NCBI RefSeq assembly: GCF_937873615.1
Contig: NZ_CALMYP010000068.1
Span: forward strand, 110,780 to 174,779
Direction of reading: 5' to 3'
DNA length: 64,000 nucleotides
Source of the DNA: an uncultured Paracoccus sp.
GTDB lineage: Bacteria > Pseudomonadota > Alphaproteobacteria > Rhodobacterales > Rhodobacteraceae
Below, piece by piece: positions 1 through 64,000 of the stretch (position 1 is its first letter; each line of letters opens with the position of its first letter). The translations under genes and the position numbers were made by a program. The notes below the pieces were generated by a model that worked only from the letters and a program-made list of their open reading frames with translations, was not told where the DNA came from and did no database searches.

Positions 1-482
1 CGCGCGCCTTGCCGGCCCTCGGGCAGGTGCTTCCAGTAACCGATCAGCAGGAAGGACGACAGCGAGGTCAGCTCCCAGAAGATCAGCAGCAGCAGGATGT
101 TATCCGACAGCACGATGCCGACCATCGCGCCCTGAAACAGCATCAGATAGGTGTAGAACTGCCCGACCGGGTCTTCCTTGGACAGATAGTAACGCGCATA
201 GAGGATGATCAGCAGCCCGATCCCGAGGATCAGGATCCCGAACAGAAGGCTCAGCCCGTCGATTCGGAAGCTGGCATTCAGCCCGATCTGCGGCAGCCAG
301 GTGATATCGGCGGTGACGACACCGCCGGCCATCACGGTCGGGATATGCAGGCAAAGGCCGATCAGTGCCAGCGCGGTCGCGGTGGCGCAGGCGGATGCCG
401 CGACATTGCGCCCCGAGCGGATCAGCAATCCCGGCAGAAGGGCGCCCAAAAAGGGCAGCACTGCGATCAGGGCTGGCGACAT
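1..482 (-). CDS. Mrp/Pha-type cation/H+ antiporter subunit A, 5' part only
   Basis: The reverse strand encodes an N-terminal piece of about 160 residues that runs off the left edge. It begins [13 protein letters not shown], is strongly hydrophobic, and contains [17 protein letters not shown] and [16 protein letters not shown], which are typical of the NuoL-like first half of MrpA/PhaA. These proteins form the large membrane subunit of a multisubunit Na+(K+)/H+ antiporter. The ATG at 482 follows an AGGAGG Shine-Dalgarno sequence, which fixes the start. The gene is divergent from ruvC. A NuoL subunit is the main alternative; the short N-terminus before the conserved helices favours MrpA. The C-terminal 80 percent is outside the window. 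Confidence 0.8.
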
Positions 483-634
483 CTGTCCTCCTCGTTGTCT
501 TTTTCCTTTTTTGTCAAGGAACGGGGGGGCAGTGTCAAGCAAGCCCCGGCTTGGAAGCGGGGGACAAAAGGACTCTTTCCCGATGTTCGCGTTTCGTGCT
601 AGGTTTCGGGAAAAGCAGGCAAAGAGGGCAGGGC

Positions 635-1144
635 ATGAGGGTTCTGGGTATCGATCCCGGTTTGCAGAACATGGGCTGGGGCGTGATCGAGCTTGACGGC
701 CCGCGCCTGCGCCATATCGCCAATGGCGTCATCCATTCTGACAGGGGCGAGCTGGGCGAGCGCCTGCTGCGGCTTTATCGCGGGCTGTCGGCGGTCATCA
801 TTGCCCATGCACCGACGGCGGCGGCGGTGGAACAGACCTTCGTCAACAAGGACGCGGTCGGCACGCTGAAACTGGGTCAGGCGCGCGGCATCGCCCTTCT
901 GGCACCGGCCGAGGCCGGGTTGGAGATCGGCGAATACGCCCCGAACGCGGTCAAGAAGGCGGTGGTCGGCGTCGGTCATGCCGACAAGGAACAGGTTCAG
1001 CACATGGTCCGCCACCAACTGCCCGGCGTCAGCTTCGACAGCGCCGATGCTGCCGATGCGCTCGCCATCGCCATCTGTCACGCCCATCACCTGCAGTCGC
1101 GGGCCATCCGCATCAAGCCGCAGCAGCGGAGGATCAGCGCATGA
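635..1144 (+). CDS. ruvC: Holliday junction resolvase RuvC
   Basis: This 169-residue endonuclease resolves Holliday junctions together with RuvAB. The start is the ATG opening MRVLGIDPG, because that places the four acidic catalytic residues at the positions known from E. coli: Asp7, Glu66 (in AAVEQTF), Asp138 and Asp141 (in [10 protein letters not shown]). The open frame extends 90 codons upstream, but that stretch has no RuvC similarity. A GAGGGCAGGG ribosome site precedes the ATG. The stop overlaps the ruvA start as ATGA, so the two are translationally coupled. Confidence 0.97.
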
Positions 1145-1812
1145 TCGGCCGTATCGCAGGCGTGATCCTGCACCGGGCCACCGATCATGTCCTGATCGAC
1201 GTGCGCGGGGTGGGTTACATCGTCCATGTCAGCGAACGCACCGCCGCCGGCCTGCCGCCCGTGGGTCAGGCGCTGGCGCTTTATACCGACCTTCTGGTGC
1301 GCGAGGACCTGTTGCAGCTTTTCGGCTTCCCGACCCTGCTGGAGAAGGAATGGCACAAGCTTCTGACCTCGGTGCAGGGGATCGGGGCCAAGGCGTCGCT
1401 GGCGGTTCTGGGCACGCTCGGGGCCGAAGGGCTGGGCCGGGCGATTGCGCTTGGCGACTGGTCGGCGGTCAGGAAGGCGCCGGGCGTCGGGCCGAAACTG
1501 GCGCAGCGCGTGGTGCTGGAGCTGAAGGACAAGGCCCCCTCGGTCATGGCCATGGGCGGGGCGCTGACGGTGGATGCGGGCGCGCCGGTCATCGAGACCG
1601 ACACGCCCGCGCCTGCGGCCCCGGCCCCGGTGGCGAAAGCCCCGCCGGCTTCCGCCGCCGCGCAATCCGAGGCGCTGTCGGCGCTGACCAATCTGGGCTA
1701 TAACCCCTCGGAAGCGGCAAGCGCCGTGGCGCAGGCGGCGGCAGCCGAACCGGAGGCGGCCATGCCCGCCTTGATTCGGGCGGCGCTGCGGTCATTGGCG
1801 CCGAAGGAATAG
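1141..1812 (+). CDS. ruvA: Holliday junction branch migration protein RuvA
   Basis: This 223-residue protein is the junction-recognition subunit that binds the four-way junction and loads RuvB. The OB-fold N-terminus (MIGRIAGVI) is followed by helix-hairpin-helix segments ([16 protein letters not shown] and [18 protein letters not shown], around residues 75-130). An Ala/Pro-rich linker leads to a C-terminal RuvB-contact domain ([16 protein letters not shown]). It overlaps ruvC by 4 nt and lies 25 nt before ruvB. Length and domain order are normal for alphaproteobacteria. Confidence 0.97.
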
Positions 1813-1837
1813 CCCTTGCGAAAGATGAAGACGCCCC

Positions 1838-2875
1838 ATGGCCGCCCCTGATCCGACCCTTCGCCCCGATCCGCTGCCCGAGGACGAGCCGGGCCGTGCG
1901 CTGCGCCCGCAGGCGCTGTCGGAATTCGTCGGTCAGGCCGAGGCGCGGGCCAATCTTTCGGTCTTCATCGAAAGCGCCCGCCGACGGGGCGAGGCGATGG
2001 ATCACACGCTGTTTCACGGCCCCCCCGGCCTCGGCAAGACCACGCTGGCGCAGATCATGGCGCGCGAGCTGGGGGTGAATTTCAAGATGACCTCCGGCCC
2101 GGTGCTGGCGCGGGCGGGGGATCTGGCCGCGATCCTGACCAACCTCGAAGCCCGCGACGTTCTGTTCATCGACGAGATCCACCGCATGAACCCGGCGGTG
2201 GAGGAGGTGCTTTACCCGGCGATGGAGGATTTCGAGCTGGACCTGATGATCGGCGAAGGCCCGGCCGCGCGGACCGTGCGGATCGAGTTGCAGCCCTTCA
2301 CGCTGGTCGGGGCCACCACCCGCCTCGGCCTGCTGACGACGCCCCTGCGCGACCGTTTCGGCATCCCGACCCGGCTGCAATTCTATACCGTCGAGGAGCT
2401 GGACCTGATCGTCCGTCGCGGGGCGCGGCTGATGGGCTACGATTCCGATCCCGATGGCACCCGAGAGATCGCCCGCCGCGCCCGTGGCACCCCGCGTATC
2501 GCCGGGCGCCTGCTGCGCCGCGTGGCGGATTTCGCGCTTGTCGAGGGCGATGGCCGCATCTCGCGCGCCATTGCCGACAGCGCGCTGACCCGGCTGGGGG
2601 TGGACGATCTGGGCCTTGACGGTGCCGACCGCCGCTATCTGGGCCTGATCGCCGAGAATTACGGCGGCGGCCCGGTCGGGGTCGAGACGATCTCGGCGGC
2701 GCTGTCGGAAAGCCGCGACGCGATCGAGGAGGTGATCGAGCCTTACCTGCTGCAGCAGGGCCTGATCGCAAGGACGCCGCGCGGGCGGATGCTGGCGGCG
2801 AAGGGCTGGCGGCATCTGGGGCTGGACGCACCGAAAGCGCCGCAGCAGGCGGGGCTGTTCGAGGGCGATGGATGA
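1838..2875 (+). CDS. ruvB: Holliday junction branch migration helicase RuvB
   Basis: This 345-residue AAA+ motor drives branch migration on RuvA-bound junctions. The Walker A motif GPPGLGKT lies at residues 61-68 and Walker B LFIDEIH at about 109-115. The RuvB beta-hairpin and sensor regions ([17 protein letters not shown]) and the C-terminal winged-helix region ([16 protein letters not shown]) are present. It completes a ruvC-ruvA-ruvB operon. Its stop overlaps the start of the next gene as ATGA, extending coupling beyond the recombination genes. Confidence 0.98.
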
Positions 2876-4527
2876 AGGTTGCTGATTTCGGTGATCTGAC
2901 GAAGGCAGAGGCGGGGCTGATCGCGCATCTGCAAGGCGGCGGGGCATGGGATTTTGAAGCATCCGAGGGCGTTCCGCCCAAAGACGCACCGGCCGATTTG
3001 CATATCCGCGCCAGCCTGATCCGGGCGCTGATCCTGAAGAAGATTGAGGACTGCGCGCTTCCCGAGCGGGGCTTGCGCATTCGGGGTGCCTATATCCTCG
3101 GCGATGGTGACACGCGGGGGGAAAACCGTGGACTCGATCTTGAAGGCGCGTCAATCGACTGCGATCTGGCTTTGCTATCCTGTCGGTTTGCGAACAAGAT
3201 CTTGCTGCGAAATGCGCAGATCAAGAACCTTTTCCTGAACGGCAGCGCGCTCGATAATGCGCTGTCGGCGGATGGCCTCACTGTCAAAGGCAACGTGTTA
3301 CTGCGCAAAGTCGAGGCGGCGGGAGAGATACGGCTTCTCGGCGCGACGATTGGTGGCGATCTGGGATGCATCGGCGCAAAGCTGATTGGGACGGGTGATG
3401 CGCTGTTAGCGGATCGTCTCGATATCAAAGGCAGCGTGTTTCTCCGTGAGGTCGAAGCGGCGGGAGGGATACTACTTGTCGGCGCGATGATTGGTGGCAA
3501 TCTGGAATGCGAGGCCGTAAAGCTGAATGCGACGGGTAGGCCGCTAATTGCGGATGGGGCCACGATTGCCGGGGCGTTTTTCTGGCGTGACGGGGCGCTC
3601 AGCAAAGGCGCCATCGATCTGACGGCTGCCACAATTGGCACGATCAATGACGCCCCCGCTTGCTGGCCAGACGAGTTAGTTTTGGATCGCTGTCGCTATG
3701 GTGCATTTACGGGATTTGGCGTGTCAGGTCGCGAGCGGATCGACTGGCTGTCACGGATGAAGCCGAAGAAATACGGCTATGACTTCTGGCCGCAGCCCTA
3801 TGAGGAATGCGCGCGCGCGCTGCGCGAGGCCGGGCATGGCAGCGATGCGCGCGAGGTTCTGATCGAGAAGGAGCGGTTGCAGCGCAAGGCCTGGCGTGCG
3901 GTGCTTCAGCGACAGCTGGATGCCGCACGGGCAGGTCGGGACGCGGGCGATGCGGGCAAGGGCTTTCGCCCGGAGAATGACAAGGTTGTAAGCGCGTGGC
4001 TGCGGCTGTGGTGGGCCCGGTTTGTGGATTGGCTGCTCGAATGGTCGGTGGCCTTCGGGCGCAGGCCGGGACGGGCGGCGATCTGGCTTTTGCTGGCGCT
4101 CGGGCTTGGTGCGATGATCTTTGCGCGCGCCGCCGGCTTCGGCGAAATCAAACCCAACCTGCCGCAGATACAACGCGCGCCGGAATGGGTGGCTTGCGCG
4201 GAAAACCCCGATCTGACGGGTCTTCCCGAGGCTGCGCGGGGTCCTTACACATCGCGCGCGCGGCCGGGTGAAGACCAGCTAATCTGCTTCCTGCGCCAGC
4301 CAGAGGCCGCGTCCTATCCGCGCTTTAACGCATTGGTCTATTCGGCCGATACGCTGCTGCCGGTGATCGCGATGGAGATGCAGTCCTACTGGATCCCCGA
4401 TGACAGCAAGCCGATTGGCCGGTGGGCGCGGCTGTATCTGTGGCTGCATATCGCGGCGGGATGGGGGTTGACCCTGTTAGCGGTGGCCGGCTTCTCGGGC
4501 CTGATCAAGACGGATAACACCAAATGA
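2872..4527 (+). CDS. repeat-containing membrane protein of unknown function
   Basis: This 551-residue protein is not assigned to a named function. Residues about 85-260 are short beta-type repeats suggestive of a right-handed beta-helix (pentapeptide-like or bactofilin-like). They include an obvious tandem duplication of 47 residues: 138-184 and 185-231 both read roughly (V/I)KG(N/S)V(L/F)LR(K/E)VEAAG with matching tails. A charged helical region contains [18 protein letters not shown] (about 304-321). Two hydrophobic segments at about 402-424 and 520-545 flank a soluble domain. The start overlaps the ruvB stop and the end overlaps the next gene, both as ATGA. Wording such as 'pentapeptide-like membrane protein' is an inference from pattern only. 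Confidence 0.75.
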
Positions 4528-4934
4528 ACGATATCGACACGCGCATTCGCGACAGTTTCGGCAAGCAGAGCATGATGCGGACGCTGGGGGCGGAAGTTCT
4601 CAGTGTCGAGGCGGGGCGGGTGGTGATTACCGCGCCGATCCTGCCCACCAGCCTGCAGCAGCAGGGGGCGGGCCATGCGGGGCTGGCCTTTTCCATCGGC
4701 GATTCGGCGGCGGGTTACGCGGCGCTGACCACCCTGCCCGAGGGGGCCGAGGTGATGACGGTCGAGATGAAGATCAACCTGATGTCGCCCGCGCTTGGCG
4801 ACCGGCTGGTGGCCGAGGGCCGGGTGATCCGCGCCGGTCGCCGGATCGTCGTCGTCGGCGCGGATGTCTTTGCCGAGACCGGCGGTGCCCGCAAGCATGT
4901 GGCCATGCTGCAAGGCACCATGATCCCGGTCTAG
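4524..4934 (+). CDS. PaaI-family hotdog thioesterase
   Basis: This 136-residue single hotdog-fold protein probably hydrolyses acyl- or aryl-CoA thioesters in the cytoplasm. The segment GHAGLAFSIGDSAAGYAA (His51, Asp60) matches the PaaI-type substrate-binding and catalytic helix. The core EVMTVEMKINLMSPALGDRLVAEGRV is the usual central strand pair. The start overlaps the upstream membrane-protein gene as ATGA, so it is the last gene of the ruvCAB transcript. The natural substrate cannot be read from the sequence. Confidence 0.85.
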   Translation: MNDIDTRIRDSFGKQSMMRTLGAEVLSVEAGRVVITAPILPTSLQQQGAGHAGLAFSIGDSAAGYAALTTLPEGAEVMTVEMKINLMSPALGDRLVAEGRVIRAGRRIVVVGADVFAETGGARKHVAMLQGTMIPV

Positions 4935-4953
4935 GCACTCAGGCTTCAGGGGC

Positions 4954-5439
4954 TCAGGCGCGCTCCAGCAGCGCCTCGCCGCCGGAAATGTCGCATTGGC
5001 CGGGCGAGTCCTCGACATTCATCGCGGTGATGGTGCCGTCCTCGACCAGCATGGCGTAACGCTTGGAGCGGCCCAGAAGGCCCGCCGGCGGGGCGTCGAA
5101 GCCCATGCCCATGGCCTTGGTGAAGCTGCCATCGGCATCGCCGAGGAAGGTCAGCCCGGCCTTGTCGGCGCCGGTCGATTGCGCCCAGGCCCCCATCACG
5201 AAGGGGTCGTTCACGCTGATGCAGACGATCCGGTCGACGCCCTTGGCGCGGAACTGGTCGGCGGTGCGGATGAAGCTTGGCACATGCGCGGTGGTGCAGG
5301 TGCCGGTATAGGCGCCGGGCAGCGCGAAGATCGCCACGCGGCCTTTGGCGTAATCGGCCAGATCGACCTCGGCCGGGCCGTTTTCGGTCATTTGCAGCAG
5401 TTTGCCCGCGGGCAGTTTGTCGCCTTCACCAAGTGCCAT
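4954..5439 (-). CDS. peroxiredoxin, Prx5-like (AhpC/TSA superfamily)
   Basis: This 161-residue cytoplasmic peroxidase reduces hydroperoxides using thiol or glutathione/glutaredoxin. The peroxidatic cysteine is Cys48 in PGAYTGTCTTAHVPSF, the Prx5 signature. A second cysteine, Cys73 (RIVCISVND), is at the position typical of this group. The length is normal. The gene is convergent with the thioesterase gene 19 nt away, and is separated from recQ by 63 nt. Whether it is glutaredoxin-dependent cannot be told, since there is no fused glutaredoxin domain. Confidence 0.93.
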   Translation of the reverse strand: MALGEGDKLPAGKLLQMTENGPAEVDLADYAKGRVAIFALPGAYTGTCTTAHVPSFIRTADQFRAKGVDRIVCISVNDPFVMGAWAQSTGADKAGLTFLGDADGSFTKAMGMGFDAPPAGLLGRSKRYAMLVEDGTITAMNVEDSPGQCDISGGEALLERA

Positions 5440-5502
5440 GATGCGCTTCCTTCTGTTTGAGAATGCCCTCAGCCTAGCCCATGGCTGGGCCGGCGCAAAG
5501 GG

Positions 5503-7532
<2,030 letters not shown>

Positions 7533-7533
<1 letters not shown>

Positions 7534-7826
7534 CAGTAACCGTAGAAGAAGCCCGCGTTATTCGCCAGGCCCTGGCGGATGACGATGATGATGATGAAGA
7601 CCACCAGTGGTGCCAGATCCAGCCCGCCGGTATTGGGCAGGATGCGGCGGATCGGGCCGTAAAGCGGCTCCAGCATGCGGTTGAGCCCGTCCCAGAGCTG
7701 ATAGACCAACGGCTGGCGCAGGTTCAGCACCTGGAAATTGATCAGCCAGGACATGATGATATGGGCGATCATCACGAACCAGACGACGTTCAGGATCAGC
7801 ATGATGGCCTGGAAAAGCGTGGTCAT
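7533..7826 (-). CDS. YggT-family integral membrane protein
   Basis: This 97-residue protein has two hydrophobic segments (about residues 5-30 and 70-90). It carries the YggT hallmark NxRQPLVYQLWDGLNRMLEPLYGPIRRILP. The biochemical role is not settled; family members are linked to osmotic or division-related functions in other bacteria. It lies 3 nt after asd and overlaps recQ, so all three are one transcript on the reverse strand. Confidence 0.92.
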
Positions 7827-7829
7827 GGA

Positions 7830-8978
7830 TCAGCCCTCGATCAGGATGCGCATCATGCGGCGCAGCGGCTCGGCCGCGCCCCACAGAAGCTGGTCGCCGA
7901 CGGTGAAGGCGCCGATATGGTCCGGCCCCATGGCCAGCTTGCGGATGCGCCCGACCGGGATGTTCAGCGTGCCGGTGACCGCGACCGGGGTCAGGTCGCG
8001 CATCGAGGCTTCCTTCTCGTTCGGGACCACCTTCACCCAGTCGTTATCCTCGGCGATCATCGCCTCGATCTCGTCCACCGGCAGGTCACGCTTCAGCTTG
8101 AAGGTCAGCGCCTGGCTGTGGCAGCGCATGGCGCCGATGCGGATGCAGAAGCCATCAACCGGGATCGCGGCGGCGTTCGAGCCGACGAGCGCATCGGGGC
8201 CGAGGCCGAGGATCTTGTTGGTCTCGGCCATGCCCTTCCATTCTTCCTTGGACATGCCGTCGCCCAGATCCTTGTCGATCCAGGGGATCAGGCTGCCGCC
8301 CAGCACGGCGCCGAACTGCGCCGATTCCTCGGTACCCTGCATTGCCTTCTGGCGGGCCAGCACCTTGCGGTCGATCTCAAGGATCGCCGATTTCGGATCG
8401 TCGAGCAGATCGCGGACCTCGGCATTCAGGCTGCCATACTGGGTCAGCAGCTCTCGCATGTGCTTGGCGCCGCCGCCCGAGGCCGCCTGATAGGTCTGGG
8501 TCGACATCCATTCGACCAGCCCGGCCTTGTACAGCGCGCCCACGCCCATCAGCATGCAGGAGACGGTGCAGTTGCCGCCGATCCAGTTGCGGTTGCCGGC
8601 GGCCATGGCGTCATCGATCACCGGGCGGTTCACCGGATCGAGCACGATCAGCGCGTCTTTTTCCATGCGCAGGGTCGACGCCGCGTCGATCCAGTGGCCG
8701 TTCCAGCCCTCGGCGCGCAGCTTCGCGAAGACCTCGGAGGTGTAATCCCCGCCCTGACAGGTCAGGACGATGTCGCAGGATTTCAGCGCCTGAAGGTCAA
8801 AGGCATCGGCCAGCGGTTCGTCGCCCATCGGGGCCTTGCCGCCGGCATTGGAAGTCGAGAAGAACACCGGCTCGATCAGCGCGAAGTCGCCTTCGGCCGC
8901 CATGCGGTCCATCAGGACCGATCCTACCATGCCCCGCCAGCCGACCAGGCCGACGCGCGGCGTTCCATTCATCGCCAT
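7830..8978 (-). CDS. asd: aspartate-semialdehyde dehydrogenase
   Basis: This 382-residue enzyme makes L-aspartate-4-semialdehyde from aspartyl phosphate with NADPH, feeding lysine/diaminopimelate, threonine and methionine. The N-terminal NADP loop is [14 protein letters not shown] and the nucleophilic cysteine is Cys137 in [12 protein letters not shown]. This is the E. coli type of the enzyme, about 15 residues longer than the E. coli protein. The ATG at 8978 has a GCGGAG ribosome site seven bases upstream, which is why the first of two close ATGs was chosen. It leads the asd-yggT-recQ operon. Confidence 0.97.
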
Positions 8979-9105
8979 CGCTCATACTCCGCGCAGAATT
9001 CCTGCCCTGCACTAAGCCAGAGGGGGCTGGCGTGCAAGCTTGCGCAACGTCCGAGTTGACACCGCGGGTCGCGCTGTTACCCCCACCGCAACAGGAGGTG
9101 CGCCG

Positions 9106-9672
9106 ATGTATCCGCTGATCCGCTTTGCCAAGGAAGTGCTCAAGTTCCGGAATGCGCCGAAGTTGGGGCCGCTGGAGACCCATGTCTCGACCCATCGCTG
9201 CTGGCCGTGGGATCTGGACCCGTGGATCGAGCTGAACAACGGCCGCACGCTGACGCTTTACGATCTGGGCCGGCTGCCGCTGGCGATGCGCACCGGGCTG
9301 AGCGCGGTTCTGCGCCAGACCGGCTGGGGGATCACGGTCGCCGGCAATACCACGCGCTATCGCCGCCGCATCCGCGCCTTCAACCGTTTTACCATGCTGT
9401 CGCGGATGATCGGCTGGGATCATCGCTTCTTCTATATCGAGCAGTCGATGTGGCGAAATGGCGAGTGCTGCAACCACATGCTGCTGCGCATGGCCTGCAC
9501 CGGTCCGAAAGGGATCGTCCCGCCCGAGGAGGTCTGTGCGGCGATGGGTACCGATCCGCAATCCCCGGCGCTGCCCGGTTGGGTGCAGGGCTGGATCGAG
9601 GCCGATGCGCTGCGTCCCTGGCCGCCGCATATCCCCGAGGATGCGCGCGCCGCACTGGACGCGCAGGGCTGA
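9106..9672 (+). CDS. thioesterase-like protein (4HBT_2 / Them6-like)
   Basis: This 188-residue hotdog-type protein is a probable acyl-CoA thioesterase. It contains HRCWPWDLDPWIELNNGR, YDLGRLPL and a TRYRRRIRAFNRFTMLSRM strand, which are typical of this subfamily. The start at 9106 is set by AGGAGGTG nine bases upstream; an in-frame ATG-like start 66 nt earlier has no ribosome site. It is divergent from asd. The substrate is unknown. Confidence 0.85.
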   Translation: MYPLIRFAKEVLKFRNAPKLGPLETHVSTHRCWPWDLDPWIELNNGRTLTLYDLGRLPLAMRTGLSAVLRQTGWGITVAGNTTRYRRRIRAFNRFTMLSRMIGWDHRFFYIEQSMWRNGECCNHMLLRMACTGPKGIVPPEEVCAAMGTDPQSPALPGWVQGWIEADALRPWPPHIPEDARAALDAQG

Positions 9673-9749
9673 ATTTCGGACAGATCAAGGCTTTGCGACG
9701 AAAAGACAGTTGCCAATCAGGCACCAGTCCGGCCTTATCGCAGGGAAGC

Positions 9750-11126
9750 ATGGGACAGGCTGGAACGACCTTGAATCGCAAACGCATCTGGGGCTGGTGG
9801 TTTTTCGACTGGGCTGGCCAGCCTTACCACACGTTGCTGGTCTCGTTCATTTTCTCGATCTACTATTCCGAGGTCGCCAAGCGCGAGTTCATCTCTCGGG
9901 GTCTCGACGCCACCCAGGCGGGGGTGCAGGCGCAGGCGCTCTGGGGGGACGGGCTGGCGATCGGCGGGGTCTGCATCGCCCTTCTTGCGCCGGTCCTTGG
10001 GGCGGTCGCGGATTCGACCGGGCGCCGGTTGCCCTGGGTCTGGTTCTTCTCGGGGCTGATCGTGATCGGTGCTTCGGGCCTGTGGTGGCTGACGCCGACC
10101 GATCCGAACCTTTGGCAGGCGGTGTTTTTCTTCGGCCTCGGCCTTGTCGGGATCGAGATGGCGACGATCTTCACCAATGCGCTTCTGCCCGGCCTTGCCC
10201 CCAAGGAGGAGGTCGGTCGCATCTCGGGATCGGGCTTCGCCTTCGGCTACCTTGGTGGGCTGGTGGCACTGGCGATCATGCTGCTGTTCTTCGCCGAAGG
10301 TCAGACCGGCACCACCATGGCCGGCATTGCGCCGATCTTCGGGCTGGACCCGGCGCTGCGCGAAGGGACGCGCTTCGTCGGCCCCTTCACCGCGATCTGG
10401 TATGTTCTTTTCATGGTTCCCTTCGCGCTCTGGGTGCGCGAGGCACCGGGGCAGGGCCGTCCGCTGCGCCTGCGCGCGGCGATGGGCGAGCTTGGCCGAC
10501 TGCTGGCCAGCCTGCCAAGCCGGGGCAGCCTGCTCAGCTGGCTTATATCGTCCATGCTGTCGCGCGATGCGCTGAACGGGCTTTATCTGTTCGGCGGGGT
10601 CTATGCCGGCACGGTGCTGGGCTGGTCGGTGCTGATGTCGGGCGCCTTCGGCATCGTCAGCGTGATCTCGGCGGCGGCGATTTCCTGGCTGGGCGGCAAG
10701 GCCGACCGGCGCCATGGTCCGAAGCCAGTCGTCATCGCCGCGATCCTGATGCTGACGCTGGTTTGCGTGATCGTGATCGGGATGGATCGCGACAGCATCT
10801 TCGGCATCCCGCTCGGCCCCGGCTCAAAGCTGCCGGACGTGGTCTTCTTCTTCTGCGGGGCGCTGATCGGCGGGGCCGGGGGCGCCATGCAGGCGGCATC
10901 GCGGACGCTGACCGTGCGCCATACGTCGGAAGAACGCGCGACCGAGATTTTCGGACTTTATGCGCTCTCCGGCAAGGCCACGGCCTTCCTTGCCCCCTTC
11001 TCCATCGCCCGCGTGACCGAGATCAGCGGCAGCCAGAGGATCGGCATCTCTCCGCTGATCGTGATGTTCCTTCTGGCGCTATTCCTGTTACATTGGGTCA
11101 ACAAGAATGGAGAGGCAGAGCAGTGA
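9750..11126 (+). CDS. MFS transporter, UMF1/Atg22-like
   Basis: This inner-membrane protein of about 458 residues has 11-12 hydrophobic segments. The opening RIWGWWFFDWAGQPYHTLLVSFIFSIYY and the GADSTGRRLPWVW-like loop (AVADSTGRRLPW) fit the UMF1 (Atg22-like) branch of the major facilitator superfamily, which is often annotated as amino-acid or metabolite efflux. The frame is open far upstream, but the transporter similarity begins at the ATG at 9750, preceded by CAGGGAAG. A TTG at 9771 is an alternative. The stop overlaps the next gene's GTG as GTGA. Confidence 0.88.
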   Translation: MGQAGTTLNRKRIWGWWFFDWAGQPYHTLLVSFIFSIYYSEVAKREFISRGLDATQAGVQAQALWGDGLAIGGVCIALLAPVLGAVADSTGRRLPWVWFFSGLIVIGASGLWWLTPTDPNLWQAVFFFGLGLVGIEMATIFTNALLPGLAPKEEVGRISGSGFAFGYLGGLVALAIMLLFFAEGQTGTTMAGIAPIFGLDPALREGTRFVGPFTAIWYVLFMVPFALWVREAPGQGRPLRLRAAMGELGRLLASLPSRGSLLSWLISSMLSRDALNGLYLFGGVYAGTVLGWSVLMSGAFGIVSVISAAAISWLGGKADRRHGPKPVVIAAILMLTLVCVIVIGMDRDSIFGIPLGPGSKLPDVVFFFCGALIGGAGGAMQAASRTLTVRHTSEERATEIFGLYALSGKATAFLAPFSIARVTEISGSQRIGISPLIVMFLLALFLLHWVNKNGEAEQ

Positions 11127-12004
11127 TCCGCAAATTCATCCTGACCGTGGCCGCGATTGCCGGCCTGGCCATGCCCGCCATGGCCGACCCCTTGGCGAAA
11201 GATGTGTTCGGCAACGAGCCCGGCCCGACCGGCGGCGCCCCCGTTGCCATCGGCAGCTATTCCAAGGGCTGTGTATCCGGCGCCGTGCAACTGCCCGAGA
11301 CCGGGCCGACCTGGCAGGCCATGCGCCTGTCGCGCAACCGCAACTGGGCCCATCCCGAGATGGTCAAGTTTGTCATGGGCCTGTCGCAGGCGGCCACCAA
11401 GATGGGTTGGCGCGGGCTTTATGTCGGCGACATGAGCCAGATGCGCGGCGGCCCGATGATATCGGGCCACGCCAGTCACCAGCTTGGCCTTGATGTCGAT
11501 ATCTGGATGCTGCCGCCCTCCTCGCTGAACCTGTCGCGGTCGCAGCGCGAGAATATCTCCTCGATCAGCGTGGTCTCGAAGAATGGGCTGAGCGTGAACG
11601 GCAACTGGTCTTCTTCTCATGCCGCGATCATCCAGTCGGCGGCGATGGACCCGCGCGTCGACCGTATCTTCCTCGATGCGGCGATCAAGGTGGCGATGTG
11701 CGATGCCAATCGCAACCGTGGCGCCTGGTTGCAGAAGCTGCGCCCGACGCCGAACCACGATTACCATTTCCATGTCCGGCTGAACTGCCCGGCCGGTAGC
11801 CCAAGCTGTTCGAACCCGGCCTCGCCGGTTGCGGCGCTGTCCGGCAATGACAATGGCTGCGGTGCGGCAAGGCAGGAACTGGCCTATCGCGCCAGACCCT
11901 CGACCCGGCCCAAGGGCAAGCCGAACCCGAATTACCGCCACCCCCGCAGCTTCCGGCTGAGCGAGATGCCGCGTCAATGCCAGGCTGTCGCCACCGCTCG
12001 CTGA
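11123..12004 (+). CDS. mepA: penicillin-insensitive murein endopeptidase MepA
   Basis: This 293-residue periplasmic Zn metallo-endopeptidase cuts peptidoglycan cross-links. A GTG start gives a signal peptide (IRKFILTVAAIAGLAMPAMA). The LAS-metallopeptidase motifs are GHASHQLGLDVDIW (His119, Asp126) and HDYHFHVRL, where the second histidine of HFH is the usual ligand. Six or more cysteines in the C-terminal half suggest disulfides, as in the family. The GTG overlaps the MFS stop by 4 nt, and the end overlaps the next gene by 28 nt. Confidence 0.94.
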   Translation: MIRKFILTVAAIAGLAMPAMADPLAKDVFGNEPGPTGGAPVAIGSYSKGCVSGAVQLPETGPTWQAMRLSRNRNWAHPEMVKFVMGLSQAATKMGWRGLYVGDMSQMRGGPMISGHASHQLGLDVDIWMLPPSSLNLSRSQRENISSISVVSKNGLSVNGNWSSSHAAIIQSAAMDPRVDRIFLDAAIKVAMCDANRNRGAWLQKLRPTPNHDYHFHVRLNCPAGSPSCSNPASPVAALSGNDNGCGAARQELAYRARPSTRPKGKPNPNYRHPRSFRLSEMPRQCQAVATAR

Positions 12005-12870
12005 TCTTCGGCGTCCTGCTGTCGACATTGGCCCTGCCGGCATTCGGCAAGGCCAGTGTCGAATATGTGGGAACCTATGTCTGGTCGCTGCCGGAAGCCG
12101 ATTTCGGCGGCTTTTCCGCCATCGAGATCAGCGAAGATGGCAGTCGCTTCCATATCCTTTCGGACCGCGCCCAGATCCGCTGGGGCGAGGTCGAACGCGA
12201 TGCCGCCGGGCGCATTCGCGGCCTGGCGATGTCGGGCCGCGCGCGCCTGCAGGACAGCAAGGGCCAGATGCTTGAGCCCGGTTGGCTGGGCGACAGCGAG
12301 GGGCTGGCCACGGCCCCCGATGGCGGCTTCTGGGTCAGTTTCGAAGGCCTGGACCGCGTCGCCTATTATGCCGATCCCGACCGGCCCGCGACCCGCCTGC
12401 CGGTGCCTGACGCTTTCGAGAAACTGCCGATCAATCGCGGGCTGGAAGCCCTTGCCGTCGATGCCGAGGGCAGCCTTTTCACCATCCCCGAGCTGATCGG
12501 CGAAGGTGCCGACAGCTTCCCGGTCTGGCGCTATCGCGGGGGCAAATGGGATCAGCCTTTCCGCTTGCCGGGCTCGTCCAAATGGCAGGCGGTGGGTGCC
12601 GATATCGGCCCCGACGGGCGGCTTTACCTGCTGGAACGTCATTTCCGCGGGCTTCTGGGCTTCCAGTCGCGGGTGCGCCGCTTCGTCATGGGCGATGACG
12701 GTTTGTCGGATGAGGAAGTGCTGCTGGAAAGCTCGACCCTGCAATATGACAATCTCGAAGGCATTTCCGCCTGGAGCGATGGGATCGGCATTCGCCTGAC
12801 CATGGTCTCGGACGATAATTTCCTGGCCGTGCAGCGGACCGAGCTGGTTGAATACCGCGTGTTAAACTGA
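11977..12870 (+). CDS. secreted esterase-like/phytase-like beta-propeller protein
   Basis: This 297-residue protein has a short signal peptide (RSLIFGVLLSTLALPAFG). Its body matches the 'esterase-like activity of phytase' family: GGFSAIEISEDGSRFHILSDRA, then DSEGLATAPDGGFWVSFEG, then NRGLEALAVDAEG. Enzymatic activity of such proteins is mostly untested, so neither phosphatase nor esterase activity is assured. It overlaps mepA by 28 nt on the same strand, and its end overlaps the convergent LysR gene by 9 nt. Confidence 0.83.
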   Translation: MPGCRHRSLIFGVLLSTLALPAFGKASVEYVGTYVWSLPEADFGGFSAIEISEDGSRFHILSDRAQIRWGEVERDAAGRIRGLAMSGRARLQDSKGQMLEPGWLGDSEGLATAPDGGFWVSFEGLDRVAYYADPDRPATRLPVPDAFEKLPINRGLEALAVDAEGSLFTIPELIGEGADSFPVWRYRGGKWDQPFRLPGSSKWQAVGADIGPDGRLYLLERHFRGLLGFQSRVRRFVMGDDGLSDEEVLLESSTLQYDNLEGISAWSDGIGIRLTMVSDDNFLAVQRTELVEYRVLN

Positions 12871-13785
12871 CCGGTCGTCCTGCACGGGCGGGGTGTTGGG
12901 GGCAAACCAGTTCAGAAACGCCCTGAGCCGCGCCGTCATTCGCATCCGTGCCGGGTAGGAAAGGTGGAATTGCAGCGGTGACGGGCGGTATTCCGCCAGC
13001 AACTCGACCAACTCGCCATTGCGGATGGCCCCGGCTTCCAGCGGAAGAAAGCTTTGCGCGATGACGCGGCCGGCCCGCAGGACTGTCTCGAGCGTTGCCA
13101 GATCGTCCAGCACCAGTGCCGCCGGCAGGTCCAACTCCAGCCGTTCTGCGCCGCGCAGGAAGCTCAGCGGTTCCGGTCGCGCGCGGCCGGGCAAGCGATA
13201 CCGTGCCAGCCGATGCGCCATCAGCGCCTCGGGCCGGTCGGGCTGGCCGTGGCGGGCCAGATAATTCGGGCTGGCCAGCAGGCAGCGTTGCAAGGGCGGC
13301 CCGATCGGGACCGAGACCATATCGCCGTCCGGTGCATCCCGCAGGCCGATCCCGGCGTCATGGCCGCCTTTGACAATATCCGTGACGCGATCCTCGCCGG
13401 ACAGGTCCAGCCGGATCGCCGGAAAGGCTTCCATGAAGCCGGGCAGTTTCGGCCGGATGCAGGTCTCGGCTGCCAGCGAGGACAGGGCGATGCGCAGCGG
13501 CCCTTCGACCTGCCCGCCCGGGTCACGCACGCCCTGCATGGCCTCGCTCAGCCGCGCAAGCGGCGCGTCGATCTCGGCCAGCAGCCGGGTTCCCGCTTCG
13601 GTCAGGCGCATCGAGCGGCTGGTGCGCGTGATCAGCTGCACGCCGAGTTGATCTTCCAGCGCCCGGATGGCCTGCGACACCGCCGAAGGCGTCACCCCCA
13701 GCCGGCCCGCGGCAATGCTGAAACTGCCGAGCGTCGCCACGGCGCGAAAGACGGGCAGGCCGGCGAGGATGCGGGATTCATTCAT
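12862..13785 (-). CDS. LysR-family transcriptional regulator
   Basis: This 307-residue protein has an N-terminal winged helix-turn-helix (FRAVATLGSFSIAAGRLGVTPSAVSQAIRALEDQLGVQL, about residues 14-52). A LysR effector-binding domain follows (GPLRIALSSLAAE, VKGGHDAGIGLRDAP). It is divergent from the queuosine-precursor transporter gene, with 269 bp between. LysR regulators often act on the divergent neighbour, but no catabolic gene is adjacent, so the target is unclear. Confidence 0.92.
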   Translation of the reverse strand: MNESRILAGLPVFRAVATLGSFSIAAGRLGVTPSAVSQAIRALEDQLGVQLITRTSRSMRLTEAGTRLLAEIDAPLARLSEAMQGVRDPGGQVEGPLRIALSSLAAETCIRPKLPGFMEAFPAIRLDLSGEDRVTDIVKGGHDAGIGLRDAPDGDMVSVPIGPPLQRCLLASPNYLARHGQPDRPEALMAHRLARYRLPGRARPEPLSFLRGAERLELDLPAALVLDDLATLETVLRAGRVIAQSFLPLEAGAIRNGELVELLAEYRPSPLQFHLSYPARMRMTARLRAFLNWFAPNTPPVQDDRSV

Positions 13786-13814
13786 GCAGTATCTCTAATG
13801 GATACACCGACAAT

Positions 13815-13823
13815 TGTGGATAA
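13815..13823 (-). promoter_or_regulatory. consensus DnaA box (TTATCCACA)
   Basis: The reverse strand reads TTATCCACA, an exact match to the high-affinity E. coli-type DnaA box. It lies 30 bp upstream of the LysR start codon. A second exact copy is on the forward strand at 14676-14684. Each exact 9-mer could arise by chance, so function is uncertain. Confidence 0.4.
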
Positions 13824-14025
13824 AAACTAACAAAGCAAGCGTCCAGACCGGATGGGGCGGCTTTTCGGCTCGGCATTGGTGCAGACCCTGCCCAAACCCC
13901 TTTCTGTCAGAGCAGGGAGAATCCGTCTATTGCCGCCTTTCCGGCTCGACAAAGCGCAAAGCGGCATTGACTCGGGCCTGCCCCTGTCCTATCGCCGCCC
14001 CGTCCCGATGATCGGGGCCGAGTTG

Positions 14026-14048
14026 TTCCGCTACCTTGTAAAACGGAA
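14026..14048 (+). promoter_or_regulatory. hairpin that would cover the ribosome site of the queuosine transporter gene
   Basis: TTCCG (14026-14030) and CGGAA (14044-14048) can pair around a 13-base loop that contains GTAAAA. The only purine-rich ribosome site before the ATG at 14055 (ACGGAA) lies in the right arm. A second short stem, CCCGA/TCGGG, lies about 15 bases upstream. This could be a translational switch, and a preQ1-type element would fit the gene's role, but I cannot match it to a known preQ1 consensus. Confidence 0.3.
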
Positions 14049-14054
14049 AATCAA

Positions 14055-14669
14055 ATGACCCGCTTTCTTCCCGGCGTTATCGCCATGGCCATCATTGTCG
14101 TGGCCTCGAATATCCTCGTCCAATATCAGCTCGGCGCCTGGCTGACCTGGGGGGCGATCACCTATCCTTTCGCCTTCCTGGTCACGGATGTGATGAACCG
14201 CGTCTATGGGCCTGCGGCGGCGCGGCGCGTCGTGCTGGCGGGCTTTGTCATCGGCGTTGCCTGCTCGTTGATTGCCGCAGGCATGGACAAGACGACGCTG
14301 CGAATCGCCATTGCCTCGGGCACGGCCTTCCTGCTGGCGCAATTGCTGGACATCACCGTCTTCAACGCCTTGCGCGCCAATGGCGGCTGGTGGAAGGCGC
14401 CGCTGCTGTCGTCCTTCTTCGGCTCGGCGCTGGATACGGCGCTGTTCTTCTCGATCGCCTTCGCCAGCCAGTTCAGCTTCATCGACCCTGCCGACAACGT
14501 GTCCTGGGCGAATGAACTGGTCCCGCTGATCGGTTTCGGGCCGGATGCGCCGGTCTGGGCATCGCTGGCGACGGCAGACTGGATAATGAAAATGCTGCTC
14601 GCTTTGCTGGCATTGGTGCCCTTCCGCATCATTGTCCGCAATATCTTGCGTCAGCCGGCAGTATTTTGA
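14055..14669 (+). CDS. queuosine precursor transporter (YhhQ/VUT family)
   Basis: This 204-residue inner-membrane protein has about six hydrophobic segments. The family signature is AWLTWGAITYPFAFLVTDVMNRVYGPAAAR near residue 30, and the middle has SGTAFLLAQLLDITVFN. Members import queuosine precursors such as preQ0/preQ1 for tRNA modification. The start overlaps the stop of an upstream open frame as ATGA, and only a weak GGA ribosome site is present. The other queuosine genes are not in the window. Confidence 0.9.
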   Translation: MTRFLPGVIAMAIIVVASNILVQYQLGAWLTWGAITYPFAFLVTDVMNRVYGPAAARRVVLAGFVIGVACSLIAAGMDKTTLRIAIASGTAFLLAQLLDITVFNALRANGGWWKAPLLSSFFGSALDTALFFSIAFASQFSFIDPADNVSWANELVPLIGFGPDAPVWASLATADWIMKMLLALLALVPFRIIVRNILRQPAVF

Positions 14670-14670
14670 G

Positions 14671-14684
14671 TTGACTTATCCACA
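14671..14684 (+). promoter_or_regulatory. possible promoter element overlapping a consensus DnaA box
   Basis: TTGACT at 14671 resembles a -35 hexamer. It runs directly into TTATCCACA (14676-14684), an exact DnaA-box match that is itself part of CCACA-AGC-TGTGG. No convincing -10 hexamer is visible at 17 bp. The site sits just before the structured leader at 14.72 kb, so DnaA occupancy could affect that transcript. Confidence 0.35.
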
Positions 14685-14735
14685 AGCTGTGGCACGCTTC
14701 CCTTACGTGGCAACATATTGAAAGGAGGTGGTCCA

Positions 14736-14792
14736 GTGTCGAGAGTGATATTGGAGAGAGGTGTTGGGACAGTCAGGGGGGCCGCGGCCTAA
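14736..14792 (+). CDS. 18-residue leader peptide ORF rich in rare codons
   Basis: A GTG start lies 7 bases after AAAGGAGG and opens an 18-codon frame, MSRVILERGVGTVRGAAA, ending in TAA. Four of its 18 codons (AGA, ATA, AGA, AGG) are types that GC-rich alphaproteobacterial genes normally avoid. Such codons make ribosome speed sensitive to tRNA supply, as in attenuator peptides. The peptide has no recognisable domain. Translation is inferred from the ribosome site only. Confidence 0.5.
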   Translation: MSRVILERGVGTVRGAAA

Positions 14793-14870
14793 GGGCAAAC
14801 CTGAGGGTTAGAAACCCTGGCTGGGACGGACGGATCTTCGATCCCTAACCGGACCATCTCCGTAGATCTC

Positions 14871-14907
14871 GCGGGCCGCCGCCTTTGGCGCGGCCCGTTT
14901 CTATTTT
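14871..14907 (+). terminator. intrinsic terminator at the end of the leader
   Basis: CGGGCCGCCGCC (14872-14883) pairs with GGCGCGGCCCG (14887-14897) across a TTT loop with one bulge. It is followed by TTTCTATTTT. It lies between the leader ORF and the phosphatase gene at 14956, so readthrough would be needed for co-expression. Confidence 0.8.
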
Positions 14908-14955
14908 CCTGCGCCAATTTACCTTCGCTTAGGAGGTCCGCGCTATCAGGGTGCC

Positions 14956-16224
14956 ATGCAGACGGTCGGCCTTCTTCAATCAAATACCTCGGTTCCTGCG
15001 CTGCGATGGCGGCGTCGGGTCATGGTGGTCGACAAAAGTGCCGCCCAACGCCGGCAACTCGCAATCCATCTGGCCCATGCCGATTACGAGGTCGTCGAAG
15101 CGGCGACAGCGACCGAAGCGCTGGAGCTTTGTCGCGAGCGGATGCCGGATTTCATCCTGTCCGGCTGGATGATGGAGGGTATGACCGGCCCGGAACTCTG
15201 TCGCGAAATCCGCAAGACCCGCGAAAACGCGTTCATCTATTTCATCCTGCTGACCTCGAAGGCAGAGCCGGCGGACATGGCTTTCGGGCTGGAATGCGGC
15301 GCCGATGAATTTCTGACCAAGCCGGTCGATGCGACCCACCTGCTCGCGCGGATGCGTGCAGCGGAACGTATTCTGCGGCTCAAGGACGAGGCGCAGCGGG
15401 CGACGGCGCAACTGACCAACACGCTGGAATCGCTGCGCCAGGTTCAGGCAGACATGGACCGGGACCTGAGCGAGGCGCGCCGTCTGCAGCAGGGTTTGAT
15501 GGGCGAACGGCAGGTCCGGTTTGGCGATGTCTCGGTCTCCAAGATGCTGCGACCCGCCGGGCATGTCGGCGGTGATCTGGCCGGCAGCTTCGCCATAAAC
15601 GCCCGGCGCTTCGGCGTCTTTGCCATCGACGTTTCGGGGCACGGGGTCGCCGCAGCCCTGTTGACCGCACGTTTGGCGACGCAGTTTTCGGCTTCGCTCG
15701 ATCAGAATGTCGCCCTGTTCATCAATGATCTGGGCCTCTACGATTCTCGTCCGCCGGTGATGCTGGCGCGCTATCTGAACCACCTGATGCTGACGGATTT
15801 TCATACCGACAGCTATTTCACCATGATCTACGCGGTGGTCGATCATGTCAGTGGAGAGGTGCGCATGGTTCAGGCCGGCCATCCGCACCCTGTCGTTCAG
15901 CGCGCGAATGGTGACATGGAAGTGCTGGGCAATGGCGGCTTGCCCATCGGCGTCGTTGAGAATGCTGCCTATGAGGAAATCACCGTGAAGCTCGGTCCCG
16001 GTGACCGGCTGCTGATCGCCTCAGATGGATTGCTGGACGCGACCAGCAAGGCCGGCGAGGTGCTGGGCGAGGAAGGATTGGCAACGATCATGCGCACCAA
16101 TCGTGCGACCTCGGGCATTGGACTGCTTGAGGCGATGGTCTGGTCGGTTCTCGCCTATACCGGCGGCAGGCAGGAGGACGACATTTCCGCCCTCCTGATC
16201 GAACATCTTGGTCAATCTGCCTGA
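14956..16224 (+). CDS. SpoIIE/PP2C-type serine phosphatase with degenerate receiver domain
   Basis: This 422-residue protein has a response-regulator receiver (about 22-135), a coiled-coil linker (about 135-175) and a SpoIIE/PP2C phosphatase domain (about 180-420). The phosphatase keeps metal-binding aspartates in HVGGDLAG, FAIDVSGHGVAAALL, LLIASDGLLDAT and QEDDISALLIE. In the receiver, the phosphate-accepting aspartate is replaced by Gly70 (FILSGWMMEG), and one of the two acidic-pocket aspartates is Lys27, although Lys122 (TKPVD) remains. Canonical phosphorelay control is therefore unlikely. AGGAGGT at 14931 is 18 nt before the ATG, further than usual. The end overlaps the convergent oxidoreductase gene by 13 nt. 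Confidence 0.9.
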   Translation: MQTVGLLQSNTSVPALRWRRRVMVVDKSAAQRRQLAIHLAHADYEVVEAATATEALELCRERMPDFILSGWMMEGMTGPELCREIRKTRENAFIYFILLTSKAEPADMAFGLECGADEFLTKPVDATHLLARMRAAERILRLKDEAQRATAQLTNTLESLRQVQADMDRDLSEARRLQQGLMGERQVRFGDVSVSKMLRPAGHVGGDLAGSFAINARRFGVFAIDVSGHGVAAALLTARLATQFSASLDQNVALFINDLGLYDSRPPVMLARYLNHLMLTDFHTDSYFTMIYAVVDHVSGEVRMVQAGHPHPVVQRANGDMEVLGNGGLPIGVVENAAYEEITVKLGPGDRLLIASDGLLDATSKAGEVLGEEGLATIMRTNRATSGIGLLEAMVWSVLAYTGGRQEDDISALLIEHLGQSA

Positions 16225-19200
16225 AGCCCGCTCAATGCGGTTTCGGCAGCCTCGCGGTGCCCGGCGATGGCCGCCGCCTTGACGGGGCCATAGCCGCGCA
16301 TCTGCATCGGCGCGCCGAGCACCTGACGGGCTTCCGCCAGCCGCGCCTCGCTGATCTGCGCCGGCAGGCGGTCGAGAAGGGATTCGTACCAGCCGATCAG
16401 CGCCCGTTCCTCGCGGCGTTCGGCCATCCAGCCGAACGGGTCGAGGGCGGTGCCTCGCAGCGCCTTGCCACGCGCCAATGCCTTGAGGGCCGGGGTCAGC
16501 CAGTTGCCGAAGCGGCGCTTGACCGGGCGGCCGCGCGCATCCCGGCGCGCGGGCAGGAAGGGTGGGGCGAGGTTATAGACAATCCGCCCGCCCTCCCAAT
16601 CCGTTGCCAACCGGTCGGTGAATTCGGGCGCGGTCAGCAGCCGGGCGACTTCGTATTCGTCCTTGTAGGCCATCAACCGGAACAGCGATTGCGCGGCCAG
16701 CCAGGTCAGCGCCTCGGCCTCGCCTGCGGACAGGGTGGGCAAGGCGGCCTGGAACGTGGCGATCCGGTCCATGAAACGGCTCGCGTAAGCGATGTTCTGG
16801 TAAGAAGTCAGTTCTGCCGTGAAGCGGTTCAGAAGCTGGTCCAAGGTCTCTGGCGCGGGTTGAGGGTCTTCCAGCGGCAACCGTTCAGGCGCTGCGGCCA
16901 GAACCCGGCCAAGGTTGAAGGCGCGCTGATTGGCGGCAATGGCGGTGCCGTTCAGCACGATGGCCTGTTGCAGCGACAGCAGCCCGACCGGCACAAGGCC
17001 CGCTTGCCAGGCAAAGCCCAGCATCATGACATTGGCGAAGACGCTGTCGCCCAGCAGGCGTTGCGCGATCCGATTGGCATCGAAGCCCTGAACATTGTCG
17101 CCGCCAACCGCCGCCCTGATGGCGGCCAGTCGTGCCGGGACCCGCAGATCGGCGTCGCGGTTCAGCACCAGATCGCCGGTCGGCATCTCGGCCGTGTTCA
17201 ACACCACCCGCGTGCCGCGCCGATAAAGCGCCGAGGCCTTCGGCGCCGAGGCCACCACCACATCGCAGCCGATCACCGCATCGGCCGAGCCGGTCTCGAT
17301 CCGCAACTGGTTGATCTGCGACGGTGCCTCTGCCAGCCGGACATAGCCCAGCACGGTGCCGAATTTCTGCGCGAAACCGGTGAAGTCCAGCACGCTTGCA
17401 CCCTTGCCTTCCAGATGCGCGGCCATGGTGATCAGCGCGCCCACGGTCACGACCCCGGTGCCGCCGACCCCGCCGACCAGCAGGTCAAAGGGTTCGACAA
17501 GCGAGGGCAAGGCCGGCTCGGGCAGGTCGGTCAGCAGCGCCTCCATGTCGAGATCGGCCGCCTGCGGCTTGCGGCGCGTGGCGCCTTCGATGGTGACAAA
17601 GCTGGGGCAGAAGCCACCGATGCAGGAAAAATCCTTGTTGCAACTGTTCTGGTTGATCCTGCGCTTGCGGCCGAACGGGGTCTCGACTGGCTCGACCGAC
17701 AGGCAGTTCGAGGCGACCGAGCAATCTCCGCAGCCTTCGCAGACGCGGCTGTTGATGACCACAGCCTTGGCCGAGTCTTCCATCAGCCCGCGCTTGCGGC
17801 GGCGGCGCTTCTCGGTCGCGCAGGTCTGTTCATAGATCAGCACGGTGACGCCGGGGATGTCGCGCAATTCCCGCTGCACGGCGTCCAGCCGGTCGCGATG
17901 CTCGAAACTGGTGTCGTCCGGGAATTCCGACCGGTCGAATTTCTCGGGCGCATCGCTGACAACGGCGATGCGGTCCACCCCTTCGGCCCGGCAGGACTGG
18001 GCGATGGCGGCGGGGCTGACCGGCCCGTCGACCGGCTGGCCGCCGGTCATGGCCACGGCGTCGTTATAGAGGATCTTGTAGGTGATATTCGCCGACGCCG
18101 CGACAGATTGACGGATCGCCAGCGAGCCGGAGTGATACCACGTCCCTTCGCCGAGATTCTGGAAGATATGCTTGCCGCCGTTGAAGGCCTGCCGCGCGAT
18201 CCAGGGCACGCCCTCGCCGCCCATCTGCGCGTAACCGACGGTATTGCGATCCATCCAGCTGGCCATGACGTGACAGCCGATCCCCGACGCCGCCATCGAG
18301 CCATCCGGCAGCCGGGTCGAGGTGTTATGCGGACAGCCCGAGCAGAAATAGGGCGTTCGGGTTGCGCCCGCGACATTCATCGTCAGGTCGGGAACCTGCG
18401 CCAGTGCGGCGGCGCGCGCGGGCAGGTTTTCGCCCGGGAAATGGCGGTGCAGACGCTCGGCGACGATCGGGGCCAGCAGGCGCGGCGACAGTTCTCCCGC
18501 GAAGGGGATCAGGTTGGCGCCGGTCTCGTCATGCTTGCCGACCATGGCCTGCGGCTTGTCGCCGGGCCAGTCGTAGAAATGTTCCTTGAACTGGCTTTCG
18601 ATGATGCCGCGCTTTTCCTCGACGATCAGCACCTCGTCCTTGTTGCGCACGAAGCGCAGCGCGTCGCGGCGGGCCAGCGGCCAGACCATGCCGACCTTGT
18701 AGATGTCGATGCCAAGCCGGCGGCATTCGTCTTCCGTCAGACCCAGCAGGCGCAGCGCCTCCATCAGGTCGAGATGGCCCTTGCCGGTGGTGACGATGCC
18801 GTAGCTCGCATACTTCACGTCATAGATGCGCCGGTCGATGGGGTTGGCGTTCACGAAGGCCTCGACCGCGCGCAGCTTGTGGGTCAGGCGGGTCTCGATC
18901 TCGGGGCTGGGCAGGTCGGCGGGGCGGACATGCAGCCCGCCGGGGGGCGGATCGAAGGGCGGGATGGTGAAGGCGCGATCATCGGGCAACTCGACCGACG
19001 CCCCTGATTCGACGGTTTCCGAGATCGCCTTGAAGCCGACCCAGGTGCCGGAAAAGCGCGACAATGCGAAGCCGTATTCGCCGAAGGACAGGTATTCCGC
19101 GACCGAGGCCGGGTTCAGCACCGGCATGGACCAGGACATGAAGGCGACATCGGACTGGTGCGGCATCGAGGACGACACACAGCCATGATCGTCGCCCGCC

Positions 19201-19640
19201 ACCACCAGCACGCCGCCCTTCGGCGCAGAACCATAGGCATTGCCGTGATGCAGCGCATCGCCAGAGCGGTCGACCCCCGGCCCCTTGCCATACCACATGG
19301 CAAAGACGCCCTCGACCCGCGCATCGGGGTCCAGCGTGGCCTGTTGCGAGCCCAGCACGGCGGTTGCGCCCAGATCCTCGTTCACCGCCGGCAGGAAGGT
19401 GATGTCATCCTTCGCCAGCCGCTTCTTCGCCCGCCACAACTCCTGATCCACCGCGCCGAGGGGGGAACCGCGATAGCCCGAGACATAGCCGGCGGTCTTC
19501 AGCCCCGCCGCCCGGTCGCGGCGCGCCTGATCCAGCAGGATCCGCACCAGTGCCTGCGTTCCGGTCAGAAAGACCCGGCCGGTTGCGGCGTCATAGCGGT
19601 CTTCCAATGCGTAGCTGTGCGGGGTCGGTTGATCCAGCAT
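16212..19640 (-). CDS. indolepyruvate:ferredoxin oxidoreductase, fused alpha/beta
   Basis: This 1,142-residue TPP- and FeS-dependent enzyme oxidatively decarboxylates aryl pyruvates from aromatic amino acids to acyl-CoA and reduces ferredoxin. The TPP-binding halves occupy about residues 20-620 (YRGSPLGAVDQELW, GGEGVPWIARQAF). A cysteine cluster follows at about 630-670 (CEGCGDCSVASNC and CNKDFSCIGGFCPS). The gamma/beta-type domain with GGVGGTGVVTVGALI comes next, then a long C-terminal extension. The ATG at 19640 follows GGAGG; an earlier in-frame start lacks one. It is divergent from an Lrp-type regulator. Confidence 0.92.
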   Translation of the reverse strand: MLDQPTPHSYALEDRYDAATGRVFLTGTQALVRILLDQARRDRAAGLKTAGYVSGYRGSPLGAVDQELWRAKKRLAKDDITFLPAVNEDLGATAVLGSQQATLDPDARVEGVFAMWYGKGPGVDRSGDALHHGNAYGSAPKGGVLVVAGDDHGCVSSSMPHQSDVAFMSWSMPVLNPASVAEYLSFGEYGFALSRFSGTWVGFKAISETVESGASVELPDDRAFTIPPFDPPPGGLHVRPADLPSPEIETRLTHKLRAVEAFVNANPIDRRIYDVKYASYGIVTTGKGHLDLMEALRLLGLTEDECRRLGIDIYKVGMVWPLARRDALRFVRNKDEVLIVEEKRGIIESQFKEHFYDWPGDKPQAMVGKHDETGANLIPFAGELSPRLLAPIVAERLHRHFPGENLPARAAALAQVPDLTMNVAGATRTPYFCSGCPHNTSTRLPDGSMAASGIGCHVMASWMDRNTVGYAQMGGEGVPWIARQAFNGGKHIFQNLGEGTWYHSGSLAIRQSVAASANITYKILYNDAVAMTGGQPVDGPVSPAAIAQSCRAEGVDRIAVVSDAPEKFDRSEFPDDTSFEHRDRLDAVQRELRDIPGVTVLIYEQTCATEKRRRRKRGLMEDSAKAVVINSRVCEGCGDCSVASNCLSVEPVETPFGRKRRINQNSCNKDFSCIGGFCPSFVTIEGATRRKPQAADLDMEALLTDLPEPALPSLVEPFDLLVGGVGGTGVVTVGALITMAAHLEGKGASVLDFTGFAQKFGTVLGYVRLAEAPSQINQLRIETGSADAVIGCDVVVASAPKASALYRRGTRVVLNTAEMPTGDLVLNRDADLRVPARLAAIRAAVGGDNVQGFDANRIAQRLLGDSVFANVMMLGFAWQAGLVPVGLLSLQQAIVLNGTAIAANQRAFNLGRVLAAAPERLPLEDPQPAPETLDQLLNRFTAELTSYQNIAYASRFMDRIATFQAALPTLSAGEAEALTWLAAQSLFRLMAYKDEYEVARLLTAPEFTDRLATDWEGGRIVYNLAPPFLPARRDARGRPVKRRFGNWLTPALKALARGKALRGTALDPFGWMAERREERALIGWYESLLDRLPAQISEARLAEARQVLGAPMQMRGYGPVKAAAIAGHREAAETALSGLQAD

Positions 19641-19684
19641 GCGTGCCTCCCATGTCCATCCGGTCAGGATAAGCGGGAATCGCT

Positions 19685-19738
19685 GGTAAATTTGGTCTAA
19701 GATCATATGTTATGGCGCAGGTTCCGGAAAACTTTACC
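19685..19738. promoter_or_regulatory. inverted repeat between the oxidoreductase and Lrp genes
   Basis: GGTAAATTT (19685-19693) and AAACTTTACC (19729-19738) are near-perfect inverted copies about 35 bp apart in the 110-bp divergent promoter region. Lrp-family proteins bind multiple such half-sites. This is a candidate operator for the adjacent Lrp protein on both genes. Confidence 0.45.
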
Positions 19739-19750
19739 GAATGAATGTTC

Positions 19751-20221
19751 ATGTCTGACAGGATTGACCTCCAAGATCTGGATCGCGCGATTCTGCGGGC
19801 CTTGCAGCAGGATTGCCGGCTGTCCAATGCGCAACTGGCCGAACGCGTCGGCCTGTCGCCCTCGGCCTGCTGGCGGCGTGTCCGCATGCTGGAGGAGGCG
19901 GGCGTGATTTCCGGTTACGCGGCGACCGTGGACCCGGACCGCGCGGGGCTGGAGTTTCATGCCATCGTTCATGTCCGTCTGGCCCGCCACGACCGCGAGG
20001 CGGTGCAGCGCGTCATGACCGAACTGACCGTCCGCCCCGAGGTGGTCGAATGCTTTGCGACGACGGGGCAATACGATTACCACCTGCGCGTGCTCTGCGC
20101 CGACATGACCGCCTATCGGCATTTCCTGGACGATTTCCTGTTCCGCCTGCCCGCCATCGAAAGCGCGCAGACCAATGTGGTGCTGGAATCGATCAAGCGG
20201 CGCAGCGTGGTTCCGGTCTGA
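19751..20221 (+). CDS. Lrp/AsnC-family transcriptional regulator
   Basis: This 156-residue protein has an N-terminal helix-turn-helix (LQDLDRAILRALQQDCRLSNAQLAERVGLSPSACWRRVRMLEE) and a C-terminal RAM ligand-binding domain (VECFATTGQYDYHLRVLCADMTAYRHFLDDFL). It is divergent from the indolepyruvate oxidoreductase gene, and Lrp-type regulators commonly sit beside that enzyme. An amino-acid-responsive role in aromatic amino-acid breakdown is inferred. An ATG six bases earlier is possible; neither has a clear ribosome site. Confidence 0.93.
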   Translation: MSDRIDLQDLDRAILRALQQDCRLSNAQLAERVGLSPSACWRRVRMLEEAGVISGYAATVDPDRAGLEFHAIVHVRLARHDREAVQRVMTELTVRPEVVECFATTGQYDYHLRVLCADMTAYRHFLDDFLFRLPAIESAQTNVVLESIKRRSVVPV

Positions 20222-20288
20222 TCCATCCTGCCCTTTTCGTTTCTTTGGCGACGGCTCCGGCTGGCCACAGGTTCATCTGTATTTAAAG

Positions 20289-20306
20289 TTTGAACATCTG
20301 TTCTAA
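20289..20306. promoter_or_regulatory. palindromic operator before the TetR gene
   Basis: TTTGAACATCTGTTCTAA fits the palindrome TTnGAACAnnTGTTCnAA, an 18-bp symmetric site 34 bp before the TetR start codon. Its position and symmetry are typical of TetR autoregulation. It would control the regulator, the TRAP transporter and the hydrolase together. Confidence 0.6.
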
Positions 20307-20340
20307 AGTGTGATACGCACATTCGGGAGGGGGGTGAATC

Positions 20341-21006
20341 ATGCGTAATTCTGCCCAGAAGCTGGATACGGGGGTGCAAATCCTCGAAGTCGCGGAAGCG
20401 CTGTTCTCCGAGCGCGGATTTTCCGCCGTGTCGCTGCGCGAAATCGCGCGGCAGGCTGGTGTGGTGGTGTCGAACGTGACCTATCACCACGGTGACAAGA
20501 TCGGCATCCTCGCCGCGATCTATGACCGTCACACCCGCCCGATGAATGCCCGACGCCTTGAATTGCTGGGCGAAGCGATACGCATCCCCGACCCTTCGGA
20601 CCGGCTGACGGCGGTGCTGCGCGCCTATCTGCTGCCGGCTTTCAGCTCCTCTGCCGACCTGTCGGGCGGCGGGCGGCGCTTTACCCGGATGCGTGCGCTG
20701 CTTTCAGCCGAAGGCGATCCGGCGGCGCGCGACATCATCGCCCGTGCCTTTGATGACACGACCGGCTGCTTTATCGATGCGATTGCCGAATGCCTGCCCG
20801 GCGCGACCCGAGGCGAGATCGTCTGGCGGACGCATTTCCTGCTCGGCGCGCTTTATTACACGCTCATCAATCCCGAGCGGATCGCCCGCCTGTCCGGCGG
20901 CTCCGTCTCGGCTGAGGAGAACGAGACGGCTATCGCCCAACTCGTCGCCGCGACCCATGCCAGCCTGTGCGCCTTGCAGCCGGTACGGGCGGAGGCCGCA
21001 GAATAG
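20341..21006 (+). CDS. TetR-family transcriptional regulator
   Basis: This 221-residue protein has a TetR N-terminal helix-turn-helix (ILEVAEALFSERGFSAVSLREIARQAGVVVSNVTYHHGDKIGIL, about residues 14-58) and an all-helical ligand domain. The ribosome site GGGAGGGGGG precedes the ATG. It lies 25 nt before the transporter-binding-protein gene, so it is first in that operon. The ligand is probably the transported compound or its product. Confidence 0.93.
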   Translation: MRNSAQKLDTGVQILEVAEALFSERGFSAVSLREIARQAGVVVSNVTYHHGDKIGILAAIYDRHTRPMNARRLELLGEAIRIPDPSDRLTAVLRAYLLPAFSSSADLSGGGRRFTRMRALLSAEGDPAARDIIARAFDDTTGCFIDAIAECLPGATRGEIVWRTHFLLGALYYTLINPERIARLSGGSVSAEENETAIAQLVAATHASLCALQPVRAEAAE

Positions 21007-21031
21007 ACCGATAACTCCAGGGAGGAAGACC

Positions 21032-21961
21032 ATGACCATCAAACTGACCATGACCGCCGCGCTGCTGGCGGCTGGCCTTGCCATGCCCGCCGCCGCGCAG
21101 GAACGCGTCTCGATCGGGACCGGCGGCACTGGCGGGCTGTTCTATATCATCGGCGCCGGTATCGCCGATGTGATCAACAAGCATCTGGACGGCTTTACCG
21201 CCCGGGCCGAGGTCACTGGCGCTTCAGTGGAAAATGTCCGCCGCGTGGCCGAGGGGCAGTTGACCATGGGCCTGTCATCGTCCTCGACGCTGTATGAAGC
21301 GAAGAACGGGCAGGGGCCGTTCGACGGCACGCCGCTGCCGGTTGCCGGCATGGCCTATCTGTATCCGGCTGTCCTGCAGATCGCGACGACCGGCGGCACT
21401 GGCATCGCCACGCTGGACGATCTGGCTGGCAAGCGCGTGGCACTTGGCCCGCCCGGCTCCAACTCTGCCGTTCTGGCGCAGCGCCTGTTGGAGGCATACG
21501 GCGTCTTCGAGCCGTCCAAGGCGCAGTTCCTGTCCTATACCGAAGGTGTCGCGGCCCTGACCAACGGTCAGGTCGATGCCGCCGTGGTGCTGGCCGGGGC
21601 GCCGACCGCCGCGCTGATCGACCTCGACGCGCAGGAAGACATGGTGCTTCTGTCGCTCGACCCGGCCAAGGTCGAGAAGCTGTTTGCCGACTATCCCTAT
21701 TACCAGCCCTATGACATTCCGGCTGGCACCTATTCCGACCAGACAGCGCCGGTGACGGTCATCAACGATCCGGCGACGCTGATGGTGGCCGAGGCGACCG
21801 ATGCCGGGCTTGTCCAGCAACTGACCGGGGCGATCTTCGACAATCTCGCCGAGCTGGCGCAGGTCCACCCACAGGCCGCCGCGATTTCGCTGGAGACCGG
21901 GCCGAACACGCCGATCCCGCTGCATCCGGGCGCCGACGCCTATTTCGCCGGCAAGCAATAA
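21032..21961 (+). CDS. TAXI-family TRAP transporter solute-binding protein
   Basis: This periplasmic protein of 309 residues has a signal peptide (KLTMTAALLAAGLAMPAAAQ). The TAXI hallmark is VSIGTGGTGGLFYIIGAGIADVIN just after cleavage, followed by GLSSSSTLYEA and RVALGPPGSNSAVLAQRLLEAYG. It captures a small organic acid or amino acid for the TRAP permease immediately downstream. The start at 21032 follows GGGAGGAAG; the longer frame overlaps the TetR gene and lacks a signal peptide. Confidence 0.94.
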   Translation: MTIKLTMTAALLAAGLAMPAAAQERVSIGTGGTGGLFYIIGAGIADVINKHLDGFTARAEVTGASVENVRRVAEGQLTMGLSSSSTLYEAKNGQGPFDGTPLPVAGMAYLYPAVLQIATTGGTGIATLDDLAGKRVALGPPGSNSAVLAQRLLEAYGVFEPSKAQFLSYTEGVAALTNGQVDAAVVLAGAPTAALIDLDAQEDMVLLSLDPAKVEKLFADYPYYQPYDIPAGTYSDQTAPVTVINDPATLMVAEATDAGLVQQLTGAIFDNLAELAQVHPQAAAISLETGPNTPIPLHPGADAYFAGKQ

Positions 21962-21985
21962 GCGGCGCAGGGGGGAGGGCCGATC

Positions 21986-23914
21986 ATGGACAGGATACTG
22001 GACGCCATCGGGCTTTCCCCCGAAACCGGCCGCAGCAGGGGCGAGCGGATCGCCCTGTCGCTATATTTCTCGGGATTGGCGGTGGCGGTCACGGCACTCG
22101 TCATCTATGGCGCGTATTTCGGGTTGATCACGGCGCTGATCCTGCGGGCGCTGTTCTTTTCGCTTGTGGCCTCGGCCGGGTTGGCGGCGATTGGCTTCAC
22201 CCGGGATCAGCCCTGGATGCGCGCCATCTTCTATATGCTGGCGCTGATCGTGCTGGTTCCGGGCTTTCACATCCGCGAAAGCTATATGGACATCGTCATG
22301 CGCGGCGCCATGTCGACGCCGCCGGACCTGTGGATTTTCGTCGGCCTTATGGCCGCGCTGTTCACGCTGGTGCGCAATACCGTCGGCTGGCCGCTCGTGG
22401 TGATGATGGCGGCGGCGCTGGCCTATGCCTGGTTCGGCTATCTCATCCCCGGCCAATACGGCCATTCCGGCTATGACCTGCGCCGGCTGACCTCGACCCT
22501 GATGCTGTCGACCGAAGGGGTTTACGGCGTGCCGATGGGGGTGGCGGTCGAATATATCTTCCTGTTCTCGCTTCTGGGCGGGCTGCTGATGAAGATCGGC
22601 ACCGGAGAGGTATTCGTGGACATCGCGCGCGGACTGACCGGGCGGACGCGGGGTGGGCCGGGGCTTTCGGCGGCGCTGTCCTCGACCCTTCTGGGCACGA
22701 TCAATGGCAGCGCGGTGGCCAACGTCGTGACGACCGGCACGTTCACCATCCCGCTGATGAAACGCTCGGGCTATAGCGCGACGCTGGCCGGCGCGATCGA
22801 GGCGGCGGCGTCCTCGGCCGGGCAGATCCTGCCGCCGGTCATGGGTGCCGCGGCCTTCCTGATGGCCGAGATCATCGGCGTGCCCTATCCCCAGATCGCC
22901 CTCGCGGCGCTGATTCCGGGTCTTCTCTATGTGCTGGCCCTGATGATCGCCGTCTGGCTGGAGGCCGGGCGGTTGGGGCTGGAACGCGACAGCGATGCCG
23001 GCTGGGAGCTTCTGCGCGAGACGCTGATCCGGCGCGGTTATCTGCTGCTGCCCTTGATCGCACTGATCGTGCTGATGTTCGCGGGCTATACGCCGACGCG
23101 GGCGGCGGTGCTGTGCCTTGTCGCCGGTCTTGTCGTCTCGATCTTCCGGGCCGAGACGCGCATCGGTCCCCTCGGTCTCGTGCAGGTCTGCAAGGAGACG
23201 CTGGTATCGGTCATGCCCATCGTTGCGGCGGTGGCGGCGGCGGGCGTGGTCATCGGTGTTCTGAACCTGACCGGGCTGGGGCTGATGCTGTCAGGGCTGA
23301 TCCTCGACCTTGGCGGAGAGAGCATCTGGGTGATCCTGCTGCTGACGGCGGTGGTGTCCTTCATCCTTGGCATGGGGCTGCCGACCTCGGCCGCCTACCT
23401 TCTGTTGGCGGTGCTGATCGCACCGGCGCTGACGCAACTGGGTCTGCCGGCGATCTCGGCGCATATGTTCATCTTCTATTTCGGCCTGGTCTCGGCGATC
23501 ACGCCGCCGGTGGCACTGGCGGCCTATGCGGCGGCCTCGATTTCCGGGGCCGAGGCCAATGCGACGGCGGTTCAGGCGATCCGGCTGGGCTTTGTCAAAC
23601 TGCTGGTGCCGTTCCTTTTCGTGACCATGCCGGGCCTGCTGATGATCGGCACAGGCATCCAGATCGCCTTGTCGGTGGTGCTGGCGACGGTGGCGCTGTC
23701 CTCGCTTACCGTCGCTTTCGCGGGCTGGTTCCTGCGCCCGCTTGGCGGGGCCGAACGCGGCGCCATGGTCGCGTCTTCCCTGCTGGTCCTGTGGCCGACC
23801 GCCATCACCGCAACCGATCCCGTCACGCTGGCGGCACGGCTGATCGGTCTGGCGGGCCTTGCCCTGATCTTCCGCCGCACAATGGCGTCCCGCCCCCTTG
23901 AGACCCGAGGTTGA
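21986..23914 (+). CDS. TRAP transporter fused permease (TAXI type)
   Basis: This 642-residue inner-membrane protein fuses the small (DctQ-like) and large (DctM-like) TRAP permease subunits. It has roughly 16 hydrophobic segments. The DctM core has LLMKIGTGEVFVDIARGLTGRTRGGPGLSAALSSTLLGTINGSAVANVVTTG-type sequence and GMGLPTSAAYLLLAVLIAPAL. Import is driven by the Na+ gradient in this family. It is 24 nt after its binding protein, and its stop overlaps the hydrolase start. Confidence 0.95.
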   Translation: MDRILDAIGLSPETGRSRGERIALSLYFSGLAVAVTALVIYGAYFGLITALILRALFFSLVASAGLAAIGFTRDQPWMRAIFYMLALIVLVPGFHIRESYMDIVMRGAMSTPPDLWIFVGLMAALFTLVRNTVGWPLVVMMAAALAYAWFGYLIPGQYGHSGYDLRRLTSTLMLSTEGVYGVPMGVAVEYIFLFSLLGGLLMKIGTGEVFVDIARGLTGRTRGGPGLSAALSSTLLGTINGSAVANVVTTGTFTIPLMKRSGYSATLAGAIEAAASSAGQILPPVMGAAAFLMAEIIGVPYPQIALAALIPGLLYVLALMIAVWLEAGRLGLERDSDAGWELLRETLIRRGYLLLPLIALIVLMFAGYTPTRAAVLCLVAGLVVSIFRAETRIGPLGLVQVCKETLVSVMPIVAAVAAAGVVIGVLNLTGLGLMLSGLILDLGGESIWVILLLTAVVSFILGMGLPTSAAYLLLAVLIAPALTQLGLPAISAHMFIFYFGLVSAITPPVALAAYAAASISGAEANATAVQAIRLGFVKLLVPFLFVTMPGLLMIGTGIQIALSVVLATVALSSLTVAFAGWFLRPLGGAERGAMVASSLLVLWPTAITATDPVTLAARLIGLAGLALIFRRTMASRPLETRG

Positions 23915-24792
23915 TGATGAGTTCCGAAAACCTGCCCTTCCACCCCAATCCCTCGCGCCCCAGGCTGCAACTGCCGAAAGGTGCCTGCGACGCGCATTGC
24001 CATGTCTTCGGCCCCGCCGCGCAGTTTCCCTTCGCGCCGACCCGGACCTATACGCCCGTCGATGCCCCCTGGGAAAAGCTTGAGGAATTGCACGGGTTGC
24101 TTGGCCTCGACCGCACGGTTCTGGTGCAGGCAAGCTGCCACGGGACCGACAATGCCGCCATGCTGGACGCTATCGCCAGATCCAACGGCAGTTGTCGCGG
24201 CGTGGCCATGGTCGGGCGTGATATCAGCGATTCCGAGTTGAAGCGCCTGCACGAGGGCGGCGTGCGCGGTATCCGCTTCAACTTCGTCACCCATCTGGGC
24301 AAGGATGCCGATATCGATACGGTGTGCGCCTTGGCTGAACGTATCGCCCCGCTTGGCTGGCATGCCGTCGTCCATTTTGAGGCGGATCGACTGGAAACCC
24401 TCGCCCCGGTTCTGAAATCACTGCCGGTGACCATGGTCATCGACCATATGGGCCGCGTCGATGCCTCGGCCGGGCTGGATCAGCCGGCCTATCGGATGCT
24501 TCTGGAACTGATGGAGGATGAGCGTTTCTGGGTAAAGGTCTGCGGCTCGGAACGCATCACCCGGCAGGGTCCGCCCTATGCCGATGCGGTGCCCTTCGGG
24601 CGTGATCTGGTGGCGCGCTTCCCGGACTGCACGCTTTGGGGGACCGATTGGCCGCATCCGAATATCAGGAAGGACATGCCGGATGACGGTGCGCTCGTCG
24701 ATCTTCTGGCCGGGATCGCGCCGGACGCTGCCGCCCTGCAACGCCTGCTGGTCGACAACCCGACGCGGCTTTACTGGCCCGAAAACGCTTAA
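23914..24792 (+). CDS. amidohydrolase, 2-pyrone-4,6-dicarboxylate lactonase (LigI)-like
   Basis: This 292-residue TIM-barrel hydrolase closely resembles LigI: it opens with GACDAHCHVFGP, then FAPTRTYTPVDAPW, VLVQASCHGTDN, MVIDHMGRVD and LWGTDWPHPN. LigI opens the lactone ring of 2-pyrone-4,6-dicarboxylate in the protocatechuate 4,5-cleavage pathway. No other pathway gene is here, so a related lactone or amide may be the true substrate. The start overlaps the permease stop. A second ATG three bases later is equally good. Confidence 0.82.
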   Translation: MMSSENLPFHPNPSRPRLQLPKGACDAHCHVFGPAAQFPFAPTRTYTPVDAPWEKLEELHGLLGLDRTVLVQASCHGTDNAAMLDAIARSNGSCRGVAMVGRDISDSELKRLHEGGVRGIRFNFVTHLGKDADIDTVCALAERIAPLGWHAVVHFEADRLETLAPVLKSLPVTMVIDHMGRVDASAGLDQPAYRMLLELMEDERFWVKVCGSERITRQGPPYADAVPFGRDLVARFPDCTLWGTDWPHPNIRKDMPDDGALVDLLAGIAPDAAALQRLLVDNPTRLYWPENA

Positions 24793-26090
24793 GCCCGCGC
24801 CCGGCGCAGGCCATAGGTGCAGCCGGCGGTCCAGACCAGGTTGAACAGAAGGTTGCTCAGCGCCGCCCCCTCGACCCCGAAAAAATGGACCAGCGGCAGG
24901 AAAGAGGCCGCGAAGATCAAGGTCGAGCCGAGCGTGACCGTAACCAGCAGCCGGTCCTTGCCCATCGACAGCAGCGCCGGGTTCAGCGCCACGCCCGAGG
25001 CGAAGACGATCGAGGAGGCCAGCAGGATATTCATCACCGGCCCCGCACCTGCATATTGCGGGCCGAAGACGGCGCGGATGATCGGCTCGATATTCAGCAT
25101 GACCGGGATGGCGACGATCAGTTGCAGAACCAGAATCGCCAGCGAGACGGTCAGGATCAGGCGGTTGAACGCCGCCCGTTTGCCCTGTTCCCACAGCCGC
25201 GACAGTTCGGGATAGATGACCTGCCGCACCGGGCCGGCCAGCTTCGTCGCCCGGTTCATGACCCGCTTGCCAAGCTGGTAAAGCCCGACCGCCGTCGGAT
25301 TGGTCAGCGCGCCAAGTGCCAGCACGTCGACGCGGTTGGCCGACTGGCGCAGGATGACGTTGAAATTCGAATTCCACATGAAGCGCAGGATGCCGGGGTT
25401 TTCCCGGATCGCGGCCAGCCCATGCGCGCCGAGCAGGTCGTGATGGCCGCGCCGGCGCATCTCGCGAAGGGCGAAGATCAGGCAGACGGTGCCGTCGAGC
25501 AGGCTCTGGATCAGCATGATCAGCAGGAAGGCCCAAAGCCCCAGCCCGGCCTGCCAGGCCAGCAGGCTGAGGACGAAGCGCAGCACCGCCGAGGCCATGT
25601 CGATCCGTGCGAGCACGTCGAAGCGGTCGTATATCCGCAGCACCGCCGTTGCCGTCGGCCGGAAGGACACGAAAAGCCCGCAGGCGAAGACGGCGATATA
25701 TTGCGCCCCGGCGCCCTCCGGCAGTCCGACCCATGTGGCGGCGACATGACCCACCAGGATGCAGACCGACCCCGACAGCAGCCCGCCGGCCGCGTCGATC
25801 AGCAGCGACAGCTTGATCAGCCGGGCGAATGCCGCTTCATCGCGGCGCTCCTGCGCCTGGATGGCATAGCGCATGACCGCCTGCCACGGCTCGATCCGCA
25901 GGATCAGATCGACGATGCGCACGAAGGATTCGACCAGGGCCAGAATGCCCAGACTGGCCGGCCCGAGCGCGCGGGCGGTGATGAACAGCGTCGCCACCGC
26001 CGCCAGCGAGATGAACAGCTGCCCGGCGAAGGTCCAGCTCATATTGCGGGACATCCGCGCCCAGAGCGTTCGCCGCGACGGCTCTTCCAT
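24789..26090 (-). CDS. polysaccharide flippase (Wzx-like, MOP superfamily)
   Basis: This 433-residue membrane protein has about 12 hydrophobic segments, typical of Wzx/PST lipid-linked oligosaccharide flippases. Markers are MSWTFAGQLFISLAAVATLFITARALGPASLG at the N-terminus and RQSANRVDVLALGALTNPTAVGLYQLGKRV in the middle. It is the left boundary of the polysaccharide locus, convergent with the LigI-like gene (4-nt overlap) and divergent from the epimerase gene. Confidence 0.87.
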   Translation of the reverse strand: MEEPSRRTLWARMSRNMSWTFAGQLFISLAAVATLFITARALGPASLGILALVESFVRIVDLILRIEPWQAVMRYAIQAQERRDEAAFARLIKLSLLIDAAGGLLSGSVCILVGHVAATWVGLPEGAGAQYIAVFACGLFVSFRPTATAVLRIYDRFDVLARIDMASAVLRFVLSLLAWQAGLGLWAFLLIMLIQSLLDGTVCLIFALREMRRRGHHDLLGAHGLAAIRENPGILRFMWNSNFNVILRQSANRVDVLALGALTNPTAVGLYQLGKRVMNRATKLAGPVRQVIYPELSRLWEQGKRAAFNRLILTVSLAILVLQLIVAIPVMLNIEPIIRAVFGPQYAGAGPVMNILLASSIVFASGVALNPALLSMGKDRLLVTVTLGSTLIFAASFLPLVHFFGVEGAALSNLLFNLVWTAGCTYGLRRARA

Positions 26091-26247
26091 GCCGGTACTC
26101 CTTGAGGCGGGTCCTCACCTTACAATGCACCTTCCGGGCCGGCGACGGCAACCGGCCAAAGAGAAGATGCCGCCGGGCGAGACAAAGCGCCCGAGACCTG
26201 ATTTTATGGGTCGGGCAAGGGCTGCCGGATAAAGGGTAAGGACGACT

Positions 26248-27276
26248 ATGGGCGACACGATGCGGGTTCTGGTGACCGGGGCGGCCGGGTTCATCGGCTA
26301 TCATCTTTCGGAACTGCTGCTGGCCGAGGGGCATGAGGTGATCGGCCTCGACAGTCATAACGATTATTACGACCCGGCGCTGAAAGCCGCGCGCGAGGCG
26401 CGCCTGACCGCAAATCCCCGCTATCGCGGCATTCGCGGCAAGGTCGAGGATCCGGGCCTGCTGATGGCGCTGTTCGCCGAACACAAACCCGAGGCGGTGG
26501 TGCATCTGGCCGCGCAGGCCGGCGTCCGCTACTCGATCGAGAATCCGCGCGCCTATGTCGAGGCCAATCTGATCGGCAGTTTCGAACTGCTGGAGGCCGC
26601 GCGGGCGCATAAGCCGAAGCATCTTCTCATGGCCTCGACCAGCTCGGTCTACGGGGCCAATACCGAGATGCCCTATCGCGAGACCGACAAGGTCGATACG
26701 CAGATGTCCTTCTATGCCGCGACCAAGAAGTCGAACGAGGCGATGGCGCATAGCTATGCGCATCTTTTCGATATTCCGACGACGATGTTCCGCTTCTTCA
26801 CCGTCTATGGACCTTGGGGGCGCCCGGACATGGCGCCTTACCTGTTCACCTCGGCGATTTTCGAGGACCGGCCGATCAAGGTCTTCAATCATGGCGACAT
26901 GCGGCGCGATTTCACCTATGTGACCGATCTTGTCCGCGCGATCAGGCTGCTGATCGACGCGGCGCCCGTGCGGCCCGCAAGCCCCGACCAGATCGCCGAA
27001 GGCGACAGCCTGTCGCCGGTGGCGCCCTGGCGGGTGGTCAATATCGGCAATGGCGAATCGGTGCAGCTGATGGATTTCATCGCCGCGATCGAGGCGGCCT
27101 CGAACCGCAAGGCAGTGAAGAACATGATGGACATGCAGCCTGGCGATGTGCCCGCGACCTGGGCCGACACGGCGCTTTTGCGGCGGCTGACCGGCTATGC
27201 GCCGAAAACCTCGGTTCGGGACGGGGTCCGGGCCTATGTGGATTGGTATCGCGACTATTACGGGATCGACGGATGA
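26248..27276 (+). CDS. NAD-dependent epimerase, UDP-glucuronate 4-epimerase type
   Basis: This 342-residue SDR-family sugar-nucleotide epimerase has the NAD loop VTGAAGFIGYHL (Gly11-Gly17). Its catalytic set is Thr131/Ser132 with Tyr156 and Lys160 (YAATKK). LDSHNDYYDPALKAARL-type sequence and FTVYGPWGRPDMAPYLF are hallmarks of UDP-glucuronate to UDP-galacturonate epimerases. It likely supplies an acidic sugar to the polymer. The stop overlaps the ATP-grasp gene as ATGA. A second ATG 12 nt in is possible. Confidence 0.9.
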   Translation: MGDTMRVLVTGAAGFIGYHLSELLLAEGHEVIGLDSHNDYYDPALKAAREARLTANPRYRGIRGKVEDPGLLMALFAEHKPEAVVHLAAQAGVRYSIENPRAYVEANLIGSFELLEAARAHKPKHLLMASTSSVYGANTEMPYRETDKVDTQMSFYAATKKSNEAMAHSYAHLFDIPTTMFRFFTVYGPWGRPDMAPYLFTSAIFEDRPIKVFNHGDMRRDFTYVTDLVRAIRLLIDAAPVRPASPDQIAEGDSLSPVAPWRVVNIGNGESVQLMDFIAAIEAASNRKAVKNMMDMQPGDVPATWADTALLRRLTGYAPKTSVRDGVRAYVDWYRDYYGIDG

Positions 27277-28232
27277 CCGGGGGCGTCCCGGTCCTGATCT
27301 CCTCGGCCGGGCGGCGCGGCGCGCTCGTGCGCGCCTTTCAGCAGGTTCCGGGTGCGCGTGTCACCGTGCATGGCTGCGACCTGGCGCCGGATCTGTCAGC
27401 CGGGTGCCAGTTGGCCGATCACGCGCATCGGGTGCCGCGCTGCACCGATCCCGGCTTCATCGACCGGATCGAGGAAATCGTGCGCGACCATGCCATCCGC
27501 CTGATCGTGCCGACCATCGACACCGAGCTTGCCGCATATGCCGCTGCCGCCGAGCGGCTGGCGCAGGCGGGCGCCTATGTCCATGTCTCGCCGCCCGGCG
27601 TGATCGCCGCCGTCCGCGACAAGCTGCGCACCATGCAGCTTCTGGCTGGGGCCGGCGTGCCGGTCCCGCCAAGCTGCACCGAGGCTGAACTGCGCGCCGA
27701 TCCCACCCGCCTCGACTGGCCGGTCTTCGGCAAGCCGGTCGGCGGCAGCGCCAGCCGGGGCCTTGGCACTTATCAGACCCCCGATCAGCTTCTGGCGGAT
27801 TATCCCGAGCCGATGATGTTCCAGCCGGTGCTGTCGGGGCCGGAATATACCGTCAATATGTTCATCGACCGCGCCGGCACGCTGCGCACGGTGGTGCCGC
27901 ATCTGCGCATCCAGACCCGCGCCGGCGAGGTCGAGAAGGGCCGGACCGAGCGTCGGGCCGATCTGCGCGCCCTGGCCGAGGGCATCCACCGCGCCCTGCC
28001 GCAGGCGCGCGGCGTCATGTGCTTTCAGGTCATGGACGATCCCCTGCGCGGTCCCTGCGTGATCGAGATCAACGCCCGTTTCGGCGGCGGCTATCCCCTT
28101 GCCCATCATGCCGGCGCGCGCTTCGCCGACTGGCTGGTGCAGGAGGCGAGGGGCCTGCCGCCTGCCGCCAATGACGATTGGCGCGCGGGCGTGACCATGC
28201 TGCGTTACGACGATGCCGTCTTCACCGGCTGA
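27273..28232 (+). CDS. ATP-grasp ligase (carbamoyl-phosphate-synthase-like)
   Basis: This 319-residue protein has an N-terminal Rossmann-like domain (VLISSAGRRGALVRAFQQV). An ATP-grasp fold follows, with VRDKLRTMQLLAGAGVPVPPS, FGKPVGGSASRGLG and a metal-binding end VIEINARFGGGYPLAHH. Such enzymes join a carboxylate to an amine or thiol via an acyl phosphate. Neither substrate is visible here. The start overlaps the epimerase stop (ATGA) and the end overlaps the HAD gene by 20 nt, suggesting the three act together on a sugar modification. Confidence 0.83.
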   Translation: MTGGVPVLISSAGRRGALVRAFQQVPGARVTVHGCDLAPDLSAGCQLADHAHRVPRCTDPGFIDRIEEIVRDHAIRLIVPTIDTELAAYAAAAERLAQAGAYVHVSPPGVIAAVRDKLRTMQLLAGAGVPVPPSCTEAELRADPTRLDWPVFGKPVGGSASRGLGTYQTPDQLLADYPEPMMFQPVLSGPEYTVNMFIDRAGTLRTVVPHLRIQTRAGEVEKGRTERRADLRALAEGIHRALPQARGVMCFQVMDDPLRGPCVIEINARFGGGYPLAHHAGARFADWLVQEARGLPPAANDDWRAGVTMLRYDDAVFTG

Positions 28233-28881
28233 CCGCATCGTCTTCGACCTCGACGACACGCTTTATCTGGAGCGTGACTTCGCCTTCAGCGGATTCAGCG
28301 CCGTGGGCGATGTCATTGCCGCCCGTCACGGCATACCGGGCTTTGCAGCCCTGTGCGGCGCCCTGTTCGACAGTCCGCATCGGCCCGCCATCTTCAACGA
28401 GGCGCTGCGTCGCTGCGGCCTGCAGGGGGTGCAATCCGTGCCCGAACTGGTCGCCATCTATCGCGGCCACAGCCCGCAGATCGCGCTTTGCCCGGATGCG
28501 GCGCGGTTCCTGCGGGGACGGGATGGCTTCGGGCTGATCACCGACGGGCCCGAGGCGATGCAGCGTGCCAAGATCGCGGCGCTCGGTCTTGCGGCTTTCC
28601 TCGATCAGGTGATTCCGACCGGGCAATGGGGGCCGGGCTTCGGCAAGCCGCATCCCCGCGCCTATGAGGCGATTGCCGATGCGGCGGGCGGGCGGCGCTG
28701 CGTCTATGTCGCCGATAATGGCGCGAAGGATTTCGTGACGCCGCGGCGCATGGGCTGGCTCTGCGTGCAGATCCTGCGGCCCGGGCGGGTCCATGACGGC
28801 AGCCCGCCCGATGCGGCACATGCCGCGCATGTCATCATCGACAGTTTCGATCAGCTCGATGCGGTGCTGGCCAGCGGCTGA
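28213..28881 (+). CDS. HAD-superfamily hydrolase
   Basis: This 222-residue protein has HAD motif I FDLDDTLYL (Asp12, Asp14), motif II-like LITDG, and motif III/IV GKPHPRAYEAI and VYVADNGAKDF. These fit a phosphatase of small metabolites. It overlaps the ATP-grasp gene by 20 nt on the same strand. Its end overlaps the convergent glycosyltransferase gene by 31 bp. Substrate unknown; a phosphorylated sugar or acyl donor from the same locus is a guess. Confidence 0.85.
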   Translation: MPSSPADRIVFDLDDTLYLERDFAFSGFSAVGDVIAARHGIPGFAALCGALFDSPHRPAIFNEALRRCGLQGVQSVPELVAIYRGHSPQIALCPDAARFLRGRDGFGLITDGPEAMQRAKIAALGLAAFLDQVIPTGQWGPGFGKPHPRAYEAIADAAGGRRCVYVADNGAKDFVTPRRMGWLCVQILRPGRVHDGSPPDAAHAAHVIIDSFDQLDAVLASG

Positions 28882-29966
28882 GCGGCGCGGCCCTGCCGGG
28901 CGGCCTCGGCGATCAGCGCATCCCATTGCGCCATGATCCGCCCGGGCGCCAGCCTGTCGGCCATAAGCTGCGCCGATTGGCCAAGCCGCAGCCGAAGCGC
29001 CGGATCGCCGGCGATCCGCGCCATGGCCGCTGTCAGCGCCGGGATATCGCCATCAGGCACCAGCAGCCCGTTCTCGCCATCCCGGATCAGCTCGGCAATG
29101 CTGTAACGGCAGTCGAAACCGATGGCCGGCAGGCCGGAACAGGTGGCCTCGGCCAGCACATTGCTGAAACCTTCATAGCGCGAGGCGACCACCAGCACAT
29201 CGCCCGCCCCCATCCAGTCCGAGGCCGAACCGGCGAGGCCGGCCAGCCGAATGCGCCCGGCCATGCCATGTGCCTCGATCCGGGCGTTCAGCGCCTGTTC
29301 CAGCGGGCCTTCGCCGAAGATATCGAGCCGCGCGGGCAGATCGGCGGGCAGGGTGGCGAATGCGTCGATCAGCCGGTCGAAACCCTTCTGCTCGACCAGC
29401 CGACCGACGGCCAGGAAGCGGCAATCCTCGGCGGGCGGGGCGGGGGCGAAGGCCACGGGCCGACAGGGATTGGGGATGATATGGGCGCGGTCGCGCTGCC
29501 GGGGCAAAAGGTCGGCGGCGGCATCTGCGGTCTGCATGGCGATACCCGCCGCGCGCGGCATCAGTCGGCGCTGCAAGCGGCGCCAGACGCGCGAGGATTG
29601 CGCCGCCGGGTTGTTGCGTTCCGAGATCACCACCGGAATCCCGGTTCCGGTCGCGGCGATCAGGGTCATGCAATTGACCTTGGTCAGGAAGCTGACGATC
29701 AGGTCGGGCCGCAATTGCCGGATCAGACGCGCCAGTGCCAGCGCCCGGCGCGGCTGCATGAGCGGGCCGCCACGGGCCCGTGCGCCTGCGGCCAGCAGAT
29801 GCAGCCGCACGCCATCGGGATAGGGAAAGAACGAGCCGCCCTCGGGCATGACCATGCCGGCGACATGGACCTCGTCCCCCTTGGCGTGGCGATGCGCGGC
29901 AAGGGCGGCCATGACCTTCTCGGCCCCGCCGGCATGAAAGCCGGCCTGTATCATCAGGATCCGCAT
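28851..29966 (-). CDS. glycosyltransferase family 4
   Basis: This 371-residue cytoplasmic GT-B enzyme has an N-terminal acceptor-side motif QAGFHAGGAEKVMAALAAHR. Its donor-binding C-terminal half has FLAVGRLVEQKGFDRLIDAF and the EX7E motif SRYEGFSNVLAEATCSG. It probably adds one sugar to the lipid-linked repeat unit. It is the last gene of the leftward polysaccharide operon, 10 nt after the nucleotidyltransferase gene. Confidence 0.92.
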   Translation of the reverse strand: MRILMIQAGFHAGGAEKVMAALAAHRHAKGDEVHVAGMVMPEGGSFFPYPDGVRLHLLAAGARARGGPLMQPRRALALARLIRQLRPDLIVSFLTKVNCMTLIAATGTGIPVVISERNNPAAQSSRVWRRLQRRLMPRAAGIAMQTADAAADLLPRQRDRAHIIPNPCRPVAFAPAPPAEDCRFLAVGRLVEQKGFDRLIDAFATLPADLPARLDIFGEGPLEQALNARIEAHGMAGRIRLAGLAGSASDWMGAGDVLVVASRYEGFSNVLAEATCSGLPAIGFDCRYSIAELIRDGENGLLVPDGDIPALTAAMARIAGDPALRLRLGQSAQLMADRLAPGRIMAQWDALIAEAARQGRAAQPLASTASS

Positions 29967-29976
29967 CCCGGCCCGT

Positions 29977-30774
29977 CTATTCCGCCGCCTTGACGACCGG
30001 GCGGCTGTCGAATTGCAGCCAGGGCGGCGTCTGTGCGGTGCAGTGGCGCGACAGGAAGCGGCGGTCCCGGATCGTGTCCATCGGATGCCAGAAGCCGTAA
30101 TGGCGGAAAGCCATCAATTCGCCGTCCTGGGCAAGCTGCGCCAGGGGCGCGCCCTCCAGCGGTTCCTGATCGTCGACGAGATAGTCGAAGACCGTTGGCT
30201 CGAAGACGAAGAAGCCGCCATTGATCCAGCTGTCCTCGCCGCGCAGGGTGCCGGTCAGGGCGGTGACGCGGCAGTTCAGCAGTTCCAGCCCGCCCAAGCG
30301 CGCCTGCGGGCGCACAGCGGTGACGCTGGCCAGCTTGCCATGTTCGCGATGGAAATCCAGCAGTGCCCCGATATCGACATTTCCCAACCCGTCGGCATAG
30401 GCGACCATGAAGGTCTCGTCGCCGATCCAGTCGCGCAACAGCCGCACCCGCCCGCTATCCGAAGTATAGGCACCGGTATCGACGACCGCGACCTCCCATC
30501 CGGCGCCATGCGAGGGGCGCAGCTTGATCTTGCCGGTATCCAGTGTGATCCGGATGTCATTAGCCATCAGGTGATAATTGGCGAAGAACTGCTTGATCGT
30601 CACCGACTGATGACCGGTCGCAACGATGAAATCGCTATGGCCGAAGCGGCTGTAGATCTCCATCACCCGGGTCAGGATCGGGCGGCCGCCGATATCGACC
30701 ATCGCCTTCGGAATGGTGCTGGCTTCCTCCGCTGGCAGGGTATCGTTCCCCCCCGCGAGCAGGATCGTCTTCAT
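29977..30774 (-). CDS. RfbF-like sugar-1-phosphate nucleotidyltransferase with altered signature
   Basis: This 265-residue protein resembles glucose-1-phosphate cytidylyltransferase throughout: PKAMVDIGGRPILTRVMEIYSRFG, FMVAYADGLGNVDI, WINGGFFVFEP and FWHPMDTIRDRRFL. The conserved nucleotide-binding signature GGxGTRL is replaced by GGNDTLP (residues 8-14), losing the usual arginine. No CDP-glucose dehydratase gene is nearby. It may be inactive as a cytidylyltransferase or have changed function. It is downstream of the PglA-like glycosyltransferase gene, with a 55-bp gap. Confidence 0.83.
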   Translation of the reverse strand: MKTILLAGGNDTLPAEEASTIPKAMVDIGGRPILTRVMEIYSRFGHSDFIVATGHQSVTIKQFFANYHLMANDIRITLDTGKIKLRPSHGAGWEVAVVDTGAYTSDSGRVRLLRDWIGDETFMVAYADGLGNVDIGALLDFHREHGKLASVTAVRPQARLGGLELLNCRVTALTGTLRGEDSWINGGFFVFEPTVFDYLVDDQEPLEGAPLAQLAQDGELMAFRHYGFWHPMDTIRDRRFLSRHCTAQTPPWLQFDSRPVVKAAE

Positions 30775-30829
30775 GGTCTATCCTTTCCAGTTCGGCGGCC
30801 GGGCGGCCCGGCATGGTTACGCTCTCGGG

Positions 30830-32071
30830 TCATGCCGCGACCACGGAGGCGGGCGGGAGGTCAGGTGTCAGGACCGACGGCGCATCGCCTTCCAGCCCCA
30901 TTTCGGTCAGCAGCAGCCTGTTGACCAGATGCACGTCATTGCGCTTGCAGACGCGGGCGCGGGCCTGCGCACCCATCCTCGCCGCCAGTTCGGGATGATC
31001 GAGGAAACGGCGCATCGCCGCAGCGAGCGCCCCCACATCGCCCATGGGCACCACCAACCCGCCTTCGCCATCGCCCACGGTTTCGCCGCATCCGGGTGCG
31101 TCGGTGGTGATGACGGCGCGGCCGCTGGACATGGCTTCGAGGATGGTGCGCGGCACCCCTTCGCGCAGGCGCGTCGGCAGGACCAGCACATGTGCCGCCG
31201 CCAGATAGGGCCGGACGTCGCGGGTGGCCCCGCGCCAGATCGCGTCGCCGGCATCGTTCCAGGCCCGCAAAGTTTCGGTGTCGATGGCATCGGGATTGCT
31301 GTCGGTCGGTCCCAGCAGGTCCAGCCGGAACTCGCGACCCTCGCGGCGCAGGGCACGGGCGGCCTCGATCAGGTCTTCGAGCCCCTTGCTTCGCAGCATC
31401 CGGGCGACGAACAGAAAGACCGGCACACCGTCGGGCAGGGGGGCGGGCGCGAAGCGCTCGGTATCGGCGCCAGAGCCGGGCACCGGCACCATGCGCGCGC
31501 TGTCGGGGATCATGCCGAAGCGGCGCAGGTCAGCCAGATCGGCATCGTTATAGTAGAAGCCCAGCTGGATCATGCCGAGAGCATGGCGATGCAGCCCGAT
31601 GGCGATGCGGCGGATCAGGCGGCGCTTGCCGGTCGGATGGGCCTCGGAAAAGGCATAGCCGAGACCGGTGAACAGTGGATGGCAGCGGATATTGCCCTCC
31701 AGCCGGGCGGCCAGACTGCCCCAGACGATCGGCTTCATCGTATAGGGCAGGATCCGGTCGGGGCGGCGGTCGCGGATCAGCTTGCGCAGCGCCCGAAGGG
31801 TTTGCAGATCGTTGACAGGATTCAGCCCGGTGCGCTGCATCGGCACGGTCAGCGGCTCGATCCCGACGGCGCGCAGGGCGGTTTCGGTCTCGGTGTCGAA
31901 ATCCGGGGCAGCGGCCAGAACGCGATGGCCGTTGGCGATCATGCGGCGCATCAGGTCCAGCCGGAAGTTCACCAGCGACCACGCCAGACCGGCAATGACA
32001 AGAACCGTCAACCGCTGCTGCGTCCGTGCCTTGCTGTCGGCACCGAGCGCGACCTCGTTGCCTGGCATCAT
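30830..32071 (-). CDS. glycosyltransferase family 4, PglA-like
   Basis: This 413-residue GT-B enzyme has the N-terminus VLVIAGLAWSLVNFRLDLMRRMIANGH and the segment RTGLNPVNDLQTLRALRKLI...YTMKPIVWGSLAAR. These resemble PglA-type enzymes that add the second sugar to a bacillosamine-type lipid carrier. The donor site has LREGVPRTILEAMSSGRAVITTDAPGCGETV. Its start overlaps the dehydratase stop (ATGA). The acceptor specificity is an inference from similarity and context. Confidence 0.88.
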   Translation of the reverse strand: MMPGNEVALGADSKARTQQRLTVLVIAGLAWSLVNFRLDLMRRMIANGHRVLAAAPDFDTETETALRAVGIEPLTVPMQRTGLNPVNDLQTLRALRKLIRDRRPDRILPYTMKPIVWGSLAARLEGNIRCHPLFTGLGYAFSEAHPTGKRRLIRRIAIGLHRHALGMIQLGFYYNDADLADLRRFGMIPDSARMVPVPGSGADTERFAPAPLPDGVPVFLFVARMLRSKGLEDLIEAARALRREGREFRLDLLGPTDSNPDAIDTETLRAWNDAGDAIWRGATRDVRPYLAAAHVLVLPTRLREGVPRTILEAMSSGRAVITTDAPGCGETVGDGEGGLVVPMGDVGALAAAMRRFLDHPELAARMGAQARARVCKRNDVHLVNRLLLTEMGLEGDAPSVLTPDLPPASVVAA

Positions 32072-34185
32072 GCGAGGGCCTTCCCTTTTCGCCCTGCTGT
32101 GGGATGCAGGACCTGCGGTTGACGCTTCGGTAGTGGGAAGGGGTGCACGGTCAGGTCGCCGTCGCCGATGACGCCCGCCCGACGCGGGGTCGGCCGGTTG
32201 ATCGCGGCATTGACGGCAGCTTCGGCGGCGGGGCGAGGCTCGGCAAAGCCCGGCACCAGTTCGGCCAGCCCTTTGCGCACGGCACCCGCATCGCCGCAGC
32301 GGGCCGAGTTTTCCAGCCGCAGAAGTGCGGCGCGCAGGCGCGGGATCGGCACCGGATGCGGGATCGCGCAGGTCACCCCGGCGAAACCCGCCGGCTGGAT
32401 CACCTCGTCACGGTCGAAAAGTTCCTCGAACAGCTTCTCGCCGGGGCGGATGCCGATGAACTCGATCCCGATATCCTCGCCCGGCACCTTGCCGGCCATG
32501 CGGATCATGCGTTCGGCCATGTCGACGATGCGCACCGGCTGGCCCATGTCCAGAACGAAGATGCGGCCATTGTCGTCCTTCGCCCGCAAGCCCTGCGCGG
32601 CGGCGACGAGCGTCAGCTCGACCGCCTCGCGGATGGTCATGAAATAGCGCTCCATGTCCGGGTGGGTGATGGTCAGCGGGCCGCCGCGCGCGATCTGTTC
32701 CTGAAACAGCGGAATGAGCGAGCCGGAGGAGCCCAGCACATTGCCGAAGCGCACGGCGAAGAAGCGCGTTTCGCAGCCGAGGTCGCGGGTGATGAGATCC
32801 TGCGCCTGGCAATAGAACTCGGCCACGCGCTTGGTTGCGCCCATGATATTGGTCGTGTTCACCGCCTTGTCGGTCGAGACCTGCACGAAGGCCTTCACCC
32901 CGACCGACCGCGCGGCGTCACAGACATTGCGGGTGCCGATGACATTGGTCAGCACGCCTTCGCAGGGGTTGGCCTCGACCAGCGGCACATGTTTCAGGGC
33001 TGCGGCGTTGAAGACCATGTCGGGGCGGTGTGCCTCGAAGATCGCTTCCAGATGAACGCGGTCGCGGATGCAGCAAAGATGCAGCTTGCGCGGCACGTCC
33101 GGGAAATGACGCGCCAGCAGACGGTCGACCTGATAGGCGTTCAGCTCGCAATTCTCGATCAGCACCAGTTCGGCCGGGTCGAGAGAGGCCAGCTGGCGCA
33201 CCAGCTCACTTCCGATCGAGCCGCCGGCCCCGGTGACCAGCACCCGCTGGCCGCGATAGGTGTCGCGCAGAAGCTGCAGCTCGACGGATTTCTGCGGCCG
33301 GGTCAGCACGTCGTCCGGGTCGATGACCGTCGGCGTATTGGCGGCAAGCCCGGCGGGCTGATGTTCGGTCAGATTGGGCAGCGAGCGGACCTTGATCCCC
33401 TGCGCCTCGGCCCAGTTGCGCAACGCGGTGATGCCCTGACTGTCGAAATTTGTCACCGTTTCAGTCAGCAGAAGCATTCGAGGCAGCCGACCGGAAGACA
33501 TCAGCCGGTCAATGATGGGACGCGGTTCGCGGATCGAGCCAAGGATCGGCACCGAGTGGAACAACAGGTCGGTGCTGTCCATTGAATCGTCGATGATGCC
33601 GATCACCTCATAGGGTGACAGGCCCTGGTGCACGGCGCGCAGGAACAGGTCGCTGGTGGCGCCAAGCCCGACCAGAACGACAGGAGCGGTTTCCTGTGCC
33701 GCTGTCTTGCCGCGATTGCGGCGCGACATTTCCCGCTTCAGCGCAAGGCCCCGCGTGCTGGCAAAGCCCGTGAGCAGCAGCAGAAGCATGATCGGATAGA
33801 TTGTCAGCGGGAAGACGGTTTGCAGGCCCGAGGCCCTTGCGGCGAGACCAAAGCTCAGCACCGCTATGGCGATTGTCGGTGCCATCGCAAACAGGCCCAG
33901 AATCGTCGTTGAGTGACGATGTCTGCGATACAGGCCCGCAGCAATGAGGATTGGCATCACGATCAGCAGCGCAAGCAGCAGGGATGGCAGAATTTCGCCC
34001 TGCCAGACGGCTGTGGGCGTGGCCCCCGACGCCAGGACAGTTGCGATGACACCGGACAAGGCGACCACCAGCGAATCTGCAATGACCAGTTTTCGATTCG
34101 CGCGGATCTCTGTTTTGAAAAGGCAGACTTTCTGGTAGGCGCGTTCAGGCCGACGCCAAAACTCACTATTGACATGCATCATCAT
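32068..34185 (-). CDS. UDP-sugar 4,6-dehydratase, CapD/PglF type (membrane-bound)
   Basis: This protein of about 705 residues has an N-terminal four-helix membrane part (about 30-150), a CoA-binding-like Rossmann domain (VVLVGLGATSDLFLRAVHQG) and a C-terminal SDR dehydratase domain. The latter has VTGAGGSIGSELVRQLA, FNAAALKHVPLVE and STDKAVNTTNIMGATKR. As in CapD/PglF, methionine stands where SDRs have tyrosine. It makes a UDP-4-keto-6-deoxy sugar, the substrate for a DegT aminotransferase. The first ATG is used; a GTG nine bases earlier is possible. A 373-bp AT-rich gap precedes it. Confidence 0.92.
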   Translation of the reverse strand: MMMHVNSEFWRRPERAYQKVCLFKTEIRANRKLVIADSLVVALSGVIATVLASGATPTAVWQGEILPSLLLALLIVMPILIAAGLYRRHRHSTTILGLFAMAPTIAIAVLSFGLAARASGLQTVFPLTIYPIMLLLLLTGFASTRGLALKREMSRRNRGKTAAQETAPVVLVGLGATSDLFLRAVHQGLSPYEVIGIIDDSMDSTDLLFHSVPILGSIREPRPIIDRLMSSGRLPRMLLLTETVTNFDSQGITALRNWAEAQGIKVRSLPNLTEHQPAGLAANTPTVIDPDDVLTRPQKSVELQLLRDTYRGQRVLVTGAGGSIGSELVRQLASLDPAELVLIENCELNAYQVDRLLARHFPDVPRKLHLCCIRDRVHLEAIFEAHRPDMVFNAAALKHVPLVEANPCEGVLTNVIGTRNVCDAARSVGVKAFVQVSTDKAVNTTNIMGATKRVAEFYCQAQDLITRDLGCETRFFAVRFGNVLGSSGSLIPLFQEQIARGGPLTITHPDMERYFMTIREAVELTLVAAAQGLRAKDDNGRIFVLDMGQPVRIVDMAERMIRMAGKVPGEDIGIEFIGIRPGEKLFEELFDRDEVIQPAGFAGVTCAIPHPVPIPRLRAALLRLENSARCGDAGAVRKGLAELVPGFAEPRPAAEAAVNAAINRPTPRRAGVIGDGDLTVHPFPLPKRQPQVLHPTAGRKGKALA

Positions 34186-34198
34186 TAAAAACACCCAT

Positions 34199-34558
34199 TA
34201 CGGCGCCGGGAGATGACCAACGTTTCCCAGAACCAGCACTGCATCTCCCCACACCAATGATCGCACGCCTGACCGAAAGGCGACCCGTTGGATCAAATGG
34301 GTAGAAAAAATAACATTAGTTAATGGTTGATACTTTAGCCAAACGCCGCTTGACGCCGGGAAGCGGCAGGCATGACTGACTTTTAAGCCGATTCCTATGG
34401 GCATCCATTCAATGCAATTCAACTGATAAGAGAATGTTAAGTAATGCGTTCAAGCCGGTAGCAAGATTGTTTGCGTGTTCAACGAGATTCAACAGGCGTT
34501 AAATTTGCGGCGACGAATCGCTCAGCAATGAAGCCCCCCATACATTATTGTTGACAAA
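34199..34558. other. 360-bp AT-rich non-coding gap in the polysaccharide locus
   Basis: No convincing gene is seen here. The region is clearly richer in A+T than its surroundings (for example TAGAAAAAATAACATTAGTTA around 34299-34320). It probably holds the promoter for the 4,6-dehydratase and following leftward genes. A 68-74 codon reverse open frame ending at 34198 has no ribosome site or recognisable features. Confidence 0.5.
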
Positions 34559-35389
34559 TCAGATCTGCTTCGATTGCCAGGCGGTGAAATCCACACCTGT
34601 CAGCTTTTGCAAGGCATCGATCTGTGGCGCATAGAACTCCGCAACTGCGTTTCGCAGATCCGTGTCGAATTCGGGATAGGTTTCAGGTCGCGCGACCAGG
34701 CCCCGAAGCCAACGCATCGGTGTGGTCTTGCGAACCGGGTCCAGCAAGGGCCGAAACGGGCGGAGCAATCGGCGCAGGGGGCGTGGAACTGTGGCGGTCC
34801 GGGCGTCCTTCACCCGTCCTGACAGAGGTGGTGCCAGCCTGTCCGTCAGTCCCAGATGGCCGGCAAAACGGTCAAGCTGGGTCTGCGGTGCGGTCAGGAT
34901 GTCCTCGTATCGCAAGAGCAGGATCTGTTCCGGTGCGAAGGACTCGTAGAAACGGCTCAGGTGCTGCGCATAGCATCCATCGGAAAGAAAGCGTTCGGTG
35001 CTGGCATGGCGCGGATGCAGGTGGCGGGCAATGTCGCGGTCAACCGATCCGCGCCGCAGAAGCATCATGTAATCGGAATAGGCGCGGGCGACCGGATCGC
35101 GCAGCTGGAAGATAAGGCGAACCTCTGGGAGATGCCGGCGAATGCGCCCGGCGGCGGCGGGTTCCGTGAGGTAGCTGTTTGATTTTTCGCCCAGCAATAC
35201 CCCGGGGCCAGCGGGACCCAGTTCTGCCAGATAGGCACCGATCCCTTCCTCGTAGCGGCGAGAGAAGAAGTGCGGCTCATGGCTGGGCATCGAAACGCGC
35301 GGCGATTGCATCAGTGATTGCTGCAACCAGGTGGTTGCCGATTTCGCGGCACCGGCAATGATGAAATCGGGAAGATGGCCTTCTGTCAT
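34559..35389 (-). CDS. sulfotransferase (PAPS-dependent)
   Basis: This 276-residue cytoplasmic sulfotransferase has the 5'-phosphosulfate loop FIIAGAAKSATTWLQQSL (about residues 9-26) and the 3'-phosphate region LIFQLRDPVARAYSDYMML (about 93-111). It would transfer sulfate from PAPS to a sugar hydroxyl. It lies 6 nt after the ExoF-like gene in the leftward operon, so a sulfated repeat unit or exported polymer is likely. The exact acceptor cannot be deduced. Confidence 0.9.
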   Translation of the reverse strand: MTEGHLPDFIIAGAAKSATTWLQQSLMQSPRVSMPSHEPHFFSRRYEEGIGAYLAELGPAGPGVLLGEKSNSYLTEPAAAGRIRRHLPEVRLIFQLRDPVARAYSDYMMLLRRGSVDRDIARHLHPRHASTERFLSDGCYAQHLSRFYESFAPEQILLLRYEDILTAPQTQLDRFAGHLGLTDRLAPPLSGRVKDARTATVPRPLRRLLRPFRPLLDPVRKTTPMRWLRGLVARPETYPEFDTDLRNAVAEFYAPQIDALQKLTGVDFTAWQSKQI

Positions 35390-35395
35390 GGCGCT

Positions 35396-36613
35396 TCAGT
35401 CAGGCGCGTTGTCAGATGGTGGATCGCGCGGGATCGCTATGTCCAGCGTGTCGCCGGGGCGCAGTGGCGCGTCGGGGTCGACGGGTTGTGTCATTCCTGC
35501 CCGGGTGACGTGGAAACCGGGCTGCGCGCGCGCGGGTTCGTCGGTTTCGACATTGAAGGCCAGTTCGGCCCGAAGTTGCTGCCGGGCGGTTTCCGCGCGA
35601 ATGCGCGCGGCGGGGATCGCCGCCTCAAGCTCGGTCAGGCGGCGCAGGCGTTCGGCGATGGCATCGGCGGTGATCGTATCGCTGTCCCGCGTTGCCTGAT
35701 TAAGTTGCGTATCCAGCAGCAACAGGGCGGTCTCAAGCTCCAGCCGCTTGGTTTCCAGATCGGTCAGCGCCGTTTCCAGAGAGGTGACGCGGGCATTCAC
35801 CGCCAGCCCGCGTTCGTTCAAAGAGGTCATGCCGGCCAGTTCCTCTCGGGTCGAGGCGATTTGCTGGTCGCGCAGTTCCAGTTGCTTGTTCAGCCGCAGG
35901 GCCTTTTCTTCCAGCATGACGCGCAGGCTGTCATAACTGTCGATGCGAACCTGCCGGGCTGTGCGATCAGCCGTCTGAAGCTGCGTCTGGGTCGTGTCGT
36001 CGGGGGAGGCGTCGGATCCCACCTGCCCGCTCAGTTCTGCCAACTCGCTCTGAATCCGCGACTCTTCGATCTGCAGGGAACGCAGGGCCTGTTCGGCGGC
36101 GGCAAGCTCTCCGGTCAGGGCGATCATCTGGGCCGGGCCACGGGCGGCGGGGCCGCGAAACAGCCCCCCGGCCAGCGACATGGCCTGCCGCGCGGTCAGG
36201 CCGGGGCGATAGGCGACGGCGCCTTGATTGGTTACATCGCCCAAAACATAGACCGGCAGGCTTGCCACCAGTTCGACCGAAAGCTGCGGCGCGTCATCCA
36301 ACCCGGCGCGCAACCGCAGGAGGTTTGCAATCTCTGCGCGCAGCTGGGACTGGGTCAGCCCGACGGCCTGCAGGCTGCCGGCCAGCGGCAGCTGCAACTC
36401 TCCCTCGGGGCTGATGGTATATTCGCCCGACAGGCCTTGCCATGCCGTGGGGTTATTGGCCTGAAAGTCCCAGGTCAGCACACGGATCATCAACCGGTCC
36501 TGTGGGTGAAGTTCGTAGGGCTCCGCCCTTGCGGCAACAGGCAGCGTCAGCGACATGGCCAGCAGGACGCCGTTCACATTGTGCCAGATTGCAGGCTGCC
36601 GGCGCATGGTCAT
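35396..36613 (-). CDS. polysaccharide export protein, ExoF-like
   Basis: This 405-residue protein has a signal peptide ending AARA and a polysaccharide-export domain (YELHPQDRLMIRVLTWDF, SGEYTISPEGELQLPLAG). A SLBB-like segment (PVYVLGDVTNQGAVAYRPGLTARQAMSLAGGL) is followed by a long coiled-coil (about residues 175-360). There is no lipobox cysteine, unlike Wza. This is the architecture of Sinorhizobium ExoF, a periplasmic or outer-membrane-associated export factor working with the ExoP-type co-polymerase encoded two genes upstream. Confidence 0.9.
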   Translation of the reverse strand: MTMRRQPAIWHNVNGVLLAMSLTLPVAARAEPYELHPQDRLMIRVLTWDFQANNPTAWQGLSGEYTISPEGELQLPLAGSLQAVGLTQSQLRAEIANLLRLRAGLDDAPQLSVELVASLPVYVLGDVTNQGAVAYRPGLTARQAMSLAGGLFRGPAARGPAQMIALTGELAAAEQALRSLQIEESRIQSELAELSGQVGSDASPDDTTQTQLQTADRTARQVRIDSYDSLRVMLEEKALRLNKQLELRDQQIASTREELAGMTSLNERGLAVNARVTSLETALTDLETKRLELETALLLLDTQLNQATRDSDTITADAIAERLRRLTELEAAIPAARIRAETARQQLRAELAFNVETDEPARAQPGFHVTRAGMTQPVDPDAPLRPGDTLDIAIPRDPPSDNAPD

Positions 36614-38004
36614 AGGTCCCCTGCGAGTTCTGCCAGCCAGGTCTCGATCTCGGACAGCCCATCGCCATCGCCGTCTTGCCAGGGATCATCGGCGCGGCCC
36701 GGGTCAAGGGCGGGCCGGCCGGCTTCCCATTCATCGGGCAAAAGGTCGCCATCGCTGTCGGGCAGGGCCGACGCGGCCGCGATATCGGTCCACCCGTCAA
36801 TATCCGAGGGGCGGTTGATGACTTTGCCACTGCAGTTCGCCAGATCGTCCAGCACCCGCTGATCCAGGCGATCCCGATGCGCGCCGCCGGGCAGCGCGTC
36901 GCCAAGCGATTCCGGCAGTTCGCCCAGCAGGTCGGCCACGGGCCGCGGGGTCACGGTCAGCGCAATTGGCTGCGCGCTTTGCAGCGATTCCGCGATGGGG
37001 TCGAGCACGGGAATACTGTCGCCCCCCCCGCAGGTGCGGGCGGCGTTCCCCTCGGCTGCGATGGCGATATCGCTGCCCGGCACGCGGTCGAACAGCTCCA
37101 CCGCTGCGGCGGCGCGGGCATTTGTCGATGGGCCAGCAAGTGCCAGATTGCCGACATAGGCGATGCGGGCATCGCCCAGAAGGTCGTAAAATTCGCCGAA
37201 CTGGCTGATCGGATTATAGAATATGTTGTTGACGATCTCGACCGGGCCGAGGCTGGTCGCCTTGACGTCGGGGTTGCGGTCTCGGTGATGGGCAAAGAGA
37301 TTGCGGATCAAGCTGATCCGCCCGCATTCGTTTTCGCTCGGCTCGCCGGTGTCGGAACAGATCAATGCCCCCTTGGAGTGCTTGCCATCCGGATGGTTCG
37401 AGCGGTCGAGACTATAGGCCAGGATGCTGTCGGCCAATGTGATATCGGATGCCACCGCGCGTGAGACGTGAACGGCGAAGGTCTCGTCGCTGGCGAACAT
37501 CAGCGACAGGTTGCCCAGATAAACGCGGGTGGAGTTCTCGACCGTCAGCGCGTCGATGGTCGAGGATTTCCGCCGCGATGGGCCGGGTCGAAGTTTGAGA
37601 AAGCGCACCACGACATCGCTCGCGTCCTTGACGATCAGCGGGCTGTGGGTGGATTCGTTGTTGCGGATCTGGATGCCGTCGCCCGGTGCCGTTTGTCCTG
37701 CGATATAAACGCTCGACTGCACCATGATCGGCTCGCGCAGGCGGATGGTGCCAGCCACGCGGAAGATGCAGACACGGGGGCCTGCGCGCTCGGCACAATC
37801 GCGCAGGCTGCCGGGGCCGTCAGCGGCCAGACTTGTGACCGCGATCAGTGTCCCGCCGCGCCAGCCCGTCGCGCCTGCGCCATAACCCTCTGCCCCCGGA
37901 AAGGCGAGTTCGGAGGCCGATGATGTTGCCGCAACAGCGAAAACGCCGGCTGCGCTGGCCATAAGACCGGCACACCCAAGATTGCGCCAATCAGTAATAG
38001 GCAT
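36610..38004 (-). CDS. secreted pectate-lyase-like beta-helix protein
   Basis: This 464-residue protein has a signal peptide (about 1-30) followed by FPGAEGYGAGATGWRGG, the typical opening of family 1-like pectate lyases. Right-handed beta-helix sequence follows (VYIAGQTAPGDGIQIRN, NLFAHHRDRNPD). The C-terminus has two acidic loops, DSDGDLLPDEWE and DGDGDGLSEIE, resembling calcium-binding EF-hand/dockerin repeats. It probably cleaves or trims the polymer, perhaps one containing uronic acid. The start overlaps the kinase gene by 14 nt and the end overlaps the ExoF-like gene by 4. Confidence 0.85.
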   Translation of the reverse strand: MPITDWRNLGCAGLMASAAGVFAVAATSSASELAFPGAEGYGAGATGWRGGTLIAVTSLAADGPGSLRDCAERAGPRVCIFRVAGTIRLREPIMVQSSVYIAGQTAPGDGIQIRNNESTHSPLIVKDASDVVVRFLKLRPGPSRRKSSTIDALTVENSTRVYLGNLSLMFASDETFAVHVSRAVASDITLADSILAYSLDRSNHPDGKHSKGALICSDTGEPSENECGRISLIRNLFAHHRDRNPDVKATSLGPVEIVNNIFYNPISQFGEFYDLLGDARIAYVGNLALAGPSTNARAAAAVELFDRVPGSDIAIAAEGNAARTCGGGDSIPVLDPIAESLQSAQPIALTVTPRPVADLLGELPESLGDALPGGAHRDRLDQRVLDDLANCSGKVINRPSDIDGWTDIAAASALPDSDGDLLPDEWEAGRPALDPGRADDPWQDGDGDGLSEIETWLAELAGDL

Positions 38005-39856
38005 AACTGCCACCGAGGTTGAGCTGGCGATAGCGGCGCGGCTCGATGTCGTTGACCACGGTGCCGCCAACCGAAACGCCGCTGTCATCCAGCCGCTCGG
38101 CCCCCTGCCGCAGGGCATTTTCCGGGGTCTTGCCGGCACGAAGAACGATCAGCGTCGAATCCGCCAGCGTGCCCAGCCGGGCCGCATCCGACAGCCCCAG
38201 TGCGGGCGGCGTATCGATAATGATCAGCTCGTAACGCGAGTGTAGCAGGGGCAGAATGCGCTGACGGAAATTGCTGACATTGCTCGGGGTCAGGCGGGTC
38301 CGCTGATCGAAGCAGATGAAGTCGAACCCGCAGTCCGGGTTGATTTCCATCAGCGCATCCGCAACCGATAGCTTTCCAGTGGTCATGTCCTCCAGAGAGC
38401 GCCGATCACCCCGCGCACCGACGATGCGGCTTGATCCGGTGCGCCTTGTGTCGAAATCGATCAGCAGGACAGACATGGAATCTCGCGCGGCAATGGCCGC
38501 AAGACAGGATGCCACCGTGGACTTGCCCTCATGCGGCAGGGCAGAGGTGATCATCACGACTCGCGGCATCTCATCCCTGGCCTGCTGGCCGGCCCAGACC
38601 GTCAGCAGCGACCGCATCGCCTCGGCGAAGTCCGAACGCGGGAACTTGTTCACGAAGGCGATGGGGTTGAGACGCCGCATCAGGCCGCGCCGCGGCATGC
38701 GCGGCAGGTTTCCAAGATTGGGAAGCTGGCTGACATGGGTTGCCTGCGCGCCGTTCCAGATCTGCCGGTTGAGCGTGCTGCGCAGCAAGGCCAGAATGAA
38801 ACCGAGGATCAGCCCGGCAGGCAGCGCCATCGCCATGGTGGTCGGGATATTGGGACGAAATGGCTCCAGCGGGACTTCGGCAACCGTGATCTGGCGGGCA
38901 TCGGCGTCGACCTGATCGAGCTGCGGCTCCAACAGGTTCAACCGCTCGACCGCAGTTTCATAGCGGGTGTTCATCAGCTCGATGCTCAGGTTGCGGCGGG
39001 CCAGTTGCAGCTCATGCAGGGTCCGCGCCGCAAGCTGCGTGTCCAGTTCGTCCAACTCGGCCTGAAGGCGCTGACGCTCTGCCGTGCCATTTTCGTTGCG
39101 ACTGTCCATCACCTCGATGACCGAGGCGGTATGCGACCGTTCGCGCCTGAGCCGCGCCGCCAAGTCCGGATCGTCCAACTGGTTGTCGCGGATGAAGGAC
39201 GCCAGATCGACCTGCGCCTGGGTCAACTCCTCGCCGATGGAATCGATCTGGTCGGTCAGATAGCTGAGCGAGCGCTCGATACCCGCCGTTTGGTTGGCGA
39301 TCGAGGAATTCACGAAGGCCTTGATGACGGCATTGGCGATGTCCGCCGCACGTTCGGGAGATGTCGATTCGGCAATCACGGCAATGACCAGACTTTCGCC
39401 CGAACGCTCCAGCCGGTAGGAGCTCAGCACCTTGTCCACAACCGCGCGTTTCCGTTTGGGGCTGTCTATGGCAGGCCCCCCCTCGCTCGCGGGCAGGAAG
39501 GCCGGGTCCTGGAACAGGTCCAGACCCGCCGCGATACGTTCGGCAAAATCGCGCGAGCGCAGACGGTCCAACTCGGTCTCGACCCGGGCGCGGGTCAGAT
39601 CGTAAACCTCCATCTGGGTGTTGATCTGGCTGATCCGAACCTCTGACGTGGTCAGCGCCATCGCCGATTCCGCGCGATAGACCGGCGTCTGCCGCGAGAG
39701 GTAGGCATAGGTCGCGCCCATGACCGAGGCGACCATAACCAGGATCAGCCAGAAGTTGCGGCGCAACAGTTGGACGAACTCTTCGCTGTCCAGCCTTTCG
39801 GTGCGGGACACGCCGTGTCGACGACTCGTTCTGGGGGGGCGGGCTGGACTGTTCAT
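37991..39856 (-). CDS. polysaccharide co-polymerase / tyrosine autokinase (Wzc/ExoP-like)
   Basis: This protein of about 621 residues has a Wzz-type chain-length domain between two membrane segments (about 33-53 and 340-360) with a coiled-coil periplasmic part. A cytoplasmic BY-kinase domain follows: Walker A TSALPHEGKSTVASCL, Walker A' VLLIDFDTRR and Walker B LIIIDTPPALGLSDA. The last residues, NLGGSYAYY, form the tyrosine cluster that is autophosphorylated. It controls polymer length and export. A TTG start 42 nt upstream is possible but has no clear support. First gene of the leftward operon. Confidence 0.93.
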   Translation of the reverse strand: MNSPARPPRTSRRHGVSRTERLDSEEFVQLLRRNFWLILVMVASVMGATYAYLSRQTPVYRAESAMALTTSEVRISQINTQMEVYDLTRARVETELDRLRSRDFAERIAAGLDLFQDPAFLPASEGGPAIDSPKRKRAVVDKVLSSYRLERSGESLVIAVIAESTSPERAADIANAVIKAFVNSSIANQTAGIERSLSYLTDQIDSIGEELTQAQVDLASFIRDNQLDDPDLAARLRRERSHTASVIEVMDSRNENGTAERQRLQAELDELDTQLAARTLHELQLARRNLSIELMNTRYETAVERLNLLEPQLDQVDADARQITVAEVPLEPFRPNIPTTMAMALPAGLILGFILALLRSTLNRQIWNGAQATHVSQLPNLGNLPRMPRRGLMRRLNPIAFVNKFPRSDFAEAMRSLLTVWAGQQARDEMPRVVMITSALPHEGKSTVASCLAAIAARDSMSVLLIDFDTRRTGSSRIVGARGDRRSLEDMTTGKLSVADALMEINPDCGFDFICFDQRTRLTPSNVSNFRQRILPLLHSRYELIIIDTPPALGLSDAARLGTLADSTLIVLRAGKTPENALRQGAERLDDSGVSVGGTVVNDIEPRRYRQLNLGGSYAYY

Positions 39857-40139
39857 GACCTGTTTGCCCAACCTATTAGCAATGTACCGCCGCCGCAAAA
39901 TTCCAGCGCGATTATTTCAACCTGATACGCAATCCTTGATTGAGTCATGATTGGATTATGATCCAGAAACCGCTTACACGAATATAAGACTATTGTAGAA
40001 TTTGAATATTTCAAATCAAATCTTGAAATGAATCATTTCATGCCGCAACATGGATAAATTGCTGTCCCAATAAATGTAATATCATATAATTTCTAGTCGG
40101 GTCAGCAGGTTAGGCCATCGGTGTCGCTGGTATTGACGG
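39857..40139. promoter_or_regulatory. AT-rich divergent promoter region of the polysaccharide operons
   Basis: This 283-bp region lies between the divergent kinase and sugar-transferase genes. It is AT-rich and contains two adjacent palindromes: TTTGAATATTTCAAA (40001-40015) and TGAAATGAATCATTTCA (40024-40040). Both share TGAAA/TTTCA half-sites. Upstream there is also a repeated ATGATTGGATTATGATCC-like stretch near 39943-39963. It is the likely control point for both operons. No gene is seen in it. Confidence 0.6.
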
Positions 40140-40766
40140 GTGGAAATCGTGTTGCGTTATCAGGAAGTTCCATTAGCTGCGCTACTTATTTCGGCATCTC
40201 TGCCTATTCAGCTTTTGGTTGCGATTTTAGTCTTCCTGCAACTCAGATCCCCCTTGATGTTTCGCCAAAGAAGGGCGGGACTGAATGGGCGAGAGATCGT
40301 AATCGGCAAATTTCGCACAATGAACGACCTGCGCGATTCGCATGGAGAACTGCTGCCCGACGACCAACGTCAGACGAAAATGACGCGGCTGATCAGGCGA
40401 TTGCGCCTTGATGAGCTGCCGCAGCTTTGGCCAGTGTTGACCGGGCAGATGGCGCTTGTCGGGCCGCGCCCGCTTTTGCCGCAGACGCTGGCGGATTTCG
40501 GCGAGCTGGGCGTGCTGCGCAACTCGATCCGGCCGGGGCTGACCGGCTGGGCGCAGGTGAATGGCAATACCCGGCTCAGCAACAGCGAAAAGCTGGCCAT
40601 GGACCTGTGGTATGTCACCCATCGCAGCTTCTGGCTGGACATGCGCGTGCTGGCCGAGACCTTTCTGGTGCCCCTGCGCGGCGAGATCCGGGATGACGGT
40701 CGTCTGCGCCTGGCCACCGACTGGGCGCGGGCCGAATTCGGCTCAGCCATCGAGGTGGCGGCATGA
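40140..40766 (+). CDS. phosphoglycosyl transferase (short PglC/WcaJ type)
   Basis: This protein of about 208 residues has one N-terminal membrane helix (VPLAALLISASLPIQLLVAILVFLQ) and the catalytic PGT domain: RQRRAGLNGREIVIGKFRTMND, RLDELPQLWPVLTGQMALVGPRP with the Asp-Glu dyad, and RPGLTGWAQVNGN. It moves a sugar-1-phosphate from UDP-sugar to undecaprenyl phosphate, starting repeat-unit assembly. Short size without the WbaP-type extra helices is PglC-like. The start is uncertain: GTG at 40140 or 40149, TTG at 40152. The stop overlaps the next gene as ATGA. Confidence 0.92.
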   Translation: MEIVLRYQEVPLAALLISASLPIQLLVAILVFLQLRSPLMFRQRRAGLNGREIVIGKFRTMNDLRDSHGELLPDDQRQTKMTRLIRRLRLDELPQLWPVLTGQMALVGPRPLLPQTLADFGELGVLRNSIRPGLTGWAQVNGNTRLSNSEKLAMDLWYVTHRSFWLDMRVLAETFLVPLRGEIRDDGRLRLATDWARAEFGSAIEVAA

Positions 40767-41674
40767 AGACAGCGTTCATCGGGGCGGTGGAAGGCTCTGC
40801 CGTGGCGCTCAGGGCACTGTGCGAGGCTGGTCTCGGGCCGGATCTGGTGGTGACTCTGCCGCTTGAGAAGGCCGCCAATCATTCAGATTTCGCCGATCTC
40901 GGGCCAATTTCGGAAGCGCATGGGCTGAACCTGATGCGGGTCGCGCGCAGCGACGATCCGGGCCTGATGGCGGCGCTGGACCGGTTGGCGCCGGATCTGA
41001 TCCTGATCATCGGCTGGTCGCAGCTTGTCGGCCCCGAGTTGCTGACGCTGCCCCGAATCGGGGTGCTGGGCTTTCACCCCTCGCCCTTGCCGAAGATGCG
41101 TGGGCGCGCGGTGATTCCCTGGCAGATCCTGACCGCGCAGAAACAGGGCGGTGCCACGCTGTTCTGGGTCGCAGAGGGGGTCGATGACGGCGATATCGCG
41201 GCGCAGGCGGTTTTCGAGATCGACCCTGACAGCATCGACGCGCGCGGGCTTTACGACCGTGCCGTGGCCGAGATGGCGCGGATGCTGCCGCCGCTTCTGG
41301 CCGAACTCGCTGCCGGCAGGCGTCCTGCGCGGGTGCAGGACGATGCGCAGGCGACCATATGCGCCCGCCGCCGCCCCGAGGATGGCGAGATCGACTGGAC
41401 CCGTCCGGGGGCTGAAATCGCGCGCCTGATCCGCGCCGTTGGCCCGCCCTATCCCGGCGCCTCGACGCGAGACGCGAAAGGCACGGTGGTGACCGTGACC
41501 GCCGCCCGCCTGTCCCCGCAGGAGGGTCGCTTCATCGGCATCCCCGGACAGGTGCAGCAGGTCGACGGAGAGGTCGTGACGGTGATGTGCGGCGACGGGC
41601 GCTGCCTCGATCTGACCGGCTGGAGCGGCCCTGACCGCCTGCCGCGCCACAGCATGCTGGGGAGGGGGGTATGA
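40763..41674 (+). CDS. formyltransferase-like protein (sugar N-formyltransferase candidate)
   Basis: This 303-residue protein has the formyltransferase N-domain (LVGPELLTLPRIGVLGFHPSPLPKMRGRAVIPW) and a C-terminal FMT-C-like part. The catalytic histidine (His105) and aspartate in GVDDGDI are kept. The asparagine that normally precedes the histidine by two residues is Gly103. Coupling to PIG-L and aminotransferase genes by ATGA overlaps suggests N-formylation of an amino sugar rather than Met-tRNA. Whether it still uses formyl-tetrahydrofolate is uncertain. Confidence 0.82.
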   Translation: MKTAFIGAVEGSAVALRALCEAGLGPDLVVTLPLEKAANHSDFADLGPISEAHGLNLMRVARSDDPGLMAALDRLAPDLILIIGWSQLVGPELLTLPRIGVLGFHPSPLPKMRGRAVIPWQILTAQKQGGATLFWVAEGVDDGDIAAQAVFEIDPDSIDARGLYDRAVAEMARMLPPLLAELAAGRRPARVQDDAQATICARRRPEDGEIDWTRPGAEIARLIRAVGPPYPGASTRDAKGTVVTVTAARLSPQEGRFIGIPGQVQQVDGEVVTVMCGDGRCLDLTGWSGPDRLPRHSMLGRGV

Positions 41675-42357
41675 CCGACCAATTGCAGAATTACGGCCCG
41701 GTGCTGGTCATAGCCCCGCATCCCGATGACGAGGTGCTGGGCGTGGGTGGCACCATGGCCCGGCTGTCCGATGCCGGGGCCGAGGTCCATGTCGCCATCG
41801 TCACCAGCGGCCGCGCCCCGCGCTTCCCGGCCGAGCAGGTGGCGCAGGTCCGCGCCGAGGCCGCCGCCGCCCACAGGGTTCTGGGGGTGACGGCGACGCA
41901 TTACCTCGACTGCCCGGCGGCGGAACTGGGGGAATATGCGCATAGCGAGCTCAACCGGGTGATTTCCGATGTCGTCCTTCAGGTCGATGCGCGCACCGTC
42001 TTCGCCCCGCATCCGGGCGATATCCATCTGGATCATCAGTTGAGCTTCCTTTCGGCGCTCGTTGCCGCAAGGCCGCATCAGCCCGCCTATCCGACCCGCA
42101 TCTTCGCCTATGAGACGTTGTCGGAGACGAACTGGAACGCGCCCTATCTGACGCCGGGATTCCTGCCCAACCTGTTCATCGACATCTCGGAAACCCTGCA
42201 ACGCAAGCTGGATGCCTTCGCCTGTTTCGAAAGCCAGCAGAAGGCGCCGCCGCATGAACGCTCGGTCGCCACGCTGACGGCGCTTGCGACGCTGCGCGGG
42301 GCGACCGTGCATCGCCCGGCGGCTGAGGGTTTCGTCACCATCCGGATCGTGGAGTAG
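41671..42357 (+). CDS. PIG-L-family deacetylase
   Basis: This 228-residue zinc-dependent N-deacetylase has the motif VIAPHPDDEVLGVGG (His17, Asp19, Asp20) and the later metal ligand region FAPHPGDIHLDHQ. Such enzymes remove N-acetyl groups from sugars or amino-sugar derivatives. It overlaps the formyltransferase-like gene as ATGA and is 3 nt from the aminotransferase gene. Deacetylation followed by formylation at the same nitrogen would be a simple joint role. Confidence 0.92.
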   Translation: MTDQLQNYGPVLVIAPHPDDEVLGVGGTMARLSDAGAEVHVAIVTSGRAPRFPAEQVAQVRAEAAAAHRVLGVTATHYLDCPAAELGEYAHSELNRVISDVVLQVDARTVFAPHPGDIHLDHQLSFLSALVAARPHQPAYPTRIFAYETLSETNWNAPYLTPGFLPNLFIDISETLQRKLDAFACFESQQKAPPHERSVATLTALATLRGATVHRPAAEGFVTIRIVE

Positions 42358-42360
42358 CCC

Positions 42361-43533
42361 ATGCAGCGCCCAAGCACATGGCCGGTTTTCGACGAGGAAC
42401 AGATCGCGGCGGTCGTTGCGATGCTGCGCTCGGGCAAGGTCAATGCCTGGACCGGCCCTGATGTCCGCGCCTTCGAAGACGAATTCGCCGCCCATGCCGG
42501 CACCAGACAGGCCGTGGCCATGGCCAATGGCTCGGTCACGCTGGATGCGGCGCTTCGCGCGCTCGATCTGCAGCCGGGGGACGAGGTGATCGTCAGCCCG
42601 CGCAGCTTCGTCGTCTCGGCCAGTTGCGTGATCCTGGCGGGCGGGCGGCCGGTCTTTGCCGATGTCGATCCTGACAGCGGCAATATCACCCCGGCCAGCA
42701 TCGCGCCGCTGATCACCGGGCGCACACGCGGGATCATCCCGATCCATCTCGGCGGCTGGCCCTGCGACATGGACGGCATCATGGCGCTTGCGGCGGAACA
42801 CGGTCTCTGGGTGATCGAGGATTGCGCCCAGGCCCATGGCGCGCGGATCGGCGAACGGGTGGTGGGGTCCATCGGCACGCTCGGCTCCTACTCCTTCTGT
42901 CAGGACAAGATCATCTCGACTGGCGGCGAGGGCGGGATGATCACCACCGACGATGCCGCGATCTACGACCGGATCTGGAGCTTCAAGGACCATGGCAAAA
43001 GCCGTGCCGAGGTCTTTGCCCCGAACCCCGCCCCCGGCTTTCGCTGGCTGCACAGCGCCGGTGTCGGCACCAATCTGCGCATGACCGGCCCATCCGCCGC
43101 CATCGGTCGGGTGCAGTTGCGCCGGCTGCCGGAATGGCAGGCGGCGCGGGCCGCCAATGCCGCGCGGCTGGAGCGGGCGCTGGCACAATCCCCGGCATTG
43201 CGTGTGCCCCTGCCGCCTGCAGGCGTCACCCCGGCCTGGTATCGCCTTTACGCCTATCTGCGCCCCGAGGCGCTGCGCCCCGGCTGGGACCGCGAACGGA
43301 TCGTGGCCGAGGCCGCGCGGCGCGGCATCGCCCTGTTTTCGGGCAGCTGTTCCGAGATCTACCGCGAGGGCAATTTCGCCGCCCCCGGCCATCATCCGCC
43401 GGCACCGCTGCCCGTTGCCGCCGAACTGGGCGAGACCTCGCTGGCTTTTCTGACCGACCCGACCTGGACCGAGGCCGAGTTGGACCTTGTTTCCTCGACT
43501 CTGTTGGAGGTGTTGTTAGATGGTAGCGCGTGA
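42361..43533 (+). CDS. DegT/DnrJ/EryC1/StrS sugar aminotransferase
   Basis: This 390-residue PLP enzyme aminates a keto-sugar nucleotide. Lys183 in SFCQDKIISTGGEGGM is the PLP lysine. FEDEFAAHAGTRQAVAMANGS, VIVSPRSFVVSASCV and EDCAQAHGA are family hallmarks. With the CapD/PglF-type dehydratase it could make a UDP-4-amino-4,6-dideoxy sugar, as PglE does. Its end overlaps the response-regulator gene by 14 nt. Confidence 0.93.
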   Translation: MQRPSTWPVFDEEQIAAVVAMLRSGKVNAWTGPDVRAFEDEFAAHAGTRQAVAMANGSVTLDAALRALDLQPGDEVIVSPRSFVVSASCVILAGGRPVFADVDPDSGNITPASIAPLITGRTRGIIPIHLGGWPCDMDGIMALAAEHGLWVIEDCAQAHGARIGERVVGSIGTLGSYSFCQDKIISTGGEGGMITTDDAAIYDRIWSFKDHGKSRAEVFAPNPAPGFRWLHSAGVGTNLRMTGPSAAIGRVQLRRLPEWQAARAANAARLERALAQSPALRVPLPPAGVTPAWYRLYAYLRPEALRPGWDRERIVAEAARRGIALFSGSCSEIYREGNFAAPGHHPPAPLPVAAELGETSLAFLTDPTWTEAELDLVSSTLLEVLLDGSA

Positions 43534-44620
43534 CCCAAGACCGGAAGCCTGGCGTATCGTTTCGAACGATGACGCCGCCAATAACCCCGACCGCGATACA
43601 ACGCGAACCGCCGGCGATGCCGCCCGGCGGATCATGGTCTGCACGGCCGATACGGCGCTGAGCGAAACACTTCTCGGCGGGCTTCGAAAACGCGGTTATC
43701 GCGCGCAAGGCGCAGCGGATTCCGACAGTGCGCTGTTTCAGCTGGCAATCTCGCCGCCCGACGCGATGCTCTGCGATCAGGCCCTGCCGGGGCATGAGGG
43801 CATGGCACTGATGCAGTTGATCCGGCGCGAGCGTTACGACCTGGCCGACATGCCGATCATCGTGATGTCGGATTTCGGCGACCGCGCCGATATCATCGCC
43901 GGCAAGCTGGCCGGAGCCGATGACTATGTGGTGAAGCCGGTCGATATCGAACTGCTGGTCGCCTCGGTCGAGGCGCAGTTGCGACTGGCCGCGCGGATGC
44001 GCTCGGCCATCGTGGCCACGCCGGACTTGAACGCTGGTGGCGGGCGGATCAACGCCTATCACGCGTTGCTGGACCGGCTGTCCTTCGGGATCATCCTTTA
44101 CAATTCGCACGGCCAGCCGATCTTCACCAACCAGACCGCCGCGCAGATGTCGCGGTCGAATGCGACCACCGTCGGGGCCTGGGTCAAGCGTCAATCGACC
44201 CATAGCCCGCGCGAGGGTGATGCGTCGGTAAAGCCAGGTGCCAAGGTGATGGATTTCCGCATGATCCCGATCGGGGTTTCGGGATCGAACGCCGCGCAGC
44301 ATCTTTTCGTCGCCGTCGTCAACCTGACCGAAGCCGACGACCCGGACCCGATCCTTGGCGCGATGATCTTCCCGTCAACTCATGGGGGTGTGCTGGGGGC
44401 GGGACTGGTTGCCGATGCCCTCGGCCTGACCCCGACCGAGTTGCGGCTGGCCGAATTCCTGGCCGAGGGGATGCGCCTCGATCAGATCGGCGAGGAGATG
44501 GGCATCGCCAAGCCAACGGTGAATTATCATCTGCGCAATATCTATCAGAAAAGCGGATCTTCCCGGCAGTCGGACCTCATCAACCTGCTGCGTTCGGTGC
44601 ACCTGACCGACGGGCGCTAG
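43520..44620 (+). CDS. response regulator with receiver and LuxR-type DNA-binding domain
   Basis: This 366-residue protein has a receiver domain (about 37-155) with Asp86 (AMLCDQALPG) and Lys139 (VVKPVD) intact. A PAS-like middle follows (YHALLDRLSFGIILYNSHGQPIFTNQTA), and then a LuxR-type helix-turn-helix (LTPTELRLAEFLAEGMRLDQIGEEMGIAKPTVNYHLRNIYQKSG). No histidine kinase gene is in the window. As the last gene of the rightward operon it may regulate polysaccharide genes. Confidence 0.92.
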   Translation: MVARDPRPEAWRIVSNDDAANNPDRDTTRTAGDAARRIMVCTADTALSETLLGGLRKRGYRAQGAADSDSALFQLAISPPDAMLCDQALPGHEGMALMQLIRRERYDLADMPIIVMSDFGDRADIIAGKLAGADDYVVKPVDIELLVASVEAQLRLAARMRSAIVATPDLNAGGGRINAYHALLDRLSFGIILYNSHGQPIFTNQTAAQMSRSNATTVGAWVKRQSTHSPREGDASVKPGAKVMDFRMIPIGVSGSNAAQHLFVAVVNLTEADDPDPILGAMIFPSTHGGVLGAGLVADALGLTPTELRLAEFLAEGMRLDQIGEEMGIAKPTVNYHLRNIYQKSGSSRQSDLINLLRSVHLTDGR

Positions 44621-44624
44621 GCCA

Positions 44625-45797
44625 TCAGCCCGGTCTGCCGGCAAGCTGCTCGTAGATCCGCGAAATCGCGCGGACATGCTTGTCCTGTCCGTAATTGGTC
44701 AGGACATCGGCGCGGGCGGCGGCAATGATCGCCTCGCGCCGGACCGGGTCGGCGGCCAGAATGGCAACCGGTGCGACAAAGGCGCGGGGATCCTCGGCGG
44801 GGACCAGAAAGCCGGTCACACCATCGGTGATCGCCTCGGGGTTGCCGCCATGGGCGGTGGCGATGACCGGGGTGCCCAGAGACATGGCCTCGATCAGGGT
44901 GCGCCCGAAAGGTTCGTTGATGGCGCTGACCAGATAGGCATCGACACCGGCCATGTAATCCCGGATCGGATGGCGAAACCCCATCATGTGGATCTGCCCG
45001 GCGATGCCCTGCGCCGCCGCCATGTCGAGGCAGCGCTGTCGCTGCGTCGGATCGGCCTCGTCATCGCCGCCGAAGAGCAGCCCGTGAACCGGACGACCGG
45101 GCATGGCCTTGTGGATCTCGGCCACCGCCTCGACGAAGCCCACCGGCTTCTTGCGCTCGACCAGGGTCCCGAACCAGCCGAGCAGCAGCGTGTCCTCGGG
45201 CAGGTTCAACTCGCCAAGGATCATGGCGCGGGCGGCGGCCGGATCGGGGATCGGGGCCGAGAAATCGAACGGGCTGTGGACCACGTCGAAGCGCCCGGCA
45301 ATGGCGCGGATCGGCTGTGCCGGCAGCGCGAATTGCGAGACGCTGACGATCCGGCTGGCGCTGAGCGGGGCCAGCTTGTTGATGCCGAAGGCGCGCGGGT
45401 CCTGACGATGATGCCAGAGATGCCTGCGCCCCGACAGCCGCGTCGGGAGCGACCAGTTGACATGCAGCCGGCCCTCGTTCGTGTGCACGATCCGGGGGGT
45501 GATGCGGCGCAGTTCCTTCATCAAGCGGGGCACGAGGCGCAGGAGATAAGCCGCCGGCCCGACATCGCCTTCGCGCGGGTAGTTCGGCGTGCGCATCAGC
45601 GGCAGGTCGGGGGCGATCTCGACCTCCAGCCCCATGTCGCGGAAATATTCGCCGACCGCGCCGGCCTGGCGATGGATGAGGATACGGGGATCAAAACGAT
45701 CAAGGTCCAATCCCGAGATCAGCCCATGGGCCGAGACATGGCTGCCGCCAAGCCCGGTATCGCCTGCGAAAGGGTAGAGGATTCGTATGCGTCCCAT
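44625..45797 (-). CDS. glycosyltransferase family 4
   Basis: This 390-residue GT-B enzyme opens RIRILYPFAGDTGLGGSHVSAHGLISGL and contains FGTLVERKKPVGFVEAVAEI and the donor motif NEPFGRTLIEAMSLGTPVIATAHGG. It likely adds a sugar to the repeat unit. It is convergent with the response-regulator gene (4 bp apart) and divergent from the ligase/polymerase-like gene. Confidence 0.91.
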   Translation of the reverse strand: MGRIRILYPFAGDTGLGGSHVSAHGLISGLDLDRFDPRILIHRQAGAVGEYFRDMGLEVEIAPDLPLMRTPNYPREGDVGPAAYLLRLVPRLMKELRRITPRIVHTNEGRLHVNWSLPTRLSGRRHLWHHRQDPRAFGINKLAPLSASRIVSVSQFALPAQPIRAIAGRFDVVHSPFDFSAPIPDPAAARAMILGELNLPEDTLLLGWFGTLVERKKPVGFVEAVAEIHKAMPGRPVHGLLFGGDDEADPTQRQRCLDMAAAQGIAGQIHMMGFRHPIRDYMAGVDAYLVSAINEPFGRTLIEAMSLGTPVIATAHGGNPEAITDGVTGFLVPAEDPRAFVAPVAILAADPVRREAIIAAARADVLTNYGQDKHVRAISRIYEQLAGRPG

Positions 45798-45956
45798 GTT
45801 CCGAATTCACACCTCGGCCGCCGATATTTGGCGTCTGGAAGTGCTTTGGATGTATAATGGCATGGTTAGCACGGCGCGGATGCGCCACAAAGCGCCTTGC
45901 TGCATTGACAGGCTGGTCACATAATTTGACCGCAGGATCAGGGGTAGGCCGAGACG

Positions 45957-47207
45957 ATGAGCGCGCCCGTATTCAACGATGCAACGCCAAGCCCTGTGCC
46001 TGCTGAGGCACAGTCCGCCTTGCGGTTGGAATTTGTCCTGGTCGCGATTACCGTCTTTCTGTCGCCGCTGAACTATCTTCGCGCCAGCTTCGGCTATGTC
46101 ACGCTTGGTGATGTCTTTGCAATGCTCTCATTCGGCGTGATGTTCGGGCGGCAAGGTCTGCCGCTTTACCCTTTCGGTCATGCAACCGCCGGCTGGCTGG
46201 TCGGGGTGTTGATGCTAACGGGCGGGCTTACCCTCGGCTCTGCCCTGAACGGCGATCTTCTGAACGGGCTGGTCGTGGTCGGGCAGTATTGCTTTTCGCT
46301 TCTGCTGCTGCCGGTGCTGATCCTTCAGCGCCCGCGGCATGAGGTGATCCTGCTCATCAAGATTTTCGTCGCGTCGATGATCCTGGTCATGCTGCATGGC
46401 GCCTATGCCGTTGAATATACGCCGGACGACCTGCGCTTTGTCAGTCGCAACGGTCGTCTGGCTGGTCTGGTCGAGCGCGAGAATGCGACAGGTGCACTGG
46501 CCGCGATGTCGATCACCTTCACGCTCTGGCTTTATTTCATTGGCGAGATCCGGCGGTGGCTGCTGCCCCTGCTGCTCGCGCCGCTGGTCTGGGGGCTGTT
46601 GCTGACGGGGTCGAATTCCGGCCTGCTGCTTGCGGCCATCGGAATCTTCAGTCTGGCGCTGCTCAGCGGTGCGATCCGGGTTCTCCTTGGCATGGTCGTC
46701 GCGGTAACCCTGTTGGTTGTGGTTGTTCAAATCTGGGGTAAGGAGTTCCTACCCGAGATTTTTGTGGAACGGGTCTTTGGTGCCCTCGAGTCAGGCGACA
46801 TCAGCGCGGCGGGGACCTTTGACGACCGTTTGGCGCTGATGCGAGAGGCCTGGAGCGTCACCCGCCGCACCATATTCCTGGGACTGGGTGCGGACCAGTA
46901 TCGCGTCATCAGCATGTACGAGGCGCCGGTGCATAATGCCTATCTTCTGCTTTTGGCCGAAGGGGGGCTTGTCAGCCTGATGGGGCATGTCCTGCTGATC
47001 ATGACATCGCTTTATCTGGCGTTTCCGGTCTGGCGTGCCGCTGAAACGCGTTGGTTTGGGGTCATCACGCTGACATTGGTGCTCATGCTCGGCTTCGCAC
47101 AGATGGGCATTACCCATTATTATGGCCGCTTCTGGATCATGCCATGGATTCTGGCGATGGCCGCCAGCGTCGCCGCAAGCATTGACCGAGATGAAGTGCC
47201 AGCTTGA
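45957..47207 (+). CDS. O-antigen ligase/polymerase-like membrane protein (Wzy/WaaL type)
   Basis: This 416-residue protein has about 10-12 hydrophobic segments. A central O-antigen-ligase-like loop holds ERENATGALAAMSITFTLWLYF and a later AVHNAYLLLLAEGGLVSLMGH-type segment (APVHNAYLLLLAEGG). Wzy polymerases and WaaL ligases share this fold and cannot be separated by sequence alone. In this locus, with flippase and co-polymerase present and no lipid A core genes, polymerase is the better guess. Confidence 0.83.
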   Translation: MSAPVFNDATPSPVPAEAQSALRLEFVLVAITVFLSPLNYLRASFGYVTLGDVFAMLSFGVMFGRQGLPLYPFGHATAGWLVGVLMLTGGLTLGSALNGDLLNGLVVVGQYCFSLLLLPVLILQRPRHEVILLIKIFVASMILVMLHGAYAVEYTPDDLRFVSRNGRLAGLVERENATGALAAMSITFTLWLYFIGEIRRWLLPLLLAPLVWGLLLTGSNSGLLLAAIGIFSLALLSGAIRVLLGMVVAVTLLVVVVQIWGKEFLPEIFVERVFGALESGDISAAGTFDDRLALMREAWSVTRRTIFLGLGADQYRVISMYEAPVHNAYLLLLAEGGLVSLMGHVLLIMTSLYLAFPVWRAAETRWFGVITLTLVLMLGFAQMGITHYYGRFWIMPWILAMAASVAASIDRDEVPA

Positions 47208-47264
47208 GGCGGGGCTACCTTTGGGCGAGATTGACGGGCGACGCGACGGTAGGGCCCAGAACGC

Positions 47265-47298
47265 AAAAGACCTCCGAATCCGAAGATCCAGAGGTCTT
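47265..47298 (-). terminator. intrinsic terminator of the tRNA-Leu gene
   Basis: On the reverse strand GACCTC pairs with GAGGTC, with an inner GATC-TTCG-GAT stem, followed by TTTTGCGTTCT. It begins about 14 nt after the tRNA 3' CCA. The same hairpin could weakly terminate the rightward polymerase gene. Confidence 0.75.
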
Positions 47299-47309
47299 GT
47301 GTGCGACGA

Positions 47310-47394
47310 TGGTGCCCAGGAGAAGACTCGAACTTCCACGCCTTGCGGCACACGGACCTGAACCGTGCGCGTCTACCAATTCCGCCACCTGGGC
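47310..47394 (-). tRNA. tRNA-Leu (anticodon CAG)
   Basis: The reverse strand folds as a class II tRNA. The acceptor GCCCAGG pairs with CCTGGGC, the D-loop has AATTGGTAGACGC, and the anticodon arm is CACGG-TTCAGGT-CCGTG with anticodon CAG for CUG codons. A variable arm TGCCGCAAGGCGT and T-arm GTTCGAGTC follow. The discriminator is A and CCA is encoded (47310-47312). Its 3' end points toward the polysaccharide locus. Confidence 0.95.
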
Positions 47395-47411
47395 AGGTGT
47401 CGTGAGGCGGG

Positions 47412-47440
47412 TGATTAGCCCTGACGCGGGGGGCTGTCAA
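47412..47440 (-). promoter_or_regulatory. sigma70-type promoter of tRNA-Leu
   Basis: The reverse strand has TTGACA (47440-47435), a 17-bp spacer and TAATCA (47417-47412), ending 17 bp before the tRNA 5' end. The hexamers and spacing are close to consensus. Confidence 0.7.
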
Positions 47441-47553
47441 CGGCCATTTCGCAAAAACTTCACCCCGCATGGCCCCCTGCGACGGGGCAGCGCTTGCCCG
47501 GCCCGGTCGGGCGCGCTATCAGCAGAAGAGACGCCACGAAAAAGGGGCAGCCG

Positions 47554-48537
47554 ATGTCTAAGATCGTCACCATTTATGGCGGTTCGGGTTTTCTCGGACA
47601 GCAGATCGCACGCCGCATGGCGCGGCAGGGGTGGCGCGTCCGCGTCGCCGTCCGTCGCCCGAGCGAGGCGCTTTTCGTGCGCACCTATGGCGCCGTGGGC
47701 CAGGTCGAGCCGGTGCCCTGCAATATCCGCGACGATCTTTCCGTGCAGGCCGCCATGTCGGATGCGGATGCCGTGGTGAATTGCGTCGGCATCATGGTGA
47801 ACGAGGGCAAGAACCGCTTCGAGCCGGTCCATGCCGAGGGTGCAGGCCGGATTGCGCGGCTCTCGAAAGAGGCGGGCATTGCGCGCATCGTCCATGTGTC
47901 GGCCATTGGTGCCGATGCCGAATCGGACAGCGACTATCTGGCGACCAAGGCTCAGGGCGAGGCGGCGGTTCTGGCCGAGCGTCCCGATGCCGTGATCCTG
48001 CGTCCCTCGGTGATCTTCGGGCCGCATGGCGGTATCTATGACCGTTTCGCGGCGGGCAGTTTTGGTCTGGTGACGCCGATCACCGGCGGCAAGTCGAAGA
48101 TGCAGCCGGTCTATGTCGATGACGTGGCCGAGGCTGCGGAACTGGCGGTTCTGGGTCAGGCCGCGCCGGGCGTCTATGAGCTTGGCGGGCCCGAAGTGAA
48201 GACCGTGCGCGAGATCGCGCAGGAGGCCAATGCGGCCTCCATGCGTCGCCGCGCCGTCATCAACATGCCTTTCTGGCTTGCCGGGATCGTGGCCGGGGTG
48301 CTGGATATCGGCTCGGCGATGCTGGGCGGGCTGCTCACCAATCGCTTGCTGACGCGCGATCAGGTGCGGATGCTGCGCAAGGACAACGTCGTGGCAGAAG
48401 GCGCCAAGGGTTTTGCCGATCTCGGGATTGCGCCGGTCTCGCCGGAAGCGGTGATCGACGAATATCTGTGGCGCTTCCGTCCGAGCGGGCAATATGCCGA
48501 GATGACGGCCTCGGCCAAGAATATGCGCACCCGCTGA
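47554..48537 (+). CDS. NAD(P)-binding protein, complex I NDUFA9-like
   Basis: This 327-residue atypical SDR has the loop [20 protein letters not shown] and [23 protein letters not shown]. It matches the NDUFA9 subunit family of alphaproteobacterial and mitochondrial complex I, an accessory subunit that binds NADPH and lacks dehydrogenase activity. The ATG at 47554 is preceded by AAAGGGGCAG; the longer frame upstream runs back toward the tRNA promoter. It is 35 nt before uppP. A generic epimerase is the alternative. Confidence 0.85.
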
Positions 48538-48572
48538 TTCGGCGGCGCTGACCCCATCAAGGGATATCCGGT

Positions 48573-49367
48573 TTGCAGTATCTGAATGACGTGCTCTTCG
48601 GCGTGATCGAGGGCATTACCGAGTTCCTGCCGATTTCCAGCACCGGCCACCTGCTTCTGGCCGAGCATTGGCTGGGCGCGCGTTCGGATATGTATGTCGT
48701 CGTGATTCAGGCCGGGGCGATCCTGGCGGTGACGCTGATCTACTGGAAACGGCTGGTGGCACTGGCGACGGGTCTGGGTGATGCCGAGAATCGCGATTAT
48801 CTGGCCAAGCTGACCTCTGCCTTCCTGGTCACCGCTGTCTTGGGCCTGATCGTCGACAAGGCCGGTTTCCAGCTGCCCGAGACGATCACCCCCATCGCCT
48901 GGGCCCTGGTGATCGGTGGCATCTGGATGATGGTCGCCGAGCATTTCGCCGGGAAATTGCCCGACAGCGCAAGGATCACCTGGCGCGTGGCGCTGGCTGT
49001 CGGGATCGCGCAGGTGGTCGCGGGGGTGTTTCCGGGCACCTCGCGTTCCGCCACGACGATTTTCGTGGCCATGCTGCTTGGCACCTCGAACCGGGCGGCG
49101 GCGACCGAATTCGCCTTTCTGGTCGGCATTCCCACCATGTATGCGGCCAGCGGTTACAAGCTGCTGCAATATCTCTCGGACGGCACCGAGGGAGAGGACT
49201 GGGCCGGTCTTGGCATCGCCTTCGTGGTCTCGACGGTGACGGCCTTCATCTCGGTCAAATGGCTTCTGGGTTTCATCCGCACCCACCGCTTCACCGCCTT
49301 CGCGATCTATCGGATCCTGTTCGGCGCCCTGCTGCTCGGCCTTGCCTGGGGCGGCTTTGTTCGGTGA
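48573..49367 (+). CDS. uppP: undecaprenyl-diphosphatase UppP (BacA)
   Basis: This 264-residue inner-membrane phosphatase recycles undecaprenyl diphosphate for peptidoglycan and polysaccharide synthesis. The family motifs are GVIEGITEFLPISSTGHLLLAEHWLG and VFPGTSRSATTIFVAMLLG. It has about seven hydrophobic segments. The only sensible start is a TTG at 48573, 8 nt after AAGGGA, since no in-frame ATG precedes the conserved N-terminus. It is a potential functional partner of the polysaccharide locus through the shared carrier lipid. Confidence 0.94.
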   Translation: MQYLNDVLFGVIEGITEFLPISSTGHLLLAEHWLGARSDMYVVVIQAGAILAVTLIYWKRLVALATGLGDAENRDYLAKLTSAFLVTAVLGLIVDKAGFQLPETITPIAWALVIGGIWMMVAEHFAGKLPDSARITWRVALAVGIAQVVAGVFPGTSRSATTIFVAMLLGTSNRAAATEFAFLVGIPTMYAASGYKLLQYLSDGTEGEDWAGLGIAFVVSTVTAFISVKWLLGFIRTHRFTAFAIYRILFGALLLGLAWGGFVR

Positions 49368-49464
49368 GCCGTGCTAAGGTTGCGTTGAGGCGCGCGGGAA
49401 TCAGGCGATTTGGGCGCTCGAAAACTGCTGATTTGCTGGGAAATCTGACGGTAGGTATAGACTG

Positions 49465-49532
49465 TTGACCTAATTATGACCAGGTTTCGGATAAATTCTG
49501 CCGGAATCATTAAGAAAATGCATAATAGGTCA
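49465..49532 (+). promoter_or_regulatory. inverted repeat in the gltD promoter region
   Basis: TTGACCTAATTA (49465-49476) and the inverted copy AATAGGTCA (49524-49532) lie about 47 bp apart, 70-130 bp upstream of gltD. TTGACC could also serve as a -35 hexamer, and TATAGT further down as a -10. Such paired sites suggest a regulator controlling glutamate synthase. Confidence 0.4.
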
Positions 49533-49599
49533 GCATACGCGTCTTTATTTCGCTTTCCTTCAAGTATAGTGGGGGATCGGAGCAAGGGGGCGAAGCGAC

Positions 49600-51081
49600 A
49601 TGGCCACGCAAAAAATGCTGAAATTTGTCACCATCGGGCGCGAGATGCCCGAGAAGCGCGCGGCGGATGTGCGCAGTGAGGATTTCCACGAGATCTACCG
49701 TGAATTCGCGGATGCCAAGGCGAAGGAACAGGCCAGCCGCTGCAGCCAATGTGGCGTGCCCTATTGCCAGAACCATTGCCCGCTGCACAACAATATCCCC
49801 GACTGGCTGCGCCTGACCGCCGAGGGGCGCACGCGCGAGGCCTATCTGCGCAGTCAGGAAACCAATACCTTCCCCGAGATCTGTGGCCGCATCTGCCCGC
49901 AGGACCGGCTCTGCGAAGGCAATTGCGTCATCGAGCAATCGGGCCACGGCACCGTCACCATCGGCGCGATCGAAAAATACATCACCGATACCGCCTGGGA
50001 AGAAGGCTGGGTCGAATCCATCGAGCCGGCCGAGGAACGCCCTGAATCCATTGGCATTATCGGTGCCGGGCCGGGTGGCCTCGCGGCGGCGGACCGGCTG
50101 CGGCGAATGGGGTTTCAGGTCACCGTCTATGACCGCCACGACCGTGCCGGCGGGCTGATGATCTATGGCATTCCCGGCTTCAAGCTGGAGAAGGAGATCG
50201 TCGAGCGCCGCAACCGGCTGCTGGAGGATGGCGGCGTCGAATTCGTGCTGAACTGCAATATCGGCGAGGATATCAGCTTCGACGCCATTCGCGGCAAGCA
50301 TGATGCGGTGCTGATCGCGACCGGTGTCTACAAGACCCGCGATCTGGATATCGACAATGCCGATGCGCATGGGGTGATCCGGGCGCTGGATTATCTGACC
50401 GCCTCGAACCGGATCGATCTGGGCGACGAGATCCCGGATTATGCGGATGGCGAGTTGGATGCCAGGGGCAAGCGGGTGCTGGTCATCGGCGGTGGCGACA
50501 CGGCGATGGACTGCGTGCGCACGGCGATCCGGCAGGGCGCGACCAGCGTCAAATGCCTTTATCGCCGCGACCGGGCGAACATGCCGGGATCGCAGCGCGA
50601 GGTGCAGAATGCCGAGGAAGAAGGCGTTGAATTCGTTTGGCTTTCCGCCCCCGGCGCCTTCGTCGGCGCGGCCCAGGGAGAGACCGGGCCGGCGACGAAT
50701 GTCAATGCCGAACATGCTGCCATTGCTGCCGTGCGCGTCCAGAAGATGCGGCTGGGCAAGCCCGATGTCTCGGGCCGGCAGAGCCCGGAACTGATCGAGG
50801 GCGCGGATTACGACGAACCCGCCGAGATGGTCATCAAGGCGCTGGGTTTCGAGCCCGAGGAACTGCCGCGTCTATGGGGTGCCGAGGGGCTGGAAGTGAC
50901 CCGCTGGGGCACGATCAAGGCCGATTTCCGCACCCATGGCACCAGCCTGCCGGGGGTCTTCGCGGTGGGCGATATCGTGCGCGGCGCCTCGCTGGTGGTC
51001 TGGGCGATCCGTGACGGGCGCGAGGCTGCCGACAGCATCGTCGAGTTTCTGGGCAATGCGGCGCAGGTCGCGGCGGAGTGA
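49600..51081 (+). CDS. gltD: glutamate synthase small subunit GltD
   Basis: This 493-residue NADPH-dependent FAD flavoprotein passes electrons to GltB. Cysteines for two 4Fe-4S clusters are Cys48, 51, 56, 60 (RCSQCGVPYCQNHC) and Cys95, 99, 105, 109 (CGRICPQDRLCEGNC). The FAD loop GIIGAGPGGLAAADRLRRMG is at about 149-169, and the NADPH loop VLVIGGGDTAMDCVRTA is near 293. It heads a gltD-x-x-gltB cluster. Confidence 0.97.
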   Translation: MATQKMLKFVTIGREMPEKRAADVRSEDFHEIYREFADAKAKEQASRCSQCGVPYCQNHCPLHNNIPDWLRLTAEGRTREAYLRSQETNTFPEICGRICPQDRLCEGNCVIEQSGHGTVTIGAIEKYITDTAWEEGWVESIEPAEERPESIGIIGAGPGGLAAADRLRRMGFQVTVYDRHDRAGGLMIYGIPGFKLEKEIVERRNRLLEDGGVEFVLNCNIGEDISFDAIRGKHDAVLIATGVYKTRDLDIDNADAHGVIRALDYLTASNRIDLGDEIPDYADGELDARGKRVLVIGGGDTAMDCVRTAIRQGATSVKCLYRRDRANMPGSQREVQNAEEEGVEFVWLSAPGAFVGAAQGETGPATNVNAEHAAIAAVRVQKMRLGKPDVSGRQSPELIEGADYDEPAEMVIKALGFEPEELPRLWGAEGLEVTRWGTIKADFRTHGTSLPGVFAVGDIVRGASLVVWAIRDGREAADSIVEFLGNAAQVAAE

Positions 51082-51087
51082 GAAATC

Positions 51088-51876
51088 ATGGCTGCACAAC
51101 CCGTCCATAAGCTGTCCATATCGCGTGCATACGCCGTCGATACAGTTTCTGCGGGCCTGAAAATCGCCGGATTCGGCGCGATTTTCGGGGCAGCCGTGCT
51201 GACCTTTTCGCCGGCCCATGCCGGCACCTTCCTGCCGCCGCAGGGCTGCGAGCTGAAAATGACGGTACAGATGCGCGGCTGCACGGTGGCGCAACATTTC
51301 ACCTGCAACGCCGACAGGCCGGGCGACCAATGGGTGACCTATTTCGATCAGGAAGGGCCGCGCTATACCTCGCGGATCGATTCGGAAACACGCTGGATGG
51401 AATCGATGAACCTGCGCAGCGGCATCGTCGATGTCCTGGAGCCGGAGGCCAGCGACCACGCCTCTTTCTCGACGCTGTTGCAGACCGGGCATGACGATTT
51501 CGACTTCTGGACCAGGTCGAACACCGGCGAGCGGCTGCGCAATATCGGCGCGGACACGCTGACCGGCGAGACACGGGTGATCGACGGTGTGCCGCTGCAA
51601 CTGACCCGGTTTCAGTTGAAGGTCTATTCCTCGGCGGGCGATCTGCTGATCGAGATGACCGGACAGCAATTCGTCAATGCCGATCATGGCCGCTTCTATG
51701 GCGGGGTCGAGGAACGGGCCGACTGGACCGGCGAACGTCAGAAGACCGATGAAAGCCCGGTCACCTTCACCATGCCGGGCGAGGCGGGTTTCGGCGCGAC
51801 CGATCCGGTCTTCGACTGCGACATGCAGATGGTGTGGGCACCGGCAGGCGATCTGCAACAGGGCCGCGCGTCGTGA
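51088..51876 (+). CDS. secreted protein of unknown function
   Basis: This 262-residue protein has an N-terminal hydrophobic signal at about residues 22-46, ending SPAHA. The mature part has Cys residues in GCELKMTVQMRGCTVAQHFTC, suggesting disulfides, and is otherwise beta-rich. I do not recognise the family. It is 6 nt after gltD and upstream of a membrane-protein gene in the same direction. Its link to glutamate synthesis is positional only. Confidence 0.75.
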   Translation: MAAQPVHKLSISRAYAVDTVSAGLKIAGFGAIFGAAVLTFSPAHAGTFLPPQGCELKMTVQMRGCTVAQHFTCNADRPGDQWVTYFDQEGPRYTSRIDSETRWMESMNLRSGIVDVLEPEASDHASFSTLLQTGHDDFDFWTRSNTGERLRNIGADTLTGETRVIDGVPLQLTRFQLKVYSSAGDLLIEMTGQQFVNADHGRFYGGVEERADWTGERQKTDESPVTFTMPGEAGFGATDPVFDCDMQMVWAPAGDLQQGRAS

Positions 51877-51903
51877 CCATGCCGGCACCGGCGGGGGCGC
51901 GTC

Positions 51904-52593
51904 ATGGAGCTTAGGCAGGAGATCACCGACCTGTCGCGGTTGCGGCGCTGGAATGGCGTTGCCCTGATCGCCATGGCGGCGATGGAGCTGGTATACGGCG
52001 TTCTCAGCTTCCAGTTCCTGAACCTGATCCGCATGGGTGGCGATGACTCGGTCATGCCAAGTGTCCTGCATGGGCTTTGGAACGGCTATGAGGCACGGGA
52101 GGCCGTGGTGGTGAACACCTATATGGTGGCCTATGTGATCTGCGCGATCCTGGGGGCGACCTGGACCTATGGCGCGGTGCGCAATGCCGCCGTGCTGGAC
52201 CCGAAGCCCGAACGGATTGGCCCGATGGGCGCGGTCTTCTGGTATGTGGTTCCCATTGCCAACCTGTTCCTGCCCTATCGGGCGATGAAGCAGACCTATA
52301 ACGCCTCGTGCCGGCCTGCGCGGGAGATGGCGGCCAATCCGCCGCGCCTCTTGCCGCTCTGGTGGGGGTTCTGGCTGCTGACCGGCTTTCTGGCGATTCT
52401 GGTTACCGGCATTTACGGCATCCGCCCCTCAAGCGCCGATTACCAACTGGGTGCGATGATCGAGATTGCCTATTCGCCGCTTTCCGTCGCCAGCATCTAT
52501 CTGTGGTGGATGGTCGTCACCACGATTACCGACATGCAGCAGGCCGCCGGCCGCGCTGCCCCGAACAATCTTTCTCAGGAGGTCATCCAATGA
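51904..52593 (+). CDS. DUF4328-type membrane protein
   Basis: This 229-residue protein has about six hydrophobic segments. FWYVVPIANLFLPYRAMKQTYNAS and LPLWWGFWLLTGF fit the DUF4328 family, whose function is unknown. It is coupled to gltB: its stop overlaps the gltB ATG (ATGA). The gltB ribosome site (CAGGAGGTC) lies within its last codons. Confidence 0.8.
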   Translation: MELRQEITDLSRLRRWNGVALIAMAAMELVYGVLSFQFLNLIRMGGDDSVMPSVLHGLWNGYEAREAVVVNTYMVAYVICAILGATWTYGAVRNAAVLDPKPERIGPMGAVFWYVVPIANLFLPYRAMKQTYNASCRPAREMAANPPRLLPLWWGFWLLTGFLAILVTGIYGIRPSSADYQLGAMIEIAYSPLSVASIYLWWMVVTTITDMQQAAGRAAPNNLSQEVIQ

Positions 52594-55500
52594 CAGAACT
52601 TCCGCAAAACTGGCAAGCCAATGAAGAAGCCCGCCGCGAGTGGATGGCCGAAAACAGCCTTTACCGGGCTGAGGACGAGCATTCCTCCTGCGGGGTCGGT
52701 TTCGTCGTCTCGCTGGATGGCAAGCCCTCGCGGCAGGTGGTGCAGAACGGCATCGACGCGCTGAAGGCGATCTGGCATCGCGGCGCGGTCGATGCCGATG
52801 GCAAGACCGGCGACGGGGCCGGCATCCATGTCCAGATCCCGGTGCCGTTCTTCTATGACCAGATCCGCCGCACCGGGCACGAGCCTGACCACAACAAGCT
52901 GATCGCCGTCGGTCAGGTCTTCCTGCCGCGCACCGATTTCGGCGCGCAGGAGCGCTGCCGGACCATCGTCGAATCCGAGGTGATCCGCATGGGTCACTAT
53001 ATCTATGGCTGGCGCCATGTGCCGGTCGATACCTCGGTCCTGGGCGAGAAGGCCAATGCCACCCGCCCCGAGATCGAGCAGATCCTCATCCGTGACGAAA
53101 AGGGCCTGAGCCAGGTCGAGTTCGAGCGCGAGCTTTACATCATCCGCCGCCGGATCGAGAAGGCGGCGATGGCGGCTGGCGTGCAGGGGCTTTACTTCTG
53201 TTCGCTGTCCTGCCGGTCGATCATCTACAAGGGCATGATGCTGGCCGAGCAGGTGGCCGAGTTCTATCCCGACCTGAAGGACCCGCGGTTTGAGAGCGCC
53301 TTCGCCATCTATCACCAGCGTTATTCGACCAACACCTTCCCGCAATGGTGGCTGGCCCAGCCGTTCCGGATGCTGGCCCATAACGGCGAGATCAACACGC
53401 TGAAGGGCAACCTGAACTGGCTGAAAAGCCACGAGATCCGCATGGCCTCTAACGCCTTCGGCGAGATGGCCGAGGATATCAAGCCCATCGTGCCGGGCGG
53501 GTCGTCGGATTCGGCGGCGCTGGATGCGGTGTTTGAGGTGATGGTGCGCTCGGGCCGTTCGGCACCGATGACCAAGACCATGCTGGTGCCGGAAAGCTGG
53601 TCCAAGATGGTCACCGACATGCCCAAGGCCTGGGCCGACATGTATGCCTATTGCAACTCGGTGATGGAGCCGTGGGACGGGCCGGCGGCGCTGGCGATGA
53701 CCGATGGCCGCTGGGTCTGCGGCGGGCTGGACCGCAACGGGCTGCGGCCGATGCGCTTTGTGGTGACCGGAGAGGGTCTGCTGATCGCCGGTTCCGAAGC
53801 CGGGATGGTGCCGGTGGACGAGGCCTCGGCGGTTGAAAAGGGCGCGCTCGGGCCGGGCCAGATGATCTGCGTCGATATGGAGGAAGGCAAGCTCTACCAC
53901 GATGCCGAGATCAAGGACCGGCTGGCGGCGTCGCAGCCCTTCGGCGAGTGGATCGAGAAGGTGGCGCTGCTGTCCGAACAGATGCGCGACCTGCCCGAAA
54001 GCCATACCCTGACGGGCGAGGAATTGCGCTGCCGCCAGATCGCCGCAGGCTATACGCTGGAAGAGCTGGAAAACGTGCTGTCGCCGATGGCCGAGGATGG
54101 CAAGGAGGCGCTCGCCTCCATGGGTGATGACACGCCGCCGGCGGTGCTGTCGAAGCAGTATCGGCCGCTGAGCCATTTCTTCCGGCAGAATTTCAGCCAG
54201 GTGACCAACCCGCCCATCGACAGCCTGCGCGAAACCCGGGTGATGTCGCTGAAGACGCGGTTCGGCAACCTCAAGAACGTGCTGGACGAAAGCAGCGCGC
54301 AGACGGAAATCCTGCTGCTGGAAACCCCTTTCGTCGCCAATGGCGAATTCGCGGCGATGATGAACCTGTTCGGCGATGCGGCGACGCGGATCGACTGCAC
54401 CTTCCCGAAAGGCGCTGGTCCCGACGCGCTTGGCGAAGCGCTGACCCGCATCCGCAATGAGGCCGAGGATGCCGTGCGCTCTGGCGCCGGGCATCTGGTG
54501 CTGACCGATGAGGGCGTGAGCGAATCCCGCGTCGGTGTGCCGATGATCCTGGCGACGAGCGCCATTCACAGCTGGCTGACCCGCAAGGGGCTGCGCACCT
54601 TCTGTTCGCTGAACGTGCGTTCCGCCGAATGCATCGACCCGCATTACTTTGCCGTGCTGATCGGTTGCGGGGCGACGACGGTGAACCCCTATCTGGCGCA
54701 GGACAGCGTTGCCGACCGCATCGACCGGGGCCTGCTGGAAGGCAGCCTGATCGACAACATGCGCCGTTATCGCGATGCCGTGGATGCGGGCCTGCTGAAG
54801 ATCATGGCGAAGATGGGGATCTCGGTCCTGTCGTCTTATCGCGGCGGGTTGAACTTCGAGGCGGTGGGGCTGTCGCGCGCGCTGGTGAACGAATATTTCC
54901 CCGGCATGCATTCGCGCATCTCCGGCATCGGGTTGCACGGCATCCAGCACAAGCTGGAGGAGGTCCATTCCCGCGGTTTCGAGGGCGGCGGCGAGGAATT
55001 GCTGCCGGTGGGCGGCTTCTACAAGCTGCGCCGCTCGGGCGAAAAGCACGCCTGGGAAGCCAATACGATGCGGCTGCTGCAACTGGCCTGCGAGAAGGCC
55101 AGCTATGATGTCTGGAAGCAGTATTCCAAGACCATGCGGGCCAATCCGCCGATCCATGTCCGCGACCTGCTGGACATCAAGCCCATCGGCAAGCCGGTGC
55201 CGATCGAGGAGGTGGAAAGCATCACCTCGATCCGCAAGCGCTTCGTGACGCCGGGGATGTCGCTGGGGGCGCTGTCGCCCGAGGCGCATATGACGCTGAA
55301 CATCGCCATGAACCGGATCGGCGCCAAGTCCGATTCGGGCGAGGGCGGCGAGGATCCGGCGCATAGCCATCCGCTGCCGAATGGCGACAATCCCTGCGCG
55401 AAGGTGAAGCAGGTGGCCTCGGGCCGGTTCGGCGTCACCGCCGAATATCTGAACGCCTGCGAGGAACTGGAAATCAAGGTGGCGCAGGGCGCCAAGCCCG

Positions 55501-57137
55501 GCGAGGGCGGGCAGTTGCCGGGCATGAAGGTCACGGCGCTGATCGCGCGGCTGCGCCACTCGACGCCGGGGGTCACGCTGATCTCGCCGCCGCCGCACCA
55601 CGATATCTATTCCATCGAGGATCTGGCGCAGCTGATCTATGACCTCAAGCAGATCAACCCGCGCGCCAAGATCACCGTGAAGCTGGTGGCGTCCTCGGGC
55701 GTCGGCACGATTGCGGCGGGCGTGGCCAAGGCCAAGGCGGATATCATCCTGATTTCCGGCCATAACGGCGGCACCGGGGCCTCGCCCGCGACCAGCATCA
55801 AGTTCGCGGGTCTTCCGTGGGAGATGGGCCTGACCGAGGCGCATCAGGTGCTGGCGATGAACAACCTGCGCGAGCGGGTGACGCTGCGCACCGACGGGGG
55901 CCTGCGCACCGGGCGCGATATCGTCATGGCGGCGATGATGGGGGCCGAGGAATACGGCATCGGCACCGCCGCCCTGATCGCCATGGGCTGCATCATGGTC
56001 CGCCAGTGCCAGTCGAACACCTGCCCGGTCGGCGTCTGCACGCAGGACGAAAAGCTGCGCGCGATGTTCAACGGCAGCGCCGACAAGGTGGTCAACCTGA
56101 TCACCTTCTATGCGACCGAGGTGCGCGAGGTGCTGGCCAGCATCGGCGCGCGGTCCCTGGATGAGGTCATCGGGCGCGCCGATCTACTGACCCAGGTCAG
56201 CCGTGGCAGCGCGCATCTGGACGATCTGGACCTGAACCCGCTGCTGATCACCGTCGATGGCGCGGACAAGATCGTCTATGATCGTTCCAAGCCGCGCAAT
56301 GCGGTGCTGGACACGCTGGATGCGGAAATCATCCGCGACGCCGAACGCTTCTTCAGCGCCGGCGAGAAGATGCAGCTGCATTACGCGGTCAGGAACACGC
56401 TGCGCACCATCGGCACCCGCACGTCGTCGATGATCGTGCAGACCTTCGGGATGAGGAACAAGTTGCAGCCCGATCACCTGACCGTCCGCCTGACCGGCAG
56501 CGCCGGGCAGTCGCTTGGGGCTTTCGCGGCGCCGGGCCTGAAGATCGAGGTTTCGGGCGACGCGAACGACTATGTCGGCAAGGGCCTGTCGGGCGGCACC
56601 ATCGTGGTGCGCCCGCCCATGGTCAGCCCGCTGGTCGCCGCCGAGAACGTCATCATCGGTAATACCGTGCTTTACGGCGCCACCGACGGCTTCCTGTTCG
56701 CCGCTGGCCGCGCGGGCGAGCGTTTCGCGGTCCGCAACTCTGGCGCGACGGTGGTGATCGAGGGCTGCGGCACCAATGGCTGCGAATACATGACCGGCGG
56801 TGTCGCCGTGATCCTTGGCCGGATCGGTGCCAATTTCGGCGCCGGCATGACCGGGGGCATGGCTTACCTGTACGACCCGGAAGGGGTGGCCGGCGATTAC
56901 ATCAACATGGAATCGCTGGTGACCTGCCCGGTCACGGTCGCCCATTGGGAAGAGCAGCTGAAATCGCTGGTCGAGCGCCATGCCGAGGAAACCAACTCAA
57001 TCCGGGCGCGCGAGATCCTGGACAATTGGGAGACCGAGAAGGGCAAGTTCCTGCAGGTCTGTCCGAAGGAGATGCTGCCGCTGTTGAAGCACCCGATTGC
57101 CGAAAGCGGCGATCTGGCGGCGATGCCGGCAGAGTGA
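52590..57137 (+). CDS. gltB: glutamate synthase large subunit GltB
   Basis: This 1,515-residue enzyme converts glutamine and 2-oxoglutarate to two glutamates. The N-terminal glutaminase nucleophile is Cys34 (EDEHSSCGVGFVVSLDG), exposed after propeptide removal. Then come the FMN-binding synthase domain with LISGHNGGTGASPATSIKFAGLPWEMGL and the 3Fe-4S cysteines CIMVRQCQSNTCPVGVC at about 1132-1150. The C-terminal beta-helix (GNTVLYGATDGFLFAAGRAGERFAVRNSG) closes it. The ATG at 52590 follows CAGGAGG. It ends at a clear terminator. Confidence 0.98.
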   Translation: MTELPQNWQANEEARREWMAENSLYRAEDEHSSCGVGFVVSLDGKPSRQVVQNGIDALKAIWHRGAVDADGKTGDGAGIHVQIPVPFFYDQIRRTGHEPDHNKLIAVGQVFLPRTDFGAQERCRTIVESEVIRMGHYIYGWRHVPVDTSVLGEKANATRPEIEQILIRDEKGLSQVEFERELYIIRRRIEKAAMAAGVQGLYFCSLSCRSIIYKGMMLAEQVAEFYPDLKDPRFESAFAIYHQRYSTNTFPQWWLAQPFRMLAHNGEINTLKGNLNWLKSHEIRMASNAFGEMAEDIKPIVPGGSSDSAALDAVFEVMVRSGRSAPMTKTMLVPESWSKMVTDMPKAWADMYAYCNSVMEPWDGPAALAMTDGRWVCGGLDRNGLRPMRFVVTGEGLLIAGSEAGMVPVDEASAVEKGALGPGQMICVDMEEGKLYHDAEIKDRLAASQPFGEWIEKVALLSEQMRDLPESHTLTGEELRCRQIAAGYTLEELENVLSPMAEDGKEALASMGDDTPPAVLSKQYRPLSHFFRQNFSQVTNPPIDSLRETRVMSLKTRFGNLKNVLDESSAQTEILLLETPFVANGEFAAMMNLFGDAATRIDCTFPKGAGPDALGEALTRIRNEAEDAVRSGAGHLVLTDEGVSESRVGVPMILATSAIHSWLTRKGLRTFCSLNVRSAECIDPHYFAVLIGCGATTVNPYLAQDSVADRIDRGLLEGSLIDNMRRYRDAVDAGLLKIMAKMGISVLSSYRGGLNFEAVGLSRALVNEYFPGMHSRISGIGLHGIQHKLEEVHSRGFEGGGEELLPVGGFYKLRRSGEKHAWEANTMRLLQLACEKASYDVWKQYSKTMRANPPIHVRDLLDIKPIGKPVPIEEVESITSIRKRFVTPGMSLGALSPEAHMTLNIAMNRIGAKSDSGEGGEDPAHSHPLPNGDNPCAKVKQVASGRFGVTAEYLNACEELEIKVAQGAKPGEGGQLPGMKVTALIARLRHSTPGVTLISPPPHHDIYSIEDLAQLIYDLKQINPRAKITVKLVASSGVGTIAAGVAKAKADIILISGHNGGTGASPATSIKFAGLPWEMGLTEAHQVLAMNNLRERVTLRTDGGLRTGRDIVMAAMMGAEEYGIGTAALIAMGCIMVRQCQSNTCPVGVCTQDEKLRAMFNGSADKVVNLITFYATEVREVLASIGARSLDEVIGRADLLTQVSRGSAHLDDLDLNPLLITVDGADKIVYDRSKPRNAVLDTLDAEIIRDAERFFSAGEKMQLHYAVRNTLRTIGTRTSSMIVQTFGMRNKLQPDHLTVRLTGSAGQSLGAFAAPGLKIEVSGDANDYVGKGLSGGTIVVRPPMVSPLVAAENVIIGNTVLYGATDGFLFAAGRAGERFAVRNSGATVVIEGCGTNGCEYMTGGVAVILGRIGANFGAGMTGGMAYLYDPEGVAGDYINMESLVTCPVTVAHWEEQLKSLVERHAEETNSIRAREILDNWETEKGKFLQVCPKEMLPLLKHPIAESGDLAAMPAE

Positions 57138-57146
57138 TGCGTGAAG

Positions 57147-57174
57147 CGGGGGCCGGGTGGCCCCCGTTTTCTTA
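57147..57174 (+). terminator. intrinsic terminator after gltB
   Basis: CGGGGGCC (57147-57154) pairs with GGCCCCCG (57159-57166) across a 4-base loop, followed by TTTTCTTA. Confidence 0.88.
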
Positions 57175-57201
57175 TGTGCCCGGCCCGCACCGGAGGGTGA
57201 T

Positions 57202-57564
57202 ATGAAACGGACTTTCCTGCCTGCCGTGGTGATTGCGCTTCTTGGCGCTTCGGCCGTTCCGGCGCAGGAAGGTGCCGGGCTGATGGTGCCGGGGACCGTC
57301 TATCGCGGGTTGAACGAGGCGCGCGAACCGGCCCGGGTCGTCTTCGGCACGGATGGCATCGTCGAGATCGCCGAGCCGGGCGCGGATGTCGCCGAACACT
57401 ATGGCTGGCAGCGCAAGGGCGAGCAGATCTGCTTCAGCGATCTTGCGAATCCGACCTCGTTCGACTGCCTGAGCGAAGAAGCGACCCAGGTGAAGGGCGG
57501 CCTGGCACTGCGGAGCGGCGGCCAGATCTGGATGTATCTGGAACCGGACAGTCAGGCCCGGTGA
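57202..57564 (+). CDS. small secreted protein of unknown function
   Basis: This 120-residue protein has a signal peptide (KRTFLPAVVIALLGASAVPAQ). The mature part has two cysteines (ICFSDLANPTSFDCLSE) and no recognised domain. The ATG is preceded by GGAGGGTG. It follows the gltB terminator and so has its own transcription, and its 3' end overlaps the convergent rlmH gene by 13 bp. Confidence 0.72.
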   Translation: MKRTFLPAVVIALLGASAVPAQEGAGLMVPGTVYRGLNEAREPARVVFGTDGIVEIAEPGADVAEHYGWQRKGEQICFSDLANPTSFDCLSEEATQVKGGLALRSGGQIWMYLEPDSQAR

Positions 57565-58019
57565 TAGGGCGCGCCGGCAAGGATGCTGGCGGCGCGGTAA
57601 AGCTGTTCGGCCAGCATCACGCGCACCAGCATGTGTGGCCAGACCATGCGCCCGAGGCTGATCTGCCAGTCGGCGCGGGCGCGCAGGCTGGGGTCCAGCC
57701 CGTCCGCGCCGCCGATGACGAAGCAGATATCGCGGCCCTGATCGCGCAGATCGGCGATCCTGCGGGCGAAATCGGGGGAACTCGGCTGCTCGCCGCGTTC
57801 GTCCATCATCACGACGAAGGCGCCGGGCGGTAGGGCGCGCTCGATCAGCGGGGCCTCTCCGGCCATGCCGGAGCCGCGCTTGTCCTCGACCTCGACCAGA
57901 TGCACGGGCGGCAGGCCGAGATTGCGGCCGGTCTTGGCGTAACGGTCGAGGTAATCGTCGATCAGCGCCAGTTCCGGCGACTTTCGCAGCCGGCCAACGG
58001 CAAGAAGGGTGATGTTCAT
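57552..58019 (-). CDS. rlmH: 23S rRNA pseudouridine-1915 N3-methyltransferase RlmH
   Basis: This 155-residue SPOUT methyltransferase modifies 23S rRNA in the 70S ribosome. It opens MNITLLAVGRLRKSPE and has the SAM-binding knot FVIGGADGL and SLGRMVWPHMLVRVMLAEQLYRA near the C-terminus. The frame is open 12 codons upstream, but the family start is at 58019. In many bacteria rlmH is next to rsfS; here an AGCS symporter gene lies between them. Confidence 0.95.
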   Translation of the reverse strand: MNITLLAVGRLRKSPELALIDDYLDRYAKTGRNLGLPPVHLVEVEDKRGSGMAGEAPLIERALPPGAFVVMMDERGEQPSSPDFARRIADLRDQGRDICFVIGGADGLDPSLRARADWQISLGRMVWPHMLVRVMLAEQLYRAASILAGAPYHRA

Positions 58020-58115
58020 GGCATGGGTTCTGGGCCGCGCAAGGCCAGCCGTCAAGCGATTGCGCCGAAGCGGGGACCACCCGCCGCGTTCCGTGGCGGC
58101 GGGCGGTCGGCTTGT

Positions 58116-59582
58116 CTATTCCGCCGGGACAGTGCCTGCGGGCTGGCTGGCGCCCGCATGGCCCGGCGCATCCGGCCATGCCGTCGGATCGGTATCGAGA
58201 TCGGGGAATTTCGCCGGATCGAAGACCGGCTTCTGCACCCCCGCCTTCAGCTGCGACCTGAAATCGTTGATGATCCGCAGCGCGACCGGGAACAGCATCA
58301 TCAGCGCCAGCAGGTTGACCACGGCCAGCACGCCCATCATCGGATCCGAGAAGGAGAACACCGCTGTCGCCCCCGGCGCCACGGCGCCAACAAAGACGAT
58401 GCCCATCACGATCAGCCGCAGGGCCAGCACCGCCGCGGGGTTATCGGTCATGAAGGTCAGCGCGTTCTCGCCCAGGAAGTAGTTGTACATGATCGACGAG
58501 AAGGCAAAGAGGAAGATCGCCACGGTCAGGAAATACTGCGCCCAGCTTCCGACATGTTCGACCATGCTCTGCTGGGTCAGCGCCACGCCATCCACGCCTT
58601 CGGCGCCCGGCTGATAGACATCCGCCAGAAGAATGACGAAGGCCGTGCAGGAGCAGATGACAATCGTGTCGATGAAGACAGAGAAGCTCTGCGTGATGCC
58701 CTGGCTGACCGGATGCCGGACATAGGCCGTCGCCGCGACATTCGGTGCCGAGCCGAGGCCCGCCTCGTTCGAGAAAAGACCGCGACGCAGGCCTTGCGCA
58801 ATCGCGGCACCCATGCCGCCGGAAACCGCCTCGCGCAGGCCGAAGGCGTTGGCGAAGATCTCCCACAGCACGCCGGGCAGCGAGGTCAGGTTCAGCACGA
58901 TCACCAGCAGCGCCATGCCGATATAGCCGAAGGCCATGACCGGGATGATGACATCGGCGGCCTTGGCGATCCGGTGGATCCCGCCGAAGACGATCACGCC
59001 CGTCGCCAGCGACAGCGCGATCCCCGTCCAGAGCCGGGGGATATGCATCGAATCCAGCGCCGCGCCGGCCACGGTATTGCCCTGGAAGGCGTTGAAGCCG
59101 ATGGCGAAGGACGCGATCAGGCAGATGGCATAGATGATCGCCAGCCAGCGATAATTCTCGCCCAGGCCGTGGATGATCGACTGCGCCGGGCCGCCGCGAT
59201 AGTCGCCGCCCGTATCGGTGCGCTTGTAGAGCTGCGCCAGCGTCGCCTCGATCAGGGAGGTGCACATGCCGACAAGGGCGATGGCCCACATCCAGAACAC
59301 GGCGCCCGGCCCGCCTGCGGTGATGGCCACCGCAACGCCGGCGATATTGCCGCCGCCGACGCGCCCGCCGACGGACACGAAAAGCGCCTCTCGGGCGCTG
59401 ATCTTGTTGGGATCGTTATCCTCGTCGCCCTTCAGCACGTTGAACATGCGCTTGAAGAAGCGAAACTGGATAAGGCCGCTGGCGATGGTGAAAAACACGC
59501 CCAGCACGACCAGGAACGGGACCAGAGCCCAGCCCCATGTCAGGTCGTTGATCACGCCGAATATTCTGTCCAGAAATCCCAT
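58116..59582 (-). CDS. sodium:alanine symporter family transporter (AGCS)
   Basis: This 488-residue membrane protein has about 10-11 hydrophobic segments. Family markers are VGGRVGGGNIAGVAVAITAGGPGAVFWMW, TDTGGDYRGGPAQSIIHGLG and LFSNEAGLGSAPNVAATAYVRHP. It imports alanine or glycine with Na+. The ATG at 59582 follows AGAAGGAT. It sits between rlmH and rsfS, and within a few kb of the glycine-cleavage operon, which fits glycine/alanine use. Confidence 0.93.
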   Translation of the reverse strand: MGFLDRIFGVINDLTWGWALVPFLVVLGVFFTIASGLIQFRFFKRMFNVLKGDEDNDPNKISAREALFVSVGGRVGGGNIAGVAVAITAGGPGAVFWMWAIALVGMCTSLIEATLAQLYKRTDTGGDYRGGPAQSIIHGLGENYRWLAIIYAICLIASFAIGFNAFQGNTVAGAALDSMHIPRLWTGIALSLATGVIVFGGIHRIAKAADVIIPVMAFGYIGMALLVIVLNLTSLPGVLWEIFANAFGLREAVSGGMGAAIAQGLRRGLFSNEAGLGSAPNVAATAYVRHPVSQGITQSFSVFIDTIVICSCTAFVILLADVYQPGAEGVDGVALTQQSMVEHVGSWAQYFLTVAIFLFAFSSIMYNYFLGENALTFMTDNPAAVLALRLIVMGIVFVGAVAPGATAVFSFSDPMMGVLAVVNLLALMMLFPVALRIINDFRSQLKAGVQKPVFDPAKFPDLDTDPTAWPDAPGHAGASQPAGTVPAE

Positions 59583-59876
59583 TCTTGTATCCTTCTTGCC
59601 ATTTCTCACAAGCGTGAGGCAGGGGAGGGCGGAGTTGCAAGCCTGGGTGCACCACATTCCGGCGCGGCGATCAGAACGCACAAAACTTCCGCAGGTATTC
59701 GTTAACCTGCCTTAATCGTGCGTCTATTTTATCGTCAGGTCAATTCATCCCGGTTTCCGGGAGGGTCAGGGCGTTTGTGAATGGGGTTGAATCGGATGCC
59801 GGGCGGCGCAACATCGGGCGCGGCCCCCCGGCGGGATGAGGGGGGACGCGCCGCAGGTCCTGGGGCGCGCGCGCGG

Positions 59877-60260
59877 TCAGTGCGCGGCGGCGTCCGTGCG
59901 CAGGGCCTTCAGCTGGTCGGTGGGCATCCACATCTTTTCCAGCTGGTAGAATTCGCGCACTTCCGGGCGGAAGACATGGACGACGACATCGTCGGTGTCG
60001 ATCAGCACCCAGTCGCCGGCATCCTTGCCCTCGATCCGGGCGGTGCGGCCGGTGGCATCCTTGATGCGCTGCGCCAGTTTCTCGGCGATGGTGACGACCT
60101 GACGGGCGTTGCGCCCCGAGGCGATGACCATATGATCGGCCATGGCAGAGCGCCCGCGGAGGTCGATGGTCACGACATCCTCGGCCTTGTCATCGTCAAG
60201 AGAGGTCAGGATGCGCTCAAGGATCTCGTCGCTGGTCAGATCCTGCGGCGCGGCGGTCAC
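59877..60260 (-). CDS. rsfS: ribosome silencing factor RsfS
   Basis: This 127-residue protein binds uL14 and blocks subunit joining under starvation. It contains SLDDDKAEDVVTIDLRGRS, MADHMVIASGRNARQVV and EGKDAGDWVLIDTDDVVVHVF, all family hallmarks. The GTG at 60260 has no ribosome site. A GGAGG lies 12 codons further upstream, 8 nt before an in-frame CTG at 60296, so the true start may be there. The 294 bp on its downstream side up to the symporter start shows no other gene. Confidence 0.93.
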   Translation of the reverse strand: MTAAPQDLTSDEILERILTSLDDDKAEDVVTIDLRGRSAMADHMVIASGRNARQVVTIAEKLAQRIKDATGRTARIEGKDAGDWVLIDTDDVVVHVFRPEVREFYQLEKMWMPTDQLKALRTDAAAH

Positions 60261-60372
60261 ATTCGGCTGTTCGGCCGATTGGACGTTATTGGACAGGGGT
60301 ATATCCTCCGGTCATCGCGCCTGATCGCCCCGGCGCCGGGATGGGACCAATATAGCACCGAAAGGCGCTTTC

Positions 60373-61734
60373 TCAATCGCCGGAGATCAGTTTCGGCATG
60401 GTCTCGCCGGGGTCTTCGCCCAGAATTCGCACCTCGCGTTGCGGATATGGCACGGAAATGCCGCTTTCCTTGAACGCATCCCAGAGCGCCAGATAGACCT
60501 GTCCGCGCACATTGGTCAGCCCGCCCTGCGCGTCCGAGATCCAGAATCGCAGCACATAATCTATGGAACTGTCGCCGAATTTGGTGATCCAGCAGACCGG
60601 GGTGCGCTGTGCCAGCACCCGTTTGACGGTCATGGCGGCGTTGATCGCCAGTTTCGAGACCTTGTGCGGATCGTCCTTGTAGGATGTGCCGAAATGCACG
60701 TCGAGGCGGACGAAATCGTTGATATGGGACCAGTTCACCACCTGATTGGTGACCAGATCCTCGTTCGGGATCAGATATTCCTTGCCGTCGCGGGTGACGA
60801 CGCTGACATAGCGCGCGCCAAGCGCGTCGATCCAGCCGAAGGTATCGCCAAGGCTGATCACGTCGCCCGGCTTGACCGACTTGTCCAGAAGGATGATGAC
60901 CCCCGACACGAGGTTCGAGACCACCTTCTGCAAGCCGAAGCCAAGGCCCACGCCGACCGCGCCGGAAAACACCGCAAGCCCGGTCAGGTCCACCCCGATG
61001 GAGCGCAGCCCGATGATGATCGCCAGCGTGAACAGCACGATCTGCAGCAGCTTCGCCACCAGAACCCGCATGGTCGGCGACAGATCGGCCGATTCCCCCA
61101 GCCGGCGCGACACCGCCCCGGTGATGAGCCTCGCACCCGCGATCAGCGCCGTCATCACCGCCAGCGCCTGCAGCACCGCCAGCGCCGACAGCCGGACCGA
61201 GCCGATGCTGAGCGCGATGCTGTCCAGCAGATGTCCTGCCTCGGGCGTCATGCCAAGCAGATAGAGCACGGCCCAGATCCAGGCCGCCCATTTGACGATG
61301 CGCCGGGCCAGCGGGTTGGCGATCAGCCGCGACATGAAGGCGATGGCCAGCACGGCGGTGGCGATGGTCGCCGCCTGCCGGATTACCTGGCTGAGCGAGG
61401 GCCAGGTGATCTGCTGCATCACCAGCACCACCGCCCAGGCCATCAGCGTGAACAGGATCAGCCGCAGCCGCCGGTCGATCATCAGCCCGAGGCGCAGCCG
61501 CCATTTCGGCCAGCCCTCGCGGGTCCGCAGCCAGCGCCGCAGCCGGGGTGAGAGGATGCGCGCCAGGACATGCGCGACCACCATCATCGCCAGCACCGCG
61601 CCGACCTGGTTCAGCCGGTGCGGCAGGAACAGGTTGCGCACATAAAGATCGAGCTGCGCCCAGAATCCGCCAGCCGCGTTGATGATCTGTTCAGACGTGG
61701 CCGGGGTTTGGTTTTCCATGGCTCGATTAGACAT
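60373..61734 (-). CDS. MscS-family mechanosensitive channel
   Basis: This 453-residue inner-membrane protein has five or so hydrophobic segments. The conserved pore helix and vestibule start are LTGLAVFSGAVGVGLGFGLQKVVSNLVSGVIILLDKSVKPGDVI and GTFGWIDALGARYVSVVTRDGKEYLIPNEDLVTN-type sequence (DTFGWIDALGARYV). It releases solutes on hypo-osmotic shock. The ATG at 61734 is preceded by GGGCGGTGA; an ATG 15 nt later lacks a ribosome site. Confidence 0.93.
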   Translation of the reverse strand: MSNRAMENQTPATSEQIINAAGGFWAQLDLYVRNLFLPHRLNQVGAVLAMMVVAHVLARILSPRLRRWLRTREGWPKWRLRLGLMIDRRLRLILFTLMAWAVVLVMQQITWPSLSQVIRQAATIATAVLAIAFMSRLIANPLARRIVKWAAWIWAVLYLLGMTPEAGHLLDSIALSIGSVRLSALAVLQALAVMTALIAGARLITGAVSRRLGESADLSPTMRVLVAKLLQIVLFTLAIIIGLRSIGVDLTGLAVFSGAVGVGLGFGLQKVVSNLVSGVIILLDKSVKPGDVISLGDTFGWIDALGARYVSVVTRDGKEYLIPNEDLVTNQVVNWSHINDFVRLDVHFGTSYKDDPHKVSKLAINAAMTVKRVLAQRTPVCWITKFGDSSIDYVLRFWISDAQGGLTNVRGQVYLALWDAFKESGISVPYPQREVRILGEDPGETMPKLISGD

Positions 61735-61825
61735 TCACCGCCCGCATCGGGCAAGTGCCGAGCGGCAACAGGATCGCAAAATTCTCTTGCCAGAATCCCT
61801 GCGCAAGGCTAGGCCATCGCCAGGA

Positions 61826-61990
61826 ATACGGGAGACACTGGCCGCAAGGTCAGGGCCGAAGGAGCAACCGCCCCGGTAAACTCTCAGGCACAAGGGACCG
61901 GTTCCGACAAGAACTCTGAAGAGAGGCCCGTAGGGGCCCGCCGAAGGATAACGATCTCAGGCGCCCGTCATCGGGCAGGGACAGAGGGGG
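61826..61990 (+). promoter_or_regulatory. tandem glycine riboswitch upstream of gcvT
   Basis: Two aptamers are visible. The first has CGGGAGAC, GGCCGAAGGAGCAA, CCGGTAAACTCTCAGGCA and GGACCG. The second has ACTCTGAAGAGAGG, CCGCCGAAGGATAACG, ATCTCAGGC and CGGGCAGGGACAGAGGG. These are the conserved glycine-aptamer cores. It lies about 35-200 bp before gcvT and should switch the glycine-cleavage operon on when glycine is high. Confidence 0.95.
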
Positions 61991-62026
61991 CAGCCAAACC
62001 CGCGCTGATGCGCAAGGAGGATGCCT

Positions 62027-63154
62027 GTGACCGAGACCGCGCTGAAACGCACGCCGCTTTATGACCTTCATGTCTCATTGGGGGGCAAGATGGTGCCCTT
62101 CGCCGGCTGGGAAATGCCGGTGCAATACCCGATGGGGGTGATGGGCGAGCATCTGCACACCCGCGAGAAGGCCGGGCTGTTCGACGTGAGCCATATGGGG
62201 CAGGTGATCCTGCGCGCGCCCTCGGGCAAGGCCGAGGATGCGGCTTTGGTGCTGGAAACCGCGGTGCCGGCGAATGTCGCAGGTCTGCCGGAAGGGCGGC
62301 AGCGTTACGGGCTGTTCACCAATGATGCGGGCGGGATTTTGGACGATCTGATGATCGCCAATCGCGGCGATCACCTGTTTCTGGTCGTCAATGCCGCCTG
62401 CGCCGATCAGGATATCGCGCTGCTGCAGGGGCTGGCGGGCGTGACCGTCGAGCCGGTGACGGATCGCGCGCTTCTGGCGTTGCAGGGGCCGGAGGCCGTG
62501 CGGGTGCTGTCGGCACTGGTCCCCGAAGTGGCGGCGATGAAATTCATGGATGTGGCGATCCTTCACTGGGACGGGGCGGAGATCTGGGTCTCGCGCTCCG
62601 GCTATACCGGCGAGGACGGCTATGAGATTTCCGTGCCCTCGGCGCGGGCGGTCGAGTTTGCGCAAGCCTTGCTGGCCGATGCGGCGGTGGCGCCGATCGG
62701 GCTTGGCGCGCGCGATTCGCTCAGGCTTGAGGCCGGGATGCCGCTTTACGGGCATGACATGGATCAGGGCGTGACCCCGGCGGCGGCGGCGCTCGGCTGG
62801 TCGATCCCGAAGATCCGGCGTGCGGGGGGCGAGCGCGAAGGCGGCTTCCCCGGCGCCGATGCGATCTTGGCCGAACTGGCCTCGGGTGCGGCGAAGACCC
62901 GGATGGGCCTGCGCCCCGAGGGTCGGGCCCCGATCCGCGAAGGCGTGGCGATCTTCGATGCGTCCGAAGGCGGCAATGACATCGGCACGGTCTGTTCGGG
63001 CGGCTTCGGCCCCTCGGTCGGCGGTCCGGTCGCGATGGCGATCCTGCCGGCCTCGCTTTCGGTCGGCGATACCGTCTGGGCGGAATTGCGCGGCAAGCGG
63101 ATTCCGGTGACAGTCGCCGAACTGCCCTTCATCAAACCCGACTACAAGCGCTGA
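62027..63154 (+). CDS. gcvT: aminomethyltransferase GcvT (glycine cleavage T protein)
   Basis: This 375-residue protein transfers the methylene group from the H-protein aminomethyl arm to tetrahydrofolate, releasing ammonia. It has LHVSLGGKMVPFAGWEMPVQYP, LFDVSHMGQV, SGYTGEDGYEI and GLGARDSLRLEAGMPLYGHDM. The start is set by AAGGAGG at 62014-62020: the ATG at 62021 touches it, whereas the GTG at 62027 is at the right spacing. It is first in a riboswitch-controlled gcvT-gcvH-gcvP operon. Confidence 0.97.
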   Translation: MTETALKRTPLYDLHVSLGGKMVPFAGWEMPVQYPMGVMGEHLHTREKAGLFDVSHMGQVILRAPSGKAEDAALVLETAVPANVAGLPEGRQRYGLFTNDAGGILDDLMIANRGDHLFLVVNAACADQDIALLQGLAGVTVEPVTDRALLALQGPEAVRVLSALVPEVAAMKFMDVAILHWDGAEIWVSRSGYTGEDGYEISVPSARAVEFAQALLADAAVAPIGLGARDSLRLEAGMPLYGHDMDQGVTPAAAALGWSIPKIRRAGGEREGGFPGADAILAELASGAAKTRMGLRPEGRAPIREGVAIFDASEGGNDIGTVCSGGFGPSVGGPVAMAILPASLSVGDTVWAELRGKRIPVTVAELPFIKPDYKR

Positions 63155-63165
63155 GGAGCGTCTCC

Positions 63166-63525
63166 ATGCTGAAATACACCGAAGAACACGAATGGCTGCA
63201 ACAGGATGGCGACGAGGTGATCGTCGGCATCACCGCCCATGCCAGCGAGCAACTGGGCGATGTGGTCTTTGTCGAACTGCCCGAGGTCGGTCGCGAGGTC
63301 GAGAAGGGCGAGGAGATCGTGGTGATCGAATCGGTGAAGGCGGCCTCGGACATCGTGGCGCCGATTGCCGGGGTGATTACCGCCGTGAACGAGGATCTGC
63401 CCGACAATCCCGGCGCGGTGAACGACGACGCGATGACGGCCTGGTTCTTCCGCATCAAGCCCGCCGCTGGTGAGAGCATCGACGGCTTCATGGATGAAGC
63501 CGCCTATAACGCGCTGATCGGCTGA
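63166..63525 (+). CDS. gcvH: glycine cleavage H protein
   Basis: This 119-residue lipoyl carrier shuttles the aminomethyl group between P, T and L proteins. The lipoylated residue is Lys58 in VIESVKAASDIVAP. It opens LKYTEEHEWLQQDG, as in the family. It is 11 nt after gcvT. Confidence 0.98.
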   Translation: MLKYTEEHEWLQQDGDEVIVGITAHASEQLGDVVFVELPEVGREVEKGEEIVVIESVKAASDIVAPIAGVITAVNEDLPDNPGAVNDDAMTAWFFRIKPAAGESIDGFMDEAAYNALIG

Positions 63526-63532
63526 GGCCGGA

Positions 63533-63583
63533 CCGGGGGCGCTGCCCCCGGACCCCCGAGATATTTGGACACCAAAGAAGGCG
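63533..63583 (+). repeat. GC-rich hairpin repeat between gcvH and gcvP
   Basis: CCGGGGGC (63533-63540) and GCCCCCGG (63544-63551) form a perfect 8-bp stem with a GCT loop. ACCCCCGAGATATTTGGACACC and AAAGAAG follow. I associate this kind of block with dispersed intergenic repeats of Rhodobacteraceae. It could act as a processing or stability element within the gcv transcript. Only one copy was noticed here. Confidence 0.6.
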
Positions 63584-63615
63584 GGTTCGTCCCGCTTGCC
63601 GGAGATGAAGACAGC

Positions 63616-64000
63616 ATGACCCGCTGGACCCCTACCGATTACAATCCCGACGATTTCGCCAACCGGCGCCATATCGGGCCGTCGCCCTCGGAAATGGCCG
63701 AGATGCTGGCTGCGGTCGGCGTCGAAAGCCTGGACCAGCTGATCGAGCAGACGGTGCCCGGCTCGATCCGGCAAAGCCAAGGGCTGGACTGGGAACCCCT
63801 GTCCGAGGCCGCGCTGCTGGACCGGATGCGGGCGGTGGCGGCGAAGAACAAGGTGATGACCAGCCTGATCGGGCAGGGCTATTACGGCACGGTCACGCCG
63901 CCGGCGATCCAGCGCAATATTCTGGAAAACCCGGCCTGGTATACCGCCTATACCCCCTATCAGCCCGAGATCGCGCAGGGCCGGCTTGAGGCGCTGCTGA
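63616..64000 (+). CDS. gcvP: glycine dehydrogenase (decarboxylating) GcvP, 5' part
   Basis: The first 128 codons of the P protein are present before the window ends. They include [22 protein letters not shown] and [43 protein letters not shown], which are invariant N-terminal features of this PLP enzyme. It decarboxylates glycine and loads the H protein. The PLP lysine is outside the window. Confidence 0.97.

Follow-up and report, generated by a model that had tools for sequence, protein, structure and literature searches.

Positions 14706..14907 on the plus strand of a 64,000-nucleotide stretch of DNA (the window) carry a block that, by comparison with related genomes, is a stand-alone small RNA gene and not the leader of the phosphatase gene behind it. 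The block contains a ribosome site that complements the free 16S rRNA tail, a start codon at a fixed distance from it and a short open reading frame; the gene itself, the masking of its ribosome site and the conservation of its start and stop are supported by comparison among loci. We consider it probable that this alphaproteobacterial small RNA is also a tiny mRNA and that it acts as a two-state switch, pairing alternately with itself and with the 30S ribosomal subunit.

Location and Surroundings of the RNA Gene

The ends of the gene are approximate, the 5' end having been placed from promoter spacing and the 3' end from the terminator. Upstream lies a Vut_1 gene (14055..14669, plus strand; Pfam Vut_1, 5.8e-26), which we take to encode a transporter of the queuosine-precursor type, and BLAST clustering places a Vut_1 homologue upstream of the RNA in 133 of 140 family and genus loci. 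The stop codon of the window's Vut_1 gene is followed immediately by a putative promoter (14671..14699, plus strand), composed of TTGAC and a GGCAC.CTT element about 17 nt further on. TTGAC forms five invariant columns in an alignment of 30 genus loci; a promoter scan found no consensus sigma-70 site, and the assignment of a promoter is therefore a tentative one. At the other end, an intrinsic terminator (14871..14907, plus strand) consists of a stem at 14871-14898 followed by a T-rich tail. The 200-nt RNA folds at -88.4 kcal/mol, compared with a mean of -74 for shuffled sequences (z -2.98; 1 of 200 shuffles as good). ARAGORN finds no tmRNA in the 64-kb window, and a tmRNA identity was dropped; at the RNA locus, Rfam gives no match at gathering score, riboswitches included.

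The downstream gene (14956..16224, plus strand) encodes, by Pfam, a response regulator plus SpoIIE phosphatase, and we judge it to lie outside the system. The initial annotation had taken the block for a leader or attenuator of this gene, a reading that the neighbourhoods contradict: of 316 loci, only 4, all belonging to this genus, have a SpoIIE-type phosphatase gene next to the RNA, and in 20 of 30 genus loci the nearest gene predicted behind the RNA lies on the opposite strand (strands, here and below, are those called by our own crude gene finder). We therefore reject control of the phosphatase and regard the block as an independent RNA gene.

Distribution among Alphaproteobacteria and Kinship with CC2171

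A DNA search with positions 14700-14910 matched 36 of 37 genus genomes, the source genome included (E<=6.2e-23), and in 35 of the 36 other genus genomes the match extends over about 167-208 nt, with identities of 74-94%. The same kind of search in 24 genomes of other families gave one short match, to the terminator part. The best-conserved parts in the 30 genus loci include TTGAC, the ribosome site, the GTG and the CTAACCGGACCAT segment. A 48-nt sequence-only model of the block that holds the ribosome site was matched in 117 of 149 genomes of the family, which we call Rhodobacteraceae, and in 68 of 289 class genomes, by our own counts from the listings at E<=1e-4; matches ending at model position 32 with E near 1e-3, which look like antisense 16S sequence, were left out. 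In a phylum sample of 299 genomes, whose share outside the class is not stated, all 56 matches at E<=1e-4 fall in Alphaproteobacteria. The conservation of the 48-nt block is partly a matter of selection, because the loci were found with models that contain it. In the family set, 133 genomes match at E<=0.05, and the 110 family loci analysed below comprise 109 besides the source genome and one from the class search; one of the 110 belongs to the source genus.

Related loci occur in several alphaproteobacterial orders. The exact pattern GAAAGGAGGTGRTCCRRTGTC is found, among the matches listed (80 of 119 stretches titled), in Mesorhizobium, Bosea, Bradyrhizobium, Methylobacterium, Sphingomonas, Novosphingobium, Erythrobacter, Roseococcus, Inquilinus, Brevundimonas and many Rhodobacteraceae. 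A single title among these 80, Gemmatimonadota bin1194 (L249), names another phylum, possibly through a binning error. One genome (G048) holds two strong matches to the 48-nt model, at 805099 and 2922042, indicating that the RNA can occur twice, and at L039:1306-1402 a small SRP RNA gene adjoins the RNA gene.

Rfam model RF01867, the Caulobacter sRNA CC2171, scores the window at 27.0 bits, below its gathering score of 75. The match is full-length (model positions 1-159), with an E value of 4.6e-4 for 311 bases, the best of 4 listed, and an E value of 0.00131 against the whole source genome. When 240 class genomes were searched with RF01867, 56 matched at E<=0.01, 7 of them above the cut-off. 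Since the window RNA fails the Rfam cut-off, we call it a diverged relative of CC2171 and a new variant. It shares with CC2171 the block GAAAGGAGGUGRUCCAGUGUC, the start codon and the terminator, and probably also a helix that joins the early ORF to the pre-terminator segment; it differs in peptide, length and inner structure, and the Rfam consensus, as far as printed, shows no pairing of the Shine-Dalgarno (SD) sequence with an internal mimic. Several of Rfam's pairs between the early ORF and the pre-terminator segment are non-standard in the window, and a shorter, equivalent loop-tail helix covaries in the family. Landt 2008 is reportedly the original Caulobacter sRNA paper. In the accessible parts of two later reports, CC2171 appears among the predicted sRNAs of Mesorhizobium huakuii (PMC5596092) and its consensus structure is said to have been improved by one covarying pair in release 15 (PMC11701678). 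A literature search with subscription papers mostly outside its reach returned no function for CC2171 and no description of the 16S-tail site, the masking or the ORF.

A Ribosome Site Complementary to the 16S rRNA Tail

The free tail of 16S rRNA is GGAUCACCUCCUUUC, given here in the general version used for our comparisons; no 16S match was found in the source genome, where rRNA seems absent or masked, and complementarity refers to this general tail. The accessible part of a Sinorhizobium paper prints the same general tail as an oligonucleotide (PMC6943124). The ribosome site GAAAGGAGGTGGTCC (14720..14734, plus strand) is complementary to this single-stranded 3' end. Within it, AAAGGAGGTGGTCC (14721-14734) matches 13 of the 14 bases of AAAGGAGGTGATCC, as had been reported before, and the odd base can form a G-U pair. 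Elsewhere in the 64-kb window the closest matches, nine in number, have 3 mismatches each, and AAAGGAGGTGNTCCA occurs once in the whole genome. In the window, the computed duplex of the site with the 16S tail (-29.1 kcal/mol) is more stable than that of the site with its internal mimic (-23.6).

Comparison supports a complementarity to the free 16S tail that is near-invariant among loci. AAAGGAGGTG is present in 193 of 197 loci that were anchored on AGGAGG only, and an ATG, GTG or TTG stands at one fixed distance in all 197, the scoring by which these loci were placed itself favouring both AAAGGAGGTG and a start codon. Among 30 class loci drawn from the RF01867 search, AAAGGAGGTG is found in 30 of 30 (the anchor of this set) and is followed by ATCC or GTCC with few changes, by two freer bases of which the second opens the start codon (G in 15, A in 14, T in 1), and by TG. 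The first conserved base is the G opposite the C of UUUC (28 of 30 class loci) and the last are the CC of ATCC (30 of 30 and 28 of 30); outside both edges the bases are variable. The second codon is TCN in 29 of these 30 loci, with all four third bases represented.

Predicted Masking of the Ribosome Site

In the consensus fold predicted by RNAalifold from 103 family sequences (108 filtered loci, with only the window locus kept from six genus rows), GGAGGUG is paired with CACCUCC or CAUCUCC ahead of the terminator and the start codon lies inside a hairpin, UCCAGUGUC/GAUAUUGGA. The corresponding anti-SD mimic of the window, GGACCATCTCC (14851..14861, plus strand), forms 11 bp with 14724-14734 in the minimum-energy fold. 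The start-codon hairpin (14732..14755, plus strand), predicted from the alignment, would join 14732-14740 to 14747-14755 around a GAGAGT loop. The minimum-energy fold of the window gives 14732-14734, for which the mimic helix and the start hairpin compete, to the mimic and shortens the hairpin to 14735-14740 with 14747-14752. The third predicted element is a loop-tail (pseudoknot) helix that ties GAG in the hairpin loop (14743..14745, plus strand) to CTC just before the terminator (14868..14870, plus strand); the third base of GAG and its partner form the top covarying pair of the alignment.

The seven pairs of the SD-mimic helix are paired in 97.6% of cells in a second alignment of the 103 sequences made with MAFFT; for the same number of sequences, the values are 94.7% for the start hairpin and 90.4% for the loop-tail helix. 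The SD-mimic pairs change on one side only (pair 23-186 is GC in 59 sequences and GU in 42, pair 24-184 UA in 68 and UG in 29). The top loop-tail pair is GC in about 67-68, AU in 33 and GU in 2-3 of the 103 sequences, and the next is AU in 52, UA in 13 and unpaired in 25; this helix has 3 bp in the window and, by eye, up to 5 bp in other genera. Cells with double changes number 56, compared with 20.5 in shuffles (0 of 500 as high), and pairs with double changes number 5, compared with 3.3 (30 of 500 shuffles reach 5), in a statistic that ignores the relatedness of the sequences. When the partner is slid by 1-3 columns, pairing falls to 44-57%. Our own tree-based test of covariation ranks the loop-tail pair first in the entire alignment, and none of 40 null alignments reaches it; no other pair passes this test, the pairs of the terminator stem ranking next, below the bar. 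Taken by comparison, these data support a ribosome site masked by GGACCATCTCC, by the start-codon hairpin and by the covarying loop-tail helix.

Two pairings had been proposed for this part of the RNA from the sequence of the window, where a segment CTAACCGGACCATCTCC (14845-14861) precedes the terminator, with CTAACC at 14845-14850 and GGACCATCTC at 14851-14860. The pairing of GGACCATCTC with the ribosome site is borne out, since GGACCATCTC is exact in 25 of 30 genus loci, the other 5 hold the pairing through G-U, and the family helix is as constant as described above. The pairing of CTAACC with GGTTAG (14806-14811) was rejected as a switch: CTAACC is present in 30 of 30 genus loci, and the GGTTAG arm only in the window locus.

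The Two Contacts in Other Alphaproteobacteria

Outside the family, the same two contacts were sought by computed pairing energies. In 56 class loci, codons 2-9 pair with the pre-terminator segment at a mean of -16.5 kcal/mol, compared with -11.1 for swapped partners (z -12.3; 0 of 2000 permutations). For pairing of the start region with +36..+90 the value is z -5.4 (again 0 of 2000); two control pairings gave z -0.4 and +1.3. These 56 loci were taken from 58, L207 having no terminator and L208 being a duplicate. A smaller class set of 53 loci, which lacks L051, L061, L069 and L073 and includes the family locus L217, gave z -11.4 and -5.3 (controls 0.0 and +1.2). A second set of 64 named loci, drawn from 119 after removal of 26 Rhodobacteraceae-type loci and of loci that were duplicates or had no T-rich terminator, gave z -12.6 and -7.0 (controls +1.6 and -0.4). 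Terminators were picked by script, and some misplaced ones (e.g. L032, L039, L059) are kept in the counts.

Examples of the pairings are CATTGTC with GACAATG, ATGAGATT with AATCTCAT, and CATGAAT with ATTCATG; further examples are GATCCAG/CTGGATC, GATCCCG/CGGGATC and GATCCTG/CAGGATC. In some loci the second contact, of the GATCCAG/CTGGATC type, is not visible by eye. The comparison as a whole supports a two-contact topology that holds class-wide.

The 18-Codon Reading Frame

The ORF VSRVILERGVGTVRGAAA (14736..14792, plus strand) runs for 18 codons from GTG at 14736-14738 to TAA at 14790-14792. A length of 18 codons is found in 107 of 116 family and genus loci. Codon usage was tabulated for 108 of these, filtered by peptide pattern and length; of the 8 set aside, 4 also have 18 codons. 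In the filtered loci, codon 19 is TGA in 52, TAG in 38, TAA in 13 and another codon in 5; TGG was never seen where 19 would be expected, but this absence carries no independent weight, since a shifting GGGCA motif gives rise to both TGA and TAG. Ahead of the terminator, frame 0 is closed in all 230 loci of three locus sets, compared with 195 and 191 for frames +1 and +2. A conserved start codon with an in-frame stop, as would be expected of a small mRNA or a dual-function sRNA, is thus what these loci have.

The body of the frame behaves differently. Codon 2 is Ser in 102 of the 108 filtered loci, and codon 3 is steady (AGA in 99). Codon 7 is GAG in 106 and codon 12 ACA in 102, and synonyms hardly ever occur at either, which points to a constraint on the RNA. 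At codons 4, 5, 6 and 14 the first and second positions vary and the third is mostly fixed; we therefore infer translation from the start, the stop and the spacing. Throughout the family the peptide shows a recognisable VSR..LE.GVGT pattern; in other families, peptides have little in common apart from Met-Ser. Because the start is fixed and frame 0 closed, but positions 1 and 2 vary and the peptides diverge, the start, the second codon, the length and the stop look selected, and the body appears to be constrained mainly as RNA.

Near the end of the ORF, a GAGCARCCYY-like RNA motif is found in L048, L060, L144, L201 and L214, all outside the family type (EQPL, EQPS, EQPP). It resembles GGCAGCCC, which in the family stands just 3' of the stop codon, and may be another anti-SD-like contact.

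Discussion

Our analysis suggests the following model. In a closed state, the ribosome site would be paired with the internal anti-SD copy and the start codon held in the hairpin, whose loop would be tied to the segment before the terminator. In an open state, the ribosome site would pair instead with the complete free 16S tail, the ribosome would start on the short ORF and melt the hairpin, and the internal anti-SD segment would become free. The closed and the 30S-bound forms would exclude each other. We infer the transcription start, the 30S binding, the switching and any target. The likely output would be titration of 30S subunits or an action of the freed anti-SD segment on other mRNAs; in some species it might alternatively be read-through into arfB. 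In ribosome profiling of Caulobacter, ncRNA regions, including 27 from tiling arrays, show no translation, according to the accessible part of a report in which CC2171 is not named (PMC4117421); the observation would agree with an RNA that is closed most of the time, and also with one that never undergoes translation. More speculatively, the RNA could be a class-wide sensor of free 30S, a mini-mRNA masked by its own internal 16S-tail copy as a lid, which 30S binding opens, releasing the anti-SD segment (and changing arfB read-through in many Rhodobacteraceae), so that ribosome availability is linked to gene expression; we offer this as a possibility and hold it more doubtful than not.

On the comparisons presented here, CC2171 becomes one branch of an RNA present in several alphaproteobacterial orders. 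The RNA gains an anatomy, comprising the 16S-tail site, the internal mimic, the start hairpin, the loop-tail helix and, in one family, a fixed short ORF, and with it a testable mechanism. Should the switch prove real, competition for the 16S tail would itself be the direct basis of a natural regulator, and the position of the RNA ahead of arfB in a large part of one family would link this regulator to ribosome rescue.

Several known systems resemble parts of this RNA. In riboswitch- or thermometer-like masking, the SD sequence is paired in a compact fold with a pseudoknot-type contact. The window RNA likewise pairs its SD in a compact fold with such a contact, but the masked SD belongs to its own ORF in a free-standing gene. 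As described in the accessible parts of the respective reports, the anti-SD sRNAs of alphaproteobacteria (SmelA075 and SmelA099 of Sinorhizobium, SisA-D of Caulobacter) carry anti-SD segments as the window RNA does; unlike them, the window RNA pairs its anti-SD segment with an SD of its own and has a start codon and an ORF. The rnTrpL RNA of Sinorhizobium, a leader peptide with an attenuator, is likewise described there as a small RNA with a short ORF, whereas the window RNA lacks a constant downstream gene and conserved regulatory codons.

The best surviving alternative to the two-state switch is that the RNA is a plain base-pairing sRNA with the anti-SD segment as its seed, the SD serving as an internal lid and the ORF-like part being a by-product of that lid. 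Exposed anti-SD motifs are known in sRNAs of the class, according to the accessible parts of two reports (PMC3927594, PMC12559287), the body of the ORF is constrained like RNA, and the untranslated state of Caulobacter ncRNA regions reported in PMC4117421, as far as accessible, would agree. A lid, however, needs only the partner of the mimic, yet the leading AAA and the start codon (197 of 197 loci) are kept, as are the TCN second codon (29 of 30 class loci) and the stop position in the family. We therefore regard a plain base-pairing sRNA as unlikely.

The gene behind the RNA raises a further alternative, that of a cis-acting leader or attenuator (of the phosphatase here, of arfB in other Rhodobacteraceae) in which the state of the ribosome decides between termination and read-through. 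In 86 of 110 family loci, the RNA is followed on its own strand by an arfB homologue (RF-1 domain), presumably a GGQ rescue factor. The gap between terminator and arfB is below 40 nt in 37 of these 86, which leaves little room for a separate promoter, and arfB acts on stalled ribosomes. Against this, arfB never follows the RNA in 30 genus loci, each represented by about 1.5 kb of DNA, though 36 of 37 genus genomes keep the RNA, and the single arfB match of the source genome is on another contig; the RNA therefore persists where arfB does not follow it, and elsewhere it may feed read-through into arfB. The phosphatase is as rare a neighbour as noted above; in 158 loci outside the family type the next gene is on the same strand in 75, on the opposite strand in 71 and not seen in 12; and no antiterminator pairing is visible on inspection by eye. 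A translation-sensed attenuator would be expected to have a conserved cis target gene, and arfB takes that place in part of one family only. We hold a cis leader to be unlikely too, slightly more so than the plain base-pairing sRNA.

In 82 of the 86 family loci, arfB begins 13-127 nt past the terminator (e.g. L106, L110). Where the gap between RNA and arfB is shortest, mostly no SD is evident by eye, and arfB may be leaderless or reached by read-through. Two loci outside the family type, L276 and L207, have arfB on the opposite flank of the RNA and on the opposite strand, which shows that RNA and gene can be neighbours in either arrangement.

That the RNA is a gene for a functional small peptide, whose translation is autoregulated by RNA structure, seems very improbable to us. 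The peptide pattern recognisable across the family and the conserved start and 18-codon length would speak for it, but outside the family there is little in common beyond Met-Ser, and a GAG at codon 7 and an ACA at codon 12 that are hardly ever replaced by synonyms point to constraint on the RNA. Finally, rare-codon, translation-sensed attenuation upstream of the phosphatase, as proposed at first from AGA, ATA, AGA and AGG at codons 3, 5, 8 and 14 of the window ORF and from the terminator 3' of it, is hardly credible, being largely contradicted by comparison: codon 5 is ATA in only 34 of 108 loci (else GTA, ATG, ACA, AGA, GCA etc.) and codon 8 AGA in 48, with codon 3 alone conserved, and neither the GGTTAG arm nor the phosphatase as a neighbour is constant among loci.

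Every sequence element named in the initial annotation is present in the window. Of its overall reading, a small mRNA or sRNA with an extreme ribosome site stands, and translation-sensed attenuation of the phosphatase, with the rare-codon sensing on which it drew, falls. Its proposed look at relatives found the block throughout most of the genus and family (36 of 37 and 117 of 149 genomes), and covariation in the stems proved significant for the loop-tail pair and for no other pair in the tree-based test. Elsewhere in the window, a glycine riboswitch aptamer at 61818-61910 (plus strand, 52.7 bits) is the sole Rfam match at gathering score.
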